From: Blastocatellia bacterium
GTDB lineage: Bacteria; Acidobacteriota; Blastocatellia; HR10
Length of the DNA: 64,000 nucleotides
Direction of reading: 5' to 3'
NCBI GenBank assembly: GCA_025055075.1
Contig: JANWYV010000006.1
Span: 1 to 64,000, forward strand
Part shown: one piece after another, positions 1 through 64,000 of the stretch
How positions within the stretch are numbered: position 1 is the first letter of the stretch
How the letters are laid out: every line of letters begins with the position of its first letter
The notes under the pieces: generated by a model
Told to the model about the DNA's origin: nothing
The model's database searches: none
What the model saw: only the letters and a program-made list of their open reading frames with translations
Translations under genes and position numbers: made by a program

Positions 1-2675
1 CGCGCGATCTCGGCCGCCGTGAGGACGCCATCTTCGCGAGAATCCCTTCCCACGAGCGAGAGGACGACGGCCGAAAAATCCCCGTCTTGCGGATCGGCCA
101 CCGCATGCGTCGCCAAATGCACGAAGCGATACTTCGTGAGATCGCGACCCTTCAGGTTCTCCTCGCTCGCCTCGCGTCCGAGCCAAACCGTCGGTCGTAG
201 CCCGTGTCGCGCGCTGAGCGCAGCGATCTCCCACACCTCTCGCTCCGTCAGAGGAAGCCGATGTAATCCTCCGCGCCATCGAGCGGCTGGCGTATTCATG
301 GCCACGAGCGTCGGTGCGGCTTCCTTCGCGCGCGGATCATCCGCGTTGAAAATGGGATCGCCGACGAGAAGCACCCTGCCGCTTGAAGCCGTTCGTTTCT
401 GCCGCGCAGCGATCTCGACGAGTACGGAGACCGAGGGGGTATAGACGACCGAGTGCTCCTCGATGAGATAGCGCGGGCGGAAAGATCTCGCGCGATCACT
501 CCCTTCCTGAGCCGGCGCAGCTCCTTCATCGGGAGGATTCACGACAAGCGCTTCGAAGGCGAGATCGTGAAGCGCGGCATCGGGGATGATCACCAGCTCT
601 CGGCCTCGAATGACGTGAGCTGCTGGGCGGAGGAGCAATTCGTAGAGCCGATGGGCGACGCGCGCATAGGCCCGCAGGGCTTCGGGCGTGCGCCCTTCCG
701 GAGTGACCTGTCGTCGAATATGCGCCCGCCATTCGTTCACGGTATCCCGGATCGTCGTCCAGTTGGGCAGCTTAAAGAAATGCGCGGTTTCGCGCGTGAG
801 GACGACGAGGAAGCTCTCGCGAATGCCGAGTTGATAAAGGAGAATGGCGGCGTTGGGGTGAGCGGCCAGATACTCGCGCTGCACGCGCTCGGCCGTGAGC
901 GGCGCGATCCACGCTTTGTCCAATTCGCCCGCCGTCATGCGACGGATGCGCGCTTCGAGTTGAATGCGCTCGTTGAGCAACCGGGCTCGCTCTTCTTCCA
1001 AGCGATTCAATTCCGACGCATCGAGCGTCCCGCTTGAGCGCGCGAGGACGAGTTGGCGCCCGAGCGCCGAGAGACGATCGAGCACCGCTCGTTCTTCTTC
1101 CAGCAGTGCGATGTCGTTCCGCACGGCGGAGCCGACCTTCAAAGCCGCGAGTTGTTCGAGCAACGTCCGGCTCCGACTCCGCTCGGCCGCATCGAAAGCC
1201 TGGCGCGCGTATTCTGCATTGGGATGGCGCGCATAGAGGGTGTACAGGTTCCGGATGATCTGCGTGGAGATCGCCTTCGACCAGGAGAGGAAGCGCTGTC
1301 GCAGCTCTTCGATCGGCGCTCGCGCCCATGCGCGCTCGGTCACGCGCAGCGCTTCGGTGCAGAGTTGTAAGGCCTCTTCATGACGTCCCCGAAGCATCTC
1401 CCCATCTGCTTGCATCTGCAGAGCCATGCGGCGGGGGTTCGGATCGGCATCGTTGGGATCGGTCAACTCCAGGGCTTCGCGAGCCGAACGAACGATCCCC
1501 TCCGGATCGTTCATGGAGAAGTACGCGATGCTCATCGCGAGGAGAATGGCGCTCTCTTGATCTCGACATCCAAGGCGACGAGCGAGATCACGGGCTTCGG
1601 AAGCGATCCGCAAGCCTTCAGCGATCTTCCCGGATGCGATGCGGGTTTCGGCGAACCGATAAGTGGCCAGGAAGCGAAGCAGGGGATCAACGCCCTCGCG
1701 GAGGGCGTAAGCGCGCTCAGCATAGGCGAAGGCGCGCTCCCGTTCCGAGAGGCGGAGGAATTCGGACAGGGAAGCGTAAAGCGGCACGAGCAGCGTCGGA
1801 TGCTTCAATCGCTCAGTGAGCACAAGTGCGCGGCGATAGTACGCCGTCGCTGCTTCGTGGCGATCCAAAGAGCGGTGAAGATCGCCCAGGCGCGTGAGCG
1901 TGAGCGCTTCGGCATACTCCGCAGCGCGCAAATTCTTCGCGAAGTCGAGCGCCCGTTCCAGCTCGGCGATCGCTTCTTCGTACTGCAGGTGACGGGCAAG
2001 CAGCGCCGCCCGCTCAAGGCCCAAGAACCAGCGACCATAGGAGAAAGCGGCTTCTTTCGCAACCTGTTCGCTCTGCGCGTAATGCGCTTCCGCTTCCTTC
2101 CAACGCCGATGCTCGCGGAGATATCGGCCAAGCGCCAGGTGCAGCCAGCTCTGCGCACGCAGATTCCGTTGGCGCTCGGCCCATTCCAACCCGCGTCGGA
2201 AGAAGGCGAACACATCGTTCTCTCGCCACAACGGTTCTTCATCGCCCTGCCGCAGCGTGATCCAATACGTGCCGTATTGATCGGCGTTCGTCCCGCAGAC
2301 GATCGCCATGTAGCGTCCGCTCACTGGTAGCGTCGCGCGCAAGCGCGCGGTGAAGAACCAGTCGTCATCTTCGCTCCAGCCGATCGGGCGTCCCAAGGGA
2401 CCGAGCAGTTGGACTGAGGGATCGAACTCATACGAGGTGACCGTGAGCGTGATTCGCTGTCCGGCTTCGGCTTGAAAGCTCCAGAAGTGTTTCGGCCCGC
2501 ACACGCTTCCCGGCGCGAACGAATCCTGCGGCCGCAGGAGAGCTTCCTGGCGTTCGCCGAAGCGAATCGGTCGTGCTCCAGGAGCGCGCCAGACGAAGAA
2601 GAGCGTGGCGGCGATCACCAAGCCCGCCATTGCGCCGATGAGGATGATCGTTCGTCGCATCGTGCGCTTTCTCAT
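1..2675 (-). CDS. CHAT-domain TPR protein, partial (runs off left edge)
   Basis: An open frame of about 891 codons has no stop before the window edge. It begins with a short basic segment and one hydrophobic helix (signal or membrane anchor), then a beta-rich region, then TPR-like helices at about residues 150-480. The C-terminal part is CHAT-like (caspase-HetF-associated): a LPLTEREV segment, then YRFVHLATHA carrying the expected catalytic His, then DGVLTAAEI, which in this family lies just before the catalytic Cys. The Cys itself is outside the window. The start overlaps the stop of the upstream anti-sigma-like gene (ATGA), so the two are translationally coupled. Role inferred: effector or protease of a stress or regulatory module with the sigma factor. 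Substrate unknown. Confidence 0.85.
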   Translation of the reverse strand, partial: MRKRTMRRTIILIGAMAGLVIAATLFFVWRAPGARPIRFGERQEALLRPQDSFAPGSVCGPKHFWSFQAEAGQRITLTVTSYEFDPSVQLLGPLGRPIGWSEDDDWFFTARLRATLPVSGRYMAIVCGTNADQYGTYWITLRQGDEEPLWRENDVFAFFRRGLEWAERQRNLRAQSWLHLALGRYLREHRRWKEAEAHYAQSEQVAKEAAFSYGRWFLGLERAALLARHLQYEEAIAELERALDFAKNLRAAEYAEALTLTRLGDLHRSLDRHEAATAYYRRALVLTERLKHPTLLVPLYASLSEFLRLSERERAFAYAERAYALREGVDPLLRFLATYRFAETRIASGKIAEGLRIASEARDLARRLGCRDQESAILLAMSIAYFSMNDPEGIVRSAREALELTDPNDADPNPRRMALQMQADGEMLRGRHEEALQLCTEALRVTERAWARAPIEELRQRFLSWSKAISTQIIRNLYTLYARHPNAEYARQAFDAAERSRSRTLLEQLAALKVGSAVRNDIALLEEERAVLDRLSALGRQLVLARSSGTLDASELNRLEEERARLLNERIQLEARIRRMTAGELDKAWIAPLTAERVQREYLAAHPNAAILLYQLGIRESFLVVLTRETAHFFKLPNWTTIRDTVNEWRAHIRRQVTPEGRTPEALRAYARVAHRLYELLLRPAAHVIRGRELVIIPDAALHDLAFEALVVNPPDEGAAPAQEGSDRARSFRPRYLIEEHSVVYTPSVSVLVEIAARQKRTASSGRVLLVGDPIFNADDPRAKEAAPTLVAMNTPAARWRGGLHRLPLTEREVWEIAALSARHGLRPTVWLGREASEENLKGRDLTKYRFVHLATHAVADPQDGDFSAVVLSLVGRDSREDGVLTAAEIA

Positions 2676-3481
2676 CTCACGGTGCCAGACTGAAGGAGCT
2701 GTTGTTTCGCCTTCTCAGCCTCCGTGCGATACAGGCTGTTGCCGGCGATGAGGATTTCCAGCTCCCGGAGCGCTTCCTCGCGATAACCAGCACGAGCATA
2801 CGCGAGAGCGAGATAGTATCGGCCGCGCTCCTGTTCGATGCCGATGCTGAGCTGCACGGCTCGTCGAAGAGGAGCGATGGCCTCTTGTGGGCGATTGAGC
2901 TGAAGCCAGGATGCCCCGAGGTAGAAATGGGCTTCCGCGTTCTCAGGTTCAAGCCGCGCGATCGGCATGAGGAGTTCGACGACGTGGGGGAAATCGCCCT
3001 TCTCGTAAGCGGAGCGCGCGCGTTCCATCGTCTCCGCAGTCCCCGCGCTGCGCAGCCGGGCAATCTCCTCGGGTGAGAGTGAGGATTTCGGAGCGGGAGA
3101 CGGTGCCTTCTCCGGCGAAGCGATATTGGGTACATCAGAGGTCTCTTCGGACGCGCGGAACCAGAAGAAGGCGATCGTACTGGCGCTCACGGCAATCAGG
3201 ATCGAAGCCGCCCACTGGATCGCGCGTCTTCGCTCGGCGAGCAGCGCCAAGCGCATCTTGAGAAGAAGGGATCGCTTTCGAGAGGCGAGGGCCTTTTCGC
3301 GTTTGGCGCGCAACAGATCCATGACGGGCTCCAAGGCGTACAGCTCGGCATGGCAAAAATTGCATTGCAGCAGATGGTTCAGGAAAGCCTTGCGCTCGCT
3401 TTCCTCCAACAGGCCCAATTCATATTGCGGCAGTAATCGCCCGAGCCGCGGATCCGTGCATTTCCGTTCGCTTGCTGACAT
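2672..3481 (-). CDS. Zinc-finger anti-sigma-like membrane protein with TPRs
   Basis: About 269 aa. The N-terminal cytoplasmic part carries a zf-HC2-type zinc site (HLLQCNFC with an upstream Cys), which is typical of anti-sigma factors. One transmembrane helix follows at about residues 100-120, then three or so TPR repeats outside the membrane. I chose the ATG at 3481 because GGAGAG lies about 10 nt upstream; in-frame starts at 3511 or 3610 are possible but run back to or into the sigma gene. It sits between the sigma factor and the CHAT gene, overlapping the latter by 4 nt. Inferred role: sequesters the sigma factor and passes a signal through its TPR domain. Confidence 0.8.
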   Translation of the reverse strand: MSASERKCTDPRLGRLLPQYELGLLEESERKAFLNHLLQCNFCHAELYALEPVMDLLRAKREKALASRKRSLLLKMRLALLAERRRAIQWAASILIAVSASTIAFFWFRASEETSDVPNIASPEKAPSPAPKSSLSPEEIARLRSAGTAETMERARSAYEKGDFPHVVELLMPIARLEPENAEAHFYLGASWLQLNRPQEAIAPLRRAVQLSIGIEQERGRYYLALAYARAGYREEALRELEILIAGNSLYRTEAEKAKQQLLQSGTVR

Positions 3482-3504
3482 ACTCGGTCTTCTCTCCGTT
3501 GGGG

Positions 3505-4104
3505 CTACCATTCGATCCCCCATTTTTCTTTGAGAAGGCGCCGTAAGAGGCGCCGACCGCGATGCAACTCGACATCGAAATGATTGGGCGTGATGCGGAG
3601 GGCCTGACACAGCTCCTCCTTGCTCAACCCCATGAGGAGGCCACGGAAGATCGCCGCCTGCCGAGGCCGCTTCGCTTGCAGTTCGTCAATCGCTCGCTCG
3701 ATGATTCGTTCCAGTTCTTTGACTTCCAGTTGGAGCTCTATGCGGGCAGAAACGCGCGCTTTCTCTATTGGGACTTCCACCGGATCGCGGCGGAGGCGAT
3801 ACTGGTAATAATTGCCAAGACGATTTCTCAAGACCTGCCGCGCGAATTTCATCACGCTCTCCCACGTCTCCAGCCTTTGCAAATGCCTGTGAACGATGAG
3901 CAGCGTCTCCTGAGTCGCTTCCTCCGCATCCGCAGCCCGCAGGCCAAGATTTCGTGTATTTCTTTTGGCGAGCGAGAGAATTCTTTCACGCAAGAAAGAA
4001 AAAAGCTCTTCGAGGGCCTCGTGCGATTCCTGCTGGGCCTGCCGAAGCAGCTCGGTCAGCTCGGCTTCTGTGTAAGTCCGAAAGACTCGTTCGGTTAGCT
4101 CCAT
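3505..4104 (-). CDS. RNA polymerase sigma factor, sigma-70/ECF type
   Basis: 199 aa, the usual ECF size. The sigma region 2 core (DAEEATQETLLIVHRHL) is followed by an arginine-rich linker and a region 4 helix-turn-helix (GLSKEELCQALRITPNHFDVELHRGRRLL). GGAAGGG lies 6 nt before the ATG. It is the first gene of a sigma, zinc-finger protein, CHAT protein unit on the minus strand, with a TTGTCA/TATTCT promoter upstream at 4141-4170. Inferred: directs transcription of this unit and unknown targets under control of the downstream zinc-finger protein. Confidence 0.85.
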   Translation of the reverse strand: MELTERVFRTYTEAELTELLRQAQQESHEALEELFSFLRERILSLAKRNTRNLGLRAADAEEATQETLLIVHRHLQRLETWESVMKFARQVLRNRLGNYYQYRLRRDPVEVPIEKARVSARIELQLEVKELERIIERAIDELQAKRPRQAAIFRGLLMGLSKEELCQALRITPNHFDVELHRGRRLLRRLLKEKWGIEW

Positions 4105-4140
4105 GTCCGGCCCTTCCCCACACCGAGCGATTCGCGCCCT

Positions 4141-4170
4141 AGAATATCACATCCGGCGAGGGGTTGACAA
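4141..4170 (-). promoter_or_regulatory. Promoter of the sigma/anti-sigma/CHAT unit
   Basis: On the minus strand a -35 TTGTCA (4165-4170) and a -10 TATTCT (4141-4146) are separated by 18 nt, about 37 nt before the sigma gene start. It is a vegetative-type sequence, so basal transcription need not depend on the encoded sigma. Confidence 0.5.
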
Positions 4171-4217
4171 CAGGTCGAGATCTCATAGTGGCCTTCGAGC
4201 GATCGTTCCCCGCTCGC

Positions 4218-7094
4218 TCACCGACCAAATGGGGAGATCCGAAACGTTTGCCCGTCGGTCATGAGAGTGATCAGGCCTTGCTGCCCCGTGTGGAAGAGCG
4301 AGATGGCCCGGCGGTCATATCTCTCTCGGACCTCGGGATGCGGGTATCGGAATCGCCCGGCCACAGGATCAGCGGCCGTGACGATCGCCCATCGAGGCCG
4401 GACTCGCTCGAGGAAAGCATCGGAACTACTGGTGCGACTTCCGTGATGGGGGACTTTCAGGACGTCGCTCTGCAACTCCCAACCGGCGGCGAGCAGCGCT
4501 TCTTCGGCAGCGCGCTCGATGTCCCCAGTCAGCAGGAGCTTCGTGTCCCCATACTGAATGCGGAGGACGAGCGAGTCCGCGTTCTCCCACGTTTCAGGGG
4601 GACGGTCTGAGGGAGGTGGCCAGAGCACGGTGGCCGTGACGGGCGGGATCGCGCGTCCGATCCGAAGGCGATCGCCTTGCTGGATCTCCACCACGGGAAT
4701 GCGCCGTCGTTGAACCTCTTGCAGGAAGGCGGAGAAAATGGGGTCCTTTGAGGGACGGCGCACAAGGAGCACGGCTCCGATGTCGAAATTCCGAACGACA
4801 TTCAGGAATCCGCGCAGATGATCGGCGTGCGCGTGCGTGGGGACCAGGAGATCAATGCGCTTGAGCCTTCGCGACCAGAGGAAGTTGGAGACGACGGCTT
4901 CTCCAATGGGCAAACGGTCTTCGACGAACTCCGGCTCCCCGTCGTCGGCCATCTGCGTCGGCGACGGTCCGATCTCTCCGCCGGCGTCTACGAGCATCGT
5001 CGTGCCATCGGGAGATTCCAGGAGTATCGCATCCCCATGGCCCACGTCGAGGAAATGAAGGAGGAGCCAGCCCTTTGGTCGGGCGGGCGGAAACGGGTGG
5101 GCGACGAGGAATCCGAGATTCACGGTGAGGAGGACGAGCGCAATGCTCAGCGCCAATCGCCGTACTCTCAGTGGGCGATCCCGATGCCGTGCGCCAGGCT
5201 GCGGTAAAGTGTGAGCGGGAGGGTCCAGCGGACGCCAGGCGTGGAGCCGATATGCGAAGTAGAGGAGAATGGCCCAATAGGCGAGGTATACGAGCACGCC
5301 CGCTCCCGAATAGTCTGGGACGCGAGGGCTGAGCGCGGGGAATCGAAGGGCGAGTTCCGAGCTAGCGACGGTCGCTTCCGTGAGCACGCGGCTGAGCGTG
5401 ACCGGATAGGTGGCCAAAGACTCTTGCCACAGCGAGAGCGCGAGCGCGAAGAGGGCGGTCAACCCAAGGAGCGCGATCGTCGCGCCGACGACCACATTGA
5501 GCGCAATGCCGATAAGGGCAGTGCGGTGAAAGTACTCGACCATAAGGGGGAGCATGGCCAGTTGGACGATAGACGAGACGAGCAGCGAGAGCACAAGGGC
5601 GCGCACCAGGGGTTGGAGCCGAAATCGATTGAGCGCACGGGCCAGGGATCCCTTCTCCAATCGGAAGCGAATCAGCGAAGTCTTTTGCTCGCGCTGAAAC
5701 TGCCGTTCGTTCCAAAAGAGACACTCGGCCAATCGCCGCACGATCTCTGAGCTCTGTGGGGGATAGGGATGCTCGGGCGTCGGTCGCCAAGACCCGATCG
5801 CTTGAAGCCGCGCGATCAGTGGCGCTACAAGCAGGGCTAGGCTGCCGGCCGCTACGAAGGAGAGGTGGAATGAGGGGGAGAAGAGCTGTTGAGGGGTAAT
5901 GACGAGCAGGACCAAGGCGGCGATGCCGAGATTATTGGCCACTGGCGCCTGCCGAAATAAAAGCGAAGCGAGCAGAAAGACCGTCACCATCACGGTCGCG
6001 CGCCAAACCGGAGGCTGGCCGCCGACCATGAGGGCATAGCCCCACAAGGGGATGAGCGTGCCGAAGGCGCGCCAGAACGATCGCCGCGTGTACCAGGAGA
6101 TCACGGCAAAGAGCATCCCGGCCAAAAATCCGACGTGCAACCCGGAGATCACCACGATGTGAAACGTCCCTCCGGCGCGGAGCGCCTCCGCCATGTGGGC
6201 TTCGAGGAAATGTCGGTTTCCGAGAAGGAGCGCTTTCAAAAGTCCTGCCGTTCGAGGCCCTGCTTCGCGGAATACCCGGTCAATCTCCTGTTCGAGCAGC
6301 TCCTTGATGTCGGAAAGCGGAGTGAGCACGCGCACTAGGAGCCCGCGAGCAAATTCCTGCGTCGAAGATCGGGCGCACGAAGCCGCGTGGGGGAAGGGAG
6401 CGGGCGAGGTCTCCTCGAGCGGTTCTAATAGCAGCGGGCTTTTGCTCACGGCTGCGAGATCGTATCCCCGCTGCTCCAGATACTCGTCGTATTCCGGCGA
6501 ACCGGGATTTTGATGCCGCTTCAAACGCACGAGCCGCCCGAGCGCTTGGAGGCGCTGGCCGTAGCGCAGTCCCAGCCGCTCGTAGATGGCGCGCGCTTCT
6601 GCATCGGGGAGGGCGACCATCAAACGCAGGCGACCGCTTGTGCAATAGATGCGCTCGAACGCGACGACGTGTTCGACATCAATATCGAGATAAACCCTCC
6701 CCGGCGCGCGCTCGGGCGAAGCCGCCAGACGTCCGATCACGCGCGTGGCTTCTCCGGCCGCGAGGAGTCCCCGGTCGTAAAGCGTTCGGAGGCGCGGCGA
6801 CGCCGAGCGTCCTTCTGCGAGTTGCAGATGAAGAATGCCGACCAGGCTGTATCCGACGAGCAATATGGGAACGAAGGCGCGCGAGCGCCGCGCGGTGAGG
6901 CCGAGGAACCACGTACCAGTAGCGATGATTCCCCACAAAAGCGGGCGATGGGGAAGGACGCGGCCCAAGGCGATGCCGGCAGCGAAAGCCGCCGCCAGAA
7001 AGAGCATGGGTTGAAACCGCGGATCCAGGGGAGCGAAGCGCGGCGCTTCGACCGGTCGCGGTGAATCTCCAGGATAGGGAGGAGACGCGCTCAC
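4218..7094 (-). CDS. comEC: ComEC/Rec2 DNA-uptake channel
   Basis: 958 aa, a full-length ComEC/Rec2 inner-membrane channel for single-stranded DNA in natural transformation. An N-terminal membrane segment leads into a soluble OB-like domain, then the multi-helix competence domain (around GGTFHIVVISGLHVGF, through to about residue 600), then a C-terminal metallo-beta-lactamase domain with the metal site THAHADHLRG and a later PHHGS. The GTG at 7094 is the longest supported start; its ribosome site is weak. It lies 64 nt after the helicase gene and is probably cotranscribed with it. Confidence 0.92.
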   Translation of the reverse strand: MSASPPYPGDSPRPVEAPRFAPLDPRFQPMLFLAAAFAAGIALGRVLPHRPLLWGIIATGTWFLGLTARRSRAFVPILLVGYSLVGILHLQLAEGRSASPRLRTLYDRGLLAAGEATRVIGRLAASPERAPGRVYLDIDVEHVVAFERIYCTSGRLRLMVALPDAEARAIYERLGLRYGQRLQALGRLVRLKRHQNPGSPEYDEYLEQRGYDLAAVSKSPLLLEPLEETSPAPFPHAASCARSSTQEFARGLLVRVLTPLSDIKELLEQEIDRVFREAGPRTAGLLKALLLGNRHFLEAHMAEALRAGGTFHIVVISGLHVGFLAGMLFAVISWYTRRSFWRAFGTLIPLWGYALMVGGQPPVWRATVMVTVFLLASLLFRQAPVANNLGIAALVLLVITPQQLFSPSFHLSFVAAGSLALLVAPLIARLQAIGSWRPTPEHPYPPQSSEIVRRLAECLFWNERQFQREQKTSLIRFRLEKGSLARALNRFRLQPLVRALVLSLLVSSIVQLAMLPLMVEYFHRTALIGIALNVVVGATIALLGLTALFALALSLWQESLATYPVTLSRVLTEATVASSELALRFPALSPRVPDYSGAGVLVYLAYWAILLYFAYRLHAWRPLDPPAHTLPQPGARHRDRPLRVRRLALSIALVLLTVNLGFLVAHPFPPARPKGWLLLHFLDVGHGDAILLESPDGTTMLVDAGGEIGPSPTQMADDGEPEFVEDRLPIGEAVVSNFLWSRRLKRIDLLVPTHAHADHLRGFLNVVRNFDIGAVLLVRRPSKDPIFSAFLQEVQRRRIPVVEIQQGDRLRIGRAIPPVTATVLWPPPSDRPPETWENADSLVLRIQYGDTKLLLTGDIERAAEEALLAAGWELQSDVLKVPHHGSRTSSSDAFLERVRPRWAIVTAADPVAGRFRYPHPEVRERYDRRAISLFHTGQQGLITLMTDGQTFRISPFGR

Positions 7095-7158
7095 ATTCGG
7101 CCTGATCCCCAGCGTTCGTCGAGCGGCGATCTCGCCACGCGCTTTCCAGAGAGCGCGT

Positions 7159-9165
7159 TCACGCCGACTCGATCACCCACGTCTCGAACAGTTCGGGCTC
7201 GACCTCGGTGATGAATCGAGAGGGGCGAAGCAAAATCGTGCGCACGCCTTCACGGGCGATGAGGGGGTAACAGACGTACAGCTCATCCTTGGCACGAGTG
7301 ACAGCGACGTAGAAGAGCCGGCGTTCTTCTTCCAGAGCATCCGGATCCTGGAGCGAGCGCGCTGTGGGGAAGCGTCCATCAGCGGCCCAAATCAGGAAGA
7401 CGATGCGCCATTCCAGACCCTTCGCTTGATGGATCGAAGAGAGCACGAGAGGTTCCTCTTCGCCTTCCGCTCCGCCGAGGATATCTTCGCCATAGAGTCC
7501 GTCGCGCATGGAGAATCGCTCCTGTCCGAGAAGGGCGACGTCACTCAGGAGATGCTCGGTCGAGGGATAACGAGCGGCGAATTGCGCGAGCTGGCGCAAA
7601 TCTTCCAAGCGCATCTCGGCGTTGCTGTAGGTCGCGCGCAGATAGTCCGTGTAACTGCTGGCGAGGATGGCTTCGATCTGAGCGGCTGGGCGCTGGGCGA
7701 GCGGTTCGTCCATGAGCACCTCCAACAGCTCGCGCAATTCGCGCCATCCGGATTGGGCGCGGCGGGGGATGGAGCCTCGCGCTTCGACCTCGGCGAGCGC
7801 GCGCAGCAGATCCGGACTTCCGGCGATGACCGGCCAGATGCGCTCGATCGTACGCTGTCCGATCCCCGGCACTATGCGCAACAGACGCCGCCATGCCAGT
7901 TCATCGTGAGCATTCACGACGACGCGCAAATAGGCGAGCACATCCTTGACATGCGCCTGCTCGAAGAAGCGCAATCCGGAGCGAACGACATAGGGGATAC
8001 GCCGCCGCATCAGTTCGACCTGCAGCTCCATCGAGTGGTAGTGCGAGCGATAGAGCACGGCGATCTCCGACAGTGGCACCCCTTCCTCGTACGCCTCCAG
8101 GATGCGCGTGGCGACGAAGGCCGCTTGCTCGTAGACATCCTGTGCCGGCACCAAGGCCGGTTTCGGCCCGTCCGCGCGTCGCGCGCGCAATTCTTTGTGA
8201 AACTGCCGCTCGTTGTGCCGAATGGAAGCGTTAGCCAGTGCTAGGATCTGCGGCGTGCTCCGATAATTTGTCTCCAGCCGGTAGATTCGCGCATCGGGAT
8301 AGCGCTCGGGGAACTCATAGATGTTGCGAAAGTCCGTCCCCCGCCAACTGTAGATCGTTTGACAATCATCGCCGACGACCATGACGTTGCGATGGCGCGC
8401 CGCGAGCTGATCCACGATCTCGGCCTGAAGCCGATTCGTGTCCTGATATTCGTCCACGAGGATGTACTGGAACTGCTCCGCATACAGGGCGGCGATCGCC
8501 GGATGCTCGGTGAGCAATCGCCACCAATTCATCAGCAGGTCATCGTAATCCATCACGTTCTCGCGCCGTTTGCGCTCGGCGTAGGCGTGGAAGACGCGCT
8601 CAAGCTCCGGAAGAAGCGGCTCGAAATAAGGGAAGCGCGCCAGGACGATCTCCTCCAGCGAGCGCCCCGTGTTGATCGAGAGGCTGAGGAGATCCTGAAG
8701 GACTTCGCCGCGGGGGAATCGCCGCGCGCGCGTCTCGATGCCGCAGGCGCGCACGCATGCCTCGAGCAGCTCGCGCGCGTCCTCGCTGTCGAGGATCGTG
8801 AAATTCGGATGGTAGCCGAGCGCTTCTGCGTGTCGACGCAGCACGCGGTTGGCGATGTGATGGAACGTCCCCCCCCAGATGCGGCGACAATCCGTTTGCA
8901 ATAGGGCCTCGACGCGCTGGAGCATACTGCGCGCGGCCTTATTGGTGAAGGTCACGAGCAGCACACGCGATTGATCGATCCCTTGCTCCACGAGCCAAGC
9001 GACGCGATAGGTGATCACGCGCGTCTTGCCCGAGCCGGCACCGGCGATCACCAAGGCCGGACCTTCCCCCGAGGTGACCGCCGCATACTGTTCCTCGTTG
9101 AGTTCCGCGCGGTAATTGATCAGCGTGCGCCGGATCGCTGTTCGCTTCAAGATGTATCGCTTCAT
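7159..9165 (-). CDS. UvrD/PcrA-type superfamily 1 DNA helicase
   Basis: About 668 aa. Walker A is AGAGSGKT, the DEYQDTN box is the Walker B motif, and GDDCQTIYSWRGT, ETNYRST and the VTRAKDEL motif VI are all present in UvrD/PcrA order. ATP-driven 3'-5' helicase for repair and replication restart. An in-frame ATG lies at 9204, but a TTGACA/TAGGGT promoter at 9207-9236 would start transcription there, so I prefer ATG 9165 (MKRYILKR). comEC follows. Confidence 0.92.
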   Translation of the reverse strand: MKRYILKRTAIRRTLINYRAELNEEQYAAVTSGEGPALVIAGAGSGKTRVITYRVAWLVEQGIDQSRVLLVTFTNKAARSMLQRVEALLQTDCRRIWGGTFHHIANRVLRRHAEALGYHPNFTILDSEDARELLEACVRACGIETRARRFPRGEVLQDLLSLSINTGRSLEEIVLARFPYFEPLLPELERVFHAYAERKRRENVMDYDDLLMNWWRLLTEHPAIAALYAEQFQYILVDEYQDTNRLQAEIVDQLAARHRNVMVVGDDCQTIYSWRGTDFRNIYEFPERYPDARIYRLETNYRSTPQILALANASIRHNERQFHKELRARRADGPKPALVPAQDVYEQAAFVATRILEAYEEGVPLSEIAVLYRSHYHSMELQVELMRRRIPYVVRSGLRFFEQAHVKDVLAYLRVVVNAHDELAWRRLLRIVPGIGQRTIERIWPVIAGSPDLLRALAEVEARGSIPRRAQSGWRELRELLEVLMDEPLAQRPAAQIEAILASSYTDYLRATYSNAEMRLEDLRQLAQFAARYPSTEHLLSDVALLGQERFSMRDGLYGEDILGGAEGEEEPLVLSSIHQAKGLEWRIVFLIWAADGRFPTARSLQDPDALEEERRLFYVAVTRAKDELYVCYPLIAREGVRTILLRPSRFITEVEPELFETWVIESA

Positions 9166-9206
9166 CTTCGCGCTCTCAACCGATGATGGGCTGCTCCCAG
9201 TCATTC

Positions 9207-9236
9207 ACCCTATCGCGCGCATGGCGAAGCTGTCAA
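9207..9236 (-). promoter_or_regulatory. Promoter upstream of the helicase gene
   Basis: On the minus strand TTGACA (9231-9236), 18 nt, TAGGGT (9207-9212). The -35 is a perfect match and the -10 is weak. Its position argues that the helicase starts at 9165 rather than 9204. Confidence 0.45.
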
Positions 9237-9254
9237 CAGGGGGATCTTCGAGGC

Positions 9255-10418
9255 TCACGCCTGGCGAGCGAGGGCGACGGCCAGCTCCGCCGCTTCGCTC
9301 ATGCTGTGGGCGACAGTGATCGCCAATCCCGAATGCGCCAGTAGCTCCCGCGCGCGCTCGACGTTGGTCCCTTCCAGCCGCACAACGATGGGGACGGTGA
9401 CGCCAATCTTCTGCGCCGCTTGGAGGACGCCCTCGGCGACAATGTCGCAGCGCACGATGCCGCCGAAGATGTTGATCAAGACGGCCCGCACGTTTGGATC
9501 CGAGAGCAAGATGCGAAAGCCATTCTCCACGCGTTCCGTCGTTGCGCTTCCGCCGACATCGAGGAAGTTCGCAGGCTCCCCTCCAGCGAGCTTGATGATG
9601 TCCATCGTCGCCATGGCTAGGCCGGCGCCATTGACCATGCAGCCGATGGTGCCGTTCAGCTTGATGTAGTTCAAGTCATACCGGGAGGCCTCCACCTCCA
9701 GTGGCTCCTCCTCGTTCACATCGCGCAGTTCCGCATACTCCGGATGTCGAAACAACGCATTATCATCGAAGGTGACCTTAGCATCGAGGGCATAGAGGCG
9801 TCCATCCTCGGTCACCACAAGGGGGTTCACTTCGACGAGCGAGGCATCGAGTTCGACGAAGGCGCGATAGAGGCCGAGGATGAAGCGCACGGCGGGCCCA
9901 AGTTGCTCGGCCGTGAAGCCGAGTGCGAAAGCGAGCCTGCGCGCCTGATAGGGTTGGAGGCCGAGCGTTGGATGGGCGTGCTCTTTGAAGATCAGTTCGG
10001 GCGAGCGCTGCGCGATCTCCTCGATGTCCATGCCGCCGGCTGGGCTCGCCATGAAGACCGGACAGCGCGCCGCGCGATCTAAGATGACCCCCAAGTAGAG
10101 TTCTCGCCGAATGGGCAGGGCCTCTTCGATGAGAAGGGTACGCACCACTCGACCTTGGGGTCCCGTTTGGGGCGTCACCAAGGTCATCCCCAGCATCTCA
10201 CGCGCCAGCTCATAGGCGCGCTCCGGTGAATCGGCCAGACGAATCCCTCCGGCCTTCCCTCGCCCCCCCGCGTGAATCTGCGCTTTCACGACGACGCGTC
10301 CGCCGAGCTTTTCAGCCACGGCGCGCGCAGCGTCCGGCGTGGTGATCGCTTCTCCGCGAGGGATCGCCACGCCATAGCGTTTGAGCAGCTCTTTCGCTTG
10401 ATATTCGTGTATTCGCAT
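9255..10418 (-). CDS. sucC: Succinyl-CoA ligase [ADP-forming] subunit beta
   Basis: 387 aa, standard length. The N-terminus [16 protein letters not shown] and the ATP-grasp fold are typical. The [14 protein letters not shown] nucleotide loop and the [11 protein letters not shown] motif are present, and the C-terminal CoA-ligase part contains [13 protein letters not shown]-cycle step between succinyl-CoA and succinate with nucleotide phosphorylation. AAGGAG lies 7 nt before the ATG. The alpha subunit gene (sucD) is not adjacent: downstream is the helicase gene on the same strand. Confidence 0.95.
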
Positions 10419-10454
10419 GAAGCGTCTCCTTCTGCTCGATTGATCAGCGCTTGG

Positions 10455-10483
10455 AGTTTAGGAGCACGGCTTGGGGAAGTCAA
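10455..10483 (-). promoter_or_regulatory. sucC promoter
   Basis: On the minus strand TTGACT (10478-10483), 17 nt, TAAACT (10455-10460), giving a leader of about 30 nt before the sucC ATG. Confidence 0.6.
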
Positions 10484-10556
10484 GATAGCGTCGGGCGCCC
10501 GCCACGCGGGCTCTTCGGCTCCTGAGCGTGGGAATGGGTTCCTCGAAGCGTTCGGT

Positions 10557-10586
10557 TTGGCGCGGAGGCAACGTCAGTGCTAAGAT
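10557..10586 (+). promoter_or_regulatory. pfp promoter with extended -10
   Basis: TTGGCG (10557-10562), 18 nt, TAAGAT (10581-10586), preceded by TGC to give an extended -10. It is divergent from the sucC promoter. Confidence 0.5.
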
Positions 10587-10627
10587 TAGGCCCTCATGCC
10601 CGTCGTCGAGGAGGGGAGAGATCAAAA

Positions 10628-11929
10628 ATGAGTGCTGGGCGTGTGGGGATCTTAGTCGGAGGAGGGCCAGCGCCGGGAATCAACGGCGTCATCAGCGCTG
10701 TGACCCTCGAGGCGCGCAATCGTGGACATGAGGTCGTAGGCATCTACGATGGCTTTGCGTGGCTGATGAAAGGGGAGACGAGCCGCGTGCGACTCCTGGA
10801 GCATGACGAGGTCTCGCGGATTCATTTCCAGGGCGGCTCGATCTTGAACACCTCGCGGGCGAACCCGACGCGTCGTCCGGAGGATCTGGAGCGAGTGGTC
10901 GCGTCGTTGGAGGCGCTGGGCATTCGATATCTGGTGACCATTGGGGGCGATGACACCATGTACGCCGCGTATTGCGTGGCGCGGCAGGCGAACGGGCGCA
11001 TTCGCGTTTGCCACGTTCCCAAGACGATTGATAACGACTTGCCGCTCCCGGGCGACATGCCGACGTTCGGCTTCGAGACGGCGCGTCAGTTGATCTTCGA
11101 GCTGCTGCGCAACCTGATGGAGGATTCCCGGACGACGAACCGCTGGTATTTCGTGGTCGTGATGGGGCGATCGGCTGGGCATCTCGCCCTGCAAAGCGGC
11201 ATGGCAGCTGGCGTGACGACGATTATCCTCCCAGAGGAGTTCCCTGAGGTCGTGCATTTGGAGACAGTGGCCGATGTCCTCGAAGGAGCGATCCTGAAAC
11301 GACGTGCATTCTGGCAGCGACGGGATGGCGTCGCTGTGATCGCCGAGGGGCTGCTGGAGCGCATTCCGGAAGACGAGCTGAGTCACATCGAAGGCGTGCG
11401 CCTCACTCGTGATGAGTACGGCCATTTACGGTTGGCCGAGATGGACCTGGCACATATCCTCAAGACGATTGTCGAACGCCGCTTCGCCGCGCGTGGAGAT
11501 GCTCTCACGATCGTTCACAAGACGATCGGCTACGAGGTGCGGTCGGCTCCGCCGATCGCCTTCGATTGCCAATATGTGAAGACGCTTGGGTATGGGGCCA
11601 TCGAGTTCCTGCTCAATCCTACGCCGGAGCAAGCTGAACAGTCCGGGGCCCTGGTTTGCGTTGTGAGTGGGCAGCTTCGATTTCTGCCTTTCGAGCAATT
11701 GATGGACCCGACCACCGGGCGCACGCGTATTCGCATCGTGGATGTCACGGCCCCGATGTATCGGATCGCGCGCGAGTATATGATTCGACTCGAACGCGAG
11801 GATTTCGAAGATGAACGGCGCTTGGCTGAACTGGCGCGGGTGGCCTCGACCAAGCAACATCCCATGACGCCCGAGGAGTTCCGGCAGCGATTCTATCACG
11901 TCGTCACAGACCTCACCGGAGGTATGTGA
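10628..11929 (+). CDS. pfp: 6-phosphofructokinase, probably diphosphate-dependent
   Basis: 433 aa from ATG 10628, which follows a GAGGAGGGGAGAG ribosome site. The N-terminal glycine loop is ILVGGGPAPGINGVI. The phosphoryl-donor residues read GGDDT (D108, D109), and the substrate loop reads PKTIDND (K132). In PFK families an Asp after GGD and a Lys before TIDND mark PPi-dependent enzymes rather than ATP-dependent ones, so I infer a reversible PPi-fructose-6-phosphate phosphotransferase. The stop overlaps the upstream region of the SIS gene, so the pair is probably one transcript. Confidence 0.85.
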   Translation: MSAGRVGILVGGGPAPGINGVISAVTLEARNRGHEVVGIYDGFAWLMKGETSRVRLLEHDEVSRIHFQGGSILNTSRANPTRRPEDLERVVASLEALGIRYLVTIGGDDTMYAAYCVARQANGRIRVCHVPKTIDNDLPLPGDMPTFGFETARQLIFELLRNLMEDSRTTNRWYFVVVMGRSAGHLALQSGMAAGVTTIILPEEFPEVVHLETVADVLEGAILKRRAFWQRRDGVAVIAEGLLERIPEDELSHIEGVRLTRDEYGHLRLAEMDLAHILKTIVERRFAARGDALTIVHKTIGYEVRSAPPIAFDCQYVKTLGYGAIEFLLNPTPEQAEQSGALVCVVSGQLRFLPFEQLMDPTTGRTRIRIVDVTAPMYRIAREYMIRLEREDFEDERRLAELARVASTKQHPMTPEEFRQRFYHVVTDLTGGM

Positions 11930-11931
11930 AC

Positions 11932-12588
11932 ATGAGGGGACGGCTCGAAACGCGTGAAGCGGCACCGGTCCGCCGCTATGAGGCAGCCGTTCGAGAATTC
12001 CTGGACATTGCGCTGGCTGAATTGCAAGCGTTGCGAAAGCGGCTCACGCCCGGATATTTCGATCAGGCTGTGGAATTGATCCTGCAGGCCGAACAGCGCG
12101 GCGGGCGCGTGCATGTCACCGGCGTGGGCAAGCCCGAACATGTGGCGACCTACATCGCTTCATTGCTCAACAGCACGGGCACACCGGCCTATTTCTTGCA
12201 TGGGACGGAGGCCGTACATGGGAGCGCCGGACAGGTCTTGCCCGGCGACGTCGTCATCGCCATCTCCAATAGCGGCGAGACCCAAGAGCTCAAAGAGACC
12301 GTCACGACCGTCAAACGGATCGGAGCCCGCATCATCGGCGTCAGCGGACAGCCTCGATCTTGGCTCGCGCGACATTCGGATGTCTTTCTCTACGCTGGCG
12401 TTACTCATGAGGGCGATCCCCTCAATCTTCCCCCGCGTGCGAGCGTGTTGGCTGAGATCTACGTGTTGGCTGCACTCTCGGTCGCTTTGCAGGTGGAAAA
12501 AGGCCTCACTCGCCAGCAGTACCATCTCCTGCATCCGAAGGGACGGTTAGGGCAACTCTCTTCGGACAACGATTCCTCTTCAACGTAA
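11932..12588 (+). CDS. SIS-domain sugar-phosphate isomerase (KdsD/GutQ-like, no CBS)
   Basis: 218 aa. A single SIS domain carries the sugar-phosphate signature TGVGKPEHVA, AISNSGETQE, and the tail YHLLHPKGRLGQL, which matches the SHPGGALGR end of arabinose-5-phosphate isomerases. The CBS pair found in KdsD is missing. GGAGG ends 9 nt before ATG 11932; a GTG at 11926 lies too close to it. The position 3 nt after pfp points to a sugar-phosphate pathway. Exact substrate (arabinose-5-P or a hexulose-6-P) is open. Confidence 0.75.
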   Translation: MRGRLETREAAPVRRYEAAVREFLDIALAELQALRKRLTPGYFDQAVELILQAEQRGGRVHVTGVGKPEHVATYIASLLNSTGTPAYFLHGTEAVHGSAGQVLPGDVVIAISNSGETQELKETVTTVKRIGARIIGVSGQPRSWLARHSDVFLYAGVTHEGDPLNLPPRASVLAEIYVLAALSVALQVEKGLTRQQYHLLHPKGRLGQLSSDNDSSST

Positions 12589-12691
12589 TGTGGGTCCCTC
12601 TTTCCCGCGCCTCGGAGGGATTTGTCCCCACTCTCGCGCACAAATAGCGTGGGTGCTCCTGTCCCGGCTCCTCAGAGAAAGTTGCAGGTGC

Positions 12692-13303
12692 TCACTTGAG
12701 GAAGTCAACGATTCGCCCCAGGGTGTCAATGACCTTGGGATTGCTCAAAATGACCAGGGCGATCACGACATACAGGATCGCTTTGACGCGGAACAGCTCG
12801 CCCCTCAATTCCTCGCGGATCTGCGTAATGTCTCGCTTCAGCTCGTCCCGAATCTGATACATCTCCGTGTGGACGGCGGCGATGTCCCCTTTCAGCTCGT
12901 CCCGAATCTGGTACATCTCCGTGCGGACGGCGGCGATGTCCCCTTTCAGCTCGTCCCGAATCTGGTACATCTCCGTGCGGACGGCAGCGATGTCCCCTTT
13001 CAACTCGTCCCGAATCTGGTACATCTCCGTGCGGACGGCGGCGATGTCCCCTTTCAACTCGTCCCGGACGGCGGCAATATCCCCCTTCAACTCTTCCCGA
13101 ACGGTGGCGATGTCCCCTTTCAATTCCTCCCGCAGCTTGTGGATCTCATCCTTCATCTCCTCGCGCAGCTTGTAGATGTCCTCTTTTGTCGCCACATGGG
13201 TTTGAGCCACCTCGTGGATGTACTGCAATAGCGCCGCCGTGGCTTCGTCCCCCAGCTTCTCTCGCAGCAACCGGTAGGCTTCAAACGTATGTGCATTCGG
13301 CAT
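12692..13303 (-). CDS. Hendecad coiled-coil protein with C-terminal membrane helix
   Basis: 203 aa. A short N-terminal helical head (MPNAHTFEAYRLLREKLG) is followed by a long uninterrupted coiled coil of near-identical units: 11-residue units (GDIAAVRDELK type) and 18-residue units (11+7, adding TEMYQIR). It ends in one hydrophobic helix (ILYVVIALVILSNP) and a short tail. The reading frame extends upstream, but ATG 13303 starts the conserved part and avoids overlap with thiO. Reminiscent of DUF1640-like coiled-coil membrane proteins; function unknown. Confidence 0.7.
   Translation of the reverse strand: MPNAHTFEAYRLLREKLGDEATAALLQYIHEVAQTHVATKEDIYKLREEMKDEIHKLREELKGDIATVREELKGDIAAVRDELKGDIAAVRTEMYQIRDELKGDIAAVRTEMYQIRDELKGDIAAVRTEMYQIRDELKGDIAAVHTEMYQIRDELKRDITQIREELRGELFRVKAILYVVIALVILSNPKVIDTLGRIVDFLK
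12827..13141 (-). repeat. 54-bp and 33-bp in-frame tandem repeats
   Basis: Four 54-bp units (starting at 12827, 12881, 12935 and 12989) are followed by three 33-bp units (from 13043). 54 equals 33 plus 21, that is, one hendecad plus one heptad. Units differ by only a few bases, so copy number may vary between strains. Confidence 0.85.
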
Positions 13304-13401
13304 AGCTCGTCGAAGACTATAGCATGGGCCTCCCCTGAAGTCGAGGGGGGATGAGCCGACGATTCCCTTCTGGGAAAGGTCGGCAGCGCTCCACGTAATG
13401 G

Positions 13402-14508
13402 TCAAAACCGATGGGGGTGGAACGGGGTGAGATCTCGGCTCGCTTGTCCGCTCGTGATCAGTTCCGCGATCAAGCGAGCCGTGATCGGAGCGAGCAAAAT
13501 CCCATTGCGGAAGTGACCCGTGGCGATGAGAAGACCTGGCTCGGCTTCCCCCAAGATGGGGAGATGATCTGGGGTATCGGGGCGAAATCCAGCCCAAGCT
13601 TCGACGAACGTGCAGCGCTCGATCGCCGGGAGGATTTGTCGAGCGGCTGCGAGAAGGCGAAGAAGAGCATCGGCTGTCACACGCTTCTCATAGCCGACGT
13701 CTTCCATCGTGCTGCCGATGAACAAGCGACCATCGCGACGCGGGACGATATAGCAGTGTGCTGAATGCACGACGTGCTCCAGAAGGGGCGTGCGGGCGTG
13801 AAGAACGACGATCTGTCCGCGGATGGGCTTGACCGGGAGCGGCGGATGCCGCTGAGGATCCACAGTCGCTGCCCACGCGCCGGCACAATTGATGACCCAC
13901 GTTGCCGTATACGCGCCGTGATTGGTGCGCACGCCGACCACACGATCCCCCTCTCGCATCAGACCGAGGGCGAGCTGTCCCGTCAAAATCTCCACGCCGC
14001 GACGCTGTGCCGCCAGAATGAGTGCCTTCATGAGTTGCTGATTGTCCACCTGATGATCGTCCGGCAGAAAGAGCGCCATCTGCACGGCGTCCGAGAGCGC
14101 GGGTTCGCGCTCGTGGACTTCTTGGGCCGTCAGGTCTTCAACGGCCAAGCCTATGGCCTTTTGCCTTTCATAAGCAGCGGCCAAGACCTCGCCCTCAGCG
14201 AAATCAAAGGCCAGAAAGAGCGCTCCCTCGCGGCGGTATTCGATCGGGAGGCCAGTCACCTCTTCGATCTCGGCGACGAAATCGGGATAAAGCTGAAGGC
14301 TTGCCCGACACAACTCGAAGAATGGGCCAGAAGGCTCGTGCATCACCTCGGATTGAGGCGCGAGCATGCCAGCCGCCGCATATGAGGCTTCGCGCCCGGG
14401 CTCCTCGCGCTCCAGAAGTCGGACACTGAGCCCCTCCTTCGCCAGGGTGTAGGCGATCGCGCACCCGATGATTCCTCCTCCCACGACAATGACGTCCGAT
14501 GCCTTCAT
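13402..14508 (-). CDS. thiO: Glycine oxidase ThiO
   Basis: About 368 aa, a FAD-dependent DAO-family oxidase. The N-terminal Rossmann motif is VIVVGGGIIGCAIAY, followed by EREEPGREASYAAAGML. Near the C-terminus are WAGFRPDTPDHLPILG and TGHFRNGILLAP, both typical of ThiO. It makes dehydroglycine (iminoglycine) for the thiazole branch of thiamine synthesis. ATG 14508 follows GAGACGAG; a longer start at 14544 overlaps the upstream SprT-like gene. thiS lies far away at 40730. Confidence 0.88.
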   Translation of the reverse strand: MKASDVIVVGGGIIGCAIAYTLAKEGLSVRLLEREEPGREASYAAAGMLAPQSEVMHEPSGPFFELCRASLQLYPDFVAEIEEVTGLPIEYRREGALFLAFDFAEGEVLAAAYERQKAIGLAVEDLTAQEVHEREPALSDAVQMALFLPDDHQVDNQQLMKALILAAQRRGVEILTGQLALGLMREGDRVVGVRTNHGAYTATWVINCAGAWAATVDPQRHPPLPVKPIRGQIVVLHARTPLLEHVVHSAHCYIVPRRDGRLFIGSTMEDVGYEKRVTADALLRLLAAARQILPAIERCTFVEAWAGFRPDTPDHLPILGEAEPGLLIATGHFRNGILLAPITARLIAELITSGQASRDLTPFHPHRF

Positions 14509-14521
14509 GTGACGACTCGTC

Positions 14522-15241
14522 TCATCGGCGATATCCGCGTCCATTGGCGATGCGCTCGGCCAGAGCTTTCGCCTTCTCGTAGTTTTTGAATCGCTTCTCC
14601 GCCTCCCGAAATTCCGCCGTGTGATAATAGCGTTTCCCGTTGATCGTGCGCGGGGGATAGACGAGATGGAGCATTTCGTGGAAGAGCACGTACTCGAAGA
14701 AGAACTCCGGGATGCGCGGATCGTCGAGCAACCGACTAATGACCAACGTCCGATGCGTGTGATCGAGGTGACCGAGTACCGTCCGGCTGCGATATGGACT
14801 CCAGGTCAAGATCGGCATTCGGAGAGCGCCGCCGAAGTAGAGCCGATTCAGCCGTTGAAAGGTATGTTCGAGATTTCGATACCGGCCCTGTGGGCCGAGA
14901 ATCCGTTTGCGTCCACGCTGGCGCCGAGCGAGTTCGGCAGCGCGAAGGATAGCTGGATCAGCCGCATAAGTGCGATAGATCCGCTCCCACTCGTCCTCTA
15001 CCTTTCGCCGAAAGAGCTTGGCCACCAGGATATGCGCCAACGCTTGGTGGACGCGCCGTGGCGCTTCCCGCAGAATGTCTGAGAGCTTCACATGCAGCCG
15101 ATTGCTTCGCAAACGGATATAGTTATTGAGGCCGGCGAACGGATAGAACCCCACTTCAATCTCCGGCACCGATCGCCGCCCTGTGATCTGACGCACCGCT
15201 TCCGCGAAGATCCGCTTCAGCTCCGCCTCCGTGACCGCCAC
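14522..15241 (-). CDS. SprT-like zinc metalloprotein
   Basis: 239 aa from a GTG preceded by GGAGAG at about 7 nt. The C-terminal half holds the HExxH site FHEMLHL within a SprT/YgjP-like context (LTWSPYRSRTVLGHLD upstream, HTAEFREAEKRF downstream, giving a third metal ligand). Predicted zinc peptidase-like protein; substrate unknown. It ends 14 nt before thiO. Confidence 0.75.
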   Translation of the reverse strand: MAVTEAELKRIFAEAVRQITGRRSVPEIEVGFYPFAGLNNYIRLRSNRLHVKLSDILREAPRRVHQALAHILVAKLFRRKVEDEWERIYRTYAADPAILRAAELARRQRGRKRILGPQGRYRNLEHTFQRLNRLYFGGALRMPILTWSPYRSRTVLGHLDHTHRTLVISRLLDDPRIPEFFFEYVLFHEMLHLVYPPRTINGKRYYHTAEFREAEKRFKNYEKAKALAERIANGRGYRR

Positions 15242-15399
15242 AGCCTTTCTCTCCGCCGGAATCCCCGTTCGGGACTCCTCCAGACGATCAAGAACAGTGT
15301 TTGATGTTAGCCAAAGGCTCGAAAAGTCGTCAAATGGGCTCTCGCTGACTCTCTCTCCGACCGAAGGAGACGTCCTCGGTGGAAAATTCGAGGCGGGAT

Positions 15400-15408
15400 T
15401 GGTATCAT
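15400..15408 (+). promoter_or_regulatory. Candidate extended -10 of the aconitase promoter
   Basis: TGG followed by TATCAT about 80 nt before the acnA start. No good -35 is visible at the usual distance, as is typical for extended -10 promoters. Confidence 0.35.
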
Positions 15409-15486
15409 CAAGGGTTGAATTCCTCGTGGGAGGAATCCCGTCGTGGGGATTCCGAGGCGCGCAGGGACCGAAAGGGAGGACGATTT

Positions 15487-18243
15487 ATGGGCAGGGGGAC
15501 GAAGGACAGTTTCGGCGTCCGATCCCGACTCTCGATAGGTTCGCTCTCGGTGGAGTACTTCTCTCTGGCGGCCTTAGCGCGGGCGGGCGTGCCAGAGGTC
15601 GCGCGACTCCCATTCTCGCTGAAGGTTCTCGTGGAGAACCTCTTGCGTTTTGAGGATGGTCGCACGGTGACGCCTGAGGACGTTGTGGCCGTCTGTCGGA
15701 GCGTGACCGGAGGTCGCCAGGAACGCGAGATCGCATTTCGACCGGCGCGCGTCCTCATGCAGGATTTCACCGGCGTGCCAGCGCTCGTGGACCTGGCGGC
15801 GATGCGCGATTGGATGCGTCAGCAAGGCAGCGATCCGCGACGCATCAATCCGCTGACTCCGGTGGACTTGGTCGTTGATCACTCCATTCAGGTGGATCAG
15901 TCCGGCACGCCGACGGCCTTCGCCGAGAACGTGGCGCGCGAGTTCGAGCGAAATCACGAGCGATATCGCTTCCTGAAATGGGGGCAGCAGGCCTTCGCGA
16001 ATTTTCGCGTCGTCCCTCCGGGGATGGGGATCGTGCATCAGGTCAATCTCGAATACTTAGCCCGCGTGGTGTTCTTGGAGGAAGGTCTCGCCTATCCGGA
16101 TACGCTCGTCGGCACGGACTCGCATACGACGATGATCAATGGGATCGGCGTGCTGGGCTGGGGCGTTGGAGGGATCGAAGCGGAAGCTGCGATGCTCGGC
16201 CAGCCGATCGCGATGCTCATTCCGGAAGTCGTGGGCTTCAAGCTGACAGGGGAGCTGCCTCCGGGAGCGACGGCCACGGACTTGGTGCTCACCGTCACCG
16301 AGATGCTCCGCCGAAAAGGTGTCGTCGGGAAATTCGTGGAATTTTATGGGCCGGGGCTTCGGAGCTTGAGCGCGGCTGATCGCGCGACGATCGCCAACAT
16401 GGCCCCGGAATATGGTGCGACGGTCGGCTTCTTCCCCGTGGATGAGGAGACATTGCGCTATCTGCGCTTCACCGGACGCGAGGACGACTTGGTGGCGCTC
16501 GTCGAGGCATATACGAAGGAGCAAGGGCTCTTCCGAAGCGAAGAGACGCCGGATCCCATCTTCTCCGACACGATCGAGCTGGATCTCAGCACGGTCGAGC
16601 CGAGCGTAGCTGGACCCCGCCGTCCTCAAGATCGAGTTCCGCTCAAGGATTCGCGTCGCGCCTTCCGTCGAGCGCTCGTGGGCATGGTCAACGGCGAGGT
16701 CCAAAAGTTCGGTGCGGAGCAGCTCGCTCAATGGGTCGAAGGCGAAGCCGTGGAGTCCGCACCCATTCCCCTTCGGAAGCGGGTCTCAGTGCGCGTGAAC
16801 GATCACGAGGCGGAGCTAGGGCACGGATCGGTCGTCATCGCTGCCATCACCAGTTGTACGAATACATCGAATCCCACGGTGATGATCGCCGCTGGGCTTT
16901 TGGCGAAGAAGGCCGTCGAACGTGGGCTTCGAGCCAAGCCTTGGGTGAAAACGAGTCTAGCACCGGGCTCGCGCGTCGTCATCGAGTACTTGCGCGAAGC
17001 GGGCTTGCTGCGTTATCTGGAGGCTTTGCGCTTTCACCTCGTCGGCTACGGCTGCACGACGTGCATCGGAAATAGTGGGCCGTTGCCCGAGCCCATCGCT
17101 CGCGCGATTCAGGAAGAGAGGCTGGTCGCCGTCGCCGTCTTGAGCGGTAACCGCAATTTTGAAGGGCGCGTGCATCCTCTGGTGCGCGCGAACTATCTGG
17201 CCTCGCCGCCACTTGTCGTCGCCTACGCGCTGGCGGGCACGATGGATGTGGATCTGCTGGCAGAGCCGCTTGGGACAGATCCCGAAGGCCGTCCCGTGTA
17301 TCTGAAGGACATCTGGCCGACGCCTGAGGAGATTCAGGCGACAATGGGCGCCGCCATTCGCCGCGAGATGTTCCGCCGAACCTACGCCGACGTCTTCCGC
17401 GGCGAGGAACGCTGGAACGCGCTCTCCGCGCCGACAGGAGAATTGTTCGCATGGGACGAGGCCTCCACGTACATTCGTCGTCCCCCATTTTTCGAGGAGA
17501 TGCCGATCGAGGCATCTCCCCTCGAGGACATTCGTGGAGCGCGCGCGCTTCTTGTGCTCGGCGATTCGGTGACGACCGATCATATCTCGCCCGCCGGTTC
17601 GATTCCCGTTCAAAGCCCAGCCGGGCAATATCTGATCGCGTGCGGCGTCGCCCCTTCGGACTTCAATTCCTATGGAGCGCGACGCGGCAATCACGAGGTG
17701 ATGATCCGTGGCACGTTCGCCAATATTCGCTTGCGGAATCTGCTCGTGCCGGACGTCGAGGGGGGATGGACCGTGCACTTCCCAGACGGCGAGCGCGTGA
17801 CGATCTTTGAGGCGGCCGAGCGGTATCGGGCGGAGCATGTGCCGCTTCTGGTCATCGCCGGGAAGGAATATGGTTCGGGCTCTTCGCGGGATTGGGCGGC
17901 TAAGGGGCCGCGCCTGCTCGGCGTGCGTGCTGTGCTCGCTGAGAGCTTCGAACGCATTCACCGCAGCAATCTCATCGGGATGGGCATCCTCCCTCTGCAA
18001 TTTCGCGAAGGGGAGAATCGCGAGACGCTCGGCCTCACCGGTCGTGAGATCTATGACATCGCGGGCTTGGCGGAAGGACTCGCCCCGCGTCAAATGCTCA
18101 CGGTTCGCGCTCGACGCGAAGATGGCAGCGAGACGGTCTTCTCGGCCATCGCGCGCGTAGATACCCCCATCGAGGTCGAATATTATCGGCACGGCGGCAT
18201 TCTGCCTTACGTCCTGCGGGAATTGCTGAAAGAAGGTCGGTGA
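15487..18243 (+). CDS. acnA: Aconitate hydratase AcnA
   Basis: 918 aa, close to the normal length of about 900. Iron-sulfur ligands are in SCTNTSNP and in the [12 protein letters not shown] pair, and the swivel-domain motif [15 protein letters not shown] is intact. 4Fe-4S enzyme interconverting citrate and isocitrate. ATG 15487 has GGGAGG about 8 nt upstream; the frame extends further upstream without a better start. A small Cys-rich gene follows after 37 nt. Confidence 0.96.
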
Positions 18244-18280
18244 CGCCCGTGGCCGCACGGGCGGATGAACGGAACTGCGC

Positions 18281-18730
18281 ATGTATCGGCCTCGCTATTG
18301 CGCCGAATGCGGGCATCGCATCGAACGAGAGCGTTGGCGTTTCTGGCACAGCCGGCAGTTTTGCGATGCGTGTGCCCGCCGCTTCGAACGACACCGACGG
18401 GGATGGCTGGGTGCGCTCCTCATTGCGAGTCTCGCCTTGGGATTTTTGGTGGGCCGCCTCTCGGTACGCGCTCCTTCTCCAGACCCGGTGCTTCGGATCG
18501 AACGCCTCGCTCCTCCTCGCGAGATGCCTCCGGCGCCCCCTTCGGGGAATCCAAATTCGTCTTCGAGGAGCACCTCTCAGGAAGTCAGCACCCTGTGCGG
18601 CGCGCCGACCAAAAGCGGACGCCCATGTCGACGCCGCGTGCGCGGCGGTGGTCGTTGTTGGCAACATCGCGAGGTCGTGACGCAGCCGCCGTCAGGTGAT
18701 CACCGTTCGGCGCCCATCGGAAATCCGTGA
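18281..18730 (+). CDS. Small membrane protein with two Cys-rich modules
   Basis: 149 aa. The N-terminus CAECGHRI...FCDACARRF looks like a zinc ribbon (two CxxC pairs). One transmembrane helix follows (GWLGALLIASLALGFLVGRL), then a Pro/Ser-rich linker. The C-terminal module CGAPTKSGRPCRRRV...GRCWQH resembles DUF5763-type short zinc modules. The stop overlaps the GTG of the next gene. Function unknown. Confidence 0.65.
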   Translation: MYRPRYCAECGHRIERERWRFWHSRQFCDACARRFERHRRGWLGALLIASLALGFLVGRLSVRAPSPDPVLRIERLAPPREMPPAPPSGNPNSSSRSTSQEVSTLCGAPTKSGRPCRRRVRGGGRCWQHREVVTQPPSGDHRSAPIGNP

Positions 18731-19284
18731 GTGACATGATGCCGACGGTCTCGCCGACGCGACGCCATCTCCTCATCACGGGACGGCCGGGTGTTGGCAA
18801 GACGACGCTCCTTCGACAAGTGGCCGAGCGATTGGTCCCACAAGCAGCGGGCTTTTACACGCTCGAAGTGCGAGACGCGGCAGGCCATCGCGTCGGATTT
18901 GAGATCGTCACGTTGGAGGGGCAGCGGCGCTTGCTCGCTCACGTGGATTTTCAAACTCCCTATCGCGTCTCCCGATATGGCGTGGACGTTCGCGCGATGG
19001 AAGAGGTCGCTGTCCCCGTTCTGGAGCGGGGATTGACTGATGAGGCCATCCCTTTCCTCATCGTGGATGAGATCGCGCGCATGGAACTCTTCTCGCACGC
19101 TTTCGTTCGTGTCCTCGACAAGATCTTGATCAGCCCCAAGCGCCTCATCGCGACAATTCAACAAAGCTCCCATCCGGTCATTGAGCGGATCCGCGCGCGC
19201 CCCGATGTCGAGCTCTGGGAGTTGACCCCGACGAATCGTTCGGAACTGCTCGCCCGGCTTCTGGAACGTCTGTGCATCCGGTGA
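18727..19284 (+). CDS. THEP1-type nucleoside-triphosphatase
   Basis: 185 aa. Walker A is GRPGVGKTTL near residue 20, and the Walker B/VDE motif is LIVDEIARMELFS, as in the thermophile NTPase-THEP1 family (hydrolyses NTPs to NDPs, role uncertain). The GTG start overlaps the previous stop (GTGA), so translation is likely coupled. Confidence 0.82.
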   Translation: MSDMMPTVSPTRRHLLITGRPGVGKTTLLRQVAERLVPQAAGFYTLEVRDAAGHRVGFEIVTLEGQRRLLAHVDFQTPYRVSRYGVDVRAMEEVAVPVLERGLTDEAIPFLIVDEIARMELFSHAFVRVLDKILISPKRLIATIQQSSHPVIERIRARPDVELWELTPTNRSELLARLLERLCIR

Positions 19285-19292
19285 GATCCGGC

Positions 19293-19526
19293 TCAAGTCC
19301 CTCGCTTGCGCGATGTTCGCCATTCGAGGACCACACCAATGGCCGAGCCGAAAAGCCCGATCAACCCCCCGAGCACGACCATGCCGATGCCAATCAGCGC
19401 GCCGATCCCGGTCAGGATGAACAGCAAGCCGAAGAAGACGAACCCTGCACCGACGATGAAGAAGAGAAGCTCAATCTCGAAGCCTCTCTCCTTCTCAAGC
19501 TCTTTCTCCTCTTCCGGCTCCGGCAT
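19293..19526 (-). CDS. Small two-helix membrane protein
   Basis: 77 aa. An acidic charged N-terminus (MPEPEEEKELEKE) precedes two Gly-rich transmembrane helices (about residues 18-40 and 42-62) and a basic tail WRTSRKRG. AGGAGGGGAC ends just before the ATG. No known family recognised. Confidence 0.6.
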   Translation of the reverse strand: MPEPEEEKELEKERGFEIELLFFIVGAGFVFFGLLFILTGIGALIGIGMVVLGGLIGLFGSAIGVVLEWRTSRKRGT

Positions 19527-19887
19527 ATGTCCCCTCCTAATCGGCGAAGATGCCTCGCGCGATCACGTGGGTCGCTCGAGGCTCCCGCTCTTCAGAGATG
19601 CAACTTGCGTGCCGCAAAACGCGCGCTGCTGGAACCTCAGTAAATCTCCTCGCTGCGGTCGCAAACGTCGCACGACGCCTTGATATGCCCTCCGATGGGG
19701 GAGATGACGCGCCCGACGCCACTCACCTGGGGCTTTTCGCGCGATCGGGGAGAGCGTGGCGCAAGACGAAAGATCTTCCCAGCACGAGTCTACAAGGGCT
19801 TCCTCCAGGGAGGCCTCGGAAGACTCGCACACGCGCTGCGAAAATCGGGGGAGGTTCTGACGCCGAAGGTCTCCTAAAGCGCCGACG
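19527..19887 (+). other. Intergenic region, possible gene remnant
   Basis: No convincing gene. On the minus strand a CDVCDR segment and a RARHLRRLGGDMP-like segment appear in one frame but are broken by stops near 19635 and 19600. This could be a decayed small zinc-binding protein or chance. Forward frames here look like random GC-rich translations. Confidence 0.3.
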
Positions 19888-20097
19888 CTAGAGTTTCACC
19901 ACGTTCTCCGCTTGTAATCCCTTCGGACCTTCTACGAGATCGAACTCAACGAGCTGTCCTTCCTTCAGAGACTTGTACCCCTCCTCTTGAATCGCCGAGT
20001 AATGGACGAACACATCGGGGCGGCCATCGGGTTGCTCGATGAACCCATACCCCTTCTGGTTGTTGAACCACTTCACTCTTCCTCGCATCCTCGGCAT
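19888..20097 (-). CDS. Cold-shock-domain RNA chaperone
   Basis: 69 aa, a single cold-shock domain. RNP1 is KGYGFIE, RNP2 is VFVHYSAI, and the N-terminal [10 protein letters not shown] is typical. Binds single-stranded RNA/DNA. ATG 20097 follows AGGAGGTC at 5 nt. The mRNA leader appears to be about 200 nt, as in cold-inducible csp genes. Confidence 0.93.
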
Positions 20098-20300
20098 GGT
20101 CTGACCTCCTGATGGAAAATCCCTTCGCCGGATCCCTCTTCGAGGGAACGCTGCGCTTCCGAAGAAGGCTCTAAAAAGAGATGGCCCGAAGAAAGAGCCG
20201 GGAATCCCCAGGGGATTGCGAACCGACGTCTTGGGCGAAGGACGACGGTTCGGTTCTCACCTTCGCCACACACACCCCACAACATACGCCCAACCGATGC
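20098..20300 (-). promoter_or_regulatory. Long 5' leader of the cold-shock gene
   Basis: The promoter at 20307-20335 would start transcription near 20300, leaving about 200 nt untranslated before the csp ATG. It contains short self-complementary stretches, for example CCCTC/GAGGG near 20135 and GGCTC/GAGCC between about 20166 and 20204. This resembles thermosensitive cspA leaders by length and position only; the fold was not computed. Confidence 0.4.
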
Positions 20301-20306
20301 GGCTGC

Positions 20307-20335
20307 ATCCTATAGCAAGAGGGCGAGGAAGTCAA
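20307..20335 (-). promoter_or_regulatory. Cold-shock gene promoter inside the eutN-like 3' end
   Basis: On the minus strand TTGACT (20330-20335), 17 nt, TAGGAT (20307-20312). It overlaps the last codons and stop of the EutN/CcmL-like gene. Confidence 0.5.
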
Positions 20336-20657
20336 GACTTTTTTCGCCACTTGAAGGCCGGTCGAGACGGAAGTGGTCTCGCGCTGGGCGATGAAGGGAG
20401 GTGGCGATGTCGTCAACGATCCCGACGATGGGGCAATCGGCGGGGACTTCGCGCGGGAAGATCGGGAAGCTCATCCCGCGTCCCCGACACCAGAGGACGA
20501 ATTCGCTCGCTCCGGCGCCGACAGGATCCGTGGCGATGAGGGGATTCCCAGCGGGTTCCCTGTCCGGAGAGAGAGAGGGGGAAATCACAAGCAACTTCAG
20601 CTCGTGCGGCGTCTCATCCTTCGCCGTATAAACGACGCGTCCGATGACCTGAGCCAA
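20310..20657 (-). CDS. EutN/CcmL-family (BMC vertex-like) protein, orphan
   Basis: 115 aa. It matches the pentameric bacterial-microcompartment vertex family across its length: MAQVIGRVVYTAKDE, ELKLLVI, IATDPVGAGASEFVLWCRG, then IVGIVDDI. A tail of about 25 residues follows. The start is TTG 20657 with GAGGAG 8 nt upstream. It lies 52 nt after the DUF971 gene and is probably the last gene of the erpA-mrp operon. No other microcompartment shell or enzyme gene occurs in the window. It may be a lone EutN-fold protein with another job. Confidence 0.75.
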   Translation of the reverse strand: MAQVIGRVVYTAKDETPHELKLLVISPSLSPDREPAGNPLIATDPVGAGASEFVLWCRGRGMSFPIFPREVPADCPIVGIVDDIATSLHRPARDHFRLDRPSSGEKSLDFLALLL

Positions 20658-20709
20658 TAAGATCGCTCCTCGTCCCTCCGCGCGCGATGCGGATGAGCAT
20701 GCGGGATCT

Positions 20710-21096
20710 TCATGTCAAAGGTGCTGCTCGCGATGATGCGCTCGCGCACAGCTCGCACGGGCAGAGGGCGCGAAGCTGCGCGAACGGATAGATGCCTGTG
20801 CTGTGTCCATCGCTCCATTGGAAGTGCAGGGCATACTGGCCGACCAGCTCGACGCTGATGATGGTGAGGTCATCCGGGATCGTCTCGGGAACGAGCGTGG
20901 GACGACCAGTCAGCTCGTCCACGCATAGCGCGCAGCGGCAGTGACGTCGCAAATAGCTCGCCCGATAGATACTCGCGTGCCCGTCGCTCCAGAGGATGTG
21001 AATCTCGGACGCTCCGACCTTCTTAATCGCACTAGGGCGAATGGGGCCATGTGCGCTCATGCTCCCGCTCCTTGAGGGATCAAAGGGCTCGATCAT
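20710..21096 (-). CDS. DUF971 protein, Mrp partner
   Basis: 128 aa. A duplicated pattern (ILWSDGHASIY and FQWSDGHSTGIY) and two Cys pairs (CRCALC, CPCELC) mark the DUF971 fold (N-terminal domain of gamma-butyrobetaine hydroxylase). DUF971 genes often sit beside mrp/apbC. The start overlaps the mrp stop (ATGA), so they are translationally coupled. Likely involved in iron-sulfur assembly; exact role unknown. Confidence 0.85.
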   Translation of the reverse strand: MIEPFDPSRSGSMSAHGPIRPSAIKKVGASEIHILWSDGHASIYRASYLRRHCRCALCVDELTGRPTLVPETIPDDLTIISVELVGQYALHFQWSDGHSTGIYPFAQLRALCPCELCASASSRAAPLT

Positions 21097-22178
21097 GTCG
21101 AGACTTCCTCGATCCGAAGCGGGGTCATTTGGTAGTTCACGATGCTGATCTGCGCCGCCAACTGCTCGGCGATCGCACGATAGGCGTGAGCCGCTGGCGA
21201 TTCCGGATCGGCGAGTACGATCGGCATCCCCGTGTCGGCCTGCTGACGAATGCGAACGTCAATGGGGATCTCTCCGAGGAAAGGAACGCCCAGCTCCTCA
21301 CTGGCTCGACGCGCTCCCCCATGGCCGAAGATCTCTTCGCGGGCGCCGCAGTGGGGGCAGATGTAATAGCTCATGTTCTCCACGATCCCCAGGATGGGAA
21401 CGTTCGTTTGCTGGAACATGCGCAGCGTCTTCATTGAGATCACCAATCCCACGTCCTGAGGCGTGGAGACGATGACGGCGCCGGTGACAGGCACCGATTG
21501 CGCCAACGTCAGGTGAACATCTCCCGTCCCAGGGGGCAGATCCACGAGCAGGTAATCCAACTCCCCCCACTCCACATCGAAGAGGCATTGTTGCAAGGCC
21601 TTATGGGCCATCGGGCCGCGCCAGATCAACGGCTTATCGCCGGGCACAAACAGTCCCATCGAGAGGAAGCGCAAGCGGTGATGTTCGGCGGGCAAGATGC
21701 GGTTTCCACGAACTTCGGCCTGCTGCTGGTGCCCGAGCATGATGGGAACGGCCGGACCGTAAATGTCGGCATCGAGCAATCCGACGCGCGCGCCACTCAT
21801 GTGCAGAGCAGCGGCCAGATTCACAGCGACAGTGGATTTACCCACACCGCCCTTGCCGCTGCCGATGGCGACGATGTTTCGCACTCCGGCGAGCGCAGAT
21901 CGGTCCAACCCAGCGTGCGGTCGAACGTCTGCCGTCAAGTTCACCCGCACCTCGCGCACGCCCTCCAGCTGCGCGACGGCCCACCGCGCTTCTTCCCGCA
22001 TCCGCTCCCTCACGGGGCAGGCGGGCGTGGTCAAGTTGATGTCGAAGCTCACGACGGAGTCTTCGATCTTGAGATTCTTGATGAATCCCAGCGAGACGAT
22101 GTCCCGGTGCAAATCGGGATCCACGACCTGACGCAGAGCCCGCAGGACATCGCTCTCGCTGACCCTCTTGCCGAACAT
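21093..22178 (-). CDS. mrp: Mrp/ApbC/NBP35 iron-sulfur carrier ATPase
   Basis: About 361 aa. An N-terminal MIP18/DUF59 domain (residues 1-90) leads to a deviant Walker A P-loop (GSGKGGVGKSTVAVNLA) and the conserved Cys pair YYICPHCG that bridges a 4Fe-4S cluster between subunits. Stores and transfers clusters to target enzymes. ATG 22178 has AAGGAGG at 5 nt; the frame is open further upstream but overlaps erpA. Second gene of the operon started by erpA. Confidence 0.93.
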   Translation of the reverse strand: MFGKRVSESDVLRALRQVVDPDLHRDIVSLGFIKNLKIEDSVVSFDINLTTPACPVRERMREEARWAVAQLEGVREVRVNLTADVRPHAGLDRSALAGVRNIVAIGSGKGGVGKSTVAVNLAAALHMSGARVGLLDADIYGPAVPIMLGHQQQAEVRGNRILPAEHHRLRFLSMGLFVPGDKPLIWRGPMAHKALQQCLFDVEWGELDYLLVDLPPGTGDVHLTLAQSVPVTGAVIVSTPQDVGLVISMKTLRMFQQTNVPILGIVENMSYYICPHCGAREEIFGHGGARRASEELGVPFLGEIPIDVRIRQQADTGMPIVLADPESPAAHAYRAIAEQLAAQISIVNYQMTPLRIEEVST

Positions 22179-22236
22179 GTGCGCCTCCTTTTCGGAGGGG
22201 TTCGGCGAAGCGCTGGGCGTTTCGCCAAAGGCCCCA

Positions 22237-22569
22237 TCAAACGGTGAAGCTGCTGCCGCAGCCACACGTCCCGCGGGCGTTCGGATTCCGGAAGGTGAAT
22301 CCTGAGCCCATCACCGAGCGCACGTAATCAATCTCGACGCCGTTCAGGTATCGCTTGCTCAACGGATCCACGAAGACCCGGATCCCGTGAATCTCCAAGA
22401 TCTCGTCAGTGCTCTCGGGGGCGTCATCCAGGGCGAGGTCATACTGAAATCCCGAACATCCGCCTGGGATGACGCGCACGCGCAAGCCGACCCGCTCCGG
22501 CGAGAGATTCTCGCTCTCGATGAATTTCTTGATCTCAGCCGCGGCGGCTTCGGTGATCGTGAGTGTCAT
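22237..22569 (-). CDS. erpA: ErpA/IscA-type A-type iron-sulfur carrier
   Basis: 110 aa. HesB fold with the three conserved Cys: GGCSGFQY and the C-terminal GTCGCGSSF. Delivers 4Fe-4S clusters to apoproteins. ATG 22569 has GGAGGG at 7 nt. First gene of an operon continuing to mrp, DUF971 and the EutN-like gene. Divergent from a SufR-like regulator. Confidence 0.93.
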   Translation of the reverse strand: MTLTITEAAAAEIKKFIESENLSPERVGLRVRVIPGGCSGFQYDLALDDAPESTDEILEIHGIRVFVDPLSKRYLNGVEIDYVRSVMGSGFTFRNPNARGTCGCGSSFTV

Positions 22570-22607
22570 CGTCGTTCCCTCCTGCCATGAGTTCTCGCGA
22601 AGGACTA

Positions 22608-22636
22608 ATCTTATCAGCTCGCCGCGAAATAGGCAA
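22608..22636 (-). promoter_or_regulatory. erpA operon promoter
   Basis: On the minus strand TTGCCT (22631-22636), 17 nt, TAAGAT (22608-22613). The -35 lies inside the palindrome at 22631-22646. Confidence 0.6.
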
Positions 22637-22646
22637 CATTTTGCCT
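22631..22646. promoter_or_regulatory. Palindromic operator candidate between erpA and the SufR-like gene
   Basis: A perfect 6-bp inverted repeat AGGCAA/TTGCCT with a 4-nt centre. It covers the -35 of the erpA promoter and lies about 14 nt upstream of the -35 of the regulator promoter, so a bound repressor could affect both. Confidence 0.5.
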
Positions 22647-22659
22647 GAATAATCTGTGT

Positions 22660-22687
22660 TTGCTGAGGCGCGGACCTGTGGTACAAT
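22660..22687 (+). promoter_or_regulatory. Promoter of the SufR-like regulator
   Basis: TTGCTG (22660-22665), 16 nt, TACAAT (22682-22687), with TGG before it (extended -10). Transcription would start within a few nt of the ATG at 22700, so the mRNA is nearly leaderless. Confidence 0.55.
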
Positions 22688-22699
22688 ACGACCGAATGT

Positions 22700-23368
22700 A
22701 TGGAGCGATGGTCGAATACCAATACGTCCACCCGCATGCGCGTCGTCGAGCGGCTCAAGCAGTGGGGAAGCGCGACGGTCGCGGAATTGGCGCGTGAGCT
22801 GCGGCTGTCGGGCGTGAGTCTTCGCCGCCATCTCGATCTGTTGGAGCGCGATCGCTTGGTCACGGCCCAAATTCAGCCTCGAGGGCGTGGACGTCCGGTG
22901 AAAGTCTATCGGCTCACGGAGGAGGCCGATCGGTTTTTTCCCGAGCGGTATAGCGAGTTCGCCGTGGAGCTCCTCGAAGGCGTGCGCGAGCTCTTCGGCG
23001 AGCGCGCGCTCCGTCGGCTGCTGCGGCATCGGACGACAAAGCTGATCGCGCGGCTCCGGACGCGCCTGGTGGGCAAGTCCCTGCGAGAGCGCGTCCAGCT
23101 TTTGACGGAAGCGATGACGGAGATGGGCTTTCTCGCCTCCTGGGAGAAGATCGGCGCCGGCCGCTTCCTCTTGACGCAAGCCCACTGTCCCTTGCGCCGC
23201 ATCGCAGCGGTCTGTCCAGAACTCTGCGAGCAAGAGCTGCGCATGCACGAGGAACTGCTTCGCGCCTGTGTCACGCGCGAGTGTTTCATCCAAGATGGGG
23301 AGACAGTCTGTCGGTACCTGATTCGTTCCATCTCCACTCGGTCGAAACTCCCTTCCTTAGCTCGATGA
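22700..23368 (+). CDS. sufR: SufR-like iron-sulfur-sensing repressor
   Basis: 222 aa. An N-terminal winged helix (SATVAELARELRLSGVSLRRHLDLLERDRLV) is followed by a wing (RGRGRPVKVYRLT), a helical region, and a Cys-rich C-terminus (AHCPLRR, CPELC, ACVTREC, TVCRYLI). This order matches SufR, which binds a 4Fe-4S cluster and represses suf genes. Divergence from erpA-mrp fits that role. Almost leaderless start at 22700; the next in-frame ATG is 22736. Cluster binding is inferred from Cys placement. Confidence 0.78.
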   Translation: MERWSNTNTSTRMRVVERLKQWGSATVAELARELRLSGVSLRRHLDLLERDRLVTAQIQPRGRGRPVKVYRLTEEADRFFPERYSEFAVELLEGVRELFGERALRRLLRHRTTKLIARLRTRLVGKSLRERVQLLTEAMTEMGFLASWEKIGAGRFLLTQAHCPLRRIAAVCPELCEQELRMHEELLRACVTRECFIQDGETVCRYLIRSISTRSKLPSLAR

Positions 23369-23388
23369 GCGTCCTTCCCTCTTCGGCT

Positions 23389-23400
23389 TCGTGCTACACT
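23389..23400 (+). promoter_or_regulatory. Extended -10 upstream of rlmB
   Basis: TGC followed by TACACT (23395-23400), about 20 nt before the ATG at 23420. The -35 is poor. Confidence 0.4.
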
Positions 23401-23419
23401 TGAGTTGGTCGAAGGCGCC

Positions 23420-24169
23420 ATGACGACGAAGCCCACGATCGTTTACGGATGGGCTCCCGTACGCGAGGCCATTCGCGCTCGAGGCCGAGCGGTGCACAAG
23501 GTGCTCGTCGCCCGAGGAGGGAAGCGGCAGCGCATGAACGAGTTGTTGGCTGAGGCGCGCGGTGCGGGCATTCCCGTACACATCGTCTCGCGCGCGGTCT
23601 TAGATCGGTTGGCCCCACAGGCCGTTCATCAAGGAGTGATCGCCTATCTGGCGGCCGGCGAATACGCCGATCCGGAACAAATCCTGGCCCATCTCACGGA
23701 GGAGACGCTGCTGGTGCTCTTGGATCACGTCGAGGATCCACGCAATTTGGGCGCGATCTTGCGCACGGCGCACGGCGCGGGGGCGCAAGCCGTCGTGATC
23801 CCCAAGGATCGCGCCGCCGGTTTGACGGAGGTCGTCGCCAAGACGTCGGCCGGCGCATGGATCCACACGCCGCTGGCGCGCGTGACCAATCTCGCCGCCT
23901 TCTGCCGTCAACTGCGCGAGCGCGCCGTGCGCATCATTGGCGTGGAGGCCGATGGTCCCATCCCCTATACAGAGGTGGCGTACACGGGGCCCATCGCTTT
24001 CGTCTTCGGCAGCGAAGGGAAAGGATTGCGCCGCCTCACCCGCGCCCAATGCGATCTGCTCGTTTCTATCCCCATGAGGGGGCAAATCACATCGCTCAAT
24101 GTCTCGGTCGCCGTCGGAATCGTCCTCTTTGAAGCGCTCCGACAGCGCGCCAACGCGGCTCGCGCGTGA
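23420..24169 (+). CDS. rlmB: 23S rRNA 2'-O-methyltransferase RlmB (SpoU family)
   Basis: 249 aa. An N-terminal substrate-binding domain (VYGWAPVREAIRARG) is followed by the SpoU knot: motif 1 NLGAILRTAHGAGA, motif 2 FGSEGKGLRR, motif 3 SIPMRGQITSLNVSVA. Uses S-adenosylmethionine to methylate a ribose in 23S rRNA. The frame is open for five codons upstream, but ATG 23420 begins the conserved part. Confidence 0.9.
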   Translation: MTTKPTIVYGWAPVREAIRARGRAVHKVLVARGGKRQRMNELLAEARGAGIPVHIVSRAVLDRLAPQAVHQGVIAYLAAGEYADPEQILAHLTEETLLVLLDHVEDPRNLGAILRTAHGAGAQAVVIPKDRAAGLTEVVAKTSAGAWIHTPLARVTNLAAFCRQLRERAVRIIGVEADGPIPYTEVAYTGPIAFVFGSEGKGLRRLTRAQCDLLVSIPMRGQITSLNVSVAVGIVLFEALRQRANAARA

Positions 24170-24286
24170 GGCCTCCTTCGAGGATCGGCCCACGCCCATT
24201 TTCCGTGTAACCTCCTCTCGGCTGGGGACGTTCTTAGCCACATGGAGATAACCGAATCGAAAGTCTCAGCAAAAGGAGGGATGCGC

Positions 24287-24790
24287 ATGAAGCGAATAGC
24301 CGTCGTTGCCATCAGCGTGCTTGTCCTCGGGCTCGCGGGGATGGCCCAGGAGAGGCCGAACCTGAGTGGGACCTGGGTCTTGGATAAGGAGAAGAGCGAT
24401 CCGCCTGGCATGGGGATGGGGGGACGCGGCGGGTTCAGCCCCGACGTCACTCTGATCATCGAGCATCAGGAGCCTGTGCTCAAGATCAAGCGCATCATCA
24501 AGAGCGAGCGCGGCGAGCAGGTACAAGAGCTGGTCTATACGACCGACGGGAAGGAGAACGTCAATCCCGGCATGCGCGGCGGAGAATTCCGTTCCAAGAC
24601 GAAGTGGGAGAAGGGCAAACTGGTGACCAAGGGCATGCAAACGATCCAATCCCCGATGGGGACGATAGATCTGGAGATCACCGAAACGCGCACGCTCTCG
24701 GAGGATGGGAAGACGTTGATCATCGAGACGACGACCATGACGCCGCAGGGCGAGCGGACGCGCAGGCAGGTCTTCGTGAAGCAAGGGTGA
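24287..24790 (+). CDS. Secreted lipocalin-like protein
   Basis: 167 aa. A signal peptide (MKRIAVVAISVLVLGLAGMAQ) precedes NLSGTWVLDKEKSD, typical of the small secreted lipocalin-like proteins common in Acidobacteriota. The rest is beta-rich. ATG 24287 sits 6 nt after AAAGGAGGG; an ATG at 24281 is too close to it. Function unknown. Confidence 0.75.
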   Translation: MKRIAVVAISVLVLGLAGMAQERPNLSGTWVLDKEKSDPPGMGMGGRGGFSPDVTLIIEHQEPVLKIKRIIKSERGEQVQELVYTTDGKENVNPGMRGGEFRSKTKWEKGKLVTKGMQTIQSPMGTIDLEITETRTLSEDGKTLIIETTTMTPQGERTRRQVFVKQG

Positions 24791-24793
24791 GCC

Positions 24794-25558
24794 TCAGCGC
24801 TCGCGAGCGCGGACCTTGCGGAGCGCTTCGCGAGCCGCCTCGCTCAGGTACGGATCGGGAGAACGGGAGAGCGTCCGCAGCGTCTCCGTTGCTTGTGGAT
24901 CGCCGATTTCGCCAAGCGCCCAGGCGATCGCGCGTTTGACCTCTGGGTCCTTCTCGCGCGTCACCCGCGTGATGAGAGGGATCGTAGCCGCCTGGGCGCG
25001 CCATCGCCCCAAGGCGCGCGCGGCCTGACGCCGCACGAAAGCATCCTTGTCCTGTAAGCGCTCGAGAAGCGTGGGAAGTGCGACGTCATCCGGATGCTCG
25101 GCGAGCGCTTCAATAGCGGCCGCGCGCACGGCAGCGTCCGAATCTCGCGCAGCTTCTCGAAGGGCGTTCGTCGCTCGCGGATCGCGCACGCGGCCGAGCG
25201 TCCAAGCCGCCGCGCGTCGAACCAGCGGATGCGAATCTCTCACGGCTTGCAGCAGCAGCGGGATCACTTCCTTCAACCCCATAGAGGCCTCTGTTGGGTT
25301 GAACTGCCCCAGAGCCATGATCGCCGCCGCACGCACGCTGGCCTCCGAATCCTGAGCTGCCATCTGAAAAAGAGGAAGTAAGGCCGGATCGTGAAACGCG
25401 CTCAAGGCCAAGAGGGCATCTCGGCGGCGCGTCGCGTCCGGAGCCCGAAGCTGCTCGATCAGCGCGCGCTTCGCTGCCTCCGGATTCTCTTGAACGGCGA
25501 TGGTCTCGAAACTCCCGCTGCCGATGAGCGTCACCAGAATGACGACGAGCCCGCGCAT
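24794..25558 (-). CDS. Secreted HEAT-repeat protein
   Basis: 254 aa. A signal peptide of about 22 residues leads to six or so HEAT/PBS-lyase-like repeats, each with a pattern like ASVRAAAIMALGQF or PLVRRAAAWTLGRVRDP. Probably a periplasmic scaffold. Convergent with the lipocalin-like gene (3 nt between stops). Confidence 0.82.
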   Translation of the reverse strand: MRGLVVILVTLIGSGSFETIAVQENPEAAKRALIEQLRAPDATRRRDALLALSAFHDPALLPLFQMAAQDSEASVRAAAIMALGQFNPTEASMGLKEVIPLLLQAVRDSHPLVRRAAAWTLGRVRDPRATNALREAARDSDAAVRAAAIEALAEHPDDVALPTLLERLQDKDAFVRRQAARALGRWRAQAATIPLITRVTREKDPEVKRAIAWALGEIGDPQATETLRTLSRSPDPYLSEAAREALRKVRARER

Positions 25559-25654
25559 TCGCCTTCCGCCGAAAGCTCGGAGGAGAACCTCATGCGGTCA
25601 GGAGAGGGGTAGGAGTCCATCTTCCTGCTCGCGAAGCCTTCGTGGAACGCTCCC

Positions 25655-25873
25655 TCACGATGCGCCCTTCCGGCTTCGTGAAGCGGAGGCGCTCCCTTTC
25701 TCCGAAGGGGAGAGCAAGGAGAGCAACTCCTTCTGAAACTGTTCCGGGTGGCGCTCCTCTTCCTTCATCAACCGCATGATGGAGATGTACTCGAGGACTT
25801 CCACCGCCTCTTCCTCACTCAAATTTTCGATCTCCTCCGCCAGACGCTGTCTGGCACTCGATGACTCCGGCAT
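25655..25873 (-). CDS. Small acidic helical protein (antitoxin-like)
   Basis: 72 aa from ATG 25873, which follows GGGAGGG. The core RLAEEIENLSEEEAVEVLEYISIMRLMKEEE resembles DUF2281-type small proteins, some of which are antitoxins. No toxin gene is adjacent. The frame is open upstream to 25954, but no better start is seen. Function uncertain. Confidence 0.55.
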   Translation of the reverse strand: MPESSSARQRLAEEIENLSEEEAVEVLEYISIMRLMKEEERHPEQFQKELLSLLSPSEKGSASASRSRKGAS

Positions 25874-26063
25874 GTTCCCTCCCTTCTTGCGCCCCATCGC
25901 TTCTTCCCCCCCCGCGCTTTTGGGATCGCCCTGGGGCCATTCTTCTGCGCTCAATCATACATAATCTCCCCCCGGGCAAGCAACCGAGCCGCCCCCTCGG
26001 CCTCTTGCCCGGGAACTCGAATCGCATCCTTTAGGGGAAGAAGAATCCGCCGCTTACCCGCTC

Positions 26064-26092
26064 TTGAAATAGGCGCGGAAACGGCATAGACT
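26064..26092 (+). promoter_or_regulatory. Promoter of the PD40 protein gene
   Basis: TTGAAA (26064-26069), 17 nt, TAGACT (26087-26092), about 70 nt before the GTG start. Confidence 0.55.
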
Positions 26093-26161
26093 TCATCGCT
26101 TCTGAGATGGGTGCTCGTGAAGCACTCCATTGAGCCGAACGACTAAGGGAGGAAACACGCC

Positions 26162-27247
26162 GTGAGGGGACGTCTATGGATCCGAACGAGCGCTCTCATT
26201 CTCGCTGTGATCGGCGCGAGCGTCGGCGGCCGTCCCTCAGTGGGACAAGAACCGCCAGCCGCGGAACCGCGCGGCTTGCTCTTTCCCGGCGAAGAACGCC
26301 ATCTGGCCAACATCCGCCAACTCACCTTCGGCGGTGAGAACGCCGAGGCCTATTTCTCCGCCGACGGGAAGAAGCTCATCTTCCAATCCACGCGCCCGCC
26401 GTTTCTCTGCGACCAGATCTTCATCTTGGACCTGCAGACGAACGATGTTCGGCTGGTGAGCACGGGCAAAGGGCGCACGACCTGTGCCTATTTCTTCCCG
26501 AAGGGGGATCGCATCATCTACTCCTCGACGCATCACGTCAGTCCGGATTGTCCGCCGCCACCGGATCGCACGCGCGGCTACGTCTGGGCGCTCTACGAGG
26601 GCTACGACATCTTCTCCGCGCGCGCGGATGGCTCCGATCTCAAGCAGCTCACGAATACGCCCGGCTATGACGCCGAGGCCACGATCTCTCCAGATGGAAA
26701 GAAGATCGTCTTCACCTCGATGCGCGATGGCGATCCGGACATTTACGTCATGGATGCCGACGGTCGCAACGTGAAGCGCTTGACCCGCACGCCCGGCTAC
26801 GACGGCGGTGCTTTCTTCTCGCCCGATGGCAAGCGCATCGTCTATCGCGCCCATCATCCCCGCAATATGGCCGAACTCTCCAATTTCCAGGCGATGCTCA
26901 GGGATGGCGCGCTTCGTCCCATCCGCCTGGAGATCTACGTCATGGACGCTGACGGTTCGCGGCAGCGCCAAATCACCAACAATGGCGCGGCGAACTTCGC
27001 CCCCTTCTTTCATCCGAGTGGCCGGCGCATCATCTTCTCCTCCAATCATCACGATCCGACGCGGCGCAACTTCGACCTCTTCCTCATCAACGACGATGGG
27101 ACGGGGCTGGAGCGGATCACCTTCAGTCCCGCGTTCGATGGCTTCCCCATGTTCTCGCCCGATGGCCGAAAGCTCGTCTTCGCTTCTAATCGCAACGCGA
27201 GGACGCCCGGCGAGACCAATCTCTTCATCGCCGATTGGATCCCGTGA
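26162..27247 (+). CDS. Secreted TolB-like PD40 beta-propeller protein
   Basis: 361 aa from GTG 26162, with GGGAGG about 9 nt upstream. A signal peptide of about 28 residues is followed by six PD40/WD40-like blades, each with a FSPDGKKIVF-type motif and a DIYVMDADG-type motif. Resembles the propeller half of TolB or of S9 peptidases, without a hydrolase domain. Likely periplasmic. Confidence 0.85.
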   Translation: MRGRLWIRTSALILAVIGASVGGRPSVGQEPPAAEPRGLLFPGEERHLANIRQLTFGGENAEAYFSADGKKLIFQSTRPPFLCDQIFILDLQTNDVRLVSTGKGRTTCAYFFPKGDRIIYSSTHHVSPDCPPPPDRTRGYVWALYEGYDIFSARADGSDLKQLTNTPGYDAEATISPDGKKIVFTSMRDGDPDIYVMDADGRNVKRLTRTPGYDGGAFFSPDGKRIVYRAHHPRNMAELSNFQAMLRDGALRPIRLEIYVMDADGSRQRQITNNGAANFAPFFHPSGRRIIFSSNHHDPTRRNFDLFLINDDGTGLERITFSPAFDGFPMFSPDGRKLVFASNRNARTPGETNLFIADWIP

Positions 27248-27277
27248 GGACGACGCCAAAACCCGGGAGGGGGAACG

Positions 27278-27667
27278 ATGCGACATGAGCGGTATTTCTC
27301 GATCGAGGAAGCCGAGCGCGCATTGGCGCGCTGGCGCGCGGAGATCGAACGCATGGCCGAACTCGCGCGAACGCTCGCGGCGCGGGGGTTCGATGTCTCG
27401 GCGGGGCACTATCGCCCAGGCTTCCATCCCGATCAGCTCGGGCCGTATCCGCCCGAATTCGTCACCCTGTCGCAGATCGTCGCGCGCCTGCACCGCGAGG
27501 GCATCCTCGTGAAGGGCCTTGAAGACGGACTCGTGGACTTCCCGCACCGACGTCCTGATGGGGAAGAGGTCTACTTGTGTTGGCGAGTCGGTGAGCCCCG
27601 GCTCGCCTATTGGCATCCGCTCGATACCGGATTTGCGGGGCGCCGCCCTCTCGAGCAGTTGCGATGA
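27278..27667 (+). CDS. DUF2203 family protein
   Basis: 129 aa. RYFSIEEAERAL near the start and GLVDFPHRRPDGEEVYLCWRVGEPRLAYWH at the end are characteristic of DUF2203 (function unknown). It lies 30 nt after the PD40 gene and overlaps the patatin gene by ATGA. Confidence 0.85.
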   Translation: MRHERYFSIEEAERALARWRAEIERMAELARTLAARGFDVSAGHYRPGFHPDQLGPYPPEFVTLSQIVARLHREGILVKGLEDGLVDFPHRRPDGEEVYLCWRVGEPRLAYWHPLDTGFAGRRPLEQLR

Positions 27668-28722
27668 ACGAGCGCGAGATTGATCGCGCGCGGATCGCGC
27701 GAACGATCCAAGCGCTCTCAGATCGCGTCGCCGGCCTTCGGCCAGAGACCGCTCTTCACCACATCCTCGAGCGCAAGCTCGAGCGCGAAGCGCAACGGTG
27801 GACTCCGCGTTCTCTCAAAACGGCGTGCGTCCTTCAAGGCGGCGCCATGCGCGGCGTCGCCAGCGCCGGCGCTATTATCGCTTTGGAGCAACTCGGCTTC
27901 ACCGAGGCCTTCGACGCCGTCTACGGCGCTTCGGCGGGAGCCATCAACGGTGCGTACTTCCTGGCCGGACAAGCTGCCTTCGGCACCTCGATCTACTACC
28001 AGGACATCGCCAATCGCCGCTTCATCAATCCCGCGCGCTTGTGGAAAATCGTGGACATGGACTTCCTCTTCCAAGAGATCATCGCCCGCCGAAAACGGCT
28101 CGATCTCGATCGCGTGCGCCAAAATCGAACGCCGCTCCACATCATCGCGACCGAAGTTCAAACCGGGCGCGAAGTCCTCTTCAGCAGCCATGACCATGAG
28201 CTCGATCTGCTCGCCGCGCTCAAAGCCAGCGCCGCTTTGCCGATCCTTTACCCCTATCCGGTGCGCGTCGGCGAGCGCCTCTACGTGGATGGCGGCGTCG
28301 TGGACGCGATTCCCATCGAGCGCGCCCTGCTCGACGGATGCACGGATCTCCTGGTCGTGCTCACCGTCCCCAAGACCCATCGCGCCAAGCCCCCCAGCGC
28401 CCTCGAACGCATGTTGGCCGCTCGGCTGCTCCGTCCGCTCAGTCGGGATCTCGAACGCGCCTTCCTCCATCGGCACGAAACCTACAATCGCGCCCTCGAT
28501 CTCGCCCTCGGTCGTCGCGACGCGCCGGCGAACATCGTGGCGCTTTTTCTCGATCCTCAACTTCCGCTCAGCCGTCTGACGAAGGACGTCAGCGTGCTCA
28601 AACGGGCGGCCACGCAAATGGGCCGTCTCATCTTCCAACTCTTCGCTGGAGAAGACCGCGAGTCGGTCGAGCTGCTGCACTTCGTGAAGCGTCCCCATCG
28701 AGGGCCTGCAGAGAGCCGATGA
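27664..28722 (+). CDS. Patatin-like phospholipase
   Basis: 352 aa. Patatin motifs are complete: the oxyanion loop GGAMRG, the nucleophile elbow GASAGA (S90), and the catalytic Asp in DGGVVDA (D209). Predicted cytosolic or membrane-associated lipid acyl hydrolase without a signal peptide. The ATG overlaps the DUF2203 stop, so the pair is coupled. The C-terminal 100 residues are helical and less conserved. Confidence 0.88.
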   Translation: MNEREIDRARIARTIQALSDRVAGLRPETALHHILERKLEREAQRWTPRSLKTACVLQGGAMRGVASAGAIIALEQLGFTEAFDAVYGASAGAINGAYFLAGQAAFGTSIYYQDIANRRFINPARLWKIVDMDFLFQEIIARRKRLDLDRVRQNRTPLHIIATEVQTGREVLFSSHDHELDLLAALKASAALPILYPYPVRVGERLYVDGGVVDAIPIERALLDGCTDLLVVLTVPKTHRAKPPSALERMLAARLLRPLSRDLERAFLHRHETYNRALDLALGRRDAPANIVALFLDPQLPLSRLTKDVSVLKRAATQMGRLIFQLFAGEDRESVELLHFVKRPHRGPAESR

Positions 28723-29027
28723 GTTTCCGGTGGCATGAAGCCTGCGGAGCAAGCGGCAGAAGCTCCTTAGGATTCGCTTCGCTCACCCCAATCGAGCCGC
28801 GGACACCCCCTTCGCGGGCCCGTGTAGTGGAGTGAGTCGCAGCGTGGCCATTTCTATTCAATCCCTCACGTGGGCTTGTGGGCAGAGCGACGAGCCTCAC
28901 CCTCGCTCACTCTTACGCGAGCCCGACGTGTGCGAATGCCCAAATGGTGAGGCTTCGGACAGTCATCTATCGCCTTCATCATCGGGGCGAGGTATAATAA
29001 AAGGCTTGAACAGCAGGGGAGGACACG
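28723..29027 (+). other. Intergenic region with a -10 element
   Basis: No gene seen. A TATAAT at 28993-28998 lies 29 nt before the next gene; its -35 is not recognisable. The rest holds no clear motif. Confidence 0.4.
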
Positions 29028-29957
29028 ATGGCCTTTACCTTGAAGGACTTTCATGACCTGGTTCGGATCTTGGAAGAGCATCCCGAATGGCGAGCCGAAC
29101 TGAGGCGACTCCTTTTGACGGATCAACTCCTGGAGCTTCCCACTGTTGTCCACGAATTAGCCGAGGCTCAACGGCGAACGGAAGAGCGGGTCCAGGCCTT
29201 AGCAGAGCAGGTGAGAGAGCTGGCCGAAGCGCAACGACGGACGGAACAGCAGGTGGCCGAGCTGGCGGCGGCGCAGCAACGGACGGAGCAGTGGGTGGCG
29301 GAATTGGCGGCGGCGCAACGACAGATGGAGCAGCAACTGGCCGAACTAGCGGCTGCGCAACGGCGAACGGAGCAACAAGTGGCTGAATTGGCGGCGGCGC
29401 AACGACAGATGCAAGAGCAAACGGCCGAGCTTGCGGCGGCGCAGCGGCAGATGGGGCAAGTCTTGCTGCAATTGGTCGGATGGCAACAGGGCGAAGCGGG
29501 CCGACGTGAAGGCGAGCGATATGAACGGCGAACAATAGCGCGGGCTCCGAACTTGTTCCTCGGCGGTGAGGGCGGTGCGCCCAGCGACCCCGATGTCCGT
29601 CGTCGCCTCAGTCAATGGCTTCGCCCGCTTTATCAGCAAGGTCAGACCCCAGATCCTCCAGCCGATCCCTTCTTGGCCGATCTCCTCTGGTGGAAAGAGG
29701 ACGAGGTGCTCCTTGTGGAGATCTCGCAGAAGGTGGACGCACAGGACATCCGTCGCGCGCGCCAACGGGCGGATACGTTGCGCGCGGTCGGAGTGAAAGC
29801 CACGCCCGTCGTGATCGGAGAAGAATGGGCGACTCCCGAATCGCAGGTGTTGGCCCAAGCGGAATTGGTCGAGTGGTTCGTCAGCGGCGGAAGCTCCCAA
29901 GGCTTCCTGCGCTTCCGCCGCCTCCCCTTCTTGCCGGAAGAGGACGGTCGAGAGTAA
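29028..29957 (+). CDS. Coiled-coil protein with PD-(D/E)XK nuclease-like domain
   Basis: 309 aa. A short head (MAFTLKDFHDLVRILEEHPEWR) leads into a long coiled coil (about residues 40-150) of 14-residue units of the type QVAELAAAQRQMEQ. A C-terminal domain follows with GRREGERYERR, then FLADLLWWKEDEVLLVEISQKVD, which fits the D...ExK core of the PD-(D/E)XK superfamily, and a helix with RARQRADTLR. Related coiled-coil/nuclease-like proteins are common in cyanobacteria and thermophiles. Activity untested; catalytic match inferred. Confidence 0.72.
   Translation: MAFTLKDFHDLVRILEEHPEWRAELRRLLLTDQLLELPTVVHELAEAQRRTEERVQALAEQVRELAEAQRRTEQQVAELAAAQQRTEQWVAELAAAQRQMEQQLAELAAAQRRTEQQVAELAAAQRQMQEQTAELAAAQRQMGQVLLQLVGWQQGEAGRREGERYERRTIARAPNLFLGGEGGAPSDPDVRRRLSQWLRPLYQQGQTPDPPADPFLADLLWWKEDEVLLVEISQKVDAQDIRRARQRADTLRAVGVKATPVVIGEEWATPESQVLAQAELVEWFVSGGSSQGFLRFRRLPFLPEEDGRE
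29205..29456 (+). repeat. 42-bp in-frame tandem repeats
   Basis: About six degenerate 42-bp units, each coding for two heptads of Ala/Glu/Gln-rich coiled coil. Confidence 0.75.
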
Positions 29958-30488
29958 TCGAAAGCGACCGGGAGCGCATCCGGTTTCTCCACACAGGTGA
30001 CCAAATGCGCCCAGGAGCAATTCCCAACGAGGCGAGGTAGCTTCCATGGAGCTGGCCTCACGACGAGCCCCCGGGTAGCCCGCTGGCCTCCGATTTCGTC
30101 AGTTTCCTTCTATGGATCTGGCCTCGCCCAAGGCTCCCTCACGCACGATGTCGCCGACGCATGGATCGAGGACCTCTATCGCCGCTTGTCCCCTCGGCGA
30201 GGGCACCCACGGGCGCAGGCTTTTGGAGACATCTGGGAGAGGTCGCGTGTCCCGAGGGCGCTCGCCCTCATTCCGGGCTGCGGTCGAACGCCCGCTTCGC
30301 AGGCGCGCTTTCGGCGTGTCCGTTCGAGAACGACGGCATTCGCTGCCGCTCACCTGCGATCGGCTTCATTGGCTCGCGTAGGGCTCACCCCGGACGATCT
30401 TCGGCTCATCGGCTCGGCAGGGCCCGACCTCTTCGGGCTCGTCACCCCTCCGTGCTCGAAAATTTTTCACCCGTAAGCGAATTTTCTC
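29958..30488 (+). other. Non-coding stretch before the peptide array
   Basis: No convincing gene: open frames here overlap each other and are Ser/Arg/Pro-rich. A roughly 18-bp imperfect direct repeat (CTTCcATGGAgCTGGCCTC type) occurs near 30041 and 30107. AT-rich tracts at about 30459-30488 (AAAATTTTT and GAATTTTC) lie just upstream of the promoter at 30489 and could act as an UP element. Confidence 0.4.
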
Positions 30489-30517
30489 TTGACAAACGGG
30501 GAGACGCCGGATAATAT
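30489..30517 (+). promoter_or_regulatory. Near-consensus sigma-70 promoter of peptide unit 1
   Basis: TTGACA (30489-30494), exactly 17 nt, TAATAT (30512-30517), with AT-rich sequence upstream. Expected start near 30524, about 37 nt before the first peptide gene. Confidence 0.75.
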
Positions 30518-30560
30518 ATGCGCCCGGAATTGCTTCTCAACCTCAGTCAGGAGGATGGTT

Positions 30561-30770
30561 ATGAGAAAAGTGATGGCAGGGATGGGGCTGTTGAGCATGC
30601 CCCTTCTGTCGCTCGCAGTGGGTGTCGTGCCTCAGGTCCTCTTCGTGATCGCGCTGGTGCTCGGAGGTGGAAACATCCTGGCGAATGTGACGACGCTCTT
30701 CACAGCCCTTGTGGGGATTGCCGGGTTCACTGGCATAATTGGTGCACTCGGTGTCAACCTTGGGGCTTAA
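30561..30770 (+). CDS. Small hydrophobic peptide 1 of the array
   Basis: 69 aa, start ATG 30561 with GGAGG at 6 nt. MRKVMAG is followed by a signal-like segment, then VVP near residue 22, a hydrophobic run, GGGN, and a Gly/Ala/Val-rich second helix ending GVNLGA. No Cys. It shares the MRK start and the LP/VP position with the next four peptides. Probably exported or membrane-inserted. No family recognised. Not a shadow: the ribosome site and promoter fit this frame. Confidence 0.7.
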   Translation: MRKVMAGMGLLSMPLLSLAVGVVPQVLFVIALVLGGGNILANVTTLFTALVGIAGFTGIIGALGVNLGA

Positions 30771-30838
30771 AGAGGCACGGCGAAGGCATGAGTTTTTCAA
30801 ACTTCCCGCGAAGGGGAAATCCTTAAAGGAGGAGGGTT

Positions 30839-31030
30839 ATGAAGAAGCTTGCGACAATGGTCTTGGCCTTGACATCCGTTTTGGGCTTTTCGCTCACGGT
30901 GATGCTGCCGAGCGCGCTGGCCATTGGCTTCTTGATCGAGGCGGCTGGCGTGACGGTCATCACGAAGTTCATCGCGGCGTTGATCGGGTTGGGATTTCTC
31001 TTCTTCTCACTCAACCCGGTTATTGCGTGA
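30839..31030 (+). CDS. Small hydrophobic peptide 2 of the array
   Basis: 63 aa. The ribosome site GGAGGAGGG lies a few nt before the ATG, with a leader nearly identical to peptide 1. MKKLATMVLALTSVLGFSL leads to VMLPSALA, which is a good signal-peptidase-like ALA site. The remaining 35 residues are hydrophobic (IGFLIEAAG, then LIGLGFLFFSL) and end NPVIA. Paralogue of peptides 1, 3, 4 and 5. Confidence 0.7.
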   Translation: MKKLATMVLALTSVLGFSLTVMLPSALAIGFLIEAAGVTVITKFIAALIGLGFLFFSLNPVIA

Positions 31031-31084
31031 GATCGGGAGAATTGGCCGGAATGGCTTTGAAAACATTTCGATAAGGAGGACGCT

Positions 31085-31309
31085 ATGAGGAAGCTTTTAG
31101 CATTGACTTATCTGTTCGGTTTTCCCGTTGCGCTGGGACAGGTTTTGCCCGGGATCATGGCGTTGATCCTGTATGGGAGTTCAGGGGTTTTCGCTACATA
31201 CATCCCAGCGGCGTTCACAGCTCTGTTCGCGACCACAACTGTCTTCGGGTATTTCGTCTCGGGCTTTTTCCCGACCCCCGGCATTTCGAATTTCATCATG
31301 GGTCTGTAG
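31085..31309 (+). CDS. Small hydrophobic peptide 3 of the array
   Basis: 74 aa, with AAGGAGGACGCT directly before the ATG. MRKLLALTYLFGFPVALG is followed by QVLPGIMALILYGSSG and an aromatic/Thr-rich hydrophobic second half ending GISNFIMGL. Same layout as the other peptides. Followed by a strong hairpin (31330-31356). Confidence 0.7.
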   Translation: MRKLLALTYLFGFPVALGQVLPGIMALILYGSSGVFATYIPAAFTALFATTTVFGYFVSGFFPTPGISNFIMGL

Positions 31310-31329
31310 GAAAAGCCCAGAGGAGCTAT

Positions 31330-31356
31330 GGGAGCAGTAGCTCTCCTACTGCTCCC
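31330..31356 (+). terminator. Hairpin after peptide 3
   Basis: Perfect 11-bp inverted repeat GGGAGCAGTAG/CTACTGCTCCC with a 5-nt loop. No U-tract follows, so it may attenuate or protect the mRNA 3' end rather than fully terminate. Confidence 0.55.
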
Positions 31357-31456
31357 CATTTCGAATGAAGAGGAAGGGCCCTTTCGGAAAATCGTGGGGT
31401 CTTGCGTCCTTGGTGGATGAAGACAAATCGCAAGGGCGAAAGGAGGATGAAGGACT

Positions 31457-31525
31457 ATGACTCTGCCAATTTGGCTTCTCCTCATTTGGATCTTCTTTGT
31501 GGCATTTGTGGGGCTGCCACGCTGA
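31457..31525 (+). CDS. 22-aa hydrophobic micropeptide
   Basis: Codes for MTLPIWLLLIWIFFVAFVGLPR, one hydrophobic helix flanked by LP and LPR. Upstream purine-rich AAGGA lies 2 nt before the ATG, and GGAGGATG a little further up. It sits between the hairpin after peptide 3 and a strong terminator 13 nt downstream, so it appears to be the last item of peptide unit 1. Type-I-toxin-like in size and hydrophobicity. Very small, so modest confidence. Confidence 0.45.
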   Translation: MTLPIWLLLIWIFFVAFVGLPR

Positions 31526-31537
31526 AGGCCTATTCGT

Positions 31538-31594
31538 GGTGACGCGATGGCTTCTCCCCGCAGGAGAAGCCGAAGCGTCACCTTTCATCTTTTT
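31538..31594 (+). terminator. Terminator of peptide unit 1
   Basis: A compound inverted repeat: GGTGACGC, 3 nt, GGCTTCTCC, 5-nt loop, GGAGAAGCC, 3 nt, GCGTCACC. It is followed by TTTCATCTTTTT. Two perfect stems (8 and 9 bp) separated by a small symmetric internal loop, then a U-rich tail. Confidence 0.75.
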
Positions 31595-32230
31595 GGGGCT
31601 CGCGTGCGAGGAGGCTGGTGGCTCAGAAGTGGTGAGAGTGAGGGGAATCATCTATTTGAATTTGAAGTGGGCCAGGATCAGTGTCGGTCGGGATCCTTCA
31701 CCACAAAGGGCCAGCGCTGATGGCGATTCCTCTGCGCGGAGCCCGGGACGTAGGTGACCGAATGCGGCACCCTCAAAGAGGGTGCGCTCGATTGAAATCG
31801 CCCCCTCTATAACCCTGGGCACAGAGGTGCTCGAATCTCGCCATAGGCGAAGGTGAATCTTATCGAAATCGCCCCATTCCGCACTGCGGTCGTGAGCGAT
31901 CACCTCCCGCATCGGGCGAGCTGAAAGATGGGCCTGACGCTCTTCCGCATCGAGCCCGCATGGACAAGTGTGTGCGTCTCGGGGAGGCGAGCTTGAAGAC
32001 AAGCGGCCCTTCGAAATGAATTCCCCAAAGCTCCGAAAGAAAGGGGCCCGATGGATCCCCTCTCCCACCCTGAGAGAATTCTCTCTCCCTCTGTCAAGAC
32101 CACGCTCTCGCATGCGCTCGCCTACAAGATGCGGGTTTGAATAGGGATCGCGGCGGCTCATTCCGAGCATATTCCTCGCCAATTCGAGAGCTTCTTTCCG
32201 TTGGCGTGGTCTCGTCGAACGAGAATTTCG
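31595..32230 (+). other. Spacer between the two peptide units
   Basis: No gene accepted. It contains a perfect hairpin GCACCCTC-AAA-GAGGGTGC at 31767-31785 and two copies of GAAATCGCCCC near 31794 and 31865. A 176-codon minus-strand frame exists but lacks a recognisable domain or ribosome site. Confidence 0.4.
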
Positions 32231-32259
32231 TTGACAGAGATTGGGTTCACCAATATACT
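32231..32259 (+). promoter_or_regulatory. Near-consensus sigma-70 promoter of peptide unit 2
   Basis: TTGACA (32231-32236), exactly 17 nt, TATACT (32254-32259). Expected start near 32266, about 46 nt before peptide 4. Confidence 0.75.
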
Positions 32260-32311
32260 AAGGGCTGTCATAGGTAGTGCGGAGGATTTTCTTCAGAAGG
32301 AGAGGAGCATT

Positions 32312-32554
32312 ATGCGAAAACGGCACGCGCTTTTTCTGACGGTTGGCTTGCCACTGCTCTGGCAGAGCGCAACGGTTCTCGTCCCGAGCGTCATCAGCGT
32401 TATCCTCCAGTTGCTGAACTTGGGCGGAGGCGGGTTGAACTTCATTCAACTTCTCGCTATCGTCGCAGGGGTCGTCACGGCGACGGGACTCGATCTGGGA
32501 CTGGGAATTACGGGACTTGTGCTTCCACCGGCCGTCTTCGTCTTCGTGCTCTGA
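32312..32554 (+). CDS. Small hydrophobic peptide 4 of the array
   Basis: 80 aa, with AGAAGGAGAGGAG upstream of the ATG. MRKRHALFLTVGLPLLW is followed by VLVPSVISVILQLLNLGGGGLN, an Ile/Leu/Val-rich helix, a Gly-rich stretch, and the C-terminus PPAVFVFVL. It shares the MRK start, VP near residue 23 and the GGGxN element with peptide 1. First gene of unit 2. Confidence 0.7.
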   Translation: MRKRHALFLTVGLPLLWQSATVLVPSVISVILQLLNLGGGGLNFIQLLAIVAGVVTATGLDLGLGITGLVLPPAVFVFVL

Positions 32555-32598
32555 AGAGGTGGACAGTTGGGCCTGCGAACGCCATTGGGAGGAGAGCT

Positions 32599-32808
32599 AT
32601 GAAGAAGTGGATGTGGTTGGCGCTTTTTGTCGCGCCATCTTTTCTGGCGCTTTCGACGTTTGCGCTCCCGTATCTTGCCCTGATGCTCCTAGCCCTAATC
32701 TTGCCGGGGGTGGCTTTCTCTAATCCCGCTTTGATCGTCATCTTCATCCTGCCGCTCGTTTTGATCGCCGTCTTGGGTGAGTCCGATTCGCTCCTGTTCA
32801 TCCTGTAG
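32599..32808 (+). CDS. Small hydrophobic peptide 5 of the array
   Basis: 69 aa, with GGGAGGAGAGCT before the ATG. MKKWMWLALFVAPSFLAL leads to TFALPYLALMLLALILPG, then a second hydrophobic helix and the acidic turn GESDS followed by LLFIL at the C-terminus. Follows peptide 4 by 44 nt. No terminator with a clear stem is evident downstream, although a T-rich TTCTCTTTTTCTCT lies near 32862-32875. Confidence 0.7.
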   Translation: MKKWMWLALFVAPSFLALSTFALPYLALMLLALILPGVAFSNPALIVIFILPLVLIAVLGESDSLLFIL

Positions 32809-32914
32809 GGATCGGAGAAGGTGAGGAGGGCGCTCTCACGTCGGGGCTTCCGGCAGGGTGGTTCTCTTTTTCTCTGCAACCGCGTTCGTTCGATAGGGGC
32901 TTGAAGTCATCGTA

Positions 32915-33577
32915 TCATGGAGGACGCGTCTTTTCGGGTTGGGATCGAACGTCGAGCGGAAGTTGCCGGACGCCTCGGAAAGAAAGGCGGTGGAGGGGAC
33001 ACGGGCCGAGTCGCGCGAGCGCGTCTCGATGCGCTGGCGTGCCGTAGCCCACGTGTTGGGCGAAGCCGTAGCCGGGGTAAAGCCGATCGTATGCTCGCAT
33101 GAGGCGATCGCGCGTGACCTTGGCGATGATCGAGGCCGCGGCGATGGAGACTGAAATTTGGTCTCCGCGGATGAGCGCTCGGCCAGGGATCCCCACATCG
33201 TCGAGCTTCACGGCATCGATGAGCAGAAAGTCGGGGCGGGGGTGAAGCCCTTCGATCGCCTGCCGCATGGCGCGTTTGGTGGCGTGCAAGATGTTCGTGC
33301 GGTCAATCTCACGCGCGTCCACGATCCCGAGGGCGATGGCGCGAGCCGTGTTCGAAATCGCTTGAAAGAGTTGCTCTCGGCGGCTTGGTGAGAGGCGTTT
33401 GGAATCATCCAGGCCCTCGGGCAAGCGATCGAGATCGAGGATCACAGCGGCCGCCACCACCGGCCCAGCCCAAGCGCCGCGTCCGACCTCATCCACGCCG
33501 GCGATGAGCCGGTAGCCGAGGCGATTCAGTTCTCGTTCCAGCGTCGCCGTGCACGTCTGCGGTCGTCGTCGTTTCAT
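32915..33577 (-). CDS. rnhB: Ribonuclease HII
   Basis: 220 aa, normal length. The catalytic core GVDEVGRGAWAGPV (DE pair), DDSKRLS and a later LLIDAVKLDD supply the four acidic metal ligands. Degrades RNA in RNA-DNA hybrids and removes misincorporated ribonucleotides. Convergent with the peptide array. Confidence 0.95.
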   Translation of the reverse strand: MKRRRPQTCTATLERELNRLGYRLIAGVDEVGRGAWAGPVVAAAVILDLDRLPEGLDDSKRLSPSRREQLFQAISNTARAIALGIVDAREIDRTNILHATKRAMRQAIEGLHPRPDFLLIDAVKLDDVGIPGRALIRGDQISVSIAAASIIAKVTRDRLMRAYDRLYPGYGFAQHVGYGTPAHRDALARLGPCPLHRLSFRGVRQLPLDVRSQPEKTRPP

Positions 33578-33672
33578 CCCGCGCTTTATTGTTCCCCGCC
33601 CTCATGCGAGATCAAATGGGCACGTCGAGGTTCTGCCTCGGACGAGGCGTAGGCGAGCCCCAATGCGGGGGA

Positions 33673-33697
33673 GGGAGGAGGCGCCTCACCTCCTCCC
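33673..33697 (-). terminator. Hairpin downstream of the beta-helix gene
   Basis: Perfect 9-bp inverted repeat GGGAGGAGG/CCTCCTCCC with a 7-nt loop. An alternative palindrome GAGGCGCCTC overlaps it. No U-tract; candidate terminator for transcripts from 33864-35147. Confidence 0.4.
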
Positions 33698-33710
33698 GAA
33701 AGTGGACCGT

Positions 33711-33794
33711 TCATAATCCTACGAGCAAACCTCGGATCGGGCTGTCGGCGACATTGTAGCCCAGAGCGATGCCAAGCAACACCACCAACAGCAT
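33711..33794 (-). CDS. 27-aa hydrophobic ORF, possible peptide-array relative
   Basis: Codes for one hydrophobic helix MLLVVLLGIALGYN followed by VADSPIRGLLVGL. The end resembles the C-termini of peptide 5 (GESDSLLFIL) and peptide 3 (GISNFIMGL). The frame is closed upstream, but the segment SVADLISNLVWGN lies just upstream in another frame, so this could be a frameshifted or decayed member. The ribosome site is poor (GGGG). Low confidence. Confidence 0.25.
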   Translation of the reverse strand: MLLVVLLGIALGYNVADSPIRGLLVGL

Positions 33795-33863
33795 TGCCCC
33801 AGACGAGATTGCTAATCAAATCCGCAACTGAAGGCCTCTCCTCTCGACCATCGCAAATCCCGA

Positions 33864-35147
33864 TCACGCTCCCGCCGGACTCACCGGCGACGTCCGATAT
33901 GGGCAGGTCGTCACAGTCCCGGCCGCAATATCGCAATCATCCGTTGCAATTGGCGGATTGACCCCCACGGGCAGCCCCCCTCCTTCAGCCGTCGGCGTTG
34001 TCGTACATCCAGGCGCCACAAATTCCGGACAATCGGTGGTGTCCCCATCATCATCACTCGGCCCGCTGGTAGCTCCCCACCAGTTATTTCTCGCATCCAG
34101 AGGAGCTGGAGCGCCAGGATCCGGGAAAAAGAATAAACCGATCGCTCCTGTGACCGTACTCGTGAGGTTGTTGAAGTTGATCGCAACAGTACCAGCGGTT
34201 CCGCTACCGTTACTTCCTCCACATGCGCTGGCGTCGCACACCACGACTCCGATGTCATTGTTCGCGACGACGTTTCGGAGCACTTGGATATTGGAGGATT
34301 CTGTGACGAGGATCCCAAAAGCATTCTGCGGTCCTGTCGGACCCACGAATCCGCGCACCGTATTCTGCTGAATGGTCACGCCGTTGCTGTTGACGACAGA
34401 GATCCCACTGCTCCAAATCACGTTTCCCCCATCCACGACGTTTCTCTCCACAGTGACCGAGCTTCCAGATGGAACTTCGATGATCCCGATGCCCAAGCCG
34501 GTCGGCGCGCCCGTGCTGCCAATGCGATTCCGTCTCACCGTCGCATCAATCGGATTTGTCGCGTCGCCATCAATCCAGATGCCCACGTTGCTGTTCGTAT
34601 TGCCGGTGCTGGGAATGAGATTCCCCTCGATGAGGAAGGGACCACCGAATTCTTGCCACAAGGACATGCCGCTTATATTGGCCGTTGCTGTCGCCCGTTG
34701 GATCAACACGTTGCGCACGGTGAGAGGATTACCGTTAGCCAATGAGCCGATCCCGATGCATCCGTTGGGCACGATGAGTTTGAGCCCTTGAATGAGGAGC
34801 GATCCCTGGCGAGCGCTCACATCGAGGATGACCCCGAGTGTCGTCGCTCCACATTGCGTCGAGGTGACTTGCAGCGTCCCCCGCAAGCCTTGTGCCGCCA
34901 CGATCTTCAATCCAGCTGGGAGAGCAACGGAATCCAAGATCGCATTCGCCCCGTTCAACGTCCCGCTCACGAGCAGCGTGTCTCCCGGTGCCGCTGCCGC
35001 CACTGCTGCTGACAGACTCAAATACGATTGTCGCAGCCTCGGATTCAACACCCCTCCAGTGACTTGCGTATAGGCCAAAGCGGGCAGGAGCAACAATCCC
35101 CCTATGCCCACTGCGAAAGCTGTCTTCATCATTTGTCGTTTCGACAT
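33864..35147 (-). CDS. Secreted parallel beta-helix repeat protein
   Basis: 427 aa. An N-terminal signal (KTAFAVGIGGLLLLPALAYTQ) is followed by a series of NosD/pectate-lyase-like coils with Asn-ladder repeats (VTIQQNTVRGF, IQVLRNVVANNDIGV, INFNNLTSTV) and an NNWWGATSGPSDD motif typical of these proteins. Probably extracellular or surface-bound; may bind or cleave polysaccharide, but no catalytic residues were identified. Confidence 0.85.
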   Translation of the reverse strand: MSKRQMMKTAFAVGIGGLLLLPALAYTQVTGGVLNPRLRQSYLSLSAAVAAAAPGDTLLVSGTLNGANAILDSVALPAGLKIVAAQGLRGTLQVTSTQCGATTLGVILDVSARQGSLLIQGLKLIVPNGCIGIGSLANGNPLTVRNVLIQRATATANISGMSLWQEFGGPFLIEGNLIPSTGNTNSNVGIWIDGDATNPIDATVRRNRIGSTGAPTGLGIGIIEVPSGSSVTVERNVVDGGNVIWSSGISVVNSNGVTIQQNTVRGFVGPTGPQNAFGILVTESSNIQVLRNVVANNDIGVVVCDASACGGSNGSGTAGTVAINFNNLTSTVTGAIGLFFFPDPGAPAPLDARNNWWGATSGPSDDDGDTTDCPEFVAPGCTTTPTAEGGGLPVGVNPPIATDDCDIAAGTVTTCPYRTSPVSPAGA

Positions 35148-35603
35148 AGCGCACCCCCTCTTTCAGTTGAAAGCTCCTCTCGCCCTCAAAGCGAAGGCTC
35201 TTCTTGCTTCCCCCCGATTCGGGATGCTGTCCTCAGCATCCCCGCGCCTCCTACAATCCACCCGCCGTCGGGCTGTGGAATAACAAAAACGAAACGAGCG
35301 GTGATGTCAAGTTGCGCCGTTGGGCCGTGAGGGAGCTCACTATTCTGACTAGCTGTCCTGAGGGAGTGCCCCACGATCATCGCGAGCCCTGCCACAGGCG
35401 GAGACCATCTGAAATTGAGTTTGGCCGCGGTAGGGATTTGCTCGCGCTCCAGGCTGAATTCGGATTGCCCGCTTGCGCGGGGGTGTTGTGGCGTGGATCT
35501 CGATGAAAGATCCACAGCGGATCGCCAAAGCGAGATTCCAGCTATTCACTTCGCGGGCTCAAGTTGATCGCGGCCGAGCGTACTCGCGGGCTCCTGACGG
35601 ATC
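35148..35603 (-). other. Leader and intergenic region
   Basis: No gene seen. A candidate promoter lies at 35280-35310 (next entry). An 8-bp perfect hairpin GTGGATCT/AGATCCAC with a 7-nt loop is at 35493-35515, without a U-tract. Confidence 0.4.
35280..35310 (-). promoter_or_regulatory. Candidate promoter of the beta-helix gene
   Basis: On the minus strand TTGACA (35305-35310), 19 nt, TGTTAT (35280-35285). Perfect -35, but spacing is long. Confidence 0.35.
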
Positions 35604-37445
35604 TCATGGACTGACCGGGCGCGTGCTGCGGAAGACGCCACCGCCTTCGGTCCCGGCGTAGAGCACTTGGCGCGCGTCGAGAGCGAGGGCGAGGACCACT
35701 GTGTTGGTCAAGCCGGCATTGACCGGCGTCCAACTCTCACCCCGATCGCGAGAGCGAAAGACGCCTTGAGCTGTTCCAGCGAAGAGATGGCCGTTTGCGG
35801 TCAGGACGAGCGCGCGCACATCCAGATTGCTCAATCCCGTGACGACGCGTCGCCATTGAGGCTTGTCTTGTATGGGCGTGCGGAAGACCCCGCGCTTAGT
35901 CGCCGCAAAGAGCATGCCATCCGAAGTCGCCACAAGCGCGCGAATCTCCTCTCCGCCAACCCCAGCCACTCCCGAGAGTCCGTATCCGCTCCACTTCTGG
36001 CCATTATCCGTCGAGCGGAAGACGCCGTTGCCCGTTCCAGCGAACAGTTGTCCACCAGGGCCAGAGGCCAAGGCGAGGACGCGACGTCCGAGAAGTCCCG
36101 AACGCCTCCAGCTCCCTCCTCCGTCGGTGGAGCGAAGGAGGCCGATTTGAGTTCCGGCGAAGATGTCACCGCTTGGCGTCACAAGGATAGAGTGAACAGC
36201 CAGATTCGCTAACCCCACAAGCGTCCATGTCTCCCCATCGCGCGAGAGGAAAAAGCCCGCGGGCGTTCCTGCGAGGAATGTCCCTCCGCGCGTCGTGGCG
36301 AGCGCCAATGCTTCGACGCGCGGGAGCGTGCGCCGATAACTCTGGCCTTGATCGCGAGAGAGAAAGATCCCGTTCGTGCTCACTCCTACGGCGAGCGTCC
36401 CATCAGCTCGAACGGCAATCGAGCGGGCGGTCGAAGCAATGAGACCTTGATTCGCCGCGCTCCAGCTCGTCCCGCCGTCTGTTGAACGAAAGATGCCAGC
36501 TCCCAAAGTCCCGACCAAGATTTCCCCTCCCTCAGTGGGCAGGATCCTGAAGACCCGTAAGCTCTCCAATCCCGCGCTCACGTCCTGCCAGGTCGCGCCT
36601 CCGTCTGTGGAGCGAAAGATGCCCTTGTCAGCCGTTCCGGCAAAGAGCGTGCCATCGGGAGCGAGCGCCAGAGCGAGGATCTCATTGTCTCCAAGGCCTT
36701 GGTTGACACTTCGGAAGTGATCGGCATCGTCGGTCGAGACGAAGACGCCGCCGCCGAGCGTGCCGACGTAAATGGTGTCTTCAGGCGTGATGACGAGGGT
36801 CGCGATGTTGTTGTTGAGAAGCCCGAGGTGATAGGTGTAGCGCCAGCTCCGTCCTTGATCGGTCGAGCGGTAGAGTTCTCCATTGGTCCCAGCGTAGATT
36901 CGGCCTCGTGAATCGCGGGCGAAGGCGCGCACATCGAGGGCCGCGACGCCGAAGTTCACTTCCGTCCAGCTTTGGCCGCCATCGGTAGAGCGGAAGATGC
37001 CGCCGCCAAAGGTGCCTGCGAGGATGTAGTCTTCGGTGGCGAAGAGGGCTTGCACGGAGAGATTCTTGAGCCCCGTGTTCGCAACCGTCCACGTCGTTCC
37101 GCCATCGCGCGAGCGGTAGATGCCTTGACCGGCCGTTCCCGCCAAGATGTCGCCCGCCGGCGTGACGACTAGGCTCAGCACGTGGGCGCCAAGAGTAGCT
37201 ATCCGTGTCCACGTCTCTCCGCGATCATCGGAGCGAAAGACACCTCCGCCAAAGGCTCCGGCAAAGAGCGTGCCCGTCGGGCTGGCCGTCAGTGCGAGGA
37301 TCGTCCCGCCCAGAGGCCCATTCGTCTGCTCCCAGAATTCGGATTGGGCGGGAGCCGACCTTCCGTCAAAGGGAAGGACCAATAGAAAGACCAGTAGGCT
37401 GACGATCAAGAGAAGTGCGCCAAGTCCGCCACATCTCATTCTCAT
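35604..37445 (-). CDS. Secreted 14-blade BNR/YCF48-like propeller protein
   Basis: 613 aa. A signal/anchor (LLLIVSLLVFLLVLPF) is followed by 14 repeats of about 42 residues, each with a core like GTLFAGTxGGGVFRSxDxGxTW. Fourteen units would make two seven-bladed propellers. Similar to VPS10/sortilin and YCF48-like repeats. Exported, probably surface or periplasmic; ligand unknown. Promoter at 37478-37506. Confidence 0.85.
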   Translation of the reverse strand: MRMRCGGLGALLLIVSLLVFLLVLPFDGRSAPAQSEFWEQTNGPLGGTILALTASPTGTLFAGAFGGGVFRSDDRGETWTRIATLGAHVLSLVVTPAGDILAGTAGQGIYRSRDGGTTWTVANTGLKNLSVQALFATEDYILAGTFGGGIFRSTDGGQSWTEVNFGVAALDVRAFARDSRGRIYAGTNGELYRSTDQGRSWRYTYHLGLLNNNIATLVITPEDTIYVGTLGGGVFVSTDDADHFRSVNQGLGDNEILALALAPDGTLFAGTADKGIFRSTDGGATWQDVSAGLESLRVFRILPTEGGEILVGTLGAGIFRSTDGGTSWSAANQGLIASTARSIAVRADGTLAVGVSTNGIFLSRDQGQSYRRTLPRVEALALATTRGGTFLAGTPAGFFLSRDGETWTLVGLANLAVHSILVTPSGDIFAGTQIGLLRSTDGGGSWRRSGLLGRRVLALASGPGGQLFAGTGNGVFRSTDNGQKWSGYGLSGVAGVGGEEIRALVATSDGMLFAATKRGVFRTPIQDKPQWRRVVTGLSNLDVRALVLTANGHLFAGTAQGVFRSRDRGESWTPVNAGLTNTVVLALALDARQVLYAGTEGGGVFRSTRPVSP

Positions 37446-37477
37446 TGCCTTTTGCCCTCCGTGAGATCTCCTGCTAG

Positions 37478-37506
37478 GGAATAGAACAGCGTATGCGCTC
37501 TGTCAA
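37478..37506 (-). promoter_or_regulatory. Promoter of the 14-blade propeller gene
   Basis: On the minus strand TTGACA (37501-37506), 17 nt, TATTCC (37478-37483), about 33 nt before the start codon. Confidence 0.65.
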
Positions 37507-37576
37507 GCCAGAAAATTCCGTGCAACACTTCGCCCAGCATTAGGAGTCGAACTCGGTGGAATCGAAGGAGGAAGCG

Positions 37577-39268
37577 ATGGGGAAGAAGAAATGGGACTGT
37601 CGCACGAAGCGCGCGTTTTGCCGCACGGCGCACATGATGAGCGAGCGTCTCGGGACTATTGAGCCGAAAGGGATGCTCGCGCTCATCCTTCTCCTGTGGG
37701 TGGCGCTGCAGGGAGGCGCTGGTCCGATCGCGGCGGCAGAGGCCGAGCGATTAGCGCCGCGCGTGGCGATCGTTCCGAACCTCGTCCCGGTCGGAGAGGA
37801 CGTCCATATGCTCGTGTGCGTGAGCAATGCGAACGCGCGCGCGACGGCGCGGCTACAGCAGGGAGACGTGTGGCGCGTTCTGTTTGACCGCGCGCGCCTG
37901 CTCCTCGATGGTCAGGTCATTCGCATGCACAGCAGCTCGGAGCAACTGCGCGCTGAAGATTGGCTCGTGCGCGTGGATTTCCTGAGCAATGCGCTCGAGT
38001 TTCACTATCGGGGCGAATCCAAGCCATTTCGCTCCGAGGATCGCGTGTGCGCGGAGATCGTGGCCTTCACTTCGGCGGAAGTGGGGCTTGCGCGCGTGAG
38101 ACTCCTTGTCCCCAACGATCCGACGCGATACGACTCCGCGTCTGTGGAGCCGACGTTCGTGAGCGTCGTGGATTTCCCGACTGGGCCGCCGGGACCGCCC
38201 GGGCCGATCGGTCCGGCTGGACCTCCGGGACCGCCCGGGCCGCCTGGGTCTGAGCGCGTCGTCATCTCGACCGAGGGAACACTCCCTGCTGGGGCGATCA
38301 TCTTGGGACGACCGAATGATCAGAGGATTCTCGCCGCCGGATTCTCCGAGATTGGACGCTCGGCGATCGAAGCTTGGTTTTCGACTTCGACGACTAACGC
38401 GCCGAGTGGGCGCAGCGGACATACCGCCGTTTGGACGGGGACGGAGATGCTCATCTGGGGGGGGAGCACGTTGATCATTGGAGGCTTCACGAACACGGGC
38501 GGACGATACAATCCGGCGACCGATACATGGCGGCCGATTTCGACGACGAATGCTCCCAGTGCGCGAAGCAATCACACGGCCGTCTGGACGGGCACAGAGA
38601 TGATCATCTGGGGCGGAAGCGATAGCCGAGGCCCATTGAACACTGGCGCGCGTTATAATCCGGCAACCGATACTTGGACTCCGATCTCGACCACCAATGC
38701 CCCGAGCGCGCGGAGCGGTCATACGGCCGTTTGGACCGGAAGCGAGATGATCATCTGGGGGGGCGTCGGCAGTGGGGGTGCGCGCACAAACACCGGCGGA
38801 GCTTATGATCCGCGTACCAATAGCTGGCGTCCTATCAGCACGACCAACGCGCCCAGCGCCCGCAGCCATCACACGGCCATCTGGACGGGATCGCTCATGC
38901 TCGTCTGGGGAGGGATCAACAATCTCGACTTCTTCGCCACGGGCGGTCGCTACGATCCGGCGCGCGACAGTTGGACGGCTATGAGCACAGCCAACGCTCC
39001 CGATGAGCGGAGTCAACATACGGCTGTGTGGACGGGAAGCGAAATGCTCGTCTGGGGTGGAACCAATCTCAATGGTGCGCAAAGTTCCGGCGGCCGGTAC
39101 GATCCACGCACGAACAGTTGGTCGAGTTTCACCAGCTCCAATGCGCCAAGTCCGCGCAGCGGGCACACCGCCGTTTGGACCGGAACGGAGATGATCATTT
39201 GGGGCGGAATCGGCCCGCTCAATACGGGCGGACGTTTGGGCTTCCTCTCCTTCTATCGGAAGAATTAA
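37577..39268 (+). CDS. Secreted collagen-like/Kelch propeller protein
   Basis: 563 aa from ATG 37577 (AAGGAGG upstream). The N-terminus is basic with a membrane helix (MLALILLLWVALQGGAG), then a beta domain of about 130 residues. A collagen-like stretch of eight Gly-X-Y triplets (residues 203-226, mostly GPP) follows, then six Kelch-like repeats of about 49 residues (NAPSxRSxHTAVWTGTEMIIWGG ... GGRYNPATDTW), predicting a six-bladed propeller. Likely a surface or extracellular protein. A textbook terminator follows. Confidence 0.85.
   Translation: MGKKKWDCRTKRAFCRTAHMMSERLGTIEPKGMLALILLLWVALQGGAGPIAAAEAERLAPRVAIVPNLVPVGEDVHMLVCVSNANARATARLQQGDVWRVLFDRARLLLDGQVIRMHSSSEQLRAEDWLVRVDFLSNALEFHYRGESKPFRSEDRVCAEIVAFTSAEVGLARVRLLVPNDPTRYDSASVEPTFVSVVDFPTGPPGPPGPIGPAGPPGPPGPPGSERVVISTEGTLPAGAIILGRPNDQRILAAGFSEIGRSAIEAWFSTSTTNAPSGRSGHTAVWTGTEMLIWGGSTLIIGGFTNTGGRYNPATDTWRPISTTNAPSARSNHTAVWTGTEMIIWGGSDSRGPLNTGARYNPATDTWTPISTTNAPSARSGHTAVWTGSEMIIWGGVGSGGARTNTGGAYDPRTNSWRPISTTNAPSARSHHTAIWTGSLMLVWGGINNLDFFATGGRYDPARDSWTAMSTANAPDERSQHTAVWTGSEMLVWGGTNLNGAQSSGGRYDPRTNSWSSFTSSNAPSPRSGHTAVWTGTEMIIWGGIGPLNTGGRLGFLSFYRKN
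38183..38254 (+). repeat. Collagen-like Gly-X-Y repeat
   Basis: Eight Gly-X-Y triplets, mostly Gly-Pro-Pro, in frame within the Kelch protein gene. Short compared with stable bacterial collagens. Confidence 0.8.
38378..39246 (+). repeat. Six in-frame Kelch repeats (about 147-bp period)
   Basis: Tandem units with highly similar DNA, suggesting recent duplication or gene conversion. Confidence 0.75.
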
Positions 39269-39288
39269 CCCCCCACCTCGCCCTCCGT

Positions 39289-39322
39289 GTGGGGACCCCT
39301 CGATGGGGTCCCCACTCTTTTT
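39289..39322 (+). terminator. Rho-independent terminator after the Kelch gene
   Basis: Perfect 11-bp stem GTGGGGACCCC/GGGGTCCCCAC, 5-nt loop, then CTCTTTTT. Confidence 0.92.
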
Positions 39323-39407
39323 GCGATTGAGCCCGTCAGGCCTTCGCTCCAAGAAGATCATCACGGAGGACGGCGCCTTCAAGCGCCCGCTTCCTTGTGC
39401 TAAACTC

Positions 39408-40715
39408 ATGCCGATGATGGGAGGCACGAGAGGACGAACTCGTCGCGGAGAAATAGCGAGCGTCTCGGTGAAGTGGATATGGAGGAGTGCGCTTCTGCTC
39501 GCCGTGGGGCTTGGCGCCAGTGGTTCCTGGCGCGAAAGCTTCGGGCAAGCGGCGCCAGAGCGTTCGGTGGCCGAGTACGTCGAGGAAGTGCAACAGCTTC
39601 TGCGCGAAGCTGGACGAGCGGATATCGCGGAGAAAGAGGCAGCGGCGATGCGCGAGCGCGCGCGCGCTTTGGCGCGGCAATATGCGGCGCGCCTCAAAGG
39701 CAGGAATCTCGAAGGCGTGGAACGGTTTCAGCTCGGCTATCTCTACCACCTCGCCGATGACACCGAAAACGCGTTGGCCCTCTTTCGCGATCTTGTGAAC
39801 GATCGCACGCTGAGCGAAGAGGATCGGCAGCGCGTGCGGCTCGCTCTCATCGAGAGGTATTGTGAGAGCGGGCGTTTGGCGGAGGCGGAGGCTGAGCGCG
39901 CGGCCATTTCGCCACAGGCGTTCAACGCTCGCGAAGTAATGGCGATGGCGGCCATGCGCCTGGCCATCGCCTACACGCAGGCTGGACAGTTGGAACGAGC
40001 GCTTCAGGAGCAGGAGAAAGCGTATGAGGCCGCGCGCGGGAGCGGACTCGTGCCCCTCACCTGGAAGGCGGCGCGAGCGCTGGCCGAGCTGTATGCCGCT
40101 TTGGGAAAGCACGCTGAGAGTCGCACGCTGCTCTCACGATTGAAGGAAGAGCTCCAACGGCAACTGCCGTGGGCCCAGGGCGAAGCGCTGCAAATGCTCG
40201 CGCGCACGATCTCGCAGATCGAGAGCACGCTCGCGCAACTTGAGTTGATCGGCAAATCGGCGCCGGAGATCGCCGTCGCGAAATGGATTGAGGAAGCGCC
40301 CGTACGATTGGCCGATCTGCGCGGACGCGTCGTCGCATTGGAATTTTGGGCGGCTTGGTGTCCGGATTGTCGCGGGCTGATCCCGCATCTGCGCACCTGG
40401 GCCGCGCGCTATGAGAAGGAGGGCTTGAAGGTCCTCGCTGTGACTCGATACTATGGCTTCAATGGTCGCGAGGTCGGACGCGCGTCTCGGGAAGAAGAGG
40501 AACGGTTCTTGGCTGAGTTCAAGCGCCTTCGAGAATTGCCCTATGGGACGGCCATTGATGATGGACAGCGAAGCTTCGACACGTATCATGTGACGTGGGT
40601 CCCGACGATCGCGATCATTGATCGCACGGGGCGCATCCGCTACATCTTCACCTGGAACGAGAATCCGAGCTTGTGCGAGTGGATGATCAAACAGATCTTG
40701 GGTGAGAGAAGTTGA
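39408..40715 (+). CDS. Secreted TPR protein with thioredoxin-like domain
   Basis: About 435 aa. A membrane or signal helix ([13 protein letters not shown]) is followed by TPR-like helices (residues about 70-280), then a TlpA/AhpC-type thioredoxin fold with the active site [10 protein letters not shown] (CxxC) and a cis-Pro segment WVPTIAIID. Probable periplasmic thiol-disulfide oxidoreductase or cytochrome-maturation-like factor. The start is uncertain (ATG 39408, 39414 or 39417, or GTG 39468); an extended -10 (TGCTAAACT, ending 39406) would make it nearly leaderless. thiS follows after 14 nt. Confidence 0.82.
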
Positions 40716-40729
40716 GGGGAGGGGCGCCG

Positions 40730-40933
40730 ATGCGCGTCGTCCTGAATGGAGAGGAGCGGGAGATTCCCGACGGGCTCACTATTGCGAGGCTCATCGAGTA
40801 TCTGGGCGTGAACCCGGAGCGGGTGGCTGTCGAGCGAAATCGCGAAGTCGTCCCTCGCGCGCAGTGGACGAGCGTCGAGATTCGAGACGGAGATCGGTTG
40901 GAGATCGTGCACTTCGTCGGTGGAGGGAGCTAG
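40730..40933 (+). CDS. thiS: Sulfur carrier protein ThiS
   Basis: 67 aa. Ubiquitin-like fold with [23 protein letters not shown] and [15 protein letters not shown]. ThiS donates sulfur to the thiazole as a C-terminal thiocarboxylate on GG. Here the C-terminus reads GGGS, with one residue after the GG. GGGGAGGGG lies upstream of the ATG. It lies 14 nt after the thioredoxin-like gene; thiO is at 13402 and no thiG is nearby. Confidence 0.85.
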
Positions 40934-41388
40934 GAGGCGCGCTCTTTCTGCTGACACTCGCGGCAGATGCCGAGGACTTGCACCGTATATTCGAGGACGC
41001 GCCACGACCTGGTGGCTTCTTGAGGGAGTGACAAATGCTCGAGCGCTTCGGCGGAGAAGTCCTCAATGGCGTGACAGCGAACGCAAATGAGGTGATGGTG
41101 ACGCGCGCGATTGGCATCGTAGCGCGCCGTCTCATGTAATGGGGTCACCTTCGAGATGAATCCCTCGTGTTCGAGCGTCTCCAGGGTCTTGTAGACAGTT
41201 GCCAGGGAGATCGTCGGGTATTGGCGTCGGATGCGTCGGTAGATGTCCTCGGCGCTCGGATGCTGCGAGGACGTGATGAGTGCATGATAGATCGCCAACC
41301 GTTGCGGCGTCACGCTCAATCCGCGCGCGCGGCAGTGCTCGACGAACTGCGCCATCCTCGCCTTGATCGTTTCATCCCTCGCCGACAA
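40930..41388 (-). CDS. Fur/PerR/Zur-family metalloregulator
   Basis: 152 aa. A winged helix ([28 protein letters not shown]) is followed by [16 protein letters not shown] and a second CRECQ pair, giving the structural zinc CxxC sites, and HHH metal-site residues. Whether Fe, Mn/peroxide or Zn is sensed cannot be told from sequence alone. The start is TTG 41388 with GGAG at 10 nt. Overlaps the thiS end by 4 nt on the opposite strand. An imperfect Fur-box-like GAGAATGATTTTTC lies upstream near 41404, so self-regulation is possible. Confidence 0.85.
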
Positions 41389-41465
41389 TGTCTCGCCTCT
41401 CCTGAGAATGATTTTTCGATGCTAGGGAAAATTAAACCCAATCCCGCAGACGTCGTCAAGGGGGA

Positions 41466-42284
41466 TCAGGGAATCTCGACCTCCAGCGCTTCCTCGGGCG
41501 AGGTCTCTATGGCGTGCAGGGCGCGTCGGGCGAAGACGAGGAAGCCCGTGTGCCCGATCATGCGCTCGAATGGACGGGTCTTGCCGGAACGCACGAGCAG
41601 ATGTCGAAGGAGGACTTCGACGGTCTCGATCATCACAAAGCCCTCGGCTTCCAGTGTAGCGACCATGCGTTCAACTTGGTTGAAGGTTGGAGAGATCGAG
41701 GCCAAGCGTCCACCGCCGCGCAGTGCTCGCCGGGCTGCGGGCACTCCTTCCCATGGAGAGGGAAGATCAAGCAGCACGACGTCCACGTCCTCTTCGTCGA
41801 AGCCTTCAGTGACGTCTCGCACTTTGAACTCGACCAGGTGCGCGAGCCCAGCGCGCTCGACATTCTCACGCGCGATCTCCAAGAATCGCACCTCGCGATC
41901 GTAGGCATAGACTTTCCCCGTCGGGGCGACAGCCGTCGCCAGGCAGAGCGTCGCCGCTCCGGAGCCGACGCCACATTCAATGACGCGCATGCCGGAACCC
42001 AGGCCGGTCTTCACCAAGATCAGGCCCGCGTCCTTCGGATAGATGATCTGCGTCAGCCGCCGGACTTTCATCATTCGATCCTCGAGAACGGGTTCCAACA
42101 CAACGAAGGGTCGGCCTGCCGAGCTGTGCACGACCTCGCCGTAGCGCTTCCCCACGACGTCAGCGTGACGAATCTCTCCAGCGTGCGTCCCGAGTTTCCC
42201 TCCTTCGGTGAGGGAGATCAGATAGGTCTTGCGATCGGGCGAGTAGAGCAAGACCGCGTCTCCGAATTTGAGGCCATCACCCAT
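41466..42284 (-). CDS. trmI: tRNA (adenine-58-N1)-methyltransferase TrmI
   Basis: 272 aa from ATG 42284 (GGAG at 6 nt). An N-terminal beta domain leads to a class I methyltransferase fold: VIECGVGSGAATLCLA and the DLPSPW motif typical of m1A58 enzymes. Uses S-adenosylmethionine; common in thermophiles for tRNA stability. An upstream GTG (42320) overlapping the speB stop is an alternative start. Follows the polyamine genes. Confidence 0.9.
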   Translation of the reverse strand: MGDGLKFGDAVLLYSPDRKTYLISLTEGGKLGTHAGEIRHADVVGKRYGEVVHSSAGRPFVVLEPVLEDRMMKVRRLTQIIYPKDAGLILVKTGLGSGMRVIECGVGSGAATLCLATAVAPTGKVYAYDREVRFLEIARENVERAGLAHLVEFKVRDVTEGFDEEDVDVVLLDLPSPWEGVPAARRALRGGGRLASISPTFNQVERMVATLEAEGFVMIETVEVLLRHLLVRSGKTRPFERMIGHTGFLVFARRALHAIETSPEEALEVEIP

Positions 42285-42316
42285 AGGCTTCTCCAGAGCT
42301 TGGGATCGTTCCGAGC

Positions 42317-43207
42317 TCACAGACTCTCGCGCGGGAGATCACGGTGGAAGATATAACCGAGCGTTTTGTAGACGAGTTTCGCCACGATGAAATTCGAGGC
42401 TTCGTGTCCGGACATGGGGCAGAGTTCAGTGACATCCATGCCAACGATGGTGCGGTGCTCGGCCGTTTGACGAATCAGTTGCAGGGTCTCGGTCCAGGAG
42501 AGACCGCCGGGTTCCGGCGTCCCCGTGGCGGGAATGAGCGAGGGATCCAAGCCGTCCACGTCAATGGTCAGATAAACGTGAGGGCTCAGGGCAGCGATGA
42601 CTTGAGGGATCCATTCGCGAGGATCGTGAAGGTCTTTGGCGAAGAACGTCGTGACGGGGAGCTGTCGTCGAGCGCGCGCTTCCTCGAGCGAGAGAGCGCG
42701 GACGCCGACTTGCACGACGGGACAGATCTCGACCAGGCGCGCGGCGACCGAAGCATGACTATACGGAGTGCCATCATACTGATCGCGCAGATCCGCGTGC
42801 GCGTCAATCTGCAGCACAGTCAGATCAGGATAGCGTTCGGCGACGGCGCGAACGATGGGACTGGTGATCGAGTGTTCGCCGCCGAGGGCGCAGAGGAATT
42901 TCCCCGTCGCGAGCAGTCGGCGCGCCTCGTGAAAGAGCCGCTCCATGACCTCCTCAATGGGCGCATTGACCGGGGCCGGAGGGAGCGTGTGGATGCCGAG
43001 ACGATAGATCTCAGCCTCCAACTCTTCGTCATACAGCTCCAGATGGCGCGAGGCTTCGATGATGGCATGGGGGCCGAGCGCCGTGCCTTTCAGAAACGTG
43101 GTCGTCGCCTCAAACGGCACGGGCCAGATGAGGATGCGCGCCGTCTCCCACGCCGCGTGCTCGTCGGGCACGCCGCCGAAGTTAAACCAGAGTTCTGGGA
43201 TGCTCAT
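42317..43207 (-). CDS. speB: Agmatinase (ureohydrolase family)
   Basis: 296 aa. Dinuclear Mn motifs are intact: GGEHSIT, DAHADLRD and DVDGLDPS. Converts agmatine to putrescine and urea. Gene order speA, DHS-like, speB on one strand makes an arginine-to-putrescine pathway with a following aminopropyl/aminobutyl step by the DHS-like enzyme. Could also use guanidinobutyrate, but context favours agmatine. Confidence 0.92.
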   Translation of the reverse strand: MSIPELWFNFGGVPDEHAAWETARILIWPVPFEATTTFLKGTALGPHAIIEASRHLELYDEELEAEIYRLGIHTLPPAPVNAPIEEVMERLFHEARRLLATGKFLCALGGEHSITSPIVRAVAERYPDLTVLQIDAHADLRDQYDGTPYSHASVAARLVEICPVVQVGVRALSLEEARARRQLPVTTFFAKDLHDPREWIPQVIAALSPHVYLTIDVDGLDPSLIPATGTPEPGGLSWTETLQLIRQTAEHRTIVGMDVTELCPMSGHEASNFIVAKLVYKTLGYIFHRDLPRESL

Positions 43208-43250
43208 CGTCCTCTCGCCGGGTGCAGCGGGCGGACATGACTAAGGCCGC

Positions 43251-44306
43251 TCACGGGTAATTGATGCGCAGCTCGCGCCCCATGATGAAAGTGGGACGGC
43301 GGCGGACTTTCGTCTCTCGGATCGCACCCTGCGCCAGCGCCGTCACCAGCAGCGGCATGGCGATCGTTGTGTCACAGTAGACGGTGACGGTCTGCGCGCC
43401 TTTGGCGATGGCGCCCCAACTCTGCGCCTCCTCGAAGGTCGAGCCGGAGACCGTCCCGAAGTACGGCGGATCGGTGATGACCTGAATGGCGTAGTGATGG
43501 CCGCGGGCATTCGCTTTGAGCATCGCGGCCGTCGTCTCGGCTTGTTCCAGGAACTGCTTCGGGCTGCCACCGTCGAAGCAGATGATGCCCGTCTTCGGCG
43601 CTCGGCTCACGATCTGTGCGATCTCCACCACGTCTTGCACAATGTCGAACTGAAAGGCGGTCTTCCGTTCAACTCGGCTGACGGCCAACCCCACGGCGAT
43701 GGAGGAATCGGCTATGGCCGGACAGAAGATCGGGACCTTCGCCTTATAGGCTGAGGTCAGAATGCCATCTTCCGTGGCGATCTCCGCCAGCTCGCGCCCC
43801 AGCAGATAGAAGAACTCGCGCGTCGAATAGGGGCGACTCAAGTCCAATTGTGCGATGAAGTTACCGATCCATTCGTCGGCCTCGCGAAATTCGACCTCGC
43901 TGGCCAGGGTGTCGTACATCCGATCAACGAGCGCTTCTTGGAGCTCCGCATCATCCAAGTTCGGACTGCCGATGTAGTGATGCCGTCCGAGCGTCTCATG
44001 TAAGTCATGGAAGAGGTTGGTGCCCGTCGTGACCAGAACATCAATGAAGCGATTCTTAATCAAGTAGGCCACCAGACGCCGCATGCCTGCCGGAACGGCC
44101 CATCCGGCGAGCCCCATGAGGATCGTCGCATGATCGGCGAGCATCTTCTTCCAAATGTTGCGCGCTAGGGCGAGGTTCCGCCCTTGGAAGGAGATGCCCT
44201 CCATTTTATCGAGCAGACCCGCAACAGACCGATCCCGATCAATCTGGATCGGACGCGTGGGCGTCGTCAGGAATTTCGTGCTCTTGGTCTTGCGAATGAC
44301 CATCAT
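43251..44306 (-). CDS. Deoxyhypusine-synthase-like protein
   Basis: 351 aa. The DHS fold is clear: TTGTNLFHDLHETLG, CPAIADSSIAVGLA, GGSPKQFLEQAE, and an EAQSWGAIAKGAQTV block. In eukaryotic DHS the last block reads SWGKI, with the Lys forming the enzyme-substrate imine. Here Ala occupies that position (residue 299, codon 43410-43412). The gene lies 6 nt after speA and just before speB. Bacteria lack eIF5A, so a polyamine-modifying role (for example homospermidine formation) is inferred. Confidence 0.88.
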   Translation of the reverse strand: MMVIRKTKSTKFLTTPTRPIQIDRDRSVAGLLDKMEGISFQGRNLALARNIWKKMLADHATILMGLAGWAVPAGMRRLVAYLIKNRFIDVLVTTGTNLFHDLHETLGRHHYIGSPNLDDAELQEALVDRMYDTLASEVEFREADEWIGNFIAQLDLSRPYSTREFFYLLGRELAEIATEDGILTSAYKAKVPIFCPAIADSSIAVGLAVSRVERKTAFQFDIVQDVVEIAQIVSRAPKTGIICFDGGSPKQFLEQAETTAAMLKANARGHHYAIQVITDPPYFGTVSGSTFEEAQSWGAIAKGAQTVTVYCDTTIAMPLLVTALAQGAIRETKVRRRPTFIMGRELRINYP

Positions 44307-44312
44307 AGCCGT

Positions 44313-46211
44313 TCATTCCAGATAGGTGTATTTTTGCGCGTATGCGCGATATCGCTGGTGAAGATCGGCCTCCTCGTGATCGGCTATCTGCCCCCGCTTG
44401 ATGGCCCGAGCGAGATTTCGTTGAAAGCCTTCCTGCAAGAAGGCGCGATCATAGCGGGCGAGGGCAAGCACCTCGTCCAGATGTTGGCCGGGGATGATCT
44501 TCTGGACATGAAAGCCCCCATCCTCGTCAATGAGGATATGGGCTTCGTTGAGCGTCCCCAGAAGGTTGTGGAAATTCCCCATGGCCTCTTGATAAGCGCC
44601 GACCAGGAGGATGGCCAGATAGTACGGCTCGTGCGTGAAGGGATGGACCTCGAGCACCTCTTTGACGTCCTTCACATCCACGAACTTATCAATGATGCCA
44701 TCGGAGTCGCAGGTCAGGTCCACAAGCGTCGCCGCTTCCGTCGGCGGCTCATTCAGCTTATGGATCGGCATGATCGGGAAGAGGTGATCGAGAGCCCAAG
44801 CATCGGGGACGGTGCGAAAGACTGAGAAGTTACAGAGATATTTGGCGGCCAGCAGCTTCTGCAGCTCTTCGCTCTCCTCCCGGAAGGCCTTCGACTGGCG
44901 GGCGAAGTGTTCGACGCGCTCCAGAATTTGCCAGAAGAGGACTTCGCCTTTGGCGCGATCTTCGAGATCAATGTAGCCGAGGTTGAAGAGCGTCACCAGC
45001 TCGTCCTTGTGTTCCAAGGCGTCGTGATAGTACTCGCGATAATTCTTCGAGGTGATGTGATCGCGCAGATCGCGCAACTCCAGCACGACTTGCGGATCGT
45101 CTTCGTCCACATCCGTGGGAGCGATCTCATCAATCACGGTCTCGATCTCGTCTTGCACGTTGACGACGACCATGGCATGGTAGGCCGTCAGGATGCGCCC
45201 GGATTCGGTGACGATGATGGGCTCCGGGACGTTCTCATCGGCGCAGATGCTGGAGATCGTGTAAACGACGTCGTTGGCGAACTCCTGCATCGTATAGTTG
45301 GCCGAGGACTCAAACGAAGAGTGGCTCCCGTCGTAATCCACGCCGATGCCACCACCGACGTTGAGATACTGAAGGTCCACGCCCATCTTTCGCATCTTCG
45401 CATAGACGCGGGCGGCCTCGCGAATGGCGTTTTTGATGCGACGGATGTCGGTGATTTGCGACCCGATGTGGCAATGGAGCATCTTCAGCGTGTCCAAGAG
45501 CCGGTGTTCCCGAAGCTGCTTGATGACCTCTAGCGTCTCGGTGGTCGTCAGACCAAATTTGGCCGTCTCGCCGCCGGATTTCTCCCAGCGACCGCTGCCG
45601 CGCGAATAAAGCTTGACGCGAACGCCCAAGCGCGGCCAGCGCGAGGATTGCGCCGCCAGGTGCAAAAAGCTCGCCAGCTCATTCAACTTCTCGATGACGA
45701 CGAACGTCTGCTTGCCGATCCGGCTGGCCAGAAACGCCATCTCGAGGAAGGCATCATCCTTGAAGCCGTTGCAGACGAGCAATGACTCCGGCGGTTGCTC
45801 CAAGGCCAGGGCGGCGTACAGCTCCGCCTTCGTTCCCACCTCCAAGCCATAGTTGTATTTGCTGCCTTCGTGCAGGAAGGCCTCCACGACATCGCGCCGT
45901 GGGTTCACCTTCATGGGATAGACGGCCTGATGGGCGCCGCGATAATCGAACTCGCGGATGGCTTGAGCAAAGGCTTGATGCAATTCACGGATCTGATTGG
46001 CGAGGATCTGTGGGAATCGCAGCAACAGCGGAGGCTTCAACCGACAGCGGGAGATGAGGTGGTCGACGATGGCTTTGACATCAGCCGCCTGGGCCCCATT
46101 TCTTGTGGGTCGGACCGTGAGATGGCCCAATTTATTGATCCCGAAGTAACCTGCGCCCCAGTTTTCAATTCCATAGGTTTGGGTCGTTTGCTCGGTCGAG
46201 ATTTTGCTCAA
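44313..46211 (-). CDS. speA: Biosynthetic arginine decarboxylase SpeA
   Basis: 632 aa. PLP-dependent type III fold with the Lys in YPMKVNPRRDVVEA, a VGGGIGVDYDGS loop and long helical inserts, as in SpeA. Makes agmatine from arginine. The frame is open back to 46286, but the TTGACA there is the -35 of the promoter (46257-46286), so an internal TTG at 46211 (LSKISTEQ, with GAGGTGAGGG upstream) is chosen. The DHS-like gene follows by 6 nt. Confidence 0.93.
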   Translation of the reverse strand: MSKISTEQTTQTYGIENWGAGYFGINKLGHLTVRPTRNGAQAADVKAIVDHLISRCRLKPPLLLRFPQILANQIRELHQAFAQAIREFDYRGAHQAVYPMKVNPRRDVVEAFLHEGSKYNYGLEVGTKAELYAALALEQPPESLLVCNGFKDDAFLEMAFLASRIGKQTFVVIEKLNELASFLHLAAQSSRWPRLGVRVKLYSRGSGRWEKSGGETAKFGLTTTETLEVIKQLREHRLLDTLKMLHCHIGSQITDIRRIKNAIREAARVYAKMRKMGVDLQYLNVGGGIGVDYDGSHSSFESSANYTMQEFANDVVYTISSICADENVPEPIIVTESGRILTAYHAMVVVNVQDEIETVIDEIAPTDVDEDDPQVVLELRDLRDHITSKNYREYYHDALEHKDELVTLFNLGYIDLEDRAKGEVLFWQILERVEHFARQSKAFREESEELQKLLAAKYLCNFSVFRTVPDAWALDHLFPIMPIHKLNEPPTEAATLVDLTCDSDGIIDKFVDVKDVKEVLEVHPFTHEPYYLAILLVGAYQEAMGNFHNLLGTLNEAHILIDEDGGFHVQKIIPGQHLDEVLALARYDRAFLQEGFQRNLARAIKRGQIADHEEADLHQRYRAYAQKYTYLE

Positions 46212-46256
46212 TTTCCATTCACCCTCACCTCGGTTTTCCCCACGTTCAAGCCAAAT

Positions 46257-46286
46257 AATGTAGCAGAACTCCTCGGCCTCTGTCAA
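46257..46286 (-). promoter_or_regulatory. speA-dhs-speB operon promoter
   Basis: On the minus strand TTGACA (46281-46286), 18 nt, TACATT (46257-46262), with TGC directly before the -10 (extended). It decides the speA start. Confidence 0.65.
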
Positions 46287-46348
46287 AGCCTTTTTCGGAG
46301 GCCCCCCTCACTCGGCATGAGATTGTTTGCAAATGACTTAGCTTGAGC

Positions 46349-47365
46349 CTAGCGCTCCAGAGTGGAGGCCACGCTGCGGAAGACACCACCGGTGGAGGTC
46401 CCGGCAAAAAGTACCCCGTTGTCTGGTTTCCGAGCGAGCGAGATGACATTGGGGTCGGTCAAACCCGTATTCACCGCCGTCCATGTTCGTCCCCCGTCGG
46501 TCGAGCGAAAGACACCGGCGCCGTAGGTGGCCGCGAAGAGATGTCCTTGCTCGTTCGCGATCAAGGAGAAGATTATCGCGTTGAATTGAAAGTAGCGAAC
46601 CCAACTGCGCCCCAGTAGCCGATAGAAGTCGCCGTTAAATGTCCCGGCGAACACTTGGCCTTGTGAGGTCACCAGGAGAGCGGTTACCGGGGCGTCATCC
46701 ATCCCTGTGCCGATCTCCGTCCAGCTCGCTCCTTGGTCCGTGGATCGAAAGACGCTGCCCCCGAAGGTCCCGAAGAGCCGAAGCGCCCCAGTCCCAGCGT
46801 AAAGATCTCCATTAGGAGCCACGGCGAGAGAGAGGACATATGGGTTTTTCAACCCATTGCTCGCGCGCGTCCAAGTTCGCCCGCCATCGGTCGAACGGAA
46901 GACGCCCCCTGGATTTCTCGGCTGGTCCCACGTCCCTGCATAGAGGATGCCGCTAGTGCGATCCAGAGCCAGGCACACGATATGCGGATTGCGCAAGCCC
47001 GCGTTCATGGCCGTCCAGGTCTCGCCTCGATCGTCGGAGCGAAAGACGCCGCTGCCTCCCACCGAGAGACTCCCCGTTCCGGCGAAAATTCGGCCCTCCG
47101 GGTCAATCACCAGGGAGCTGACATAGGGATGAGTCAAACCCTGATTGGTCTGAACCCACGTTCTGCCGCCATCCTGGGATCGGAAGATGCCTCCGCCATC
47201 GGTACCCGCGAAGATCAAGCCATCGGGACTGATCGCAAGCGCTTGAACAGGATAAGTGGCCGGACCGCTCGTCGCTTGCCAGAACACCTCTTGCGCCGAG
47301 AGCGCGTTGAACGGAGCCAGAGCCGTTGCGAGCATGCACACTGCGATCGTGAACCATCGCCTCAT
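46349..47365 (-). CDS. Secreted 7-blade BNR/YCF48-like propeller protein
   Basis: 338 aa from ATG 47365 (GGGAGG at 6 nt). A signal peptide MRRWFTIAVCMLATALAPFNALSA leads to seven repeats of about 42-48 residues with cores like GGIFRSQDGGRTW and GVFRSDDRGETW, predicting one seven-bladed propeller. Paralogue of the 14-blade protein at 35604. Divergence suggests domain duplication in one of them. Confidence 0.85.
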   Translation of the reverse strand: MRRWFTIAVCMLATALAPFNALSAQEVFWQATSGPATYPVQALAISPDGLIFAGTDGGGIFRSQDGGRTWVQTNQGLTHPYVSSLVIDPEGRIFAGTGSLSVGGSGVFRSDDRGETWTAMNAGLRNPHIVCLALDRTSGILYAGTWDQPRNPGGVFRSTDGGRTWTRASNGLKNPYVLSLAVAPNGDLYAGTGALRLFGTFGGSVFRSTDQGASWTEIGTGMDDAPVTALLVTSQGQVFAGTFNGDFYRLLGRSWVRYFQFNAIIFSLIANEQGHLFAATYGAGVFRSTDGGRTWTAVNTGLTDPNVISLARKPDNGVLFAGTSTGGVFRSVASTLER

Positions 47366-47426
47366 CGGACACCTCCCGACTCGAACGAGCATCGAAAGCT
47401 GCATTCGGCATCGCATGGCCTCTCGT

Positions 47427-47455
47427 TAAATACCCGAACTCATTCGCGTTGTCAA
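47427..47455 (-). promoter_or_regulatory. Promoter of the 7-blade propeller gene
   Basis: On the minus strand TTGACA (47450-47455), 17 nt, TATTTA (47427-47432). TSS would be near 47420, giving a leader of about 55 nt. Confidence 0.65.
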
Positions 47456-47493
47456 GCCGGGAATTTGTTCGAGGTCCTTCCGGCCGGACCACA

Positions 47494-50400
47494 CTAGAAG
47501 CTCACGCGAAGGCCGAGTTGAAAGGCGCGGGGGCCACCTGTGCCGAAGTAGTGCCCGGCCTTAAGCGTGGGTTGGCCGAAATTGAAGATGGTCGGGGGGA
47601 GAATCTCGCCGTTGGGGCCAAACTGTCCAGCGTCGAGCGTGGGCGTGAACCCGCCCAGGTTAGAGATGTTGAAGAGGTTGAAGACTTCGACGAGCACTTC
47701 CACGGCGTAGCGCTCGCGAAGCCGAAACGTCTTGGCCAAGCGCACGTCATGCGAGTGAAAAGAATCGCCGAAGGCGAAGCGGGGCGGGAGCACCAGCGGA
47801 GGAATGATGGCTCCATGCGCGTCTTCGCGTCCCGCGAATTCGCGATTGAAGCGTTCGACGAGTTGGCGCAGCTCGGCGCGACCCGTGCCGCGGCCGAGCG
47901 TATTGATCGTCAATCCGGGCAGCGTATCGCCGAAGGTCCCATCCCCATTGAGATCAAGATTGCCGCGCACCCGCGCATTGAACGGTGGAGCACTCGCATA
48001 CACGGCGATGAGCGACGCGCGCATTCCCCATGGGAGATCCACGATGGCGCTCACCGTGAGCCGATGCCGAGCATCGCGATCGAGCGGCCCGCGGTGGGCG
48101 AACCAATCGGTCAGGTCTTCGGTGGGGAAATAGCCGGTGAGGCTGGAGAGGGCGTAGGAGACCGTGAACTGATGCCGGTGCGAGAACCTCTTCTCGAGCT
48201 TCGTGAGGAGCGCCAGATAGCGTTCGCGCCCGCTGCTCTGATAGAGGCTGATCGGCCCGTTCGAACAGAGGACCGAAGGATCGGTCGCGTGTGCGCCCAG
48301 ACAGCGAGGGATCACTGCGCCGCCGCGCGCCTCGGCGCGATTGTAGAGATTGCGATCCGTTTGAAAGAGCGTGTGACGACGGAGCCGCAGAACGACGTCA
48401 GCGGCCAACTGCATCTGATACGGCAGCTCGCGTCTGATCCCCACATTGGCATGCTCGGCGTAGGCGACTTCCAGATTGGGATCGAGCAGATCCGAGCCCG
48501 TCTTGAAGAAGTCCAACGCGGTCACTCCCAAACGTCCCAGCTCTTGGAACCGGCGTTCGAGGTCGGGAATCTGTTGAGACAACGCTTGAAGGAATTGTGC
48601 GCCCGTGAACTTCGTCGGGATCGAAGTGAATTGCAAAGGCGTTCCAAGCGGTGGATTGATCTGATTAAGCGGGGGCAGAAGTCCGGGAATTTGTGGAAAG
48701 GCGAAAGGATTGCGGAAGAAAGAACTGCTGAGCGGCACGCGTCCGGTGCCCAAAGGCCCGATGATCCCGCGTTCGGTCAAGCGCGTGACGAAGAGGACTG
48801 TGTCGTAATAGATCCCAAAGCCACCGCGCAGCACGGTTCGGCCTTGTCCATTTATGTCCCAGGCGAAGCCGAGCGCTGGCGCGAGATTGTTTTTGTCCTT
48901 CCCGGGAGGATCGAGTCGGCCGATGATCGGGGCGAGCAGCGGGGGCTTAGGCAGATCGTGATTGAGCAGATTCGTCTCGTACTGGTAGGAGAGGCCAAAG
49001 GTGAGCGTGAACGTACGCCGGAGCGTCCAGGCGTCTTGCCCGTAGAAGCGGAGCCGATGGTTGCGCCGAGCGCTCTTGGCGCGAAACGGTGGAGGTTGCG
49101 AGGGGTCGCCCAAGCCGACGAACGCGACCGCAAACGGCAATTGTAAGATCTCCGCGAGCGTCGGCCTGATGTCCGATCGTGCGAAAACAGGAGGTAGGGG
49201 GATCGTGAGCGCGCTGCGCACGGCCGGCGGCAGAGGGATTTGGGCGACCAGTTGATTGACGAGATGTACGTTCCGCGGATCGTGCAGCACTACAAGTGCG
49301 GGTTCCAAAAATGCCCATCGTCCACGTCCATTGAGATACTCCCATTCGCCCCCCACTTGTAGACGGTGGCGTCCGCGTTGCCAATAGAGATTGTCGCTCG
49401 TTTGGAAGCGATCAATGAAGCGATCCTGGGGCGCATTGAAGCTGTTGCCGAAGCGAAGGTTGCTGCCGTCCACGCGCACTTGTGGTCCGCCCAAACCCAA
49501 GCATCCGAGTTGCGCGGGCGGGCATTCCTGCGCCGTCGGGAGGCGATTGCGATTCCGAATCCGGTGGTAGTTGAAGCGCAGATCATTGAGCACGTTGGAT
49601 CGCAGAATGCTCACCAATCCGAGCTGCGCGTTGTCATCGTCGTTATGATTGACGCGCCAGTTCGAGGGAAGCGTATTCGCATCGTCAGGCGCGAACGTTC
49701 GATTGTCATCTCGACTGTAGCGAAGAAACAGCGTGTGCCGATCGTTCCATCGAAAGTCCGTGCGTACGGTCGCGACCGTGCCGTCATAGGGGCTTTGCGC
49801 GACCGTGTTGAAATGACGGAAGCCCTCCCATCCCGTATGGACGATCGAGAGCGCCGCATCTTGCGTCAACCACTCTACGTTCCCGAAGAGAAAGGCGCGA
49901 TTCCGGCGGATCGGACCTCCGAGTGAGCCGCCATATTGCGCGCGACGGAAGAAGGGATTCGGATTCTGCGAGTCGCGCACGAGAACGGGATAGGCCGCCA
50001 AGTACCGATCGCGATAGAAGAGAAAGCCGCTGCCATGCCAATCGTTGCTTCCCGAGCGGGAGACGATGTTGATGGCGCCGACCGAGGTGATGCCAGTCGA
50101 GAGATCGAAGTTGAAGGTGGAGATTTGAAACTCTTGGATCGTCTCAGTTGAGAAGTTCTGCGCGGCGCCTCCGGTGATGGGGTCTACGATGTTACCGCCG
50201 TCCACCGTCAGGCGCGTCAAGGCGGCTTGCGCGCCGCCAATGGAGACGTTGAAGAAGTTGTTCGCTTGCCCGGGATTTGAGATCGTCACCGAGACGCCCG
50301 GCTCCAGCATCGCCAGCTGCAAGAAGTTTCGACCATTGAGGGGCAAGGCCTCGATCTTCTCGCGCGTGATGACGCCATCCACCTTATAGCTGACGCGATC

Positions 50401-50784
50401 GAGTAAGGAGGGTTCGGCGGTGATCTCCACCGTCTCGCTTGGGGAGCCGACGCGCAGCGTGACATCGGCCGAGGTCGTCGTCCCCACGCGAACCAGAAGT
50501 CGCCGCACAGTCGGCGCGAATCCTGGGGCTTCGACCGTCAGCTCATATTCGCCCGGCGGGAGGTGGTCGAAACGATAGATCCCATCGTCTTGGCTCTCGG
50601 TTCGGCGCACCTCGCCGGTGGCTCGATTGAGGAGCATCACTACGGCTCGTTGGATGACACCTCGACGCTCATCCGTCACCAGACCTTGAACGGCGCCTGT
50701 CGGGGTCTGTCCCCATCCGCGATCGAGAAGGCCGAGGAACAACACCACGAGAGCGCACGTGCGCAGCACGAACCGGCATCGCAT
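47494..50784 (-). CDS. TonB-dependent receptor, Oar-like with CarboxypepD_reg domain
   Basis: 1096 aa. A signal peptide (RFVLRTCALVVLFLGLLDRGWG) is followed by an Ig-like carboxypeptidase-regulatory domain (TGAVQGLVTDERRGVIQRAVVML), a plug (EALPLNGRNFLQLAMLEPGVSV, then LTRLTVDGGNIVD), and a large beta-barrel ending in the aromatic FQLGLRVSF expected for outer-membrane assembly. Energised by TonB. Ligand unknown. GGAG lies 6 nt before ATG 50784. Confidence 0.92.
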   Translation of the reverse strand: MRCRFVLRTCALVVLFLGLLDRGWGQTPTGAVQGLVTDERRGVIQRAVVMLLNRATGEVRRTESQDDGIYRFDHLPPGEYELTVEAPGFAPTVRRLLVRVGTTTSADVTLRVGSPSETVEITAEPSLLDRVSYKVDGVITREKIEALPLNGRNFLQLAMLEPGVSVTISNPGQANNFFNVSIGGAQAALTRLTVDGGNIVDPITGGAAQNFSTETIQEFQISTFNFDLSTGITSVGAINIVSRSGSNDWHGSGFLFYRDRYLAAYPVLVRDSQNPNPFFRRAQYGGSLGGPIRRNRAFLFGNVEWLTQDAALSIVHTGWEGFRHFNTVAQSPYDGTVATVRTDFRWNDRHTLFLRYSRDDNRTFAPDDANTLPSNWRVNHNDDDNAQLGLVSILRSNVLNDLRFNYHRIRNRNRLPTAQECPPAQLGCLGLGGPQVRVDGSNLRFGNSFNAPQDRFIDRFQTSDNLYWQRGRHRLQVGGEWEYLNGRGRWAFLEPALVVLHDPRNVHLVNQLVAQIPLPPAVRSALTIPLPPVFARSDIRPTLAEILQLPFAVAFVGLGDPSQPPPFRAKSARRNHRLRFYGQDAWTLRRTFTLTFGLSYQYETNLLNHDLPKPPLLAPIIGRLDPPGKDKNNLAPALGFAWDINGQGRTVLRGGFGIYYDTVLFVTRLTERGIIGPLGTGRVPLSSSFFRNPFAFPQIPGLLPPLNQINPPLGTPLQFTSIPTKFTGAQFLQALSQQIPDLERRFQELGRLGVTALDFFKTGSDLLDPNLEVAYAEHANVGIRRELPYQMQLAADVVLRLRRHTLFQTDRNLYNRAEARGGAVIPRCLGAHATDPSVLCSNGPISLYQSSGRERYLALLTKLEKRFSHRHQFTVSYALSSLTGYFPTEDLTDWFAHRGPLDRDARHRLTVSAIVDLPWGMRASLIAVYASAPPFNARVRGNLDLNGDGTFGDTLPGLTINTLGRGTGRAELRQLVERFNREFAGREDAHGAIIPPLVLPPRFAFGDSFHSHDVRLAKTFRLRERYAVEVLVEVFNLFNISNLGGFTPTLDAGQFGPNGEILPPTIFNFGQPTLKAGHYFGTGGPRAFQLGLRVSF

Positions 50785-50830
50785 AGTGTTCTCCGCCGCT
50801 TTTCGATTGACCGGATATTCATTGCCAAGC

Positions 50831-50859
50831 AAGGTAATGGGTATTCCTGACTTTGTCAA
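50831..50859 (-). promoter_or_regulatory. Promoter of the TonB receptor gene
   Basis: On the minus strand TTGACA (50854-50859), 17 nt, TACCTT (50831-50836), giving a leader of about 40 nt. It shares a 356-nt divergent intergenic region with the efflux operon. Confidence 0.6.
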
Positions 50860-50959
50860 GCGGAGAGCCGCGGGCGCGTGGATTTCCCTCTGTCGAAGTG
50901 CTGGCGCACGCGATTGGAATTCGGAGGGAACAGTTGCAGGAGGCGTGTCGTAAGATGTC

Positions 50960-50989
50960 TTGCTCAGGTGTGAAAGCGGTTGATAAAAT
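50960..50989 (+). promoter_or_regulatory. Promoter of the efflux operon
   Basis: TTGCTC (50960-50965), 18 nt, TAAAAT (50984-50989) with TGA before it (extended -10). TSS would leave a leader of about 145 nt. Confidence 0.45.
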
Positions 50990-51140
50990 GCGTGGGGAGA
51001 AGATGCATGGGAAGCCGAGGATGGACGGTGTGTTGAGATGATCCAGCATTCGGGCGGGTTCGGATTCGGCGTCAAGCAGAGTGCCAAAGGTGCTCTTCAT
51101 GATCACCGGTTTCCAGCATGATGGCGAGAGGAGTTGAGTG

Positions 51141-52499
51141 ATGGAAGATCGGCCTCCGCGCATCAGAGAGGAAGACCTGCGCGCCCTGCGGATTGATCGG
51201 GAGCAAGAAGGGACAGCGCGTACTCGGCCTCGGATGTGGATCTGGGGAGGAGTGGGATTGATCATAGCGCTTGGGTTGAGTGGGTTCGCTTTTCTGCGTT
51301 GGAGAGCGGGACGGGAGGTCGAGGAAGTAGTCGTTGCCGAAGCCGTGCGTCGGGACGATAGGGGGGAGCGCGCGGTCCTCACAGCGGGCGGCTACGTCAT
51401 CGCGCGTCATCAGGTCGAGGTCGGATCGAAGATCATCGGGCGCGTGATCGCATTGTTCGTGAGAGAAGGGGATTTCGTCCGGGAAGGGCAAGTGATCGCG
51501 CAGCTCGAGGATTCGGAGATCCGCGCCGAGCTGCAACGAGCGGAAGCCGCCCTGGCTGCGGCACGGGCTCGTTTGGCGGAGCTAGAGGCGGGGTCTCGTC
51601 CTCAGGAGATCGAGCGCGCGCAAGCGGAAGTGGCGCGTACTGAGGCCGAGTTGCGGAACGCCGAGCTGAACTGGCGGCGCCTGCAGCAATTGGCCGAACG
51701 CGGTGTCGTCGAGCGACAAGCCCTCGACGATGCCCGCGCGCGATATGAGATGGCGCGCGCCGCTCATCGCGCTGCTCAGGAGAGTTATGAGCTTGTGCGA
51801 ATTGGACCTCGTCCGGAGCACGTCGCGCTCGCGCGAGCTGAAGTCCAGCAGGCGGAGGCTGCTGTGCGGCTGGCGCGCGCACAACTGGAGCATACGCTCA
51901 TCCGCGCGCCCATTAGCGGGACCGTCCTCGATCGGTACGTGGACGTGGGGGAGATGGTGACCATTGGCTTCACCTCGGATCGGGGGGCGAAGCAAGCGCT
52001 CGTGTCCTTGGCTGATTTGAGGGACTTGCAGGTCGAACTGGATGTGAGCGAAGCGGACATCGCTCGAGTGGAACTCGGACAGTCGGCGCAGATCGTCCCC
52101 GACGCGTATCCGCAGCGCCGGTATCGAGGCGTCGTCGAATATATCGCGCCCATCGCCGATCGTCAGAAAGCGACGATCAGGGTGAAGGTGAAAGTGCTCG
52201 ATCCTGACGAGTACCTGCGACCGGATATGAGCGCGAAGGTCACGTTCTACGAGAAAGGGACGGATGGGCGCACGACGCGTTCAGTCGTGCTCGTGCCGCA
52301 GAGCGCCGTCTTCGTGCGGGATGGGCGCACTTTGATTTTCGTAGTCCGCGATGGGCGGGCTGTTTTGCAATCGGTCACAGCGGGCCGGGAAGAAGGAGGG
52401 TACCGAGAGATCCTCAACGGCCTGCAGGGCGGCGAACGGGTGATCGCCCGCGGTTGGGAGAAACTCAACGAGGGGGATCGCGTCAACGTCCGCCCGTGA
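51141..52499 (+). CDS. Periplasmic adaptor protein (MacA/HlyD family)
   Basis: 452 aa. A short cytoplasmic tail, one membrane helix (GVGLIIALGLSGFAFLRW), a lipoyl half-motif (GYVIARHQVEVGSKIIGRV), a long coiled-coil hairpin (about residues 125-230), then beta-barrel and membrane-proximal domains. Bridges an inner-membrane ABC pump to an outer-membrane channel. Starts an operon with the next three genes. GTG 51138 is an alternative start. Confidence 0.88.
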   Translation: MEDRPPRIREEDLRALRIDREQEGTARTRPRMWIWGGVGLIIALGLSGFAFLRWRAGREVEEVVVAEAVRRDDRGERAVLTAGGYVIARHQVEVGSKIIGRVIALFVREGDFVREGQVIAQLEDSEIRAELQRAEAALAAARARLAELEAGSRPQEIERAQAEVARTEAELRNAELNWRRLQQLAERGVVERQALDDARARYEMARAAHRAAQESYELVRIGPRPEHVALARAEVQQAEAAVRLARAQLEHTLIRAPISGTVLDRYVDVGEMVTIGFTSDRGAKQALVSLADLRDLQVELDVSEADIARVELGQSAQIVPDAYPQRRYRGVVEYIAPIADRQKATIRVKVKVLDPDEYLRPDMSAKVTFYEKGTDGRTTRSVVLVPQSAVFVRDGRTLIFVVRDGRAVLQSVTAGREEGGYREILNGLQGGERVIARGWEKLNEGDRVNVRP

Positions 52500-52541
52500 T
52501 CATCGAATCGCCTTCAAAAGAAAAACGACGTGGAGGGAACG

Positions 52542-53246
52542 ATGAGTGCGGCGATCGTACAGCTTGAGGGCGTCACGAAAATTTTCCGGCGGGATCATGT
52601 CGAGATCCCGGCGCTGCGCGACGTCACGCTGGAGGTCGAAGCCGGAGCTTTTCTCGCCCTCATGGGGCCATCCGGTTCGGGGAAGACAACGCTGCTCAAT
52701 CTCATCGCTGGATTCGACAAGCCGACATCGGGGACCGTGCGCGTAGGGGGGCTCGAGGTGCATCGGATGGGCGAGGATGAACTGTCAGCATGGCGCAATC
52801 GGCACATTGGCTTCGTCTTCCAAACGTTCAATCTCATTCCCGTCCTCACAGCGTTTGAGAATGTGGAGCTGCCGCTTTTACTGACGCGGCTTTCTCGACG
52901 AGAACGGCGCGAGCATGTCATGACAGCCTTGAAGCTCGTGGGCTTGGCCGATCGCGCGGATCACTATCCGCGGCAACTCTCGGGTGGTGAGGAGCAGCGC
53001 GTGGCCATTGCGCGAGCGATCGTGACCGATCCGACGCTCATCTTGGCCGATGAGCCGACGGGGAATCTCGATGCGTATTCGGCCGAGAATGTGCTCGCCC
53101 TACTTCGGGAGCTGAACGAACGGCTTCGGAAGACCATCCTGCTCGTCACACACGATGCGCGAGCGATGCGGTACGCGAAGGTCGTGCGCCATTTGGATAA
53201 GGGTGTTTTGCTCGCGCCCGATGAGGTCCAGGAAGTTCGCGCATAA
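52542..53246 (+). CDS. ABC transporter ATPase (MacB/LolD-type)
   Basis: 234 aa. Walker [11 protein letters not shown]-loop [16 protein letters not shown], signature [14 protein letters not shown], Walker [14 protein letters not shown]-loop VTHDARA. Cytosolic ATPase of the MacB/LolD (type VII) group. GGAGGGAACG lies before ATG 52542. Partner of the two permeases that follow. Confidence 0.92.
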
Positions 53247-53257
53247 GGGGAGGGCCG

Positions 53258-54415
53258 ATGGGATACGGACGCTTCATCTGGAAAAATGGGATGCGTCATC
53301 GTCGGCGCGCTCTGCTCACGATGGGGAGTGTCGCGCTCGCGTTCTTCGCGTTGATGACCCTCATCGGTTTCGTTCAGGAGATTGATCGTAATCTCGAAGA
53401 GGCGAGCCCCGTGCGCCTGCTCACCCGTCATGCGGTCTCGCTGACGAACTTTCTACCGGCTCGCCATCGAGCGCTCATCGAGCAAGTCCCTGGCGTTGTC
53501 GCCGTCACGCCGCTGACATGGTTCGGTGGCATCTATCGCGATCGCGCCCAGACGGACTTTGCGCAGTTCGCCTGCGATCCGCAGACGTTTTTCGACGTCT
53601 ACACGGACATTCGGATCCCTCCCGAGCAGAAACAGGCATTTCAGCAAGATCGCCGAGGGATTCTCGTCGGTCGGCGCAAGGCGGAGAAGCACGGGTGGAA
53701 GCTCGGCGATCGAATCACGCTCAAGGGGGTCATCTTCCCCGTGGATTTGGAGCTGACGGTGCGCGGCATCTTCGAGAGCACGCCGAATCAGGAGGGCTCA
53801 GTCTACTTCCACCATGCCTACCTCGAAGAGGGCGTGAAGCGCGAATGGGGGCTTGAGGGGTTCGCCGGGGCCTATTGGATTCGCGTGGATTCGGCGGAGT
53901 CTGCCCCACGGGTGAGTGAGGCCGTAGATGCGCTCTTCCAGAATACGGACGCGCCGACGAAGACGGAGACCGAGCAAGCGTTCACGCTCATCTTCATCTC
54001 GATGTTGGGGAACGTGAAGTTGCTCGTGGCGACGATCAGCACGGTTATCCTCATCACGCTGCTGCTGGTGACGGGCAATACGATCGCGATGTCCGTGCGC
54101 GAGCGGACGCGTGAGATCGCCGTGCTGAAGGCTTTGGGCTTTCGGCGAAGCACGATCGTGGGATTGCTCACGGCCGAGGGGATGCTTTTGACGTTCGTGG
54201 GGGGAGCGATCGGAAGCGTGTGGGCGCGCCTGACATGGGCCTCCATGGATCTGGCCGCCTTCTCACAAGGGTTCTTCCAGCAGGTGGTGATCTCATGGAC
54301 GACGCTCGCGGCGGGGATGGTTGCCGCGATCCTCGTGGGGGGGATCGCGGCGGGGATCCCGGCCTATCTCGCCGCGCGAAAGAGCGTCCTCGAGGGCTTG
54401 CGGTTCGTGGGATGA
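53258..54415 (+). CDS. ABC transporter permease 1 (MacB/FtsX type)
   Basis: 385 aa. An N-terminal helix, a periplasmic core domain (about residues 45-245), then three helices with an FtsX-like block ([31 protein letters not shown]). Works as a mechanotransmission permease with the ATPase. Separate genes for the two permease halves suggest a heterodimer. Confidence 0.9.
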
Positions 54416-54428
54416 GAGGTGACGGACT

Positions 54429-55586
54429 ATGCTGCTGAAATACAATGTGCGCAGCCTATTGGTACGCTGGGGAAGCACGGCGTTGACCGTGCTGGGGATC
54501 GCGCTGACGACGGCGATCTTCGTGGGCGTCATGGCGTTGGCCGAAGGGTTGGAGACGGCTCTGGGGACGACAGGAGAGCCGCAACATGTCCTTGTTCGTC
54601 GTCGCGGCTCGGACTCCGAAGGATCGAGTTTCATCCCGCGCGACATCTGGCCCATGGTTCGATACCTGCCGGGCATCGCGCGAGATTCTCGGGGAGAACC
54701 GCTCGCTTCGGCTGAGCTTGCCGTCATCATCAATTTACCCAGGCGTGGCGAGACGCAAGGGGTGAACGTGACGGTGCGGGGGCTCTCACCGGAGAGCCTG
54801 GCGCTGCGGCCGCGCGTGCGAATCGTCGAGGGGCGAATGTTTCGTCCCGGACTGCGCGAGGCCATCGTCGCTCGTCGGCTCTCCGAGCGATTTCAAAATC
54901 TGGGATTAGGCGATGAGGTGCGATTTGGCAAAGGCTCGTGGCGCGTGGTGGGGCTTTTCGAAGCCGGGAATACGGCCTTCGATTCGGAGATCTGGGTGGA
55001 CGTGAACCAATTGGCGAGCGATTATAATCGGCCCGGCTATTCCTCGTTTCTCTTGAAAGCCACGGATGAGGCAGCGTTGAAAACGCTGATCGAGCGAATC
55101 GAACAAGAGCGACGATATCCGCTGCTCGCGCAACCGGAGATGGAATACTACCGGGAGCAAACGCGCGTCGCCGGACCAATTCGCGCTTTGGGGATGTTTC
55201 TCGTGCTCGTACTGGGAGTTGGGGCGGGCTTCGCTGCGATGAATACGATGGATGCGGCCGTCGCGTTTCGGGCGCGCGAGATCGCGACGCTTCGCGCGCT
55301 CGGATTCCGCCGGAGACAGATCGGGATCGCTTTTCTCGTCGAGTCGGCGCTGCTGGGGTTGATCGGAGGGGCAATCGGGAGCGCTCTCGCGCTTCCCGTA
55401 CATGGGCTCACGACGGGAACGGCCAATTGGGAGACGTTCAGCGAGATCATCTTCGCCTTCCGCGTGACGCCCGCGTTGATGCTCACTGGTCTGGTGTTCG
55501 CCACGCTCGTCGGAGCGTTGGGAGGGATGCTCCCAGCGCGACGAGCGGCTCGGCAAGCGCCCGCTCTCGTGCTGCGGGAGTTATGA
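54429..55586 (+). CDS. ABC transporter permease 2 (MacB/FtsX type)
   Basis: 385 aa, same length and layout as permease 1: N-terminal helix (TALTVLGIALTTAIFVGVMALA), periplasmic domain, three C-terminal helices with FRAREIATLRALGFRRRQIGIAFL. Last gene of the efflux operon, 13 nt after permease 1. Substrate unknown. Confidence 0.9.
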   Translation: MLLKYNVRSLLVRWGSTALTVLGIALTTAIFVGVMALAEGLETALGTTGEPQHVLVRRRGSDSEGSSFIPRDIWPMVRYLPGIARDSRGEPLASAELAVIINLPRRGETQGVNVTVRGLSPESLALRPRVRIVEGRMFRPGLREAIVARRLSERFQNLGLGDEVRFGKGSWRVVGLFEAGNTAFDSEIWVDVNQLASDYNRPGYSSFLLKATDEAALKTLIERIEQERRYPLLAQPEMEYYREQTRVAGPIRALGMFLVLVLGVGAGFAAMNTMDAAVAFRAREIATLRALGFRRRQIGIAFLVESALLGLIGGAIGSALALPVHGLTTGTANWETFSEIIFAFRVTPALMLTGLVFATLVGALGGMLPARRAARQAPALVLREL

Positions 55587-55715
55587 GCATCGGGATTGAC
55601 CTGGAAGCTCTCTGCTTGTCCGTGCTTCAGCCTTAAGCGCTGCTCAGGCGGCGGATCTCGGACGAAGGAAGTCATGATAGTGGGAAGTGTCTGAGAGGTC
55701 GGGGAGAGGAAGCCT

Positions 55716-56021
55716 ATGCACATTGAGCGCGGAAAGTGGTATGGAAAAAGTCAGGAGGAAATCGCGCGAGATTGGGACGCGCGAGGCTTTTCGTGCGACG
55801 TGTGGGTGGATCCGCCTGGTCAGCGATGGGAGGATTTCGTCCATAGCGTGGACGAATTGGTCACGCCGCTCGATGCTCCCATTGAGGTAGAGTGGGAGGG
55901 CGAGGTCGCGCAACTTGAGCCCGGGGATGAATGGTTCATTCCTCGTCGGACGCGCCATTCGGTGCGGAACACGAGCGGTCGAACGGTTCGATGGCTCTAC
56001 GGATATAAGCGCGGGCGGTGA
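55716..56021 (+). CDS. Cupin-domain protein
   Basis: 101 aa. A small cupin: DELVTPLDAPIEVEWEGEVAQLEPGDEWFIPRRTRHSVRNTSG covers both conserved cupin motifs, with a C-terminal His (RTRHSV). The first-motif His residues are replaced, so metal binding may be weak. Function unknown. Confidence 0.75.
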   Translation: MHIERGKWYGKSQEEIARDWDARGFSCDVWVDPPGQRWEDFVHSVDELVTPLDAPIEVEWEGEVAQLEPGDEWFIPRRTRHSVRNTSGRTVRWLYGYKRGR

Positions 56022-56101
56022 ATGCTCACGTGCGCTTCGCATAGGCAGGTGCCGAATTCCGCCGCGGGTGGAGGGAAACTCCTAAATCGTGGATTCGCGG
56101 C

Positions 56102-57286
56102 ATGGTGATTGATGGCATTCTCTTAGCCGCAGGGCTCTCGCGACGGTTCGGACGTCCGAAGCAGCTTGCGGAATGGCGAGGGAAACCGCTTGTCGCACAT
56201 GTTGCGGAGACGGCTTTGGCCTCGCGGCTGCGGCACGTCATCGTCGTTCTTGGCTATGCCGCTCATGACGTTCGTCGAGCGCTCGCATCGCTTCTTCGCG
56301 ATCCGCGTCTTCGCATCGTCTTCAATGCCGAGTATGAGGAAGGGCAGGCCAGTTCCATTCGTCGCGGGTTGCGCGCGCTCGAGCCGGGCGCCGAGGCAGC
56401 GATGTTTCTGACGTGCGATCAACCATTGCTGACGCCGTCCATGTTGAACGCGCTCATTGACGCTTTCGCCGCGCATCGTCCGCTCATCTGCTATCCCGTG
56501 CACGAGGGGGTGCGCGGAAGTCCCGTGATCTTCTCCGCCGAACTGTTCCCGGAGCTGATGGCGCTGTCGGGAGATGTCGGGGGACGCGTTCTGATCGAGA
56601 AGTATCGCGCGCGCGTGCACGAGCAGAAGATCCCCTCGGCCAGGCCGCTCGCCGACGTTGATACGCCCGCCGATTTGCTGGCTCTCGACAGCGAAAGTCC
56701 CCTCTGTGGCTTCGGCGAGGAATCGAATGTCCCCCCCACGTCCGAGCGCTCGAGAGCAGCGCCGCGGGAATTTCAGCAGTCGCTTCTTCCGTTTCCCGAT
56801 CGCGAGGAGGACCGTGCCGATGTCCTCATCGTCTGCGACGGGAGTAGTCAGCGGTTGTCTTCGGGAGAGCGCCGCGCGGCGGCCGCAGCGATTGTGAAAC
56901 GAGGTGCGGAGATGGCGATCTACGGGGAGTATCTCGGCGCGGCGACCAATCAGCAAGCGGAGATCGTCGCCGCCTGCCTAGGTCTGGAAGCGCTCGCTCA
57001 ACCCGCGCGCGTGCGTCTCATCACGGATTCCCAATACGTGGTTCGCACGATGCGGGGGATTTACAAACGGCAGGCCAACCTCGCTTTTTGGGATCGTTTG
57101 GAGCGCGCGGCCAAGCCCCATGAGGTGATATGGACGTGGATGCGAGGACACGCGGGACATCCGTTGCAAGAGATCTGCGATCGCGCTGCCCGACTCATCG
57201 CTCGGGAAGGTCGGGTGGATTCGGAGAAATTGCTCGCGCTTCTTGACCGTCACTCGCCGAAGCCCGTATCGGACGAGACCCCGTGA
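56102..57286 (+). CDS. MocA-like nucleotidyltransferase fused to RNase H
   Basis: 394 aa. Residues 1-195 form a MocA/MobA-type nucleotidyltransferase: ILLAAGLSRRFGRPKQL loop, then TCDQPLL and DVDTPAD. After a linker of about 40 residues, residues 240-380 form a type 1 RNase H fold with all catalytic acids visible: D246 (VCDGSS), E287 (QQAEIVA), D309 (ITDSQYV), D360 (EICDRAA), and the GHAGHP segment. No stop or ribosome site separates the halves. Such a fusion of cofactor synthesis with an RNA-DNA hybrid nuclease is unusual. Confidence 0.85.
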   Translation: MVIDGILLAAGLSRRFGRPKQLAEWRGKPLVAHVAETALASRLRHVIVVLGYAAHDVRRALASLLRDPRLRIVFNAEYEEGQASSIRRGLRALEPGAEAAMFLTCDQPLLTPSMLNALIDAFAAHRPLICYPVHEGVRGSPVIFSAELFPELMALSGDVGGRVLIEKYRARVHEQKIPSARPLADVDTPADLLALDSESPLCGFGEESNVPPTSERSRAAPREFQQSLLPFPDREEDRADVLIVCDGSSQRLSSGERRAAAAAIVKRGAEMAIYGEYLGAATNQQAEIVAACLGLEALAQPARVRLITDSQYVVRTMRGIYKRQANLAFWDRLERAAKPHEVIWTWMRGHAGHPLQEICDRAARLIAREGRVDSEKLLALLDRHSPKPVSDETP

Positions 57287-57299
57287 AGGCGCCTCTCGG

Positions 57300-58025
57300 T
57301 CATGCGCCCCGCCGATTGCGCCGATTGGCGATCTCCTGCCGCAACGTCTCCAGGATGTGCGCTCCAGGAGCGATCTCCTCCAGTCGCTTGAGCGTGGCCT
57401 CAGCCTCGTCCAGCTCGCCCTTCTCCGTCAGCGCGACGATGAGATTGTGCAAGGCCTGTGGATGCTTCGGATCCGCGGCGAGCGCTCGCCGATATTCGGC
57501 GATCGCGCGATCCAGGTCGCGCGGCTGTCGCTTGTAGAACGTGAGGCCATAATCCGTGCGCACGTTCACGTCATTCGGCTTGTGCGCGAGAGCGCGTTCG
57601 TACCATCGGCTCGCTTCCTGGAAGTGGGCGTTCGATTGCGCCGTGTCCTGATGCTGCAGGTAGTGATCGCCGAGGTCGAAATGAACGTTCCCCAATTGAA
57701 CGAGCGTATTGTAGTCGTCGGGTCGGAGCGCGTTAGCGCGCTCGAAGTATTTCAATGCTTGCTCCAACCGCCCAGCTCGATAAAGCACTGTCGCCGCCGT
57801 GACCTGCGCGTCGAAGTTCTGTGGTTGCGCATCGGCTCGCTGCACCGATTGCGTGATCTCGGCTTCGTTCACGCCGATCGGAGGATGTCCCGGAGGTAAT
57901 TCCCCCATCGCAGTGGAGGAGGGCGACGGAGCGTTCGCTCGATTGTAATGGTTCGCGTAGAAGAAGCCCGCGATGAAGCCGACCAAAAGCCCGATGATGC
58001 CAAAGTAGATGCTCTGCAGCTTCAT
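57300..58025 (-). CDS. Membrane-anchored TPR protein
   Basis: 241 aa from ATG 58025 (GGAGGG upstream). N-terminal helix (SIYFGIIGLLVGFIAGFFY) as membrane anchor, then TPR repeats (residues about 80-235), for example EQALKYFERANALRPDD and DRAIAEYRRALAADPKH. Resembles TPR parts of cytochrome-maturation or assembly proteins. Divergent from the RfbC-like gene. Confidence 0.82.
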   Translation of the reverse strand: MKLQSIYFGIIGLLVGFIAGFFYANHYNRANAPSPSSTAMGELPPGHPPIGVNEAEITQSVQRADAQPQNFDAQVTAATVLYRAGRLEQALKYFERANALRPDDYNTLVQLGNVHFDLGDHYLQHQDTAQSNAHFQEASRWYERALAHKPNDVNVRTDYGLTFYKRQPRDLDRAIAEYRRALAADPKHPQALHNLIVALTEKGELDEAEATLKRLEEIAPGAHILETLRQEIANRRNRRGA

Positions 58026-58049
58026 TTCCCGTCCCTCCTTCAAGAGGTC

Positions 58050-58055
58050 ATTATA
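58050..58055 (-). promoter_or_regulatory. Perfect -10 of the TPR gene promoter
   Basis: TATAAT on the minus strand, 24 nt before the start codon. The -35 is unclear. Confidence 0.45.
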
Positions 58056-58114
58056 CCGCGTGGGGGCATCGGACGCCATCGTTTCGTCCGCGCGCTTGGC
58101 GCGCAGGCGCCGGT

Positions 58115-58142
58115 TTGTCGCCCGATCGAAGCGGTGTACAAT
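58115..58142 (+). promoter_or_regulatory. Promoter of the RfbC-like gene
   Basis: TTGTCG (58115-58120), 16 nt, TACAAT (58137-58142), about 40 nt before the ATG. Divergent from the TPR gene. Confidence 0.5.
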
Positions 58143-58182
58143 TTACCTCTCTTTCGCGAACACGCGGCGAAAGGAGCGGGTT

Positions 58183-58638
58183 ATGATCGAAGGCGTGAGG
58201 GTGAAACCGCTGCGCATGATCCCCGATGAGCGAGGGCGCTTGATGGAATTGCTTCGGGCGGATGACGAGATCTTCATCAAATTCGGCCAGGTGTACATGA
58301 CGACCGTTTATCCCGGCGTGGTGAAGGCGTGGCATTATCACAAGAAGCAATACGACAACTTCGTCGCCATCCGTGGGATGATCAAGCTCGTGCTCTACGA
58401 CGCTCGCGAAGGTTCGCCCACACAGGGGGAGATCAACGAATTCTTCATCGGGGATTGGAACCCGCAGCTCGTGCAGATTCCTCCCGGCGTCTATCACGGC
58501 TTCAAGTGTATCAGCGAGACGGAGGCGATCGTCATCAACATTCCGACCGAGGTCTATAACTACGCCCAGCCGGACGAGTATCGGCTCGATCCGCACAAGG
58601 GAGGGATTCCCTATGATTGGGCGAGGAAGGACGGATGA
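58183..58638 (+). CDS. RfbC-like dTDP-sugar epimerase/isomerase family cupin
   Basis: 151 aa. A double-stranded beta-helix with AWHYHKKQYDNF and IPPGVYHGFK, as in RfbC (dTDP-4-dehydrorhamnose 3,5-epimerase), but slightly shorter than typical RfbC and without other rhamnose genes nearby. Could be a related nucleotide-sugar ketoisomerase. ATG 58183 follows AAAGGAG. The M16 gene starts inside its 3' end. Confidence 0.78.
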   Translation: MIEGVRVKPLRMIPDERGRLMELLRADDEIFIKFGQVYMTTVYPGVVKAWHYHKKQYDNFVAIRGMIKLVLYDAREGSPTQGEINEFFIGDWNPQLVQIPPGVYHGFKCISETEAIVINIPTEVYNYAQPDEYRLDPHKGGIPYDWARKDG

Positions 58639-61633
58639 GGGACGCGCCTTCGAGGTCGTTCGGCGAAGCGCTCTTCGTGGGTGTGCGCTCGCGCTCGCGG
58701 GGCTTATTGGGATCACGGCTTTCGGAGGATCGAGCGCGGTGATGGCGCAGGCCGGACGGCGGCGACAACCGCCGCCTCCCCCGAAGGTCGAGGAGAAACA
58801 CACGCCACCGACTGAGGAGAAGCCCGCGGCTCCGACGGTAAAAAAGGGCGCCGAGATCGCCGAGGAGCTGACTATCCCGGAGCAGGCCACGACGCGCGTG
58901 CGATTGCGCAATGGGCTGACGCTCATTGTGCGAGAACGCTATCGGTTTCCGCTCGTGGGAATCGCTGTGGTGGTGAAGACGGAGCGTTCGGGACAGCCGG
59001 CGGGGATCGCTCGGCTCGTCGGGCGCTTGCTCTTTCGCGGGACATCGGCGCGCCCCGGTCTGCGAGCGTTGGAGGAGCTTCGCGCGCTCGGCGGTGAGCT
59101 GATTGTGGAGGAGCAAGCTGATCACACGCTCTTTCGGATGACCGTTCCCCCGGAACTGATCCGCCGGGTTCTCGATCTCTTCGCCGATGGGCTCCAACAT
59201 CCCAGCTTCGAGGAGGCGGCAGTGCGGCAGGAGATCGAGCGACTCCTTCAAGAAGAGCGCGTGCGGTCGGATCGGCCCGAGCTGTTCGCGCGCGATCGGG
59301 CGCACGCGCTCGCGCGAGGAGAATCGCTGCTCCTCGAGCAAGAGAGTGCGCTGCGCGCGCTCTCGCGAGAGGCCATCGCCGATTTCCATCGGCAGTACTA
59401 TCGAGGCGAGCGGATGGTGATTGCGCTCGTTGGCGCCGTCAACACGCCGGACATCGTGGCGGACGTGCAACGCCTCTTCGGCGATCTGCCATACGTTGAG
59501 AGGAAAGCCGAGCCCTCACCGCAAGCGCAAGCGTCGGGGGAGTCGCGCTCGGAGGAGGTGAAAGCTTCAGAAATGAAAGCTTCAGCCCCTGGTGCCCAAG
59601 AGAACGCTTCTTCGGCCGCGCCGTCTTCGAGCTTGCGCTATGGTGAGGATCGCGGCGATCTCCTTCCGGCGATCATGACCTTCTGGCACGAAGTCCCGGA
59701 CGGGATTATTTCTGGCGATCGAAAGGGAGATTGGCCGCTCTTGCTTCGTTTGCTGACGACCGTTCTCGCCCAAGGGCGCGCGTCGCGCCTCGCGCTCGGC
59801 GTGCGCGAGACGCGACGGGTCGCCGCCGAGGTCAAGGCTCAGCCCGTGATCGGAGAGCGCCGAGGAGCCCTCCTTGTGCAATGGCGCGTGGATCCGGCTG
59901 AGCGAGAGCGCCTCCTGTTGGCGTATGTGGAGGAGGTGGAGAAGCTGCGGCGTCTGCGACTCTCGCCCGGAGAGCTGCAGCGCGCGCGCGCGTTTCTGGA
60001 GCGGTGGTGGCTCGAGCGCACGATGACCTATGTGGGAGAGGCCACGGAGTTGGCCTTGGAGGAAGCCGCTTCCGGAGACTTTCGACGCGCGGATCATTTC
60101 GTCGCGCGCCTCGCGGAGATCACGGCCGAGCAACTGCGCGCCTTCGCGGAACGATGTCTCGACATCGGGCAGATGACGCTTCACGCGTATTTGCCGCGCT
60201 CGATCACCGGTTCAGCGGACGCTGCGGGGATCATGGCGCGGATCGTAGCGCACGTGCCGGGCGTGAAGGAGCGAGAGATCGCCCCTGAGCGCGTGGGGCA
60301 AAGCCCGGAAGTCCCAACCATGCCGCATGGTGAGCGTCGCGCGCACGAAGGCGAGGGGGAAGCGATCGTCTTCTCCCTTCAGCCGGAGCCCCTGCGCGAT
60401 TTCTCCGTGTTCGAGGGACCGCGCGCATTCGTGCGTGAAGATCGTTCGCGTCCGCTGTTGAGCATCGGAGTATTTTTCCAAGGCGGTCGGCAGCAAGAGA
60501 CGGCCGCCACGGCGGGCCTGACCGAACTGATGTTGCGCGCGATCCTTCGCGGGACGCGCGGTCGTGCGTCCCTCTCAGCGGCGGAAGTGGCCATGCGGCT
60601 CGAGCAGCTCGGCGCGGATATCGCCCTGGTCAACACCCCCGATTTCTTCGGCTACGTGCTCACGGTCCTCTCGCGGAATCAAGATTCAGCGCTGCGGCTC
60701 CTGGTGGAGCTTCTGGAGCGACCGGCGTTGGCCGATGAAGAGATTCGCCTAGAACAAGCGCGATTGCTTTGGGAGATCCGCGCGCGACGCGTGGATCCGA
60801 TCGAGCGTGCTCGCGATTTGGCGGTACGCGCGCTCTACGGGGATATGCCGTATGGACGATCGCCTCTTGGGGAGGAGGAATCGGTTCGTGCGCTCACGCC
60901 CGAGCAGGTGCGTGGGTGGTATGCGAGTACGATCGCGCGGCAGTTCCCCTTGGTCCTCATCGTCGGAGATACGGATGGATCGGCCTTGATCTCGACCATC
61001 GTCGCGCGAGAGATTCGCCGTCAGGACGTATCGCGCGCATTTCAAGTTACTCTGCCAAAGCCGCTGACGGAAACGCGCTCGCTCTCGGAGGAGATCGGGC
61101 AGCGAGCCATCGTTCAAACTTGGGCGTGGCTTGGGCCATCGAGTCTGAGCGACGATGAGCCCGCGCTCGATGTGTTGCGCGCGCATTTAGCGGGATGGGG
61201 CAGTGAATTGTGGCGCGCGTTGCAAGGAGCGTCGGCTTCTTTGGTGGAGGTCTCCGTGGAATCCCGTCGGCTCGGAGGGAGGATCGCCCTCACCATCGCC
61301 GTCGCGCCCGAACAGATGGCCAGCGTGCGTCAGCTCGTCGAGCAAGAGATCGCGCGCCTCGCCAGGGAACCGCTCGGCGCAGAGGTCGTGCAGCGCGCGA
61401 TCCAGCGCGCCCTCGTTGAACGCGCCGCGCTGTTTGAAGATCACACGGTGCTGGTGCTCGCCTATGCGCGCGCCTTCTTCGCGACGGCGCGTCCGCAACT
61501 CATCGAGCAGCAGACGTCGAAGCTTGGAGCGGTGACCGCCGCCGATCTGCAACGCGTGGCGGCGACCTATCTTCCCGTAGCTCGTGTCGCCATCGGCCTC
61601 GCTCATGTGCGTCCGAGAAGCAGCCGACCGTGA
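58613..61633 (+). CDS. M16-family peptidase homologue with degenerate zinc site
   Basis: 1006 aa. A signal peptide (about residues 20-46), a Pro-rich linker, then two M16 halves (residues 90-530 and 600-1000). The alignment block LVGRLLFRGTSARP sits where active enzymes have HxxEH: H-x-x-E-H reads R134-L-V-G137-R138. The second half (LTELMLRAILRGT) also lacks it. So it is probably non-catalytic, perhaps a partner or scaffold. ATG 58613 overlaps the RfbC-like gene by 26 nt, with GGGAGG 8 nt upstream. Confidence 0.86.
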   Translation: MIGRGRTDEGRAFEVVRRSALRGCALALAGLIGITAFGGSSAVMAQAGRRRQPPPPPKVEEKHTPPTEEKPAAPTVKKGAEIAEELTIPEQATTRVRLRNGLTLIVRERYRFPLVGIAVVVKTERSGQPAGIARLVGRLLFRGTSARPGLRALEELRALGGELIVEEQADHTLFRMTVPPELIRRVLDLFADGLQHPSFEEAAVRQEIERLLQEERVRSDRPELFARDRAHALARGESLLLEQESALRALSREAIADFHRQYYRGERMVIALVGAVNTPDIVADVQRLFGDLPYVERKAEPSPQAQASGESRSEEVKASEMKASAPGAQENASSAAPSSSLRYGEDRGDLLPAIMTFWHEVPDGIISGDRKGDWPLLLRLLTTVLAQGRASRLALGVRETRRVAAEVKAQPVIGERRGALLVQWRVDPAERERLLLAYVEEVEKLRRLRLSPGELQRARAFLERWWLERTMTYVGEATELALEEAASGDFRRADHFVARLAEITAEQLRAFAERCLDIGQMTLHAYLPRSITGSADAAGIMARIVAHVPGVKEREIAPERVGQSPEVPTMPHGERRAHEGEGEAIVFSLQPEPLRDFSVFEGPRAFVREDRSRPLLSIGVFFQGGRQQETAATAGLTELMLRAILRGTRGRASLSAAEVAMRLEQLGADIALVNTPDFFGYVLTVLSRNQDSALRLLVELLERPALADEEIRLEQARLLWEIRARRVDPIERARDLAVRALYGDMPYGRSPLGEEESVRALTPEQVRGWYASTIARQFPLVLIVGDTDGSALISTIVAREIRRQDVSRAFQVTLPKPLTETRSLSEEIGQRAIVQTWAWLGPSSLSDDEPALDVLRAHLAGWGSELWRALQGASASLVEVSVESRRLGGRIALTIAVAPEQMASVRQLVEQEIARLAREPLGAEVVQRAIQRALVERAALFEDHTVLVLAYARAFFATARPQLIEQQTSKLGAVTAADLQRVAATYLPVARVAIGLAHVRPRSSRP

Positions 61634-61647
61634 GTCGAGCGCTTTTC

Positions 61648-61676
61648 TTGACCGCGTGGGAGGCGAGTGATTTAAT
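61648..61676 (+). promoter_or_regulatory. Promoter of the NicO-like gene
   Basis: TTGACC (61648-61653), 17 nt, TTTAAT (61671-61676), about 40 nt before the ATG. Confidence 0.6.
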
Positions 61677-61715
61677 CCTCACTCCGGCGGTCATCGAAGG
61701 GGAAGGAGGGAAAAG

Positions 61716-62420
61716 ATGGAGACGACGCACTTCGCCCTCGTGCTCGCGCTCGGCTTCGTCTCCGGGATGCGGCATGCGTTAGACCCGGACCACGTCGTGG
61801 CTGTCTCCACGATCGTCGCGGAGCACAAGAGCATCTGGCGCTCCTCGCGCGTCGGTGCCTTTTGGGGCATTGGGCATACGATCACGCTGGGAGTAGCTGG
61901 CCTCATCGTGCTGATCTTCAAGCTCACGATCCCCGAGCGCCTCGCGCTCGGATTCGAACTCGCCGTCGGCGTGATGCTCGTGGTCCTCGGGCTGCAACTC
62001 CTCCTTCGGTTCGCGCGCGAGCGCTATCATATCCACGTGCACGAGCACGGAGGGGAGCGACATATTCACCTGCATTCGCACCGGCACGGCCCGGATCATC
62101 ACCACGAGCACGGATGGCAATATGAGTGGCGCTCGCTCCTGATCGGGATGGTTCATGGATTAGCGGGGAGCGCCGCGCTCACCGTCTTGCTCCTTTCTTC
62201 ACTGCGCTCGCTCCTTCACGGCGTGCTCTATCTCGCGACGTTCGGGATCGGCTCGGTCGCCGGCATGATGCTCATCAGTGCGCTCATCAGCTCGCCCTTC
62301 GCCTATACGGCCTGGCGATTCGAACGCGTGAATCACGCGCTTCGCGTCTTAGCCGGCATCATGAGCCTCGGAATTGGCCTCGCGATCATCTACGAGATGG
62401 GATCTCAACTTGGGGGATGA
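61716..62420 (+). CDS. NicO/UreH-like nickel/cobalt transporter
   Basis: 234 aa. RHALDPDHV (HX4DH-type metal motif) in the first helix, six or more predicted helices, and GMVHGLAGSAAL with a second His motif. A long cytoplasmic or periplasmic His-rich loop (HIHVHEHGG to HHHEHG, about residues 108-135) may buffer metal. Imports or exports Ni/Co; direction uncertain. Confidence 0.82.
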   Translation: METTHFALVLALGFVSGMRHALDPDHVVAVSTIVAEHKSIWRSSRVGAFWGIGHTITLGVAGLIVLIFKLTIPERLALGFELAVGVMLVVLGLQLLLRFARERYHIHVHEHGGERHIHLHSHRHGPDHHHEHGWQYEWRSLLIGMVHGLAGSAALTVLLLSSLRSLLHGVLYLATFGIGSVAGMMLISALISSPFAYTAWRFERVNHALRVLAGIMSLGIGLAIIYEMGSQLGG

Positions 62421-62450
62421 ACATCCCCGCGTGTTGCAAGGAGGGGGGAG

Positions 62451-64000
62451 ATGGAGCGAAGGCGGCATCTCACACCGAGGGCGTTGAAAAGCATCTGGCT
62501 GATTGGACTCCTCGCATTGAGCGGAAGCTCCGCAGCCGCAGTTCATCCGAAGCAACGGACGCTCACGGTCGAACGCATCTTCAGCCCACCGAGCCTGAGC
62601 GGGCGCGTGCCCACGGGCCTTCGCTGGTCTCCCGATGGGCGATGGGTCACATATTTGGCCAGCAGTGCCGGAACTGAAGTCATGGACCTTTGGGGATACG
62701 ACGTCACGCGTCGAGAGCGCACGGTGTTGCTCAAGGCCGAAGACCTCGTATCGGAGGGACCGCAGTTCTCGCCGGAGGAAGAAGCCTTGCGCGAGCGTCT
62801 GCGGATGACGGCCACGGGCATCACCACCTATTTCTGGTCGCCCACGGGAACGCACATTTTCATCCCCATTGCTGGTGAGTTTTACCTCTACGAGTGGGCG
62901 ACGCGACGCCTCACGCGATGGCTCTCGCGCGATCTCTCTCGGTTCGATCCGAAGTATTCGCCCGATGGGCGCTTCATCGCCTACGTCAAGAGGGGGAACC
63001 TCTTCCTCGTGGACGTGCAGAGCGGCCAAGAGCGACAGCTCACGTTCGACGGGATGGACGAAGTGCAAAATGGCGTGAGCGAATATGTCGCCCAAGAGGA
63101 GATGGATCGCTTCACGGGCTACTGGTGGTCGCCCGATGGGCGGCGCCTCGCCTATCTGCAGGTGGACAATCGCCCAGTGAGGGATTTCCATATCCCCGAC
63201 TATCGGCCGAACTACGTGGAGGTCGAGAAGCAAAAGTATCCGAAGGCGGGCGATCCGAATGCCATCGTGCGCGTCGGCGTGCTCTCGCTCGAGGATGGGA
63301 AGACGGTGTGGATGGATACGGGGCCGGAGACGGACATCTACATCCCGCGCGTCGCGTGGTTGCCGGATAGCAAGACGCTCAGCGTCCAAATCCAAAGTCG
63401 GGATCAAGACCGGCTGAGCCTCTATTTCTTCGATGTGACGACGGGGAAGGGGCGCCTCATCCTGACGGAGACGGAGCCGAACTGGGTGAATCTGCACGAT
63501 CACCTCTATTTCTTCCGGGACGGTCGGCGATTCCTTTGGTCATCCGAGCGCACGGGCTTTCGCCATCTCTACCTCTACGACATCGAGGGACGGCTCATTC
63601 GTCAACTCACGCAAGGGGAGTGGCAAGTGGAAGTCCTGTGTGGCGTGGATGAAGCGCGGGGCGTCATCTACTTCACCGCGACGGAGAAAAGCCCGATGGA
63701 GCGCCATCTCTATCGCATCGCCTTGGATGGGACGGGATTGACGCGAATCTCCAGGGAAGAGGGATGGCATGCGATCACTTTCTCGCCGACCTTCGAGTAT
63801 TATCTCGACCTCTTCTCGAACATCGCGACGCCACCCCGGTTGAGTCTCCATCGAGCCGATGGCGAACGGTTGGCGTACATCGAGGAGAACGTCGTCGCGG
63901 AGCTGCAGGAATACGCGCTGAGCCCTGTCGAATTCCTCACGGTGCGCGCCGAGGATGGAACGCCACTGCCGGCCATGATGATCAAGCCAAAAGGCTTCGA
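62451..64000 (+). CDS. DPP4-like S9 peptidase, partial (runs off right edge)
   Basis: 516 codons visible, no stop. A signal peptide (SIWLIGLLALSGSSAAA), then DPP4 N-terminal propeller blades. VAQEEMDRFTGYWWSPDG carries the Glu pair that in DPP4 binds the substrate amino terminus. The frame reaches ADGTPLPAMMIKPKGF at the edge, where the alpha/beta-hydrolase domain begins; the catalytic Ser is beyond. AGGAGGGGGGAG directly precedes ATG 62451. Probably a secreted dipeptidyl aminopeptidase. Confidence 0.88.
   Translation, partial: MERRRHLTPRALKSIWLIGLLALSGSSAAAVHPKQRTLTVERIFSPPSLSGRVPTGLRWSPDGRWVTYLASSAGTEVMDLWGYDVTRRERTVLLKAEDLVSEGPQFSPEEEALRERLRMTATGITTYFWSPTGTHIFIPIAGEFYLYEWATRRLTRWLSRDLSRFDPKYSPDGRFIAYVKRGNLFLVDVQSGQERQLTFDGMDEVQNGVSEYVAQEEMDRFTGYWWSPDGRRLAYLQVDNRPVRDFHIPDYRPNYVEVEKQKYPKAGDPNAIVRVGVLSLEDGKTVWMDTGPETDIYIPRVAWLPDSKTLSVQIQSRDQDRLSLYFFDVTTGKGRLILTETEPNWVNLHDHLYFFRDGRRFLWSSERTGFRHLYLYDIEGRLIRQLTQGEWQVEVLCGVDEARGVIYFTATEKSPMERHLYRIALDGTGLTRISREEGWHAITFSPTFEYYLDLFSNIATPPRLSLHRADGERLAYIEENVVAELQEYALSPVEFLTVRAEDGTPLPAMMIKPKGF

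Follow-up and report, generated by a model that had tools for sequence, protein, structure and literature searches.

A single open reading frame of a Blastocatellia bacterium joins a MocA-like nucleotidyltransferase to a ribonuclease HI, and we propose, with a probability of roughly 0.8, that this gene arose when two neighboring housekeeping-type genes were fused in the stem lineage of a single Blastocatellia genus of uncultured Acidobacteriota and that its two halves continue to perform separate, ordinary jobs. The combination of a transferase of this type with RNase HI is new within the literature, phylum, contig and plasmid searches reported here; the kind of fusion is already known. The gene lies in a 64,000-nucleotide stretch of contig JANWYV010000006.1 that was analyzed as a whole (hereinafter the window; Table 1) and that belongs to a 3.02-Mb draft genome estimated to be 98.8% complete.

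The frame runs without interruption from an ATG start to a TGA stop. Its N-terminal half matches the Pfam family NTP_transf_3 (PF12804) at aa 5-168 with 141.8 bits against a cut-off of 27, and its C-terminal half matches RNase_H (PF00075) at aa 240-364 with 73.6 bits against a cut-off of 25.8, which places the two halves in the respective families; the relatives of known structure are the MobA/MocA-related proteins 2we9 and 3d5n for the former and E. coli-type RNase HI for the latter. Comparisons within the order were based on 10 genomes, 5 from the genus that carries the fusion and 5 others. The transferase loop LLAAGLSRRFGRPKQL and the RNase H residues D246, E287, D309, D360, and H350 are invariant in all five genus members, and a phmmer alignment with E. 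coli RNase HI matches E287, D309, and D360, the alignment beginning past D246. In one member (G001, L004), the segment aligned to window aa 348-353 reads PKHTGH against RGHAGH in the window, so that the histidine of the catalytic loop is kept and the glycine that precedes it is exchanged. The first-pass annotation had described a complete transferase loop and the residues D246, E287, D309, and D360 in a single frame, and the open frame, the Pfam matches and the invariance across the genus confirm that the two domains it named are correct and are indeed combined in one frame; a full-length protein is the predicted product. A structure prediction for the fusion from four sequences reached a mean pLDDT of only 38, which is useless for the linker or for contacts between the domains. 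A PADLOC search returned no match and hence no sign of a role in defense.

Table 1. Coordinates in the window of the fused gene, its parts and the two flanking genes used as synteny markers.
Feature	Position	Strand	Basis
Fused gene, MocA-like NTP transferase + RNase HI, 394 aa	56102..57286	+	One open frame; Pfam; in-frame homologues in 5/5 genus genomes
NTP-transferase half, MocA type, aa 1-195, loop LAAGLSRRFGRPKQ	56102..56686	+	NTP_transf_3, E 2.8e-41; best NCBIfam model TIGR03310
Variable linker, aa 196-239, invariant LPFP at aa 229-232	56687..56818	+	Amino acid identity, dN/dS, whole-codon indels
RNase HI half, aa 240-382, D246/E287/D309/H350/D360	56819..57247	+	RNase_H, E 2.4e-20; sole RNase_H-family match in genome
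Convergent TPR-repeat gene, synteny marker	57300..58079	-	Pfam TPR; 66% identical to its G005 counterpart, beside the separate RNase H gene
M16 peptidase gene, second synteny marker	58613..61633	+	Pfam M16; 44% identical at the G005 site

The fusion is full-length and in frame in every one of the five genus genomes, at 77-83% identity and with lengths of 394, 391, 390, 400, and 396 aa, and it was found only there. Among 396 genomes of the phylum, a full-length match occurs in two genus members (G000 and G001) and in none of the 394 others; none of the matches listed for 48 further genomes of the class covers both halves; and none of 998 matching plasmid records reaches 80% coverage of the query. 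A contig scan with near-exact peptide patterns, covering 84,980 species with one genome per species, recovered four loci, three of them full-length and all within the genus, a count that distant, independent fusions elsewhere could escape given the near-exact peptides the scan requires. Elsewhere in the phylum, a 385-aa open frame from a different family contains a MocA-like match (45%; G394:C15:811574-812140). The literature search found no report of a MocA-type transferase fused to RNase HI. Given that the genomes are in draft form, with 30-200 contigs each, that high-GC frames are open by chance more often, and that other frames spanning the linker are open in several members, an assembly error or a chance joining of frames had to be weighed. 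This explanation, which retains next to no probability, is refuted by the occurrence of the same in-frame join in five separate genomes, and the linker differs in length by whole codons and has a dN/dS below 1 throughout, which also speaks against an artefact.

Both halves of the protein are under purifying selection. Among the five genus members, pairwise dN/dS is 0.07-0.13 for the transferase and 0.10-0.22 for RNase H; for the linker it is 0.25-0.67, a range that is rough wherever G004 or G002 is compared with the other three, where synonymous change is nearly saturated (dS up to 2.3). Amino acid identity in the linker is 0.32-0.70 vs. 0.79-0.95 in the two domains. Such variability would also fit a stretch that is cut by a protease, and either cleavage in the linker or translation from an internal start could free RNase HI, so that one frame would yield two proteins. 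The only start codon common to all five members within codons 150-246, GTG-172, could be read in this sense, but it lies within the transferase domain and no strong ribosome-binding site is seen before it in the window; moreover, the 60 codons ahead of the RNase H motif CDGSS hold no in-frame ATG, GTG, or TTG in G004 and a single one (TTG, codon 192) in G000. The absence of an internal start near position 56800, a point that the first-pass annotation had proposed to check, is thus supported at the sequence level, with no start shared by the five members outside the transferase domain, and we consider the production of two proteins quite improbable.

The relatives of the genus provide the context for the origin of the gene. 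The fusion is absent from all five other genomes of the order: the two genes are adjacent in two of these, about 2.5 kb apart in two more, and represented by rnhA alone in one. In G005, which represents the sister genus and the only other one of the family, transferase and RNase H (71% and 64% identity by tblastn, respectively) are encoded by separate genes on one strand in different frames, with a gap of 31-88 bp depending on the RNase H start, followed by a convergent TPR gene and an M16 peptidase gene, i.e., the same flanks as those of the fusion. A gap of 4 bp separates the two genes in G007; in G008, they are separated by about 2.5 kb with an M14-peptidase gene in between, and the spacing in G009 is the same; G006 has rnhA without an orthologous transferase, and its nearest transferase match is a distant paralogue located on a different contig. 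In G008 and G009, the transferase orthologues (L045 5926-6462; L046 about 9343-9867) are 178 aa long, with the LAAG loop replaced by FVMTES/LVMAES; still located near rnhA, they are possibly decaying or repurposed. Because the corresponding site in G005 holds two individual genes, the join can be considered a lineage-specific fusion of neighbors. The first-pass annotation had named separate genes in relatives as a finding that would refute its reading, by showing either a lineage-specific frame fusion or an assembly error, and this largely applies: the former is what the sister genus bears out and the latter is contradicted by the five in-frame genomes.

In the RNase H tree, the five fused sequences form one group (support 100/99) nested in an order-level group (95/91), on a long branch of 0.49; the transferase tree is poorly resolved, with a single fused group that is weakly supported (60/74). 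The simplest account has the two genes fusing once, in the stem lineage of the genus. Under the scenario that we favor, a gene for a MocA-type nucleotidyltransferase would have lain upstream of an ordinary rnhA as its neighbor, probably co-transcribed with it; loss of the stop between the genes and of their reading-frame offset would have turned the intervening sequence into a fast-changing linker; and the resulting bifunctional protein would have been retained as harmless, or at most for shared expression, with each half keeping its old job.

With respect to the transferase half, MocA joins CTP to molybdopterin, yielding the dinucleotide cofactor of hydroxylases of the xanthine oxidase family, and its loop is of the LAAG type as opposed to the LAGG type of MobA. 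The window loop is of the LAAG type, and the best NCBIfam model for this half is TIGR03310 (MocA), at 160 bits against a cut-off of 186.45; given the missed cut-off, we infer the MocA function. The separate orthologues likewise score below the cut-off (157.8 in G005, 155.6 in G007, and 118.3 in G008), and since the adjacent orthologue in G007 reads LAGG, the loop by itself is of limited diagnostic value. Gene content points in the same direction as the model: the host genome contains four MoCoBD_1 matches (the large subunit of molybdenum hydroxylases) and one XdhC_C match, and strong scores are confined to two of the 12 NTP_transf_3 matches found in it, the fused half and a protein with the loop QAGGGSTRMGRNKA of the AGGG kind that scores 120.8 bits with the MobA/MobB model vs. 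74.1 with that of MocA. As this other strong transferase is MobA-like, the fused half is the strongest candidate for carrying out the MocA step in this genome. It is thus best read, on gene content, as the MocA-type enzyme that would serve the four molybdenum hydroxylases, with CTP and molybdopterin as its probable substrates; what sets it apart from MocA, besides the lower score, is the joining to RNase H.

The RNase H half resembles RNase HI (the rnhA product), which cuts the RNA strand of RNA-DNA hybrids, in its family match, its D-E-D-D residues and its catalytic-loop histidine, and differs from it in lacking about 13 residues that are present in E. coli RNase HI after the TDSQYV motif and in scoring 68.5 bits against the cut-off of 160 of the RNase HI equivalog model NF001236. 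The separate RNase H of G005 lacks the same residues and also falls under the cut-off of 160 with 82.3 bits. The host genome has a single RNase HII match, at window positions 32975-33502 (-), about 23 kb from the fused domain, which is itself the only match to the RNase_H family. The fused half is the sole RNase HI of the genome, with a predicted activity on hybrids.

No evidence of a functional link between the two halves was found. In the order, G006 has rnhA with no orthologous transferase, and RNase H retains its motif in G008 and G009, where the transferase loop is lost, so RNase H is independent of the transferase in the relatives. The earlier conjecture of a moonlighting nuclease or of a link to nucleotide metabolism accordingly finds no support, the observations being those of a fusion of neighbors; we infer that both activities operate in vivo and that the halves are not functionally linked. 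Conceivably, however, the join itself was selected, with one half targeting, stabilizing or regulating the other, for instance through a nucleotide or cofactor state that tunes RNase H, such that the fusion would be a new functional unit. Its maintenance in all five genus members despite free divergence of the linker and the prior proximity of the genes (adjacent in two of the order's five outgroup genomes and close to each other in another two) are compatible with this possibility, as is an invariant element in the linker; the variation of the linker in sequence and length and the independence of RNase H in G006, G008, and G009 argue against it, and we regard it as unlikely. The long branch of the fused RNase H and this element speak against a neutral reading, as they could mean that the join is used for something.

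The element, LPFP (window 56786-56797), is conserved in all five fusions amid an otherwise variable linker; the chance of an invariant run of four columns there is about 0.02, by simple arithmetic applied post hoc to 8 invariant columns of about 44. The surrounding stretch reads QxLLPF in two members and QTPLPF in one, and the glutamine is absent from the other two. With its glutamine, the stretch before LPFP in the three members slightly resembles sliding-clamp-binding peptides. One putative clamp-binding peptide, that of a MutL, is QPLLVP (PMC8744996). One might imagine that LPFP is a peptide that binds the sliding clamp or another partner and was acquired with the fusion, the cofactor enzyme acting as a scaffold that brings RNase HI to the replisome; the fusion would then have given the only RNase HI of the cell a new docking element. 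We consider this a guess and highly improbable: two of the five members lack the glutamine, no LPFP-like element precedes the separate RNase H in the five other genomes of the order, and the invariance of LPFP is too little for a claim.

Returning to a fusion of neighbors with separate jobs, the closest parallel is found in Actinomycetales, where MSMEG_4305/Rv2228c combines RNase HI with CobC through a highly variable linker (PMC7466739). According to that report, the two domains are functionally dissociated in vivo, growth and hybrid levels were almost unaffected by removal of the cofactor domain, and fixation by drift is the explanation its authors prefer, although the CobC domain of Rv2228c did influence RNase activity in vitro (PMC7466739). 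That truncation of the partner hardly mattered is a further point against a selected join, and by analogy the present fusion can most likely be read in the same way, with no special mechanism. The present case warns against deducing function from a fusion that is limited to one genus. Because the fused, adjacent and distant states of the genes all occur within one order, this fusion offers a clean and placeable example of the joining of neighbors, and it is the second case, after the mycobacterial one, of RNase HI combined with an enzyme of cofactor synthesis. Both proteins unite RNase HI, a variable linker and a cofactor enzyme (of vitamin B12 synthesis in the mycobacterial case) and both are restricted to one lineage, whereas in MSMEG_4305/Rv2228c the partner is a presumed CobC, RNase H is N-terminal, and M. 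smegmatis possesses a second RNase HI gene (PMC7466739), in contrast to the single one in the present host genome.
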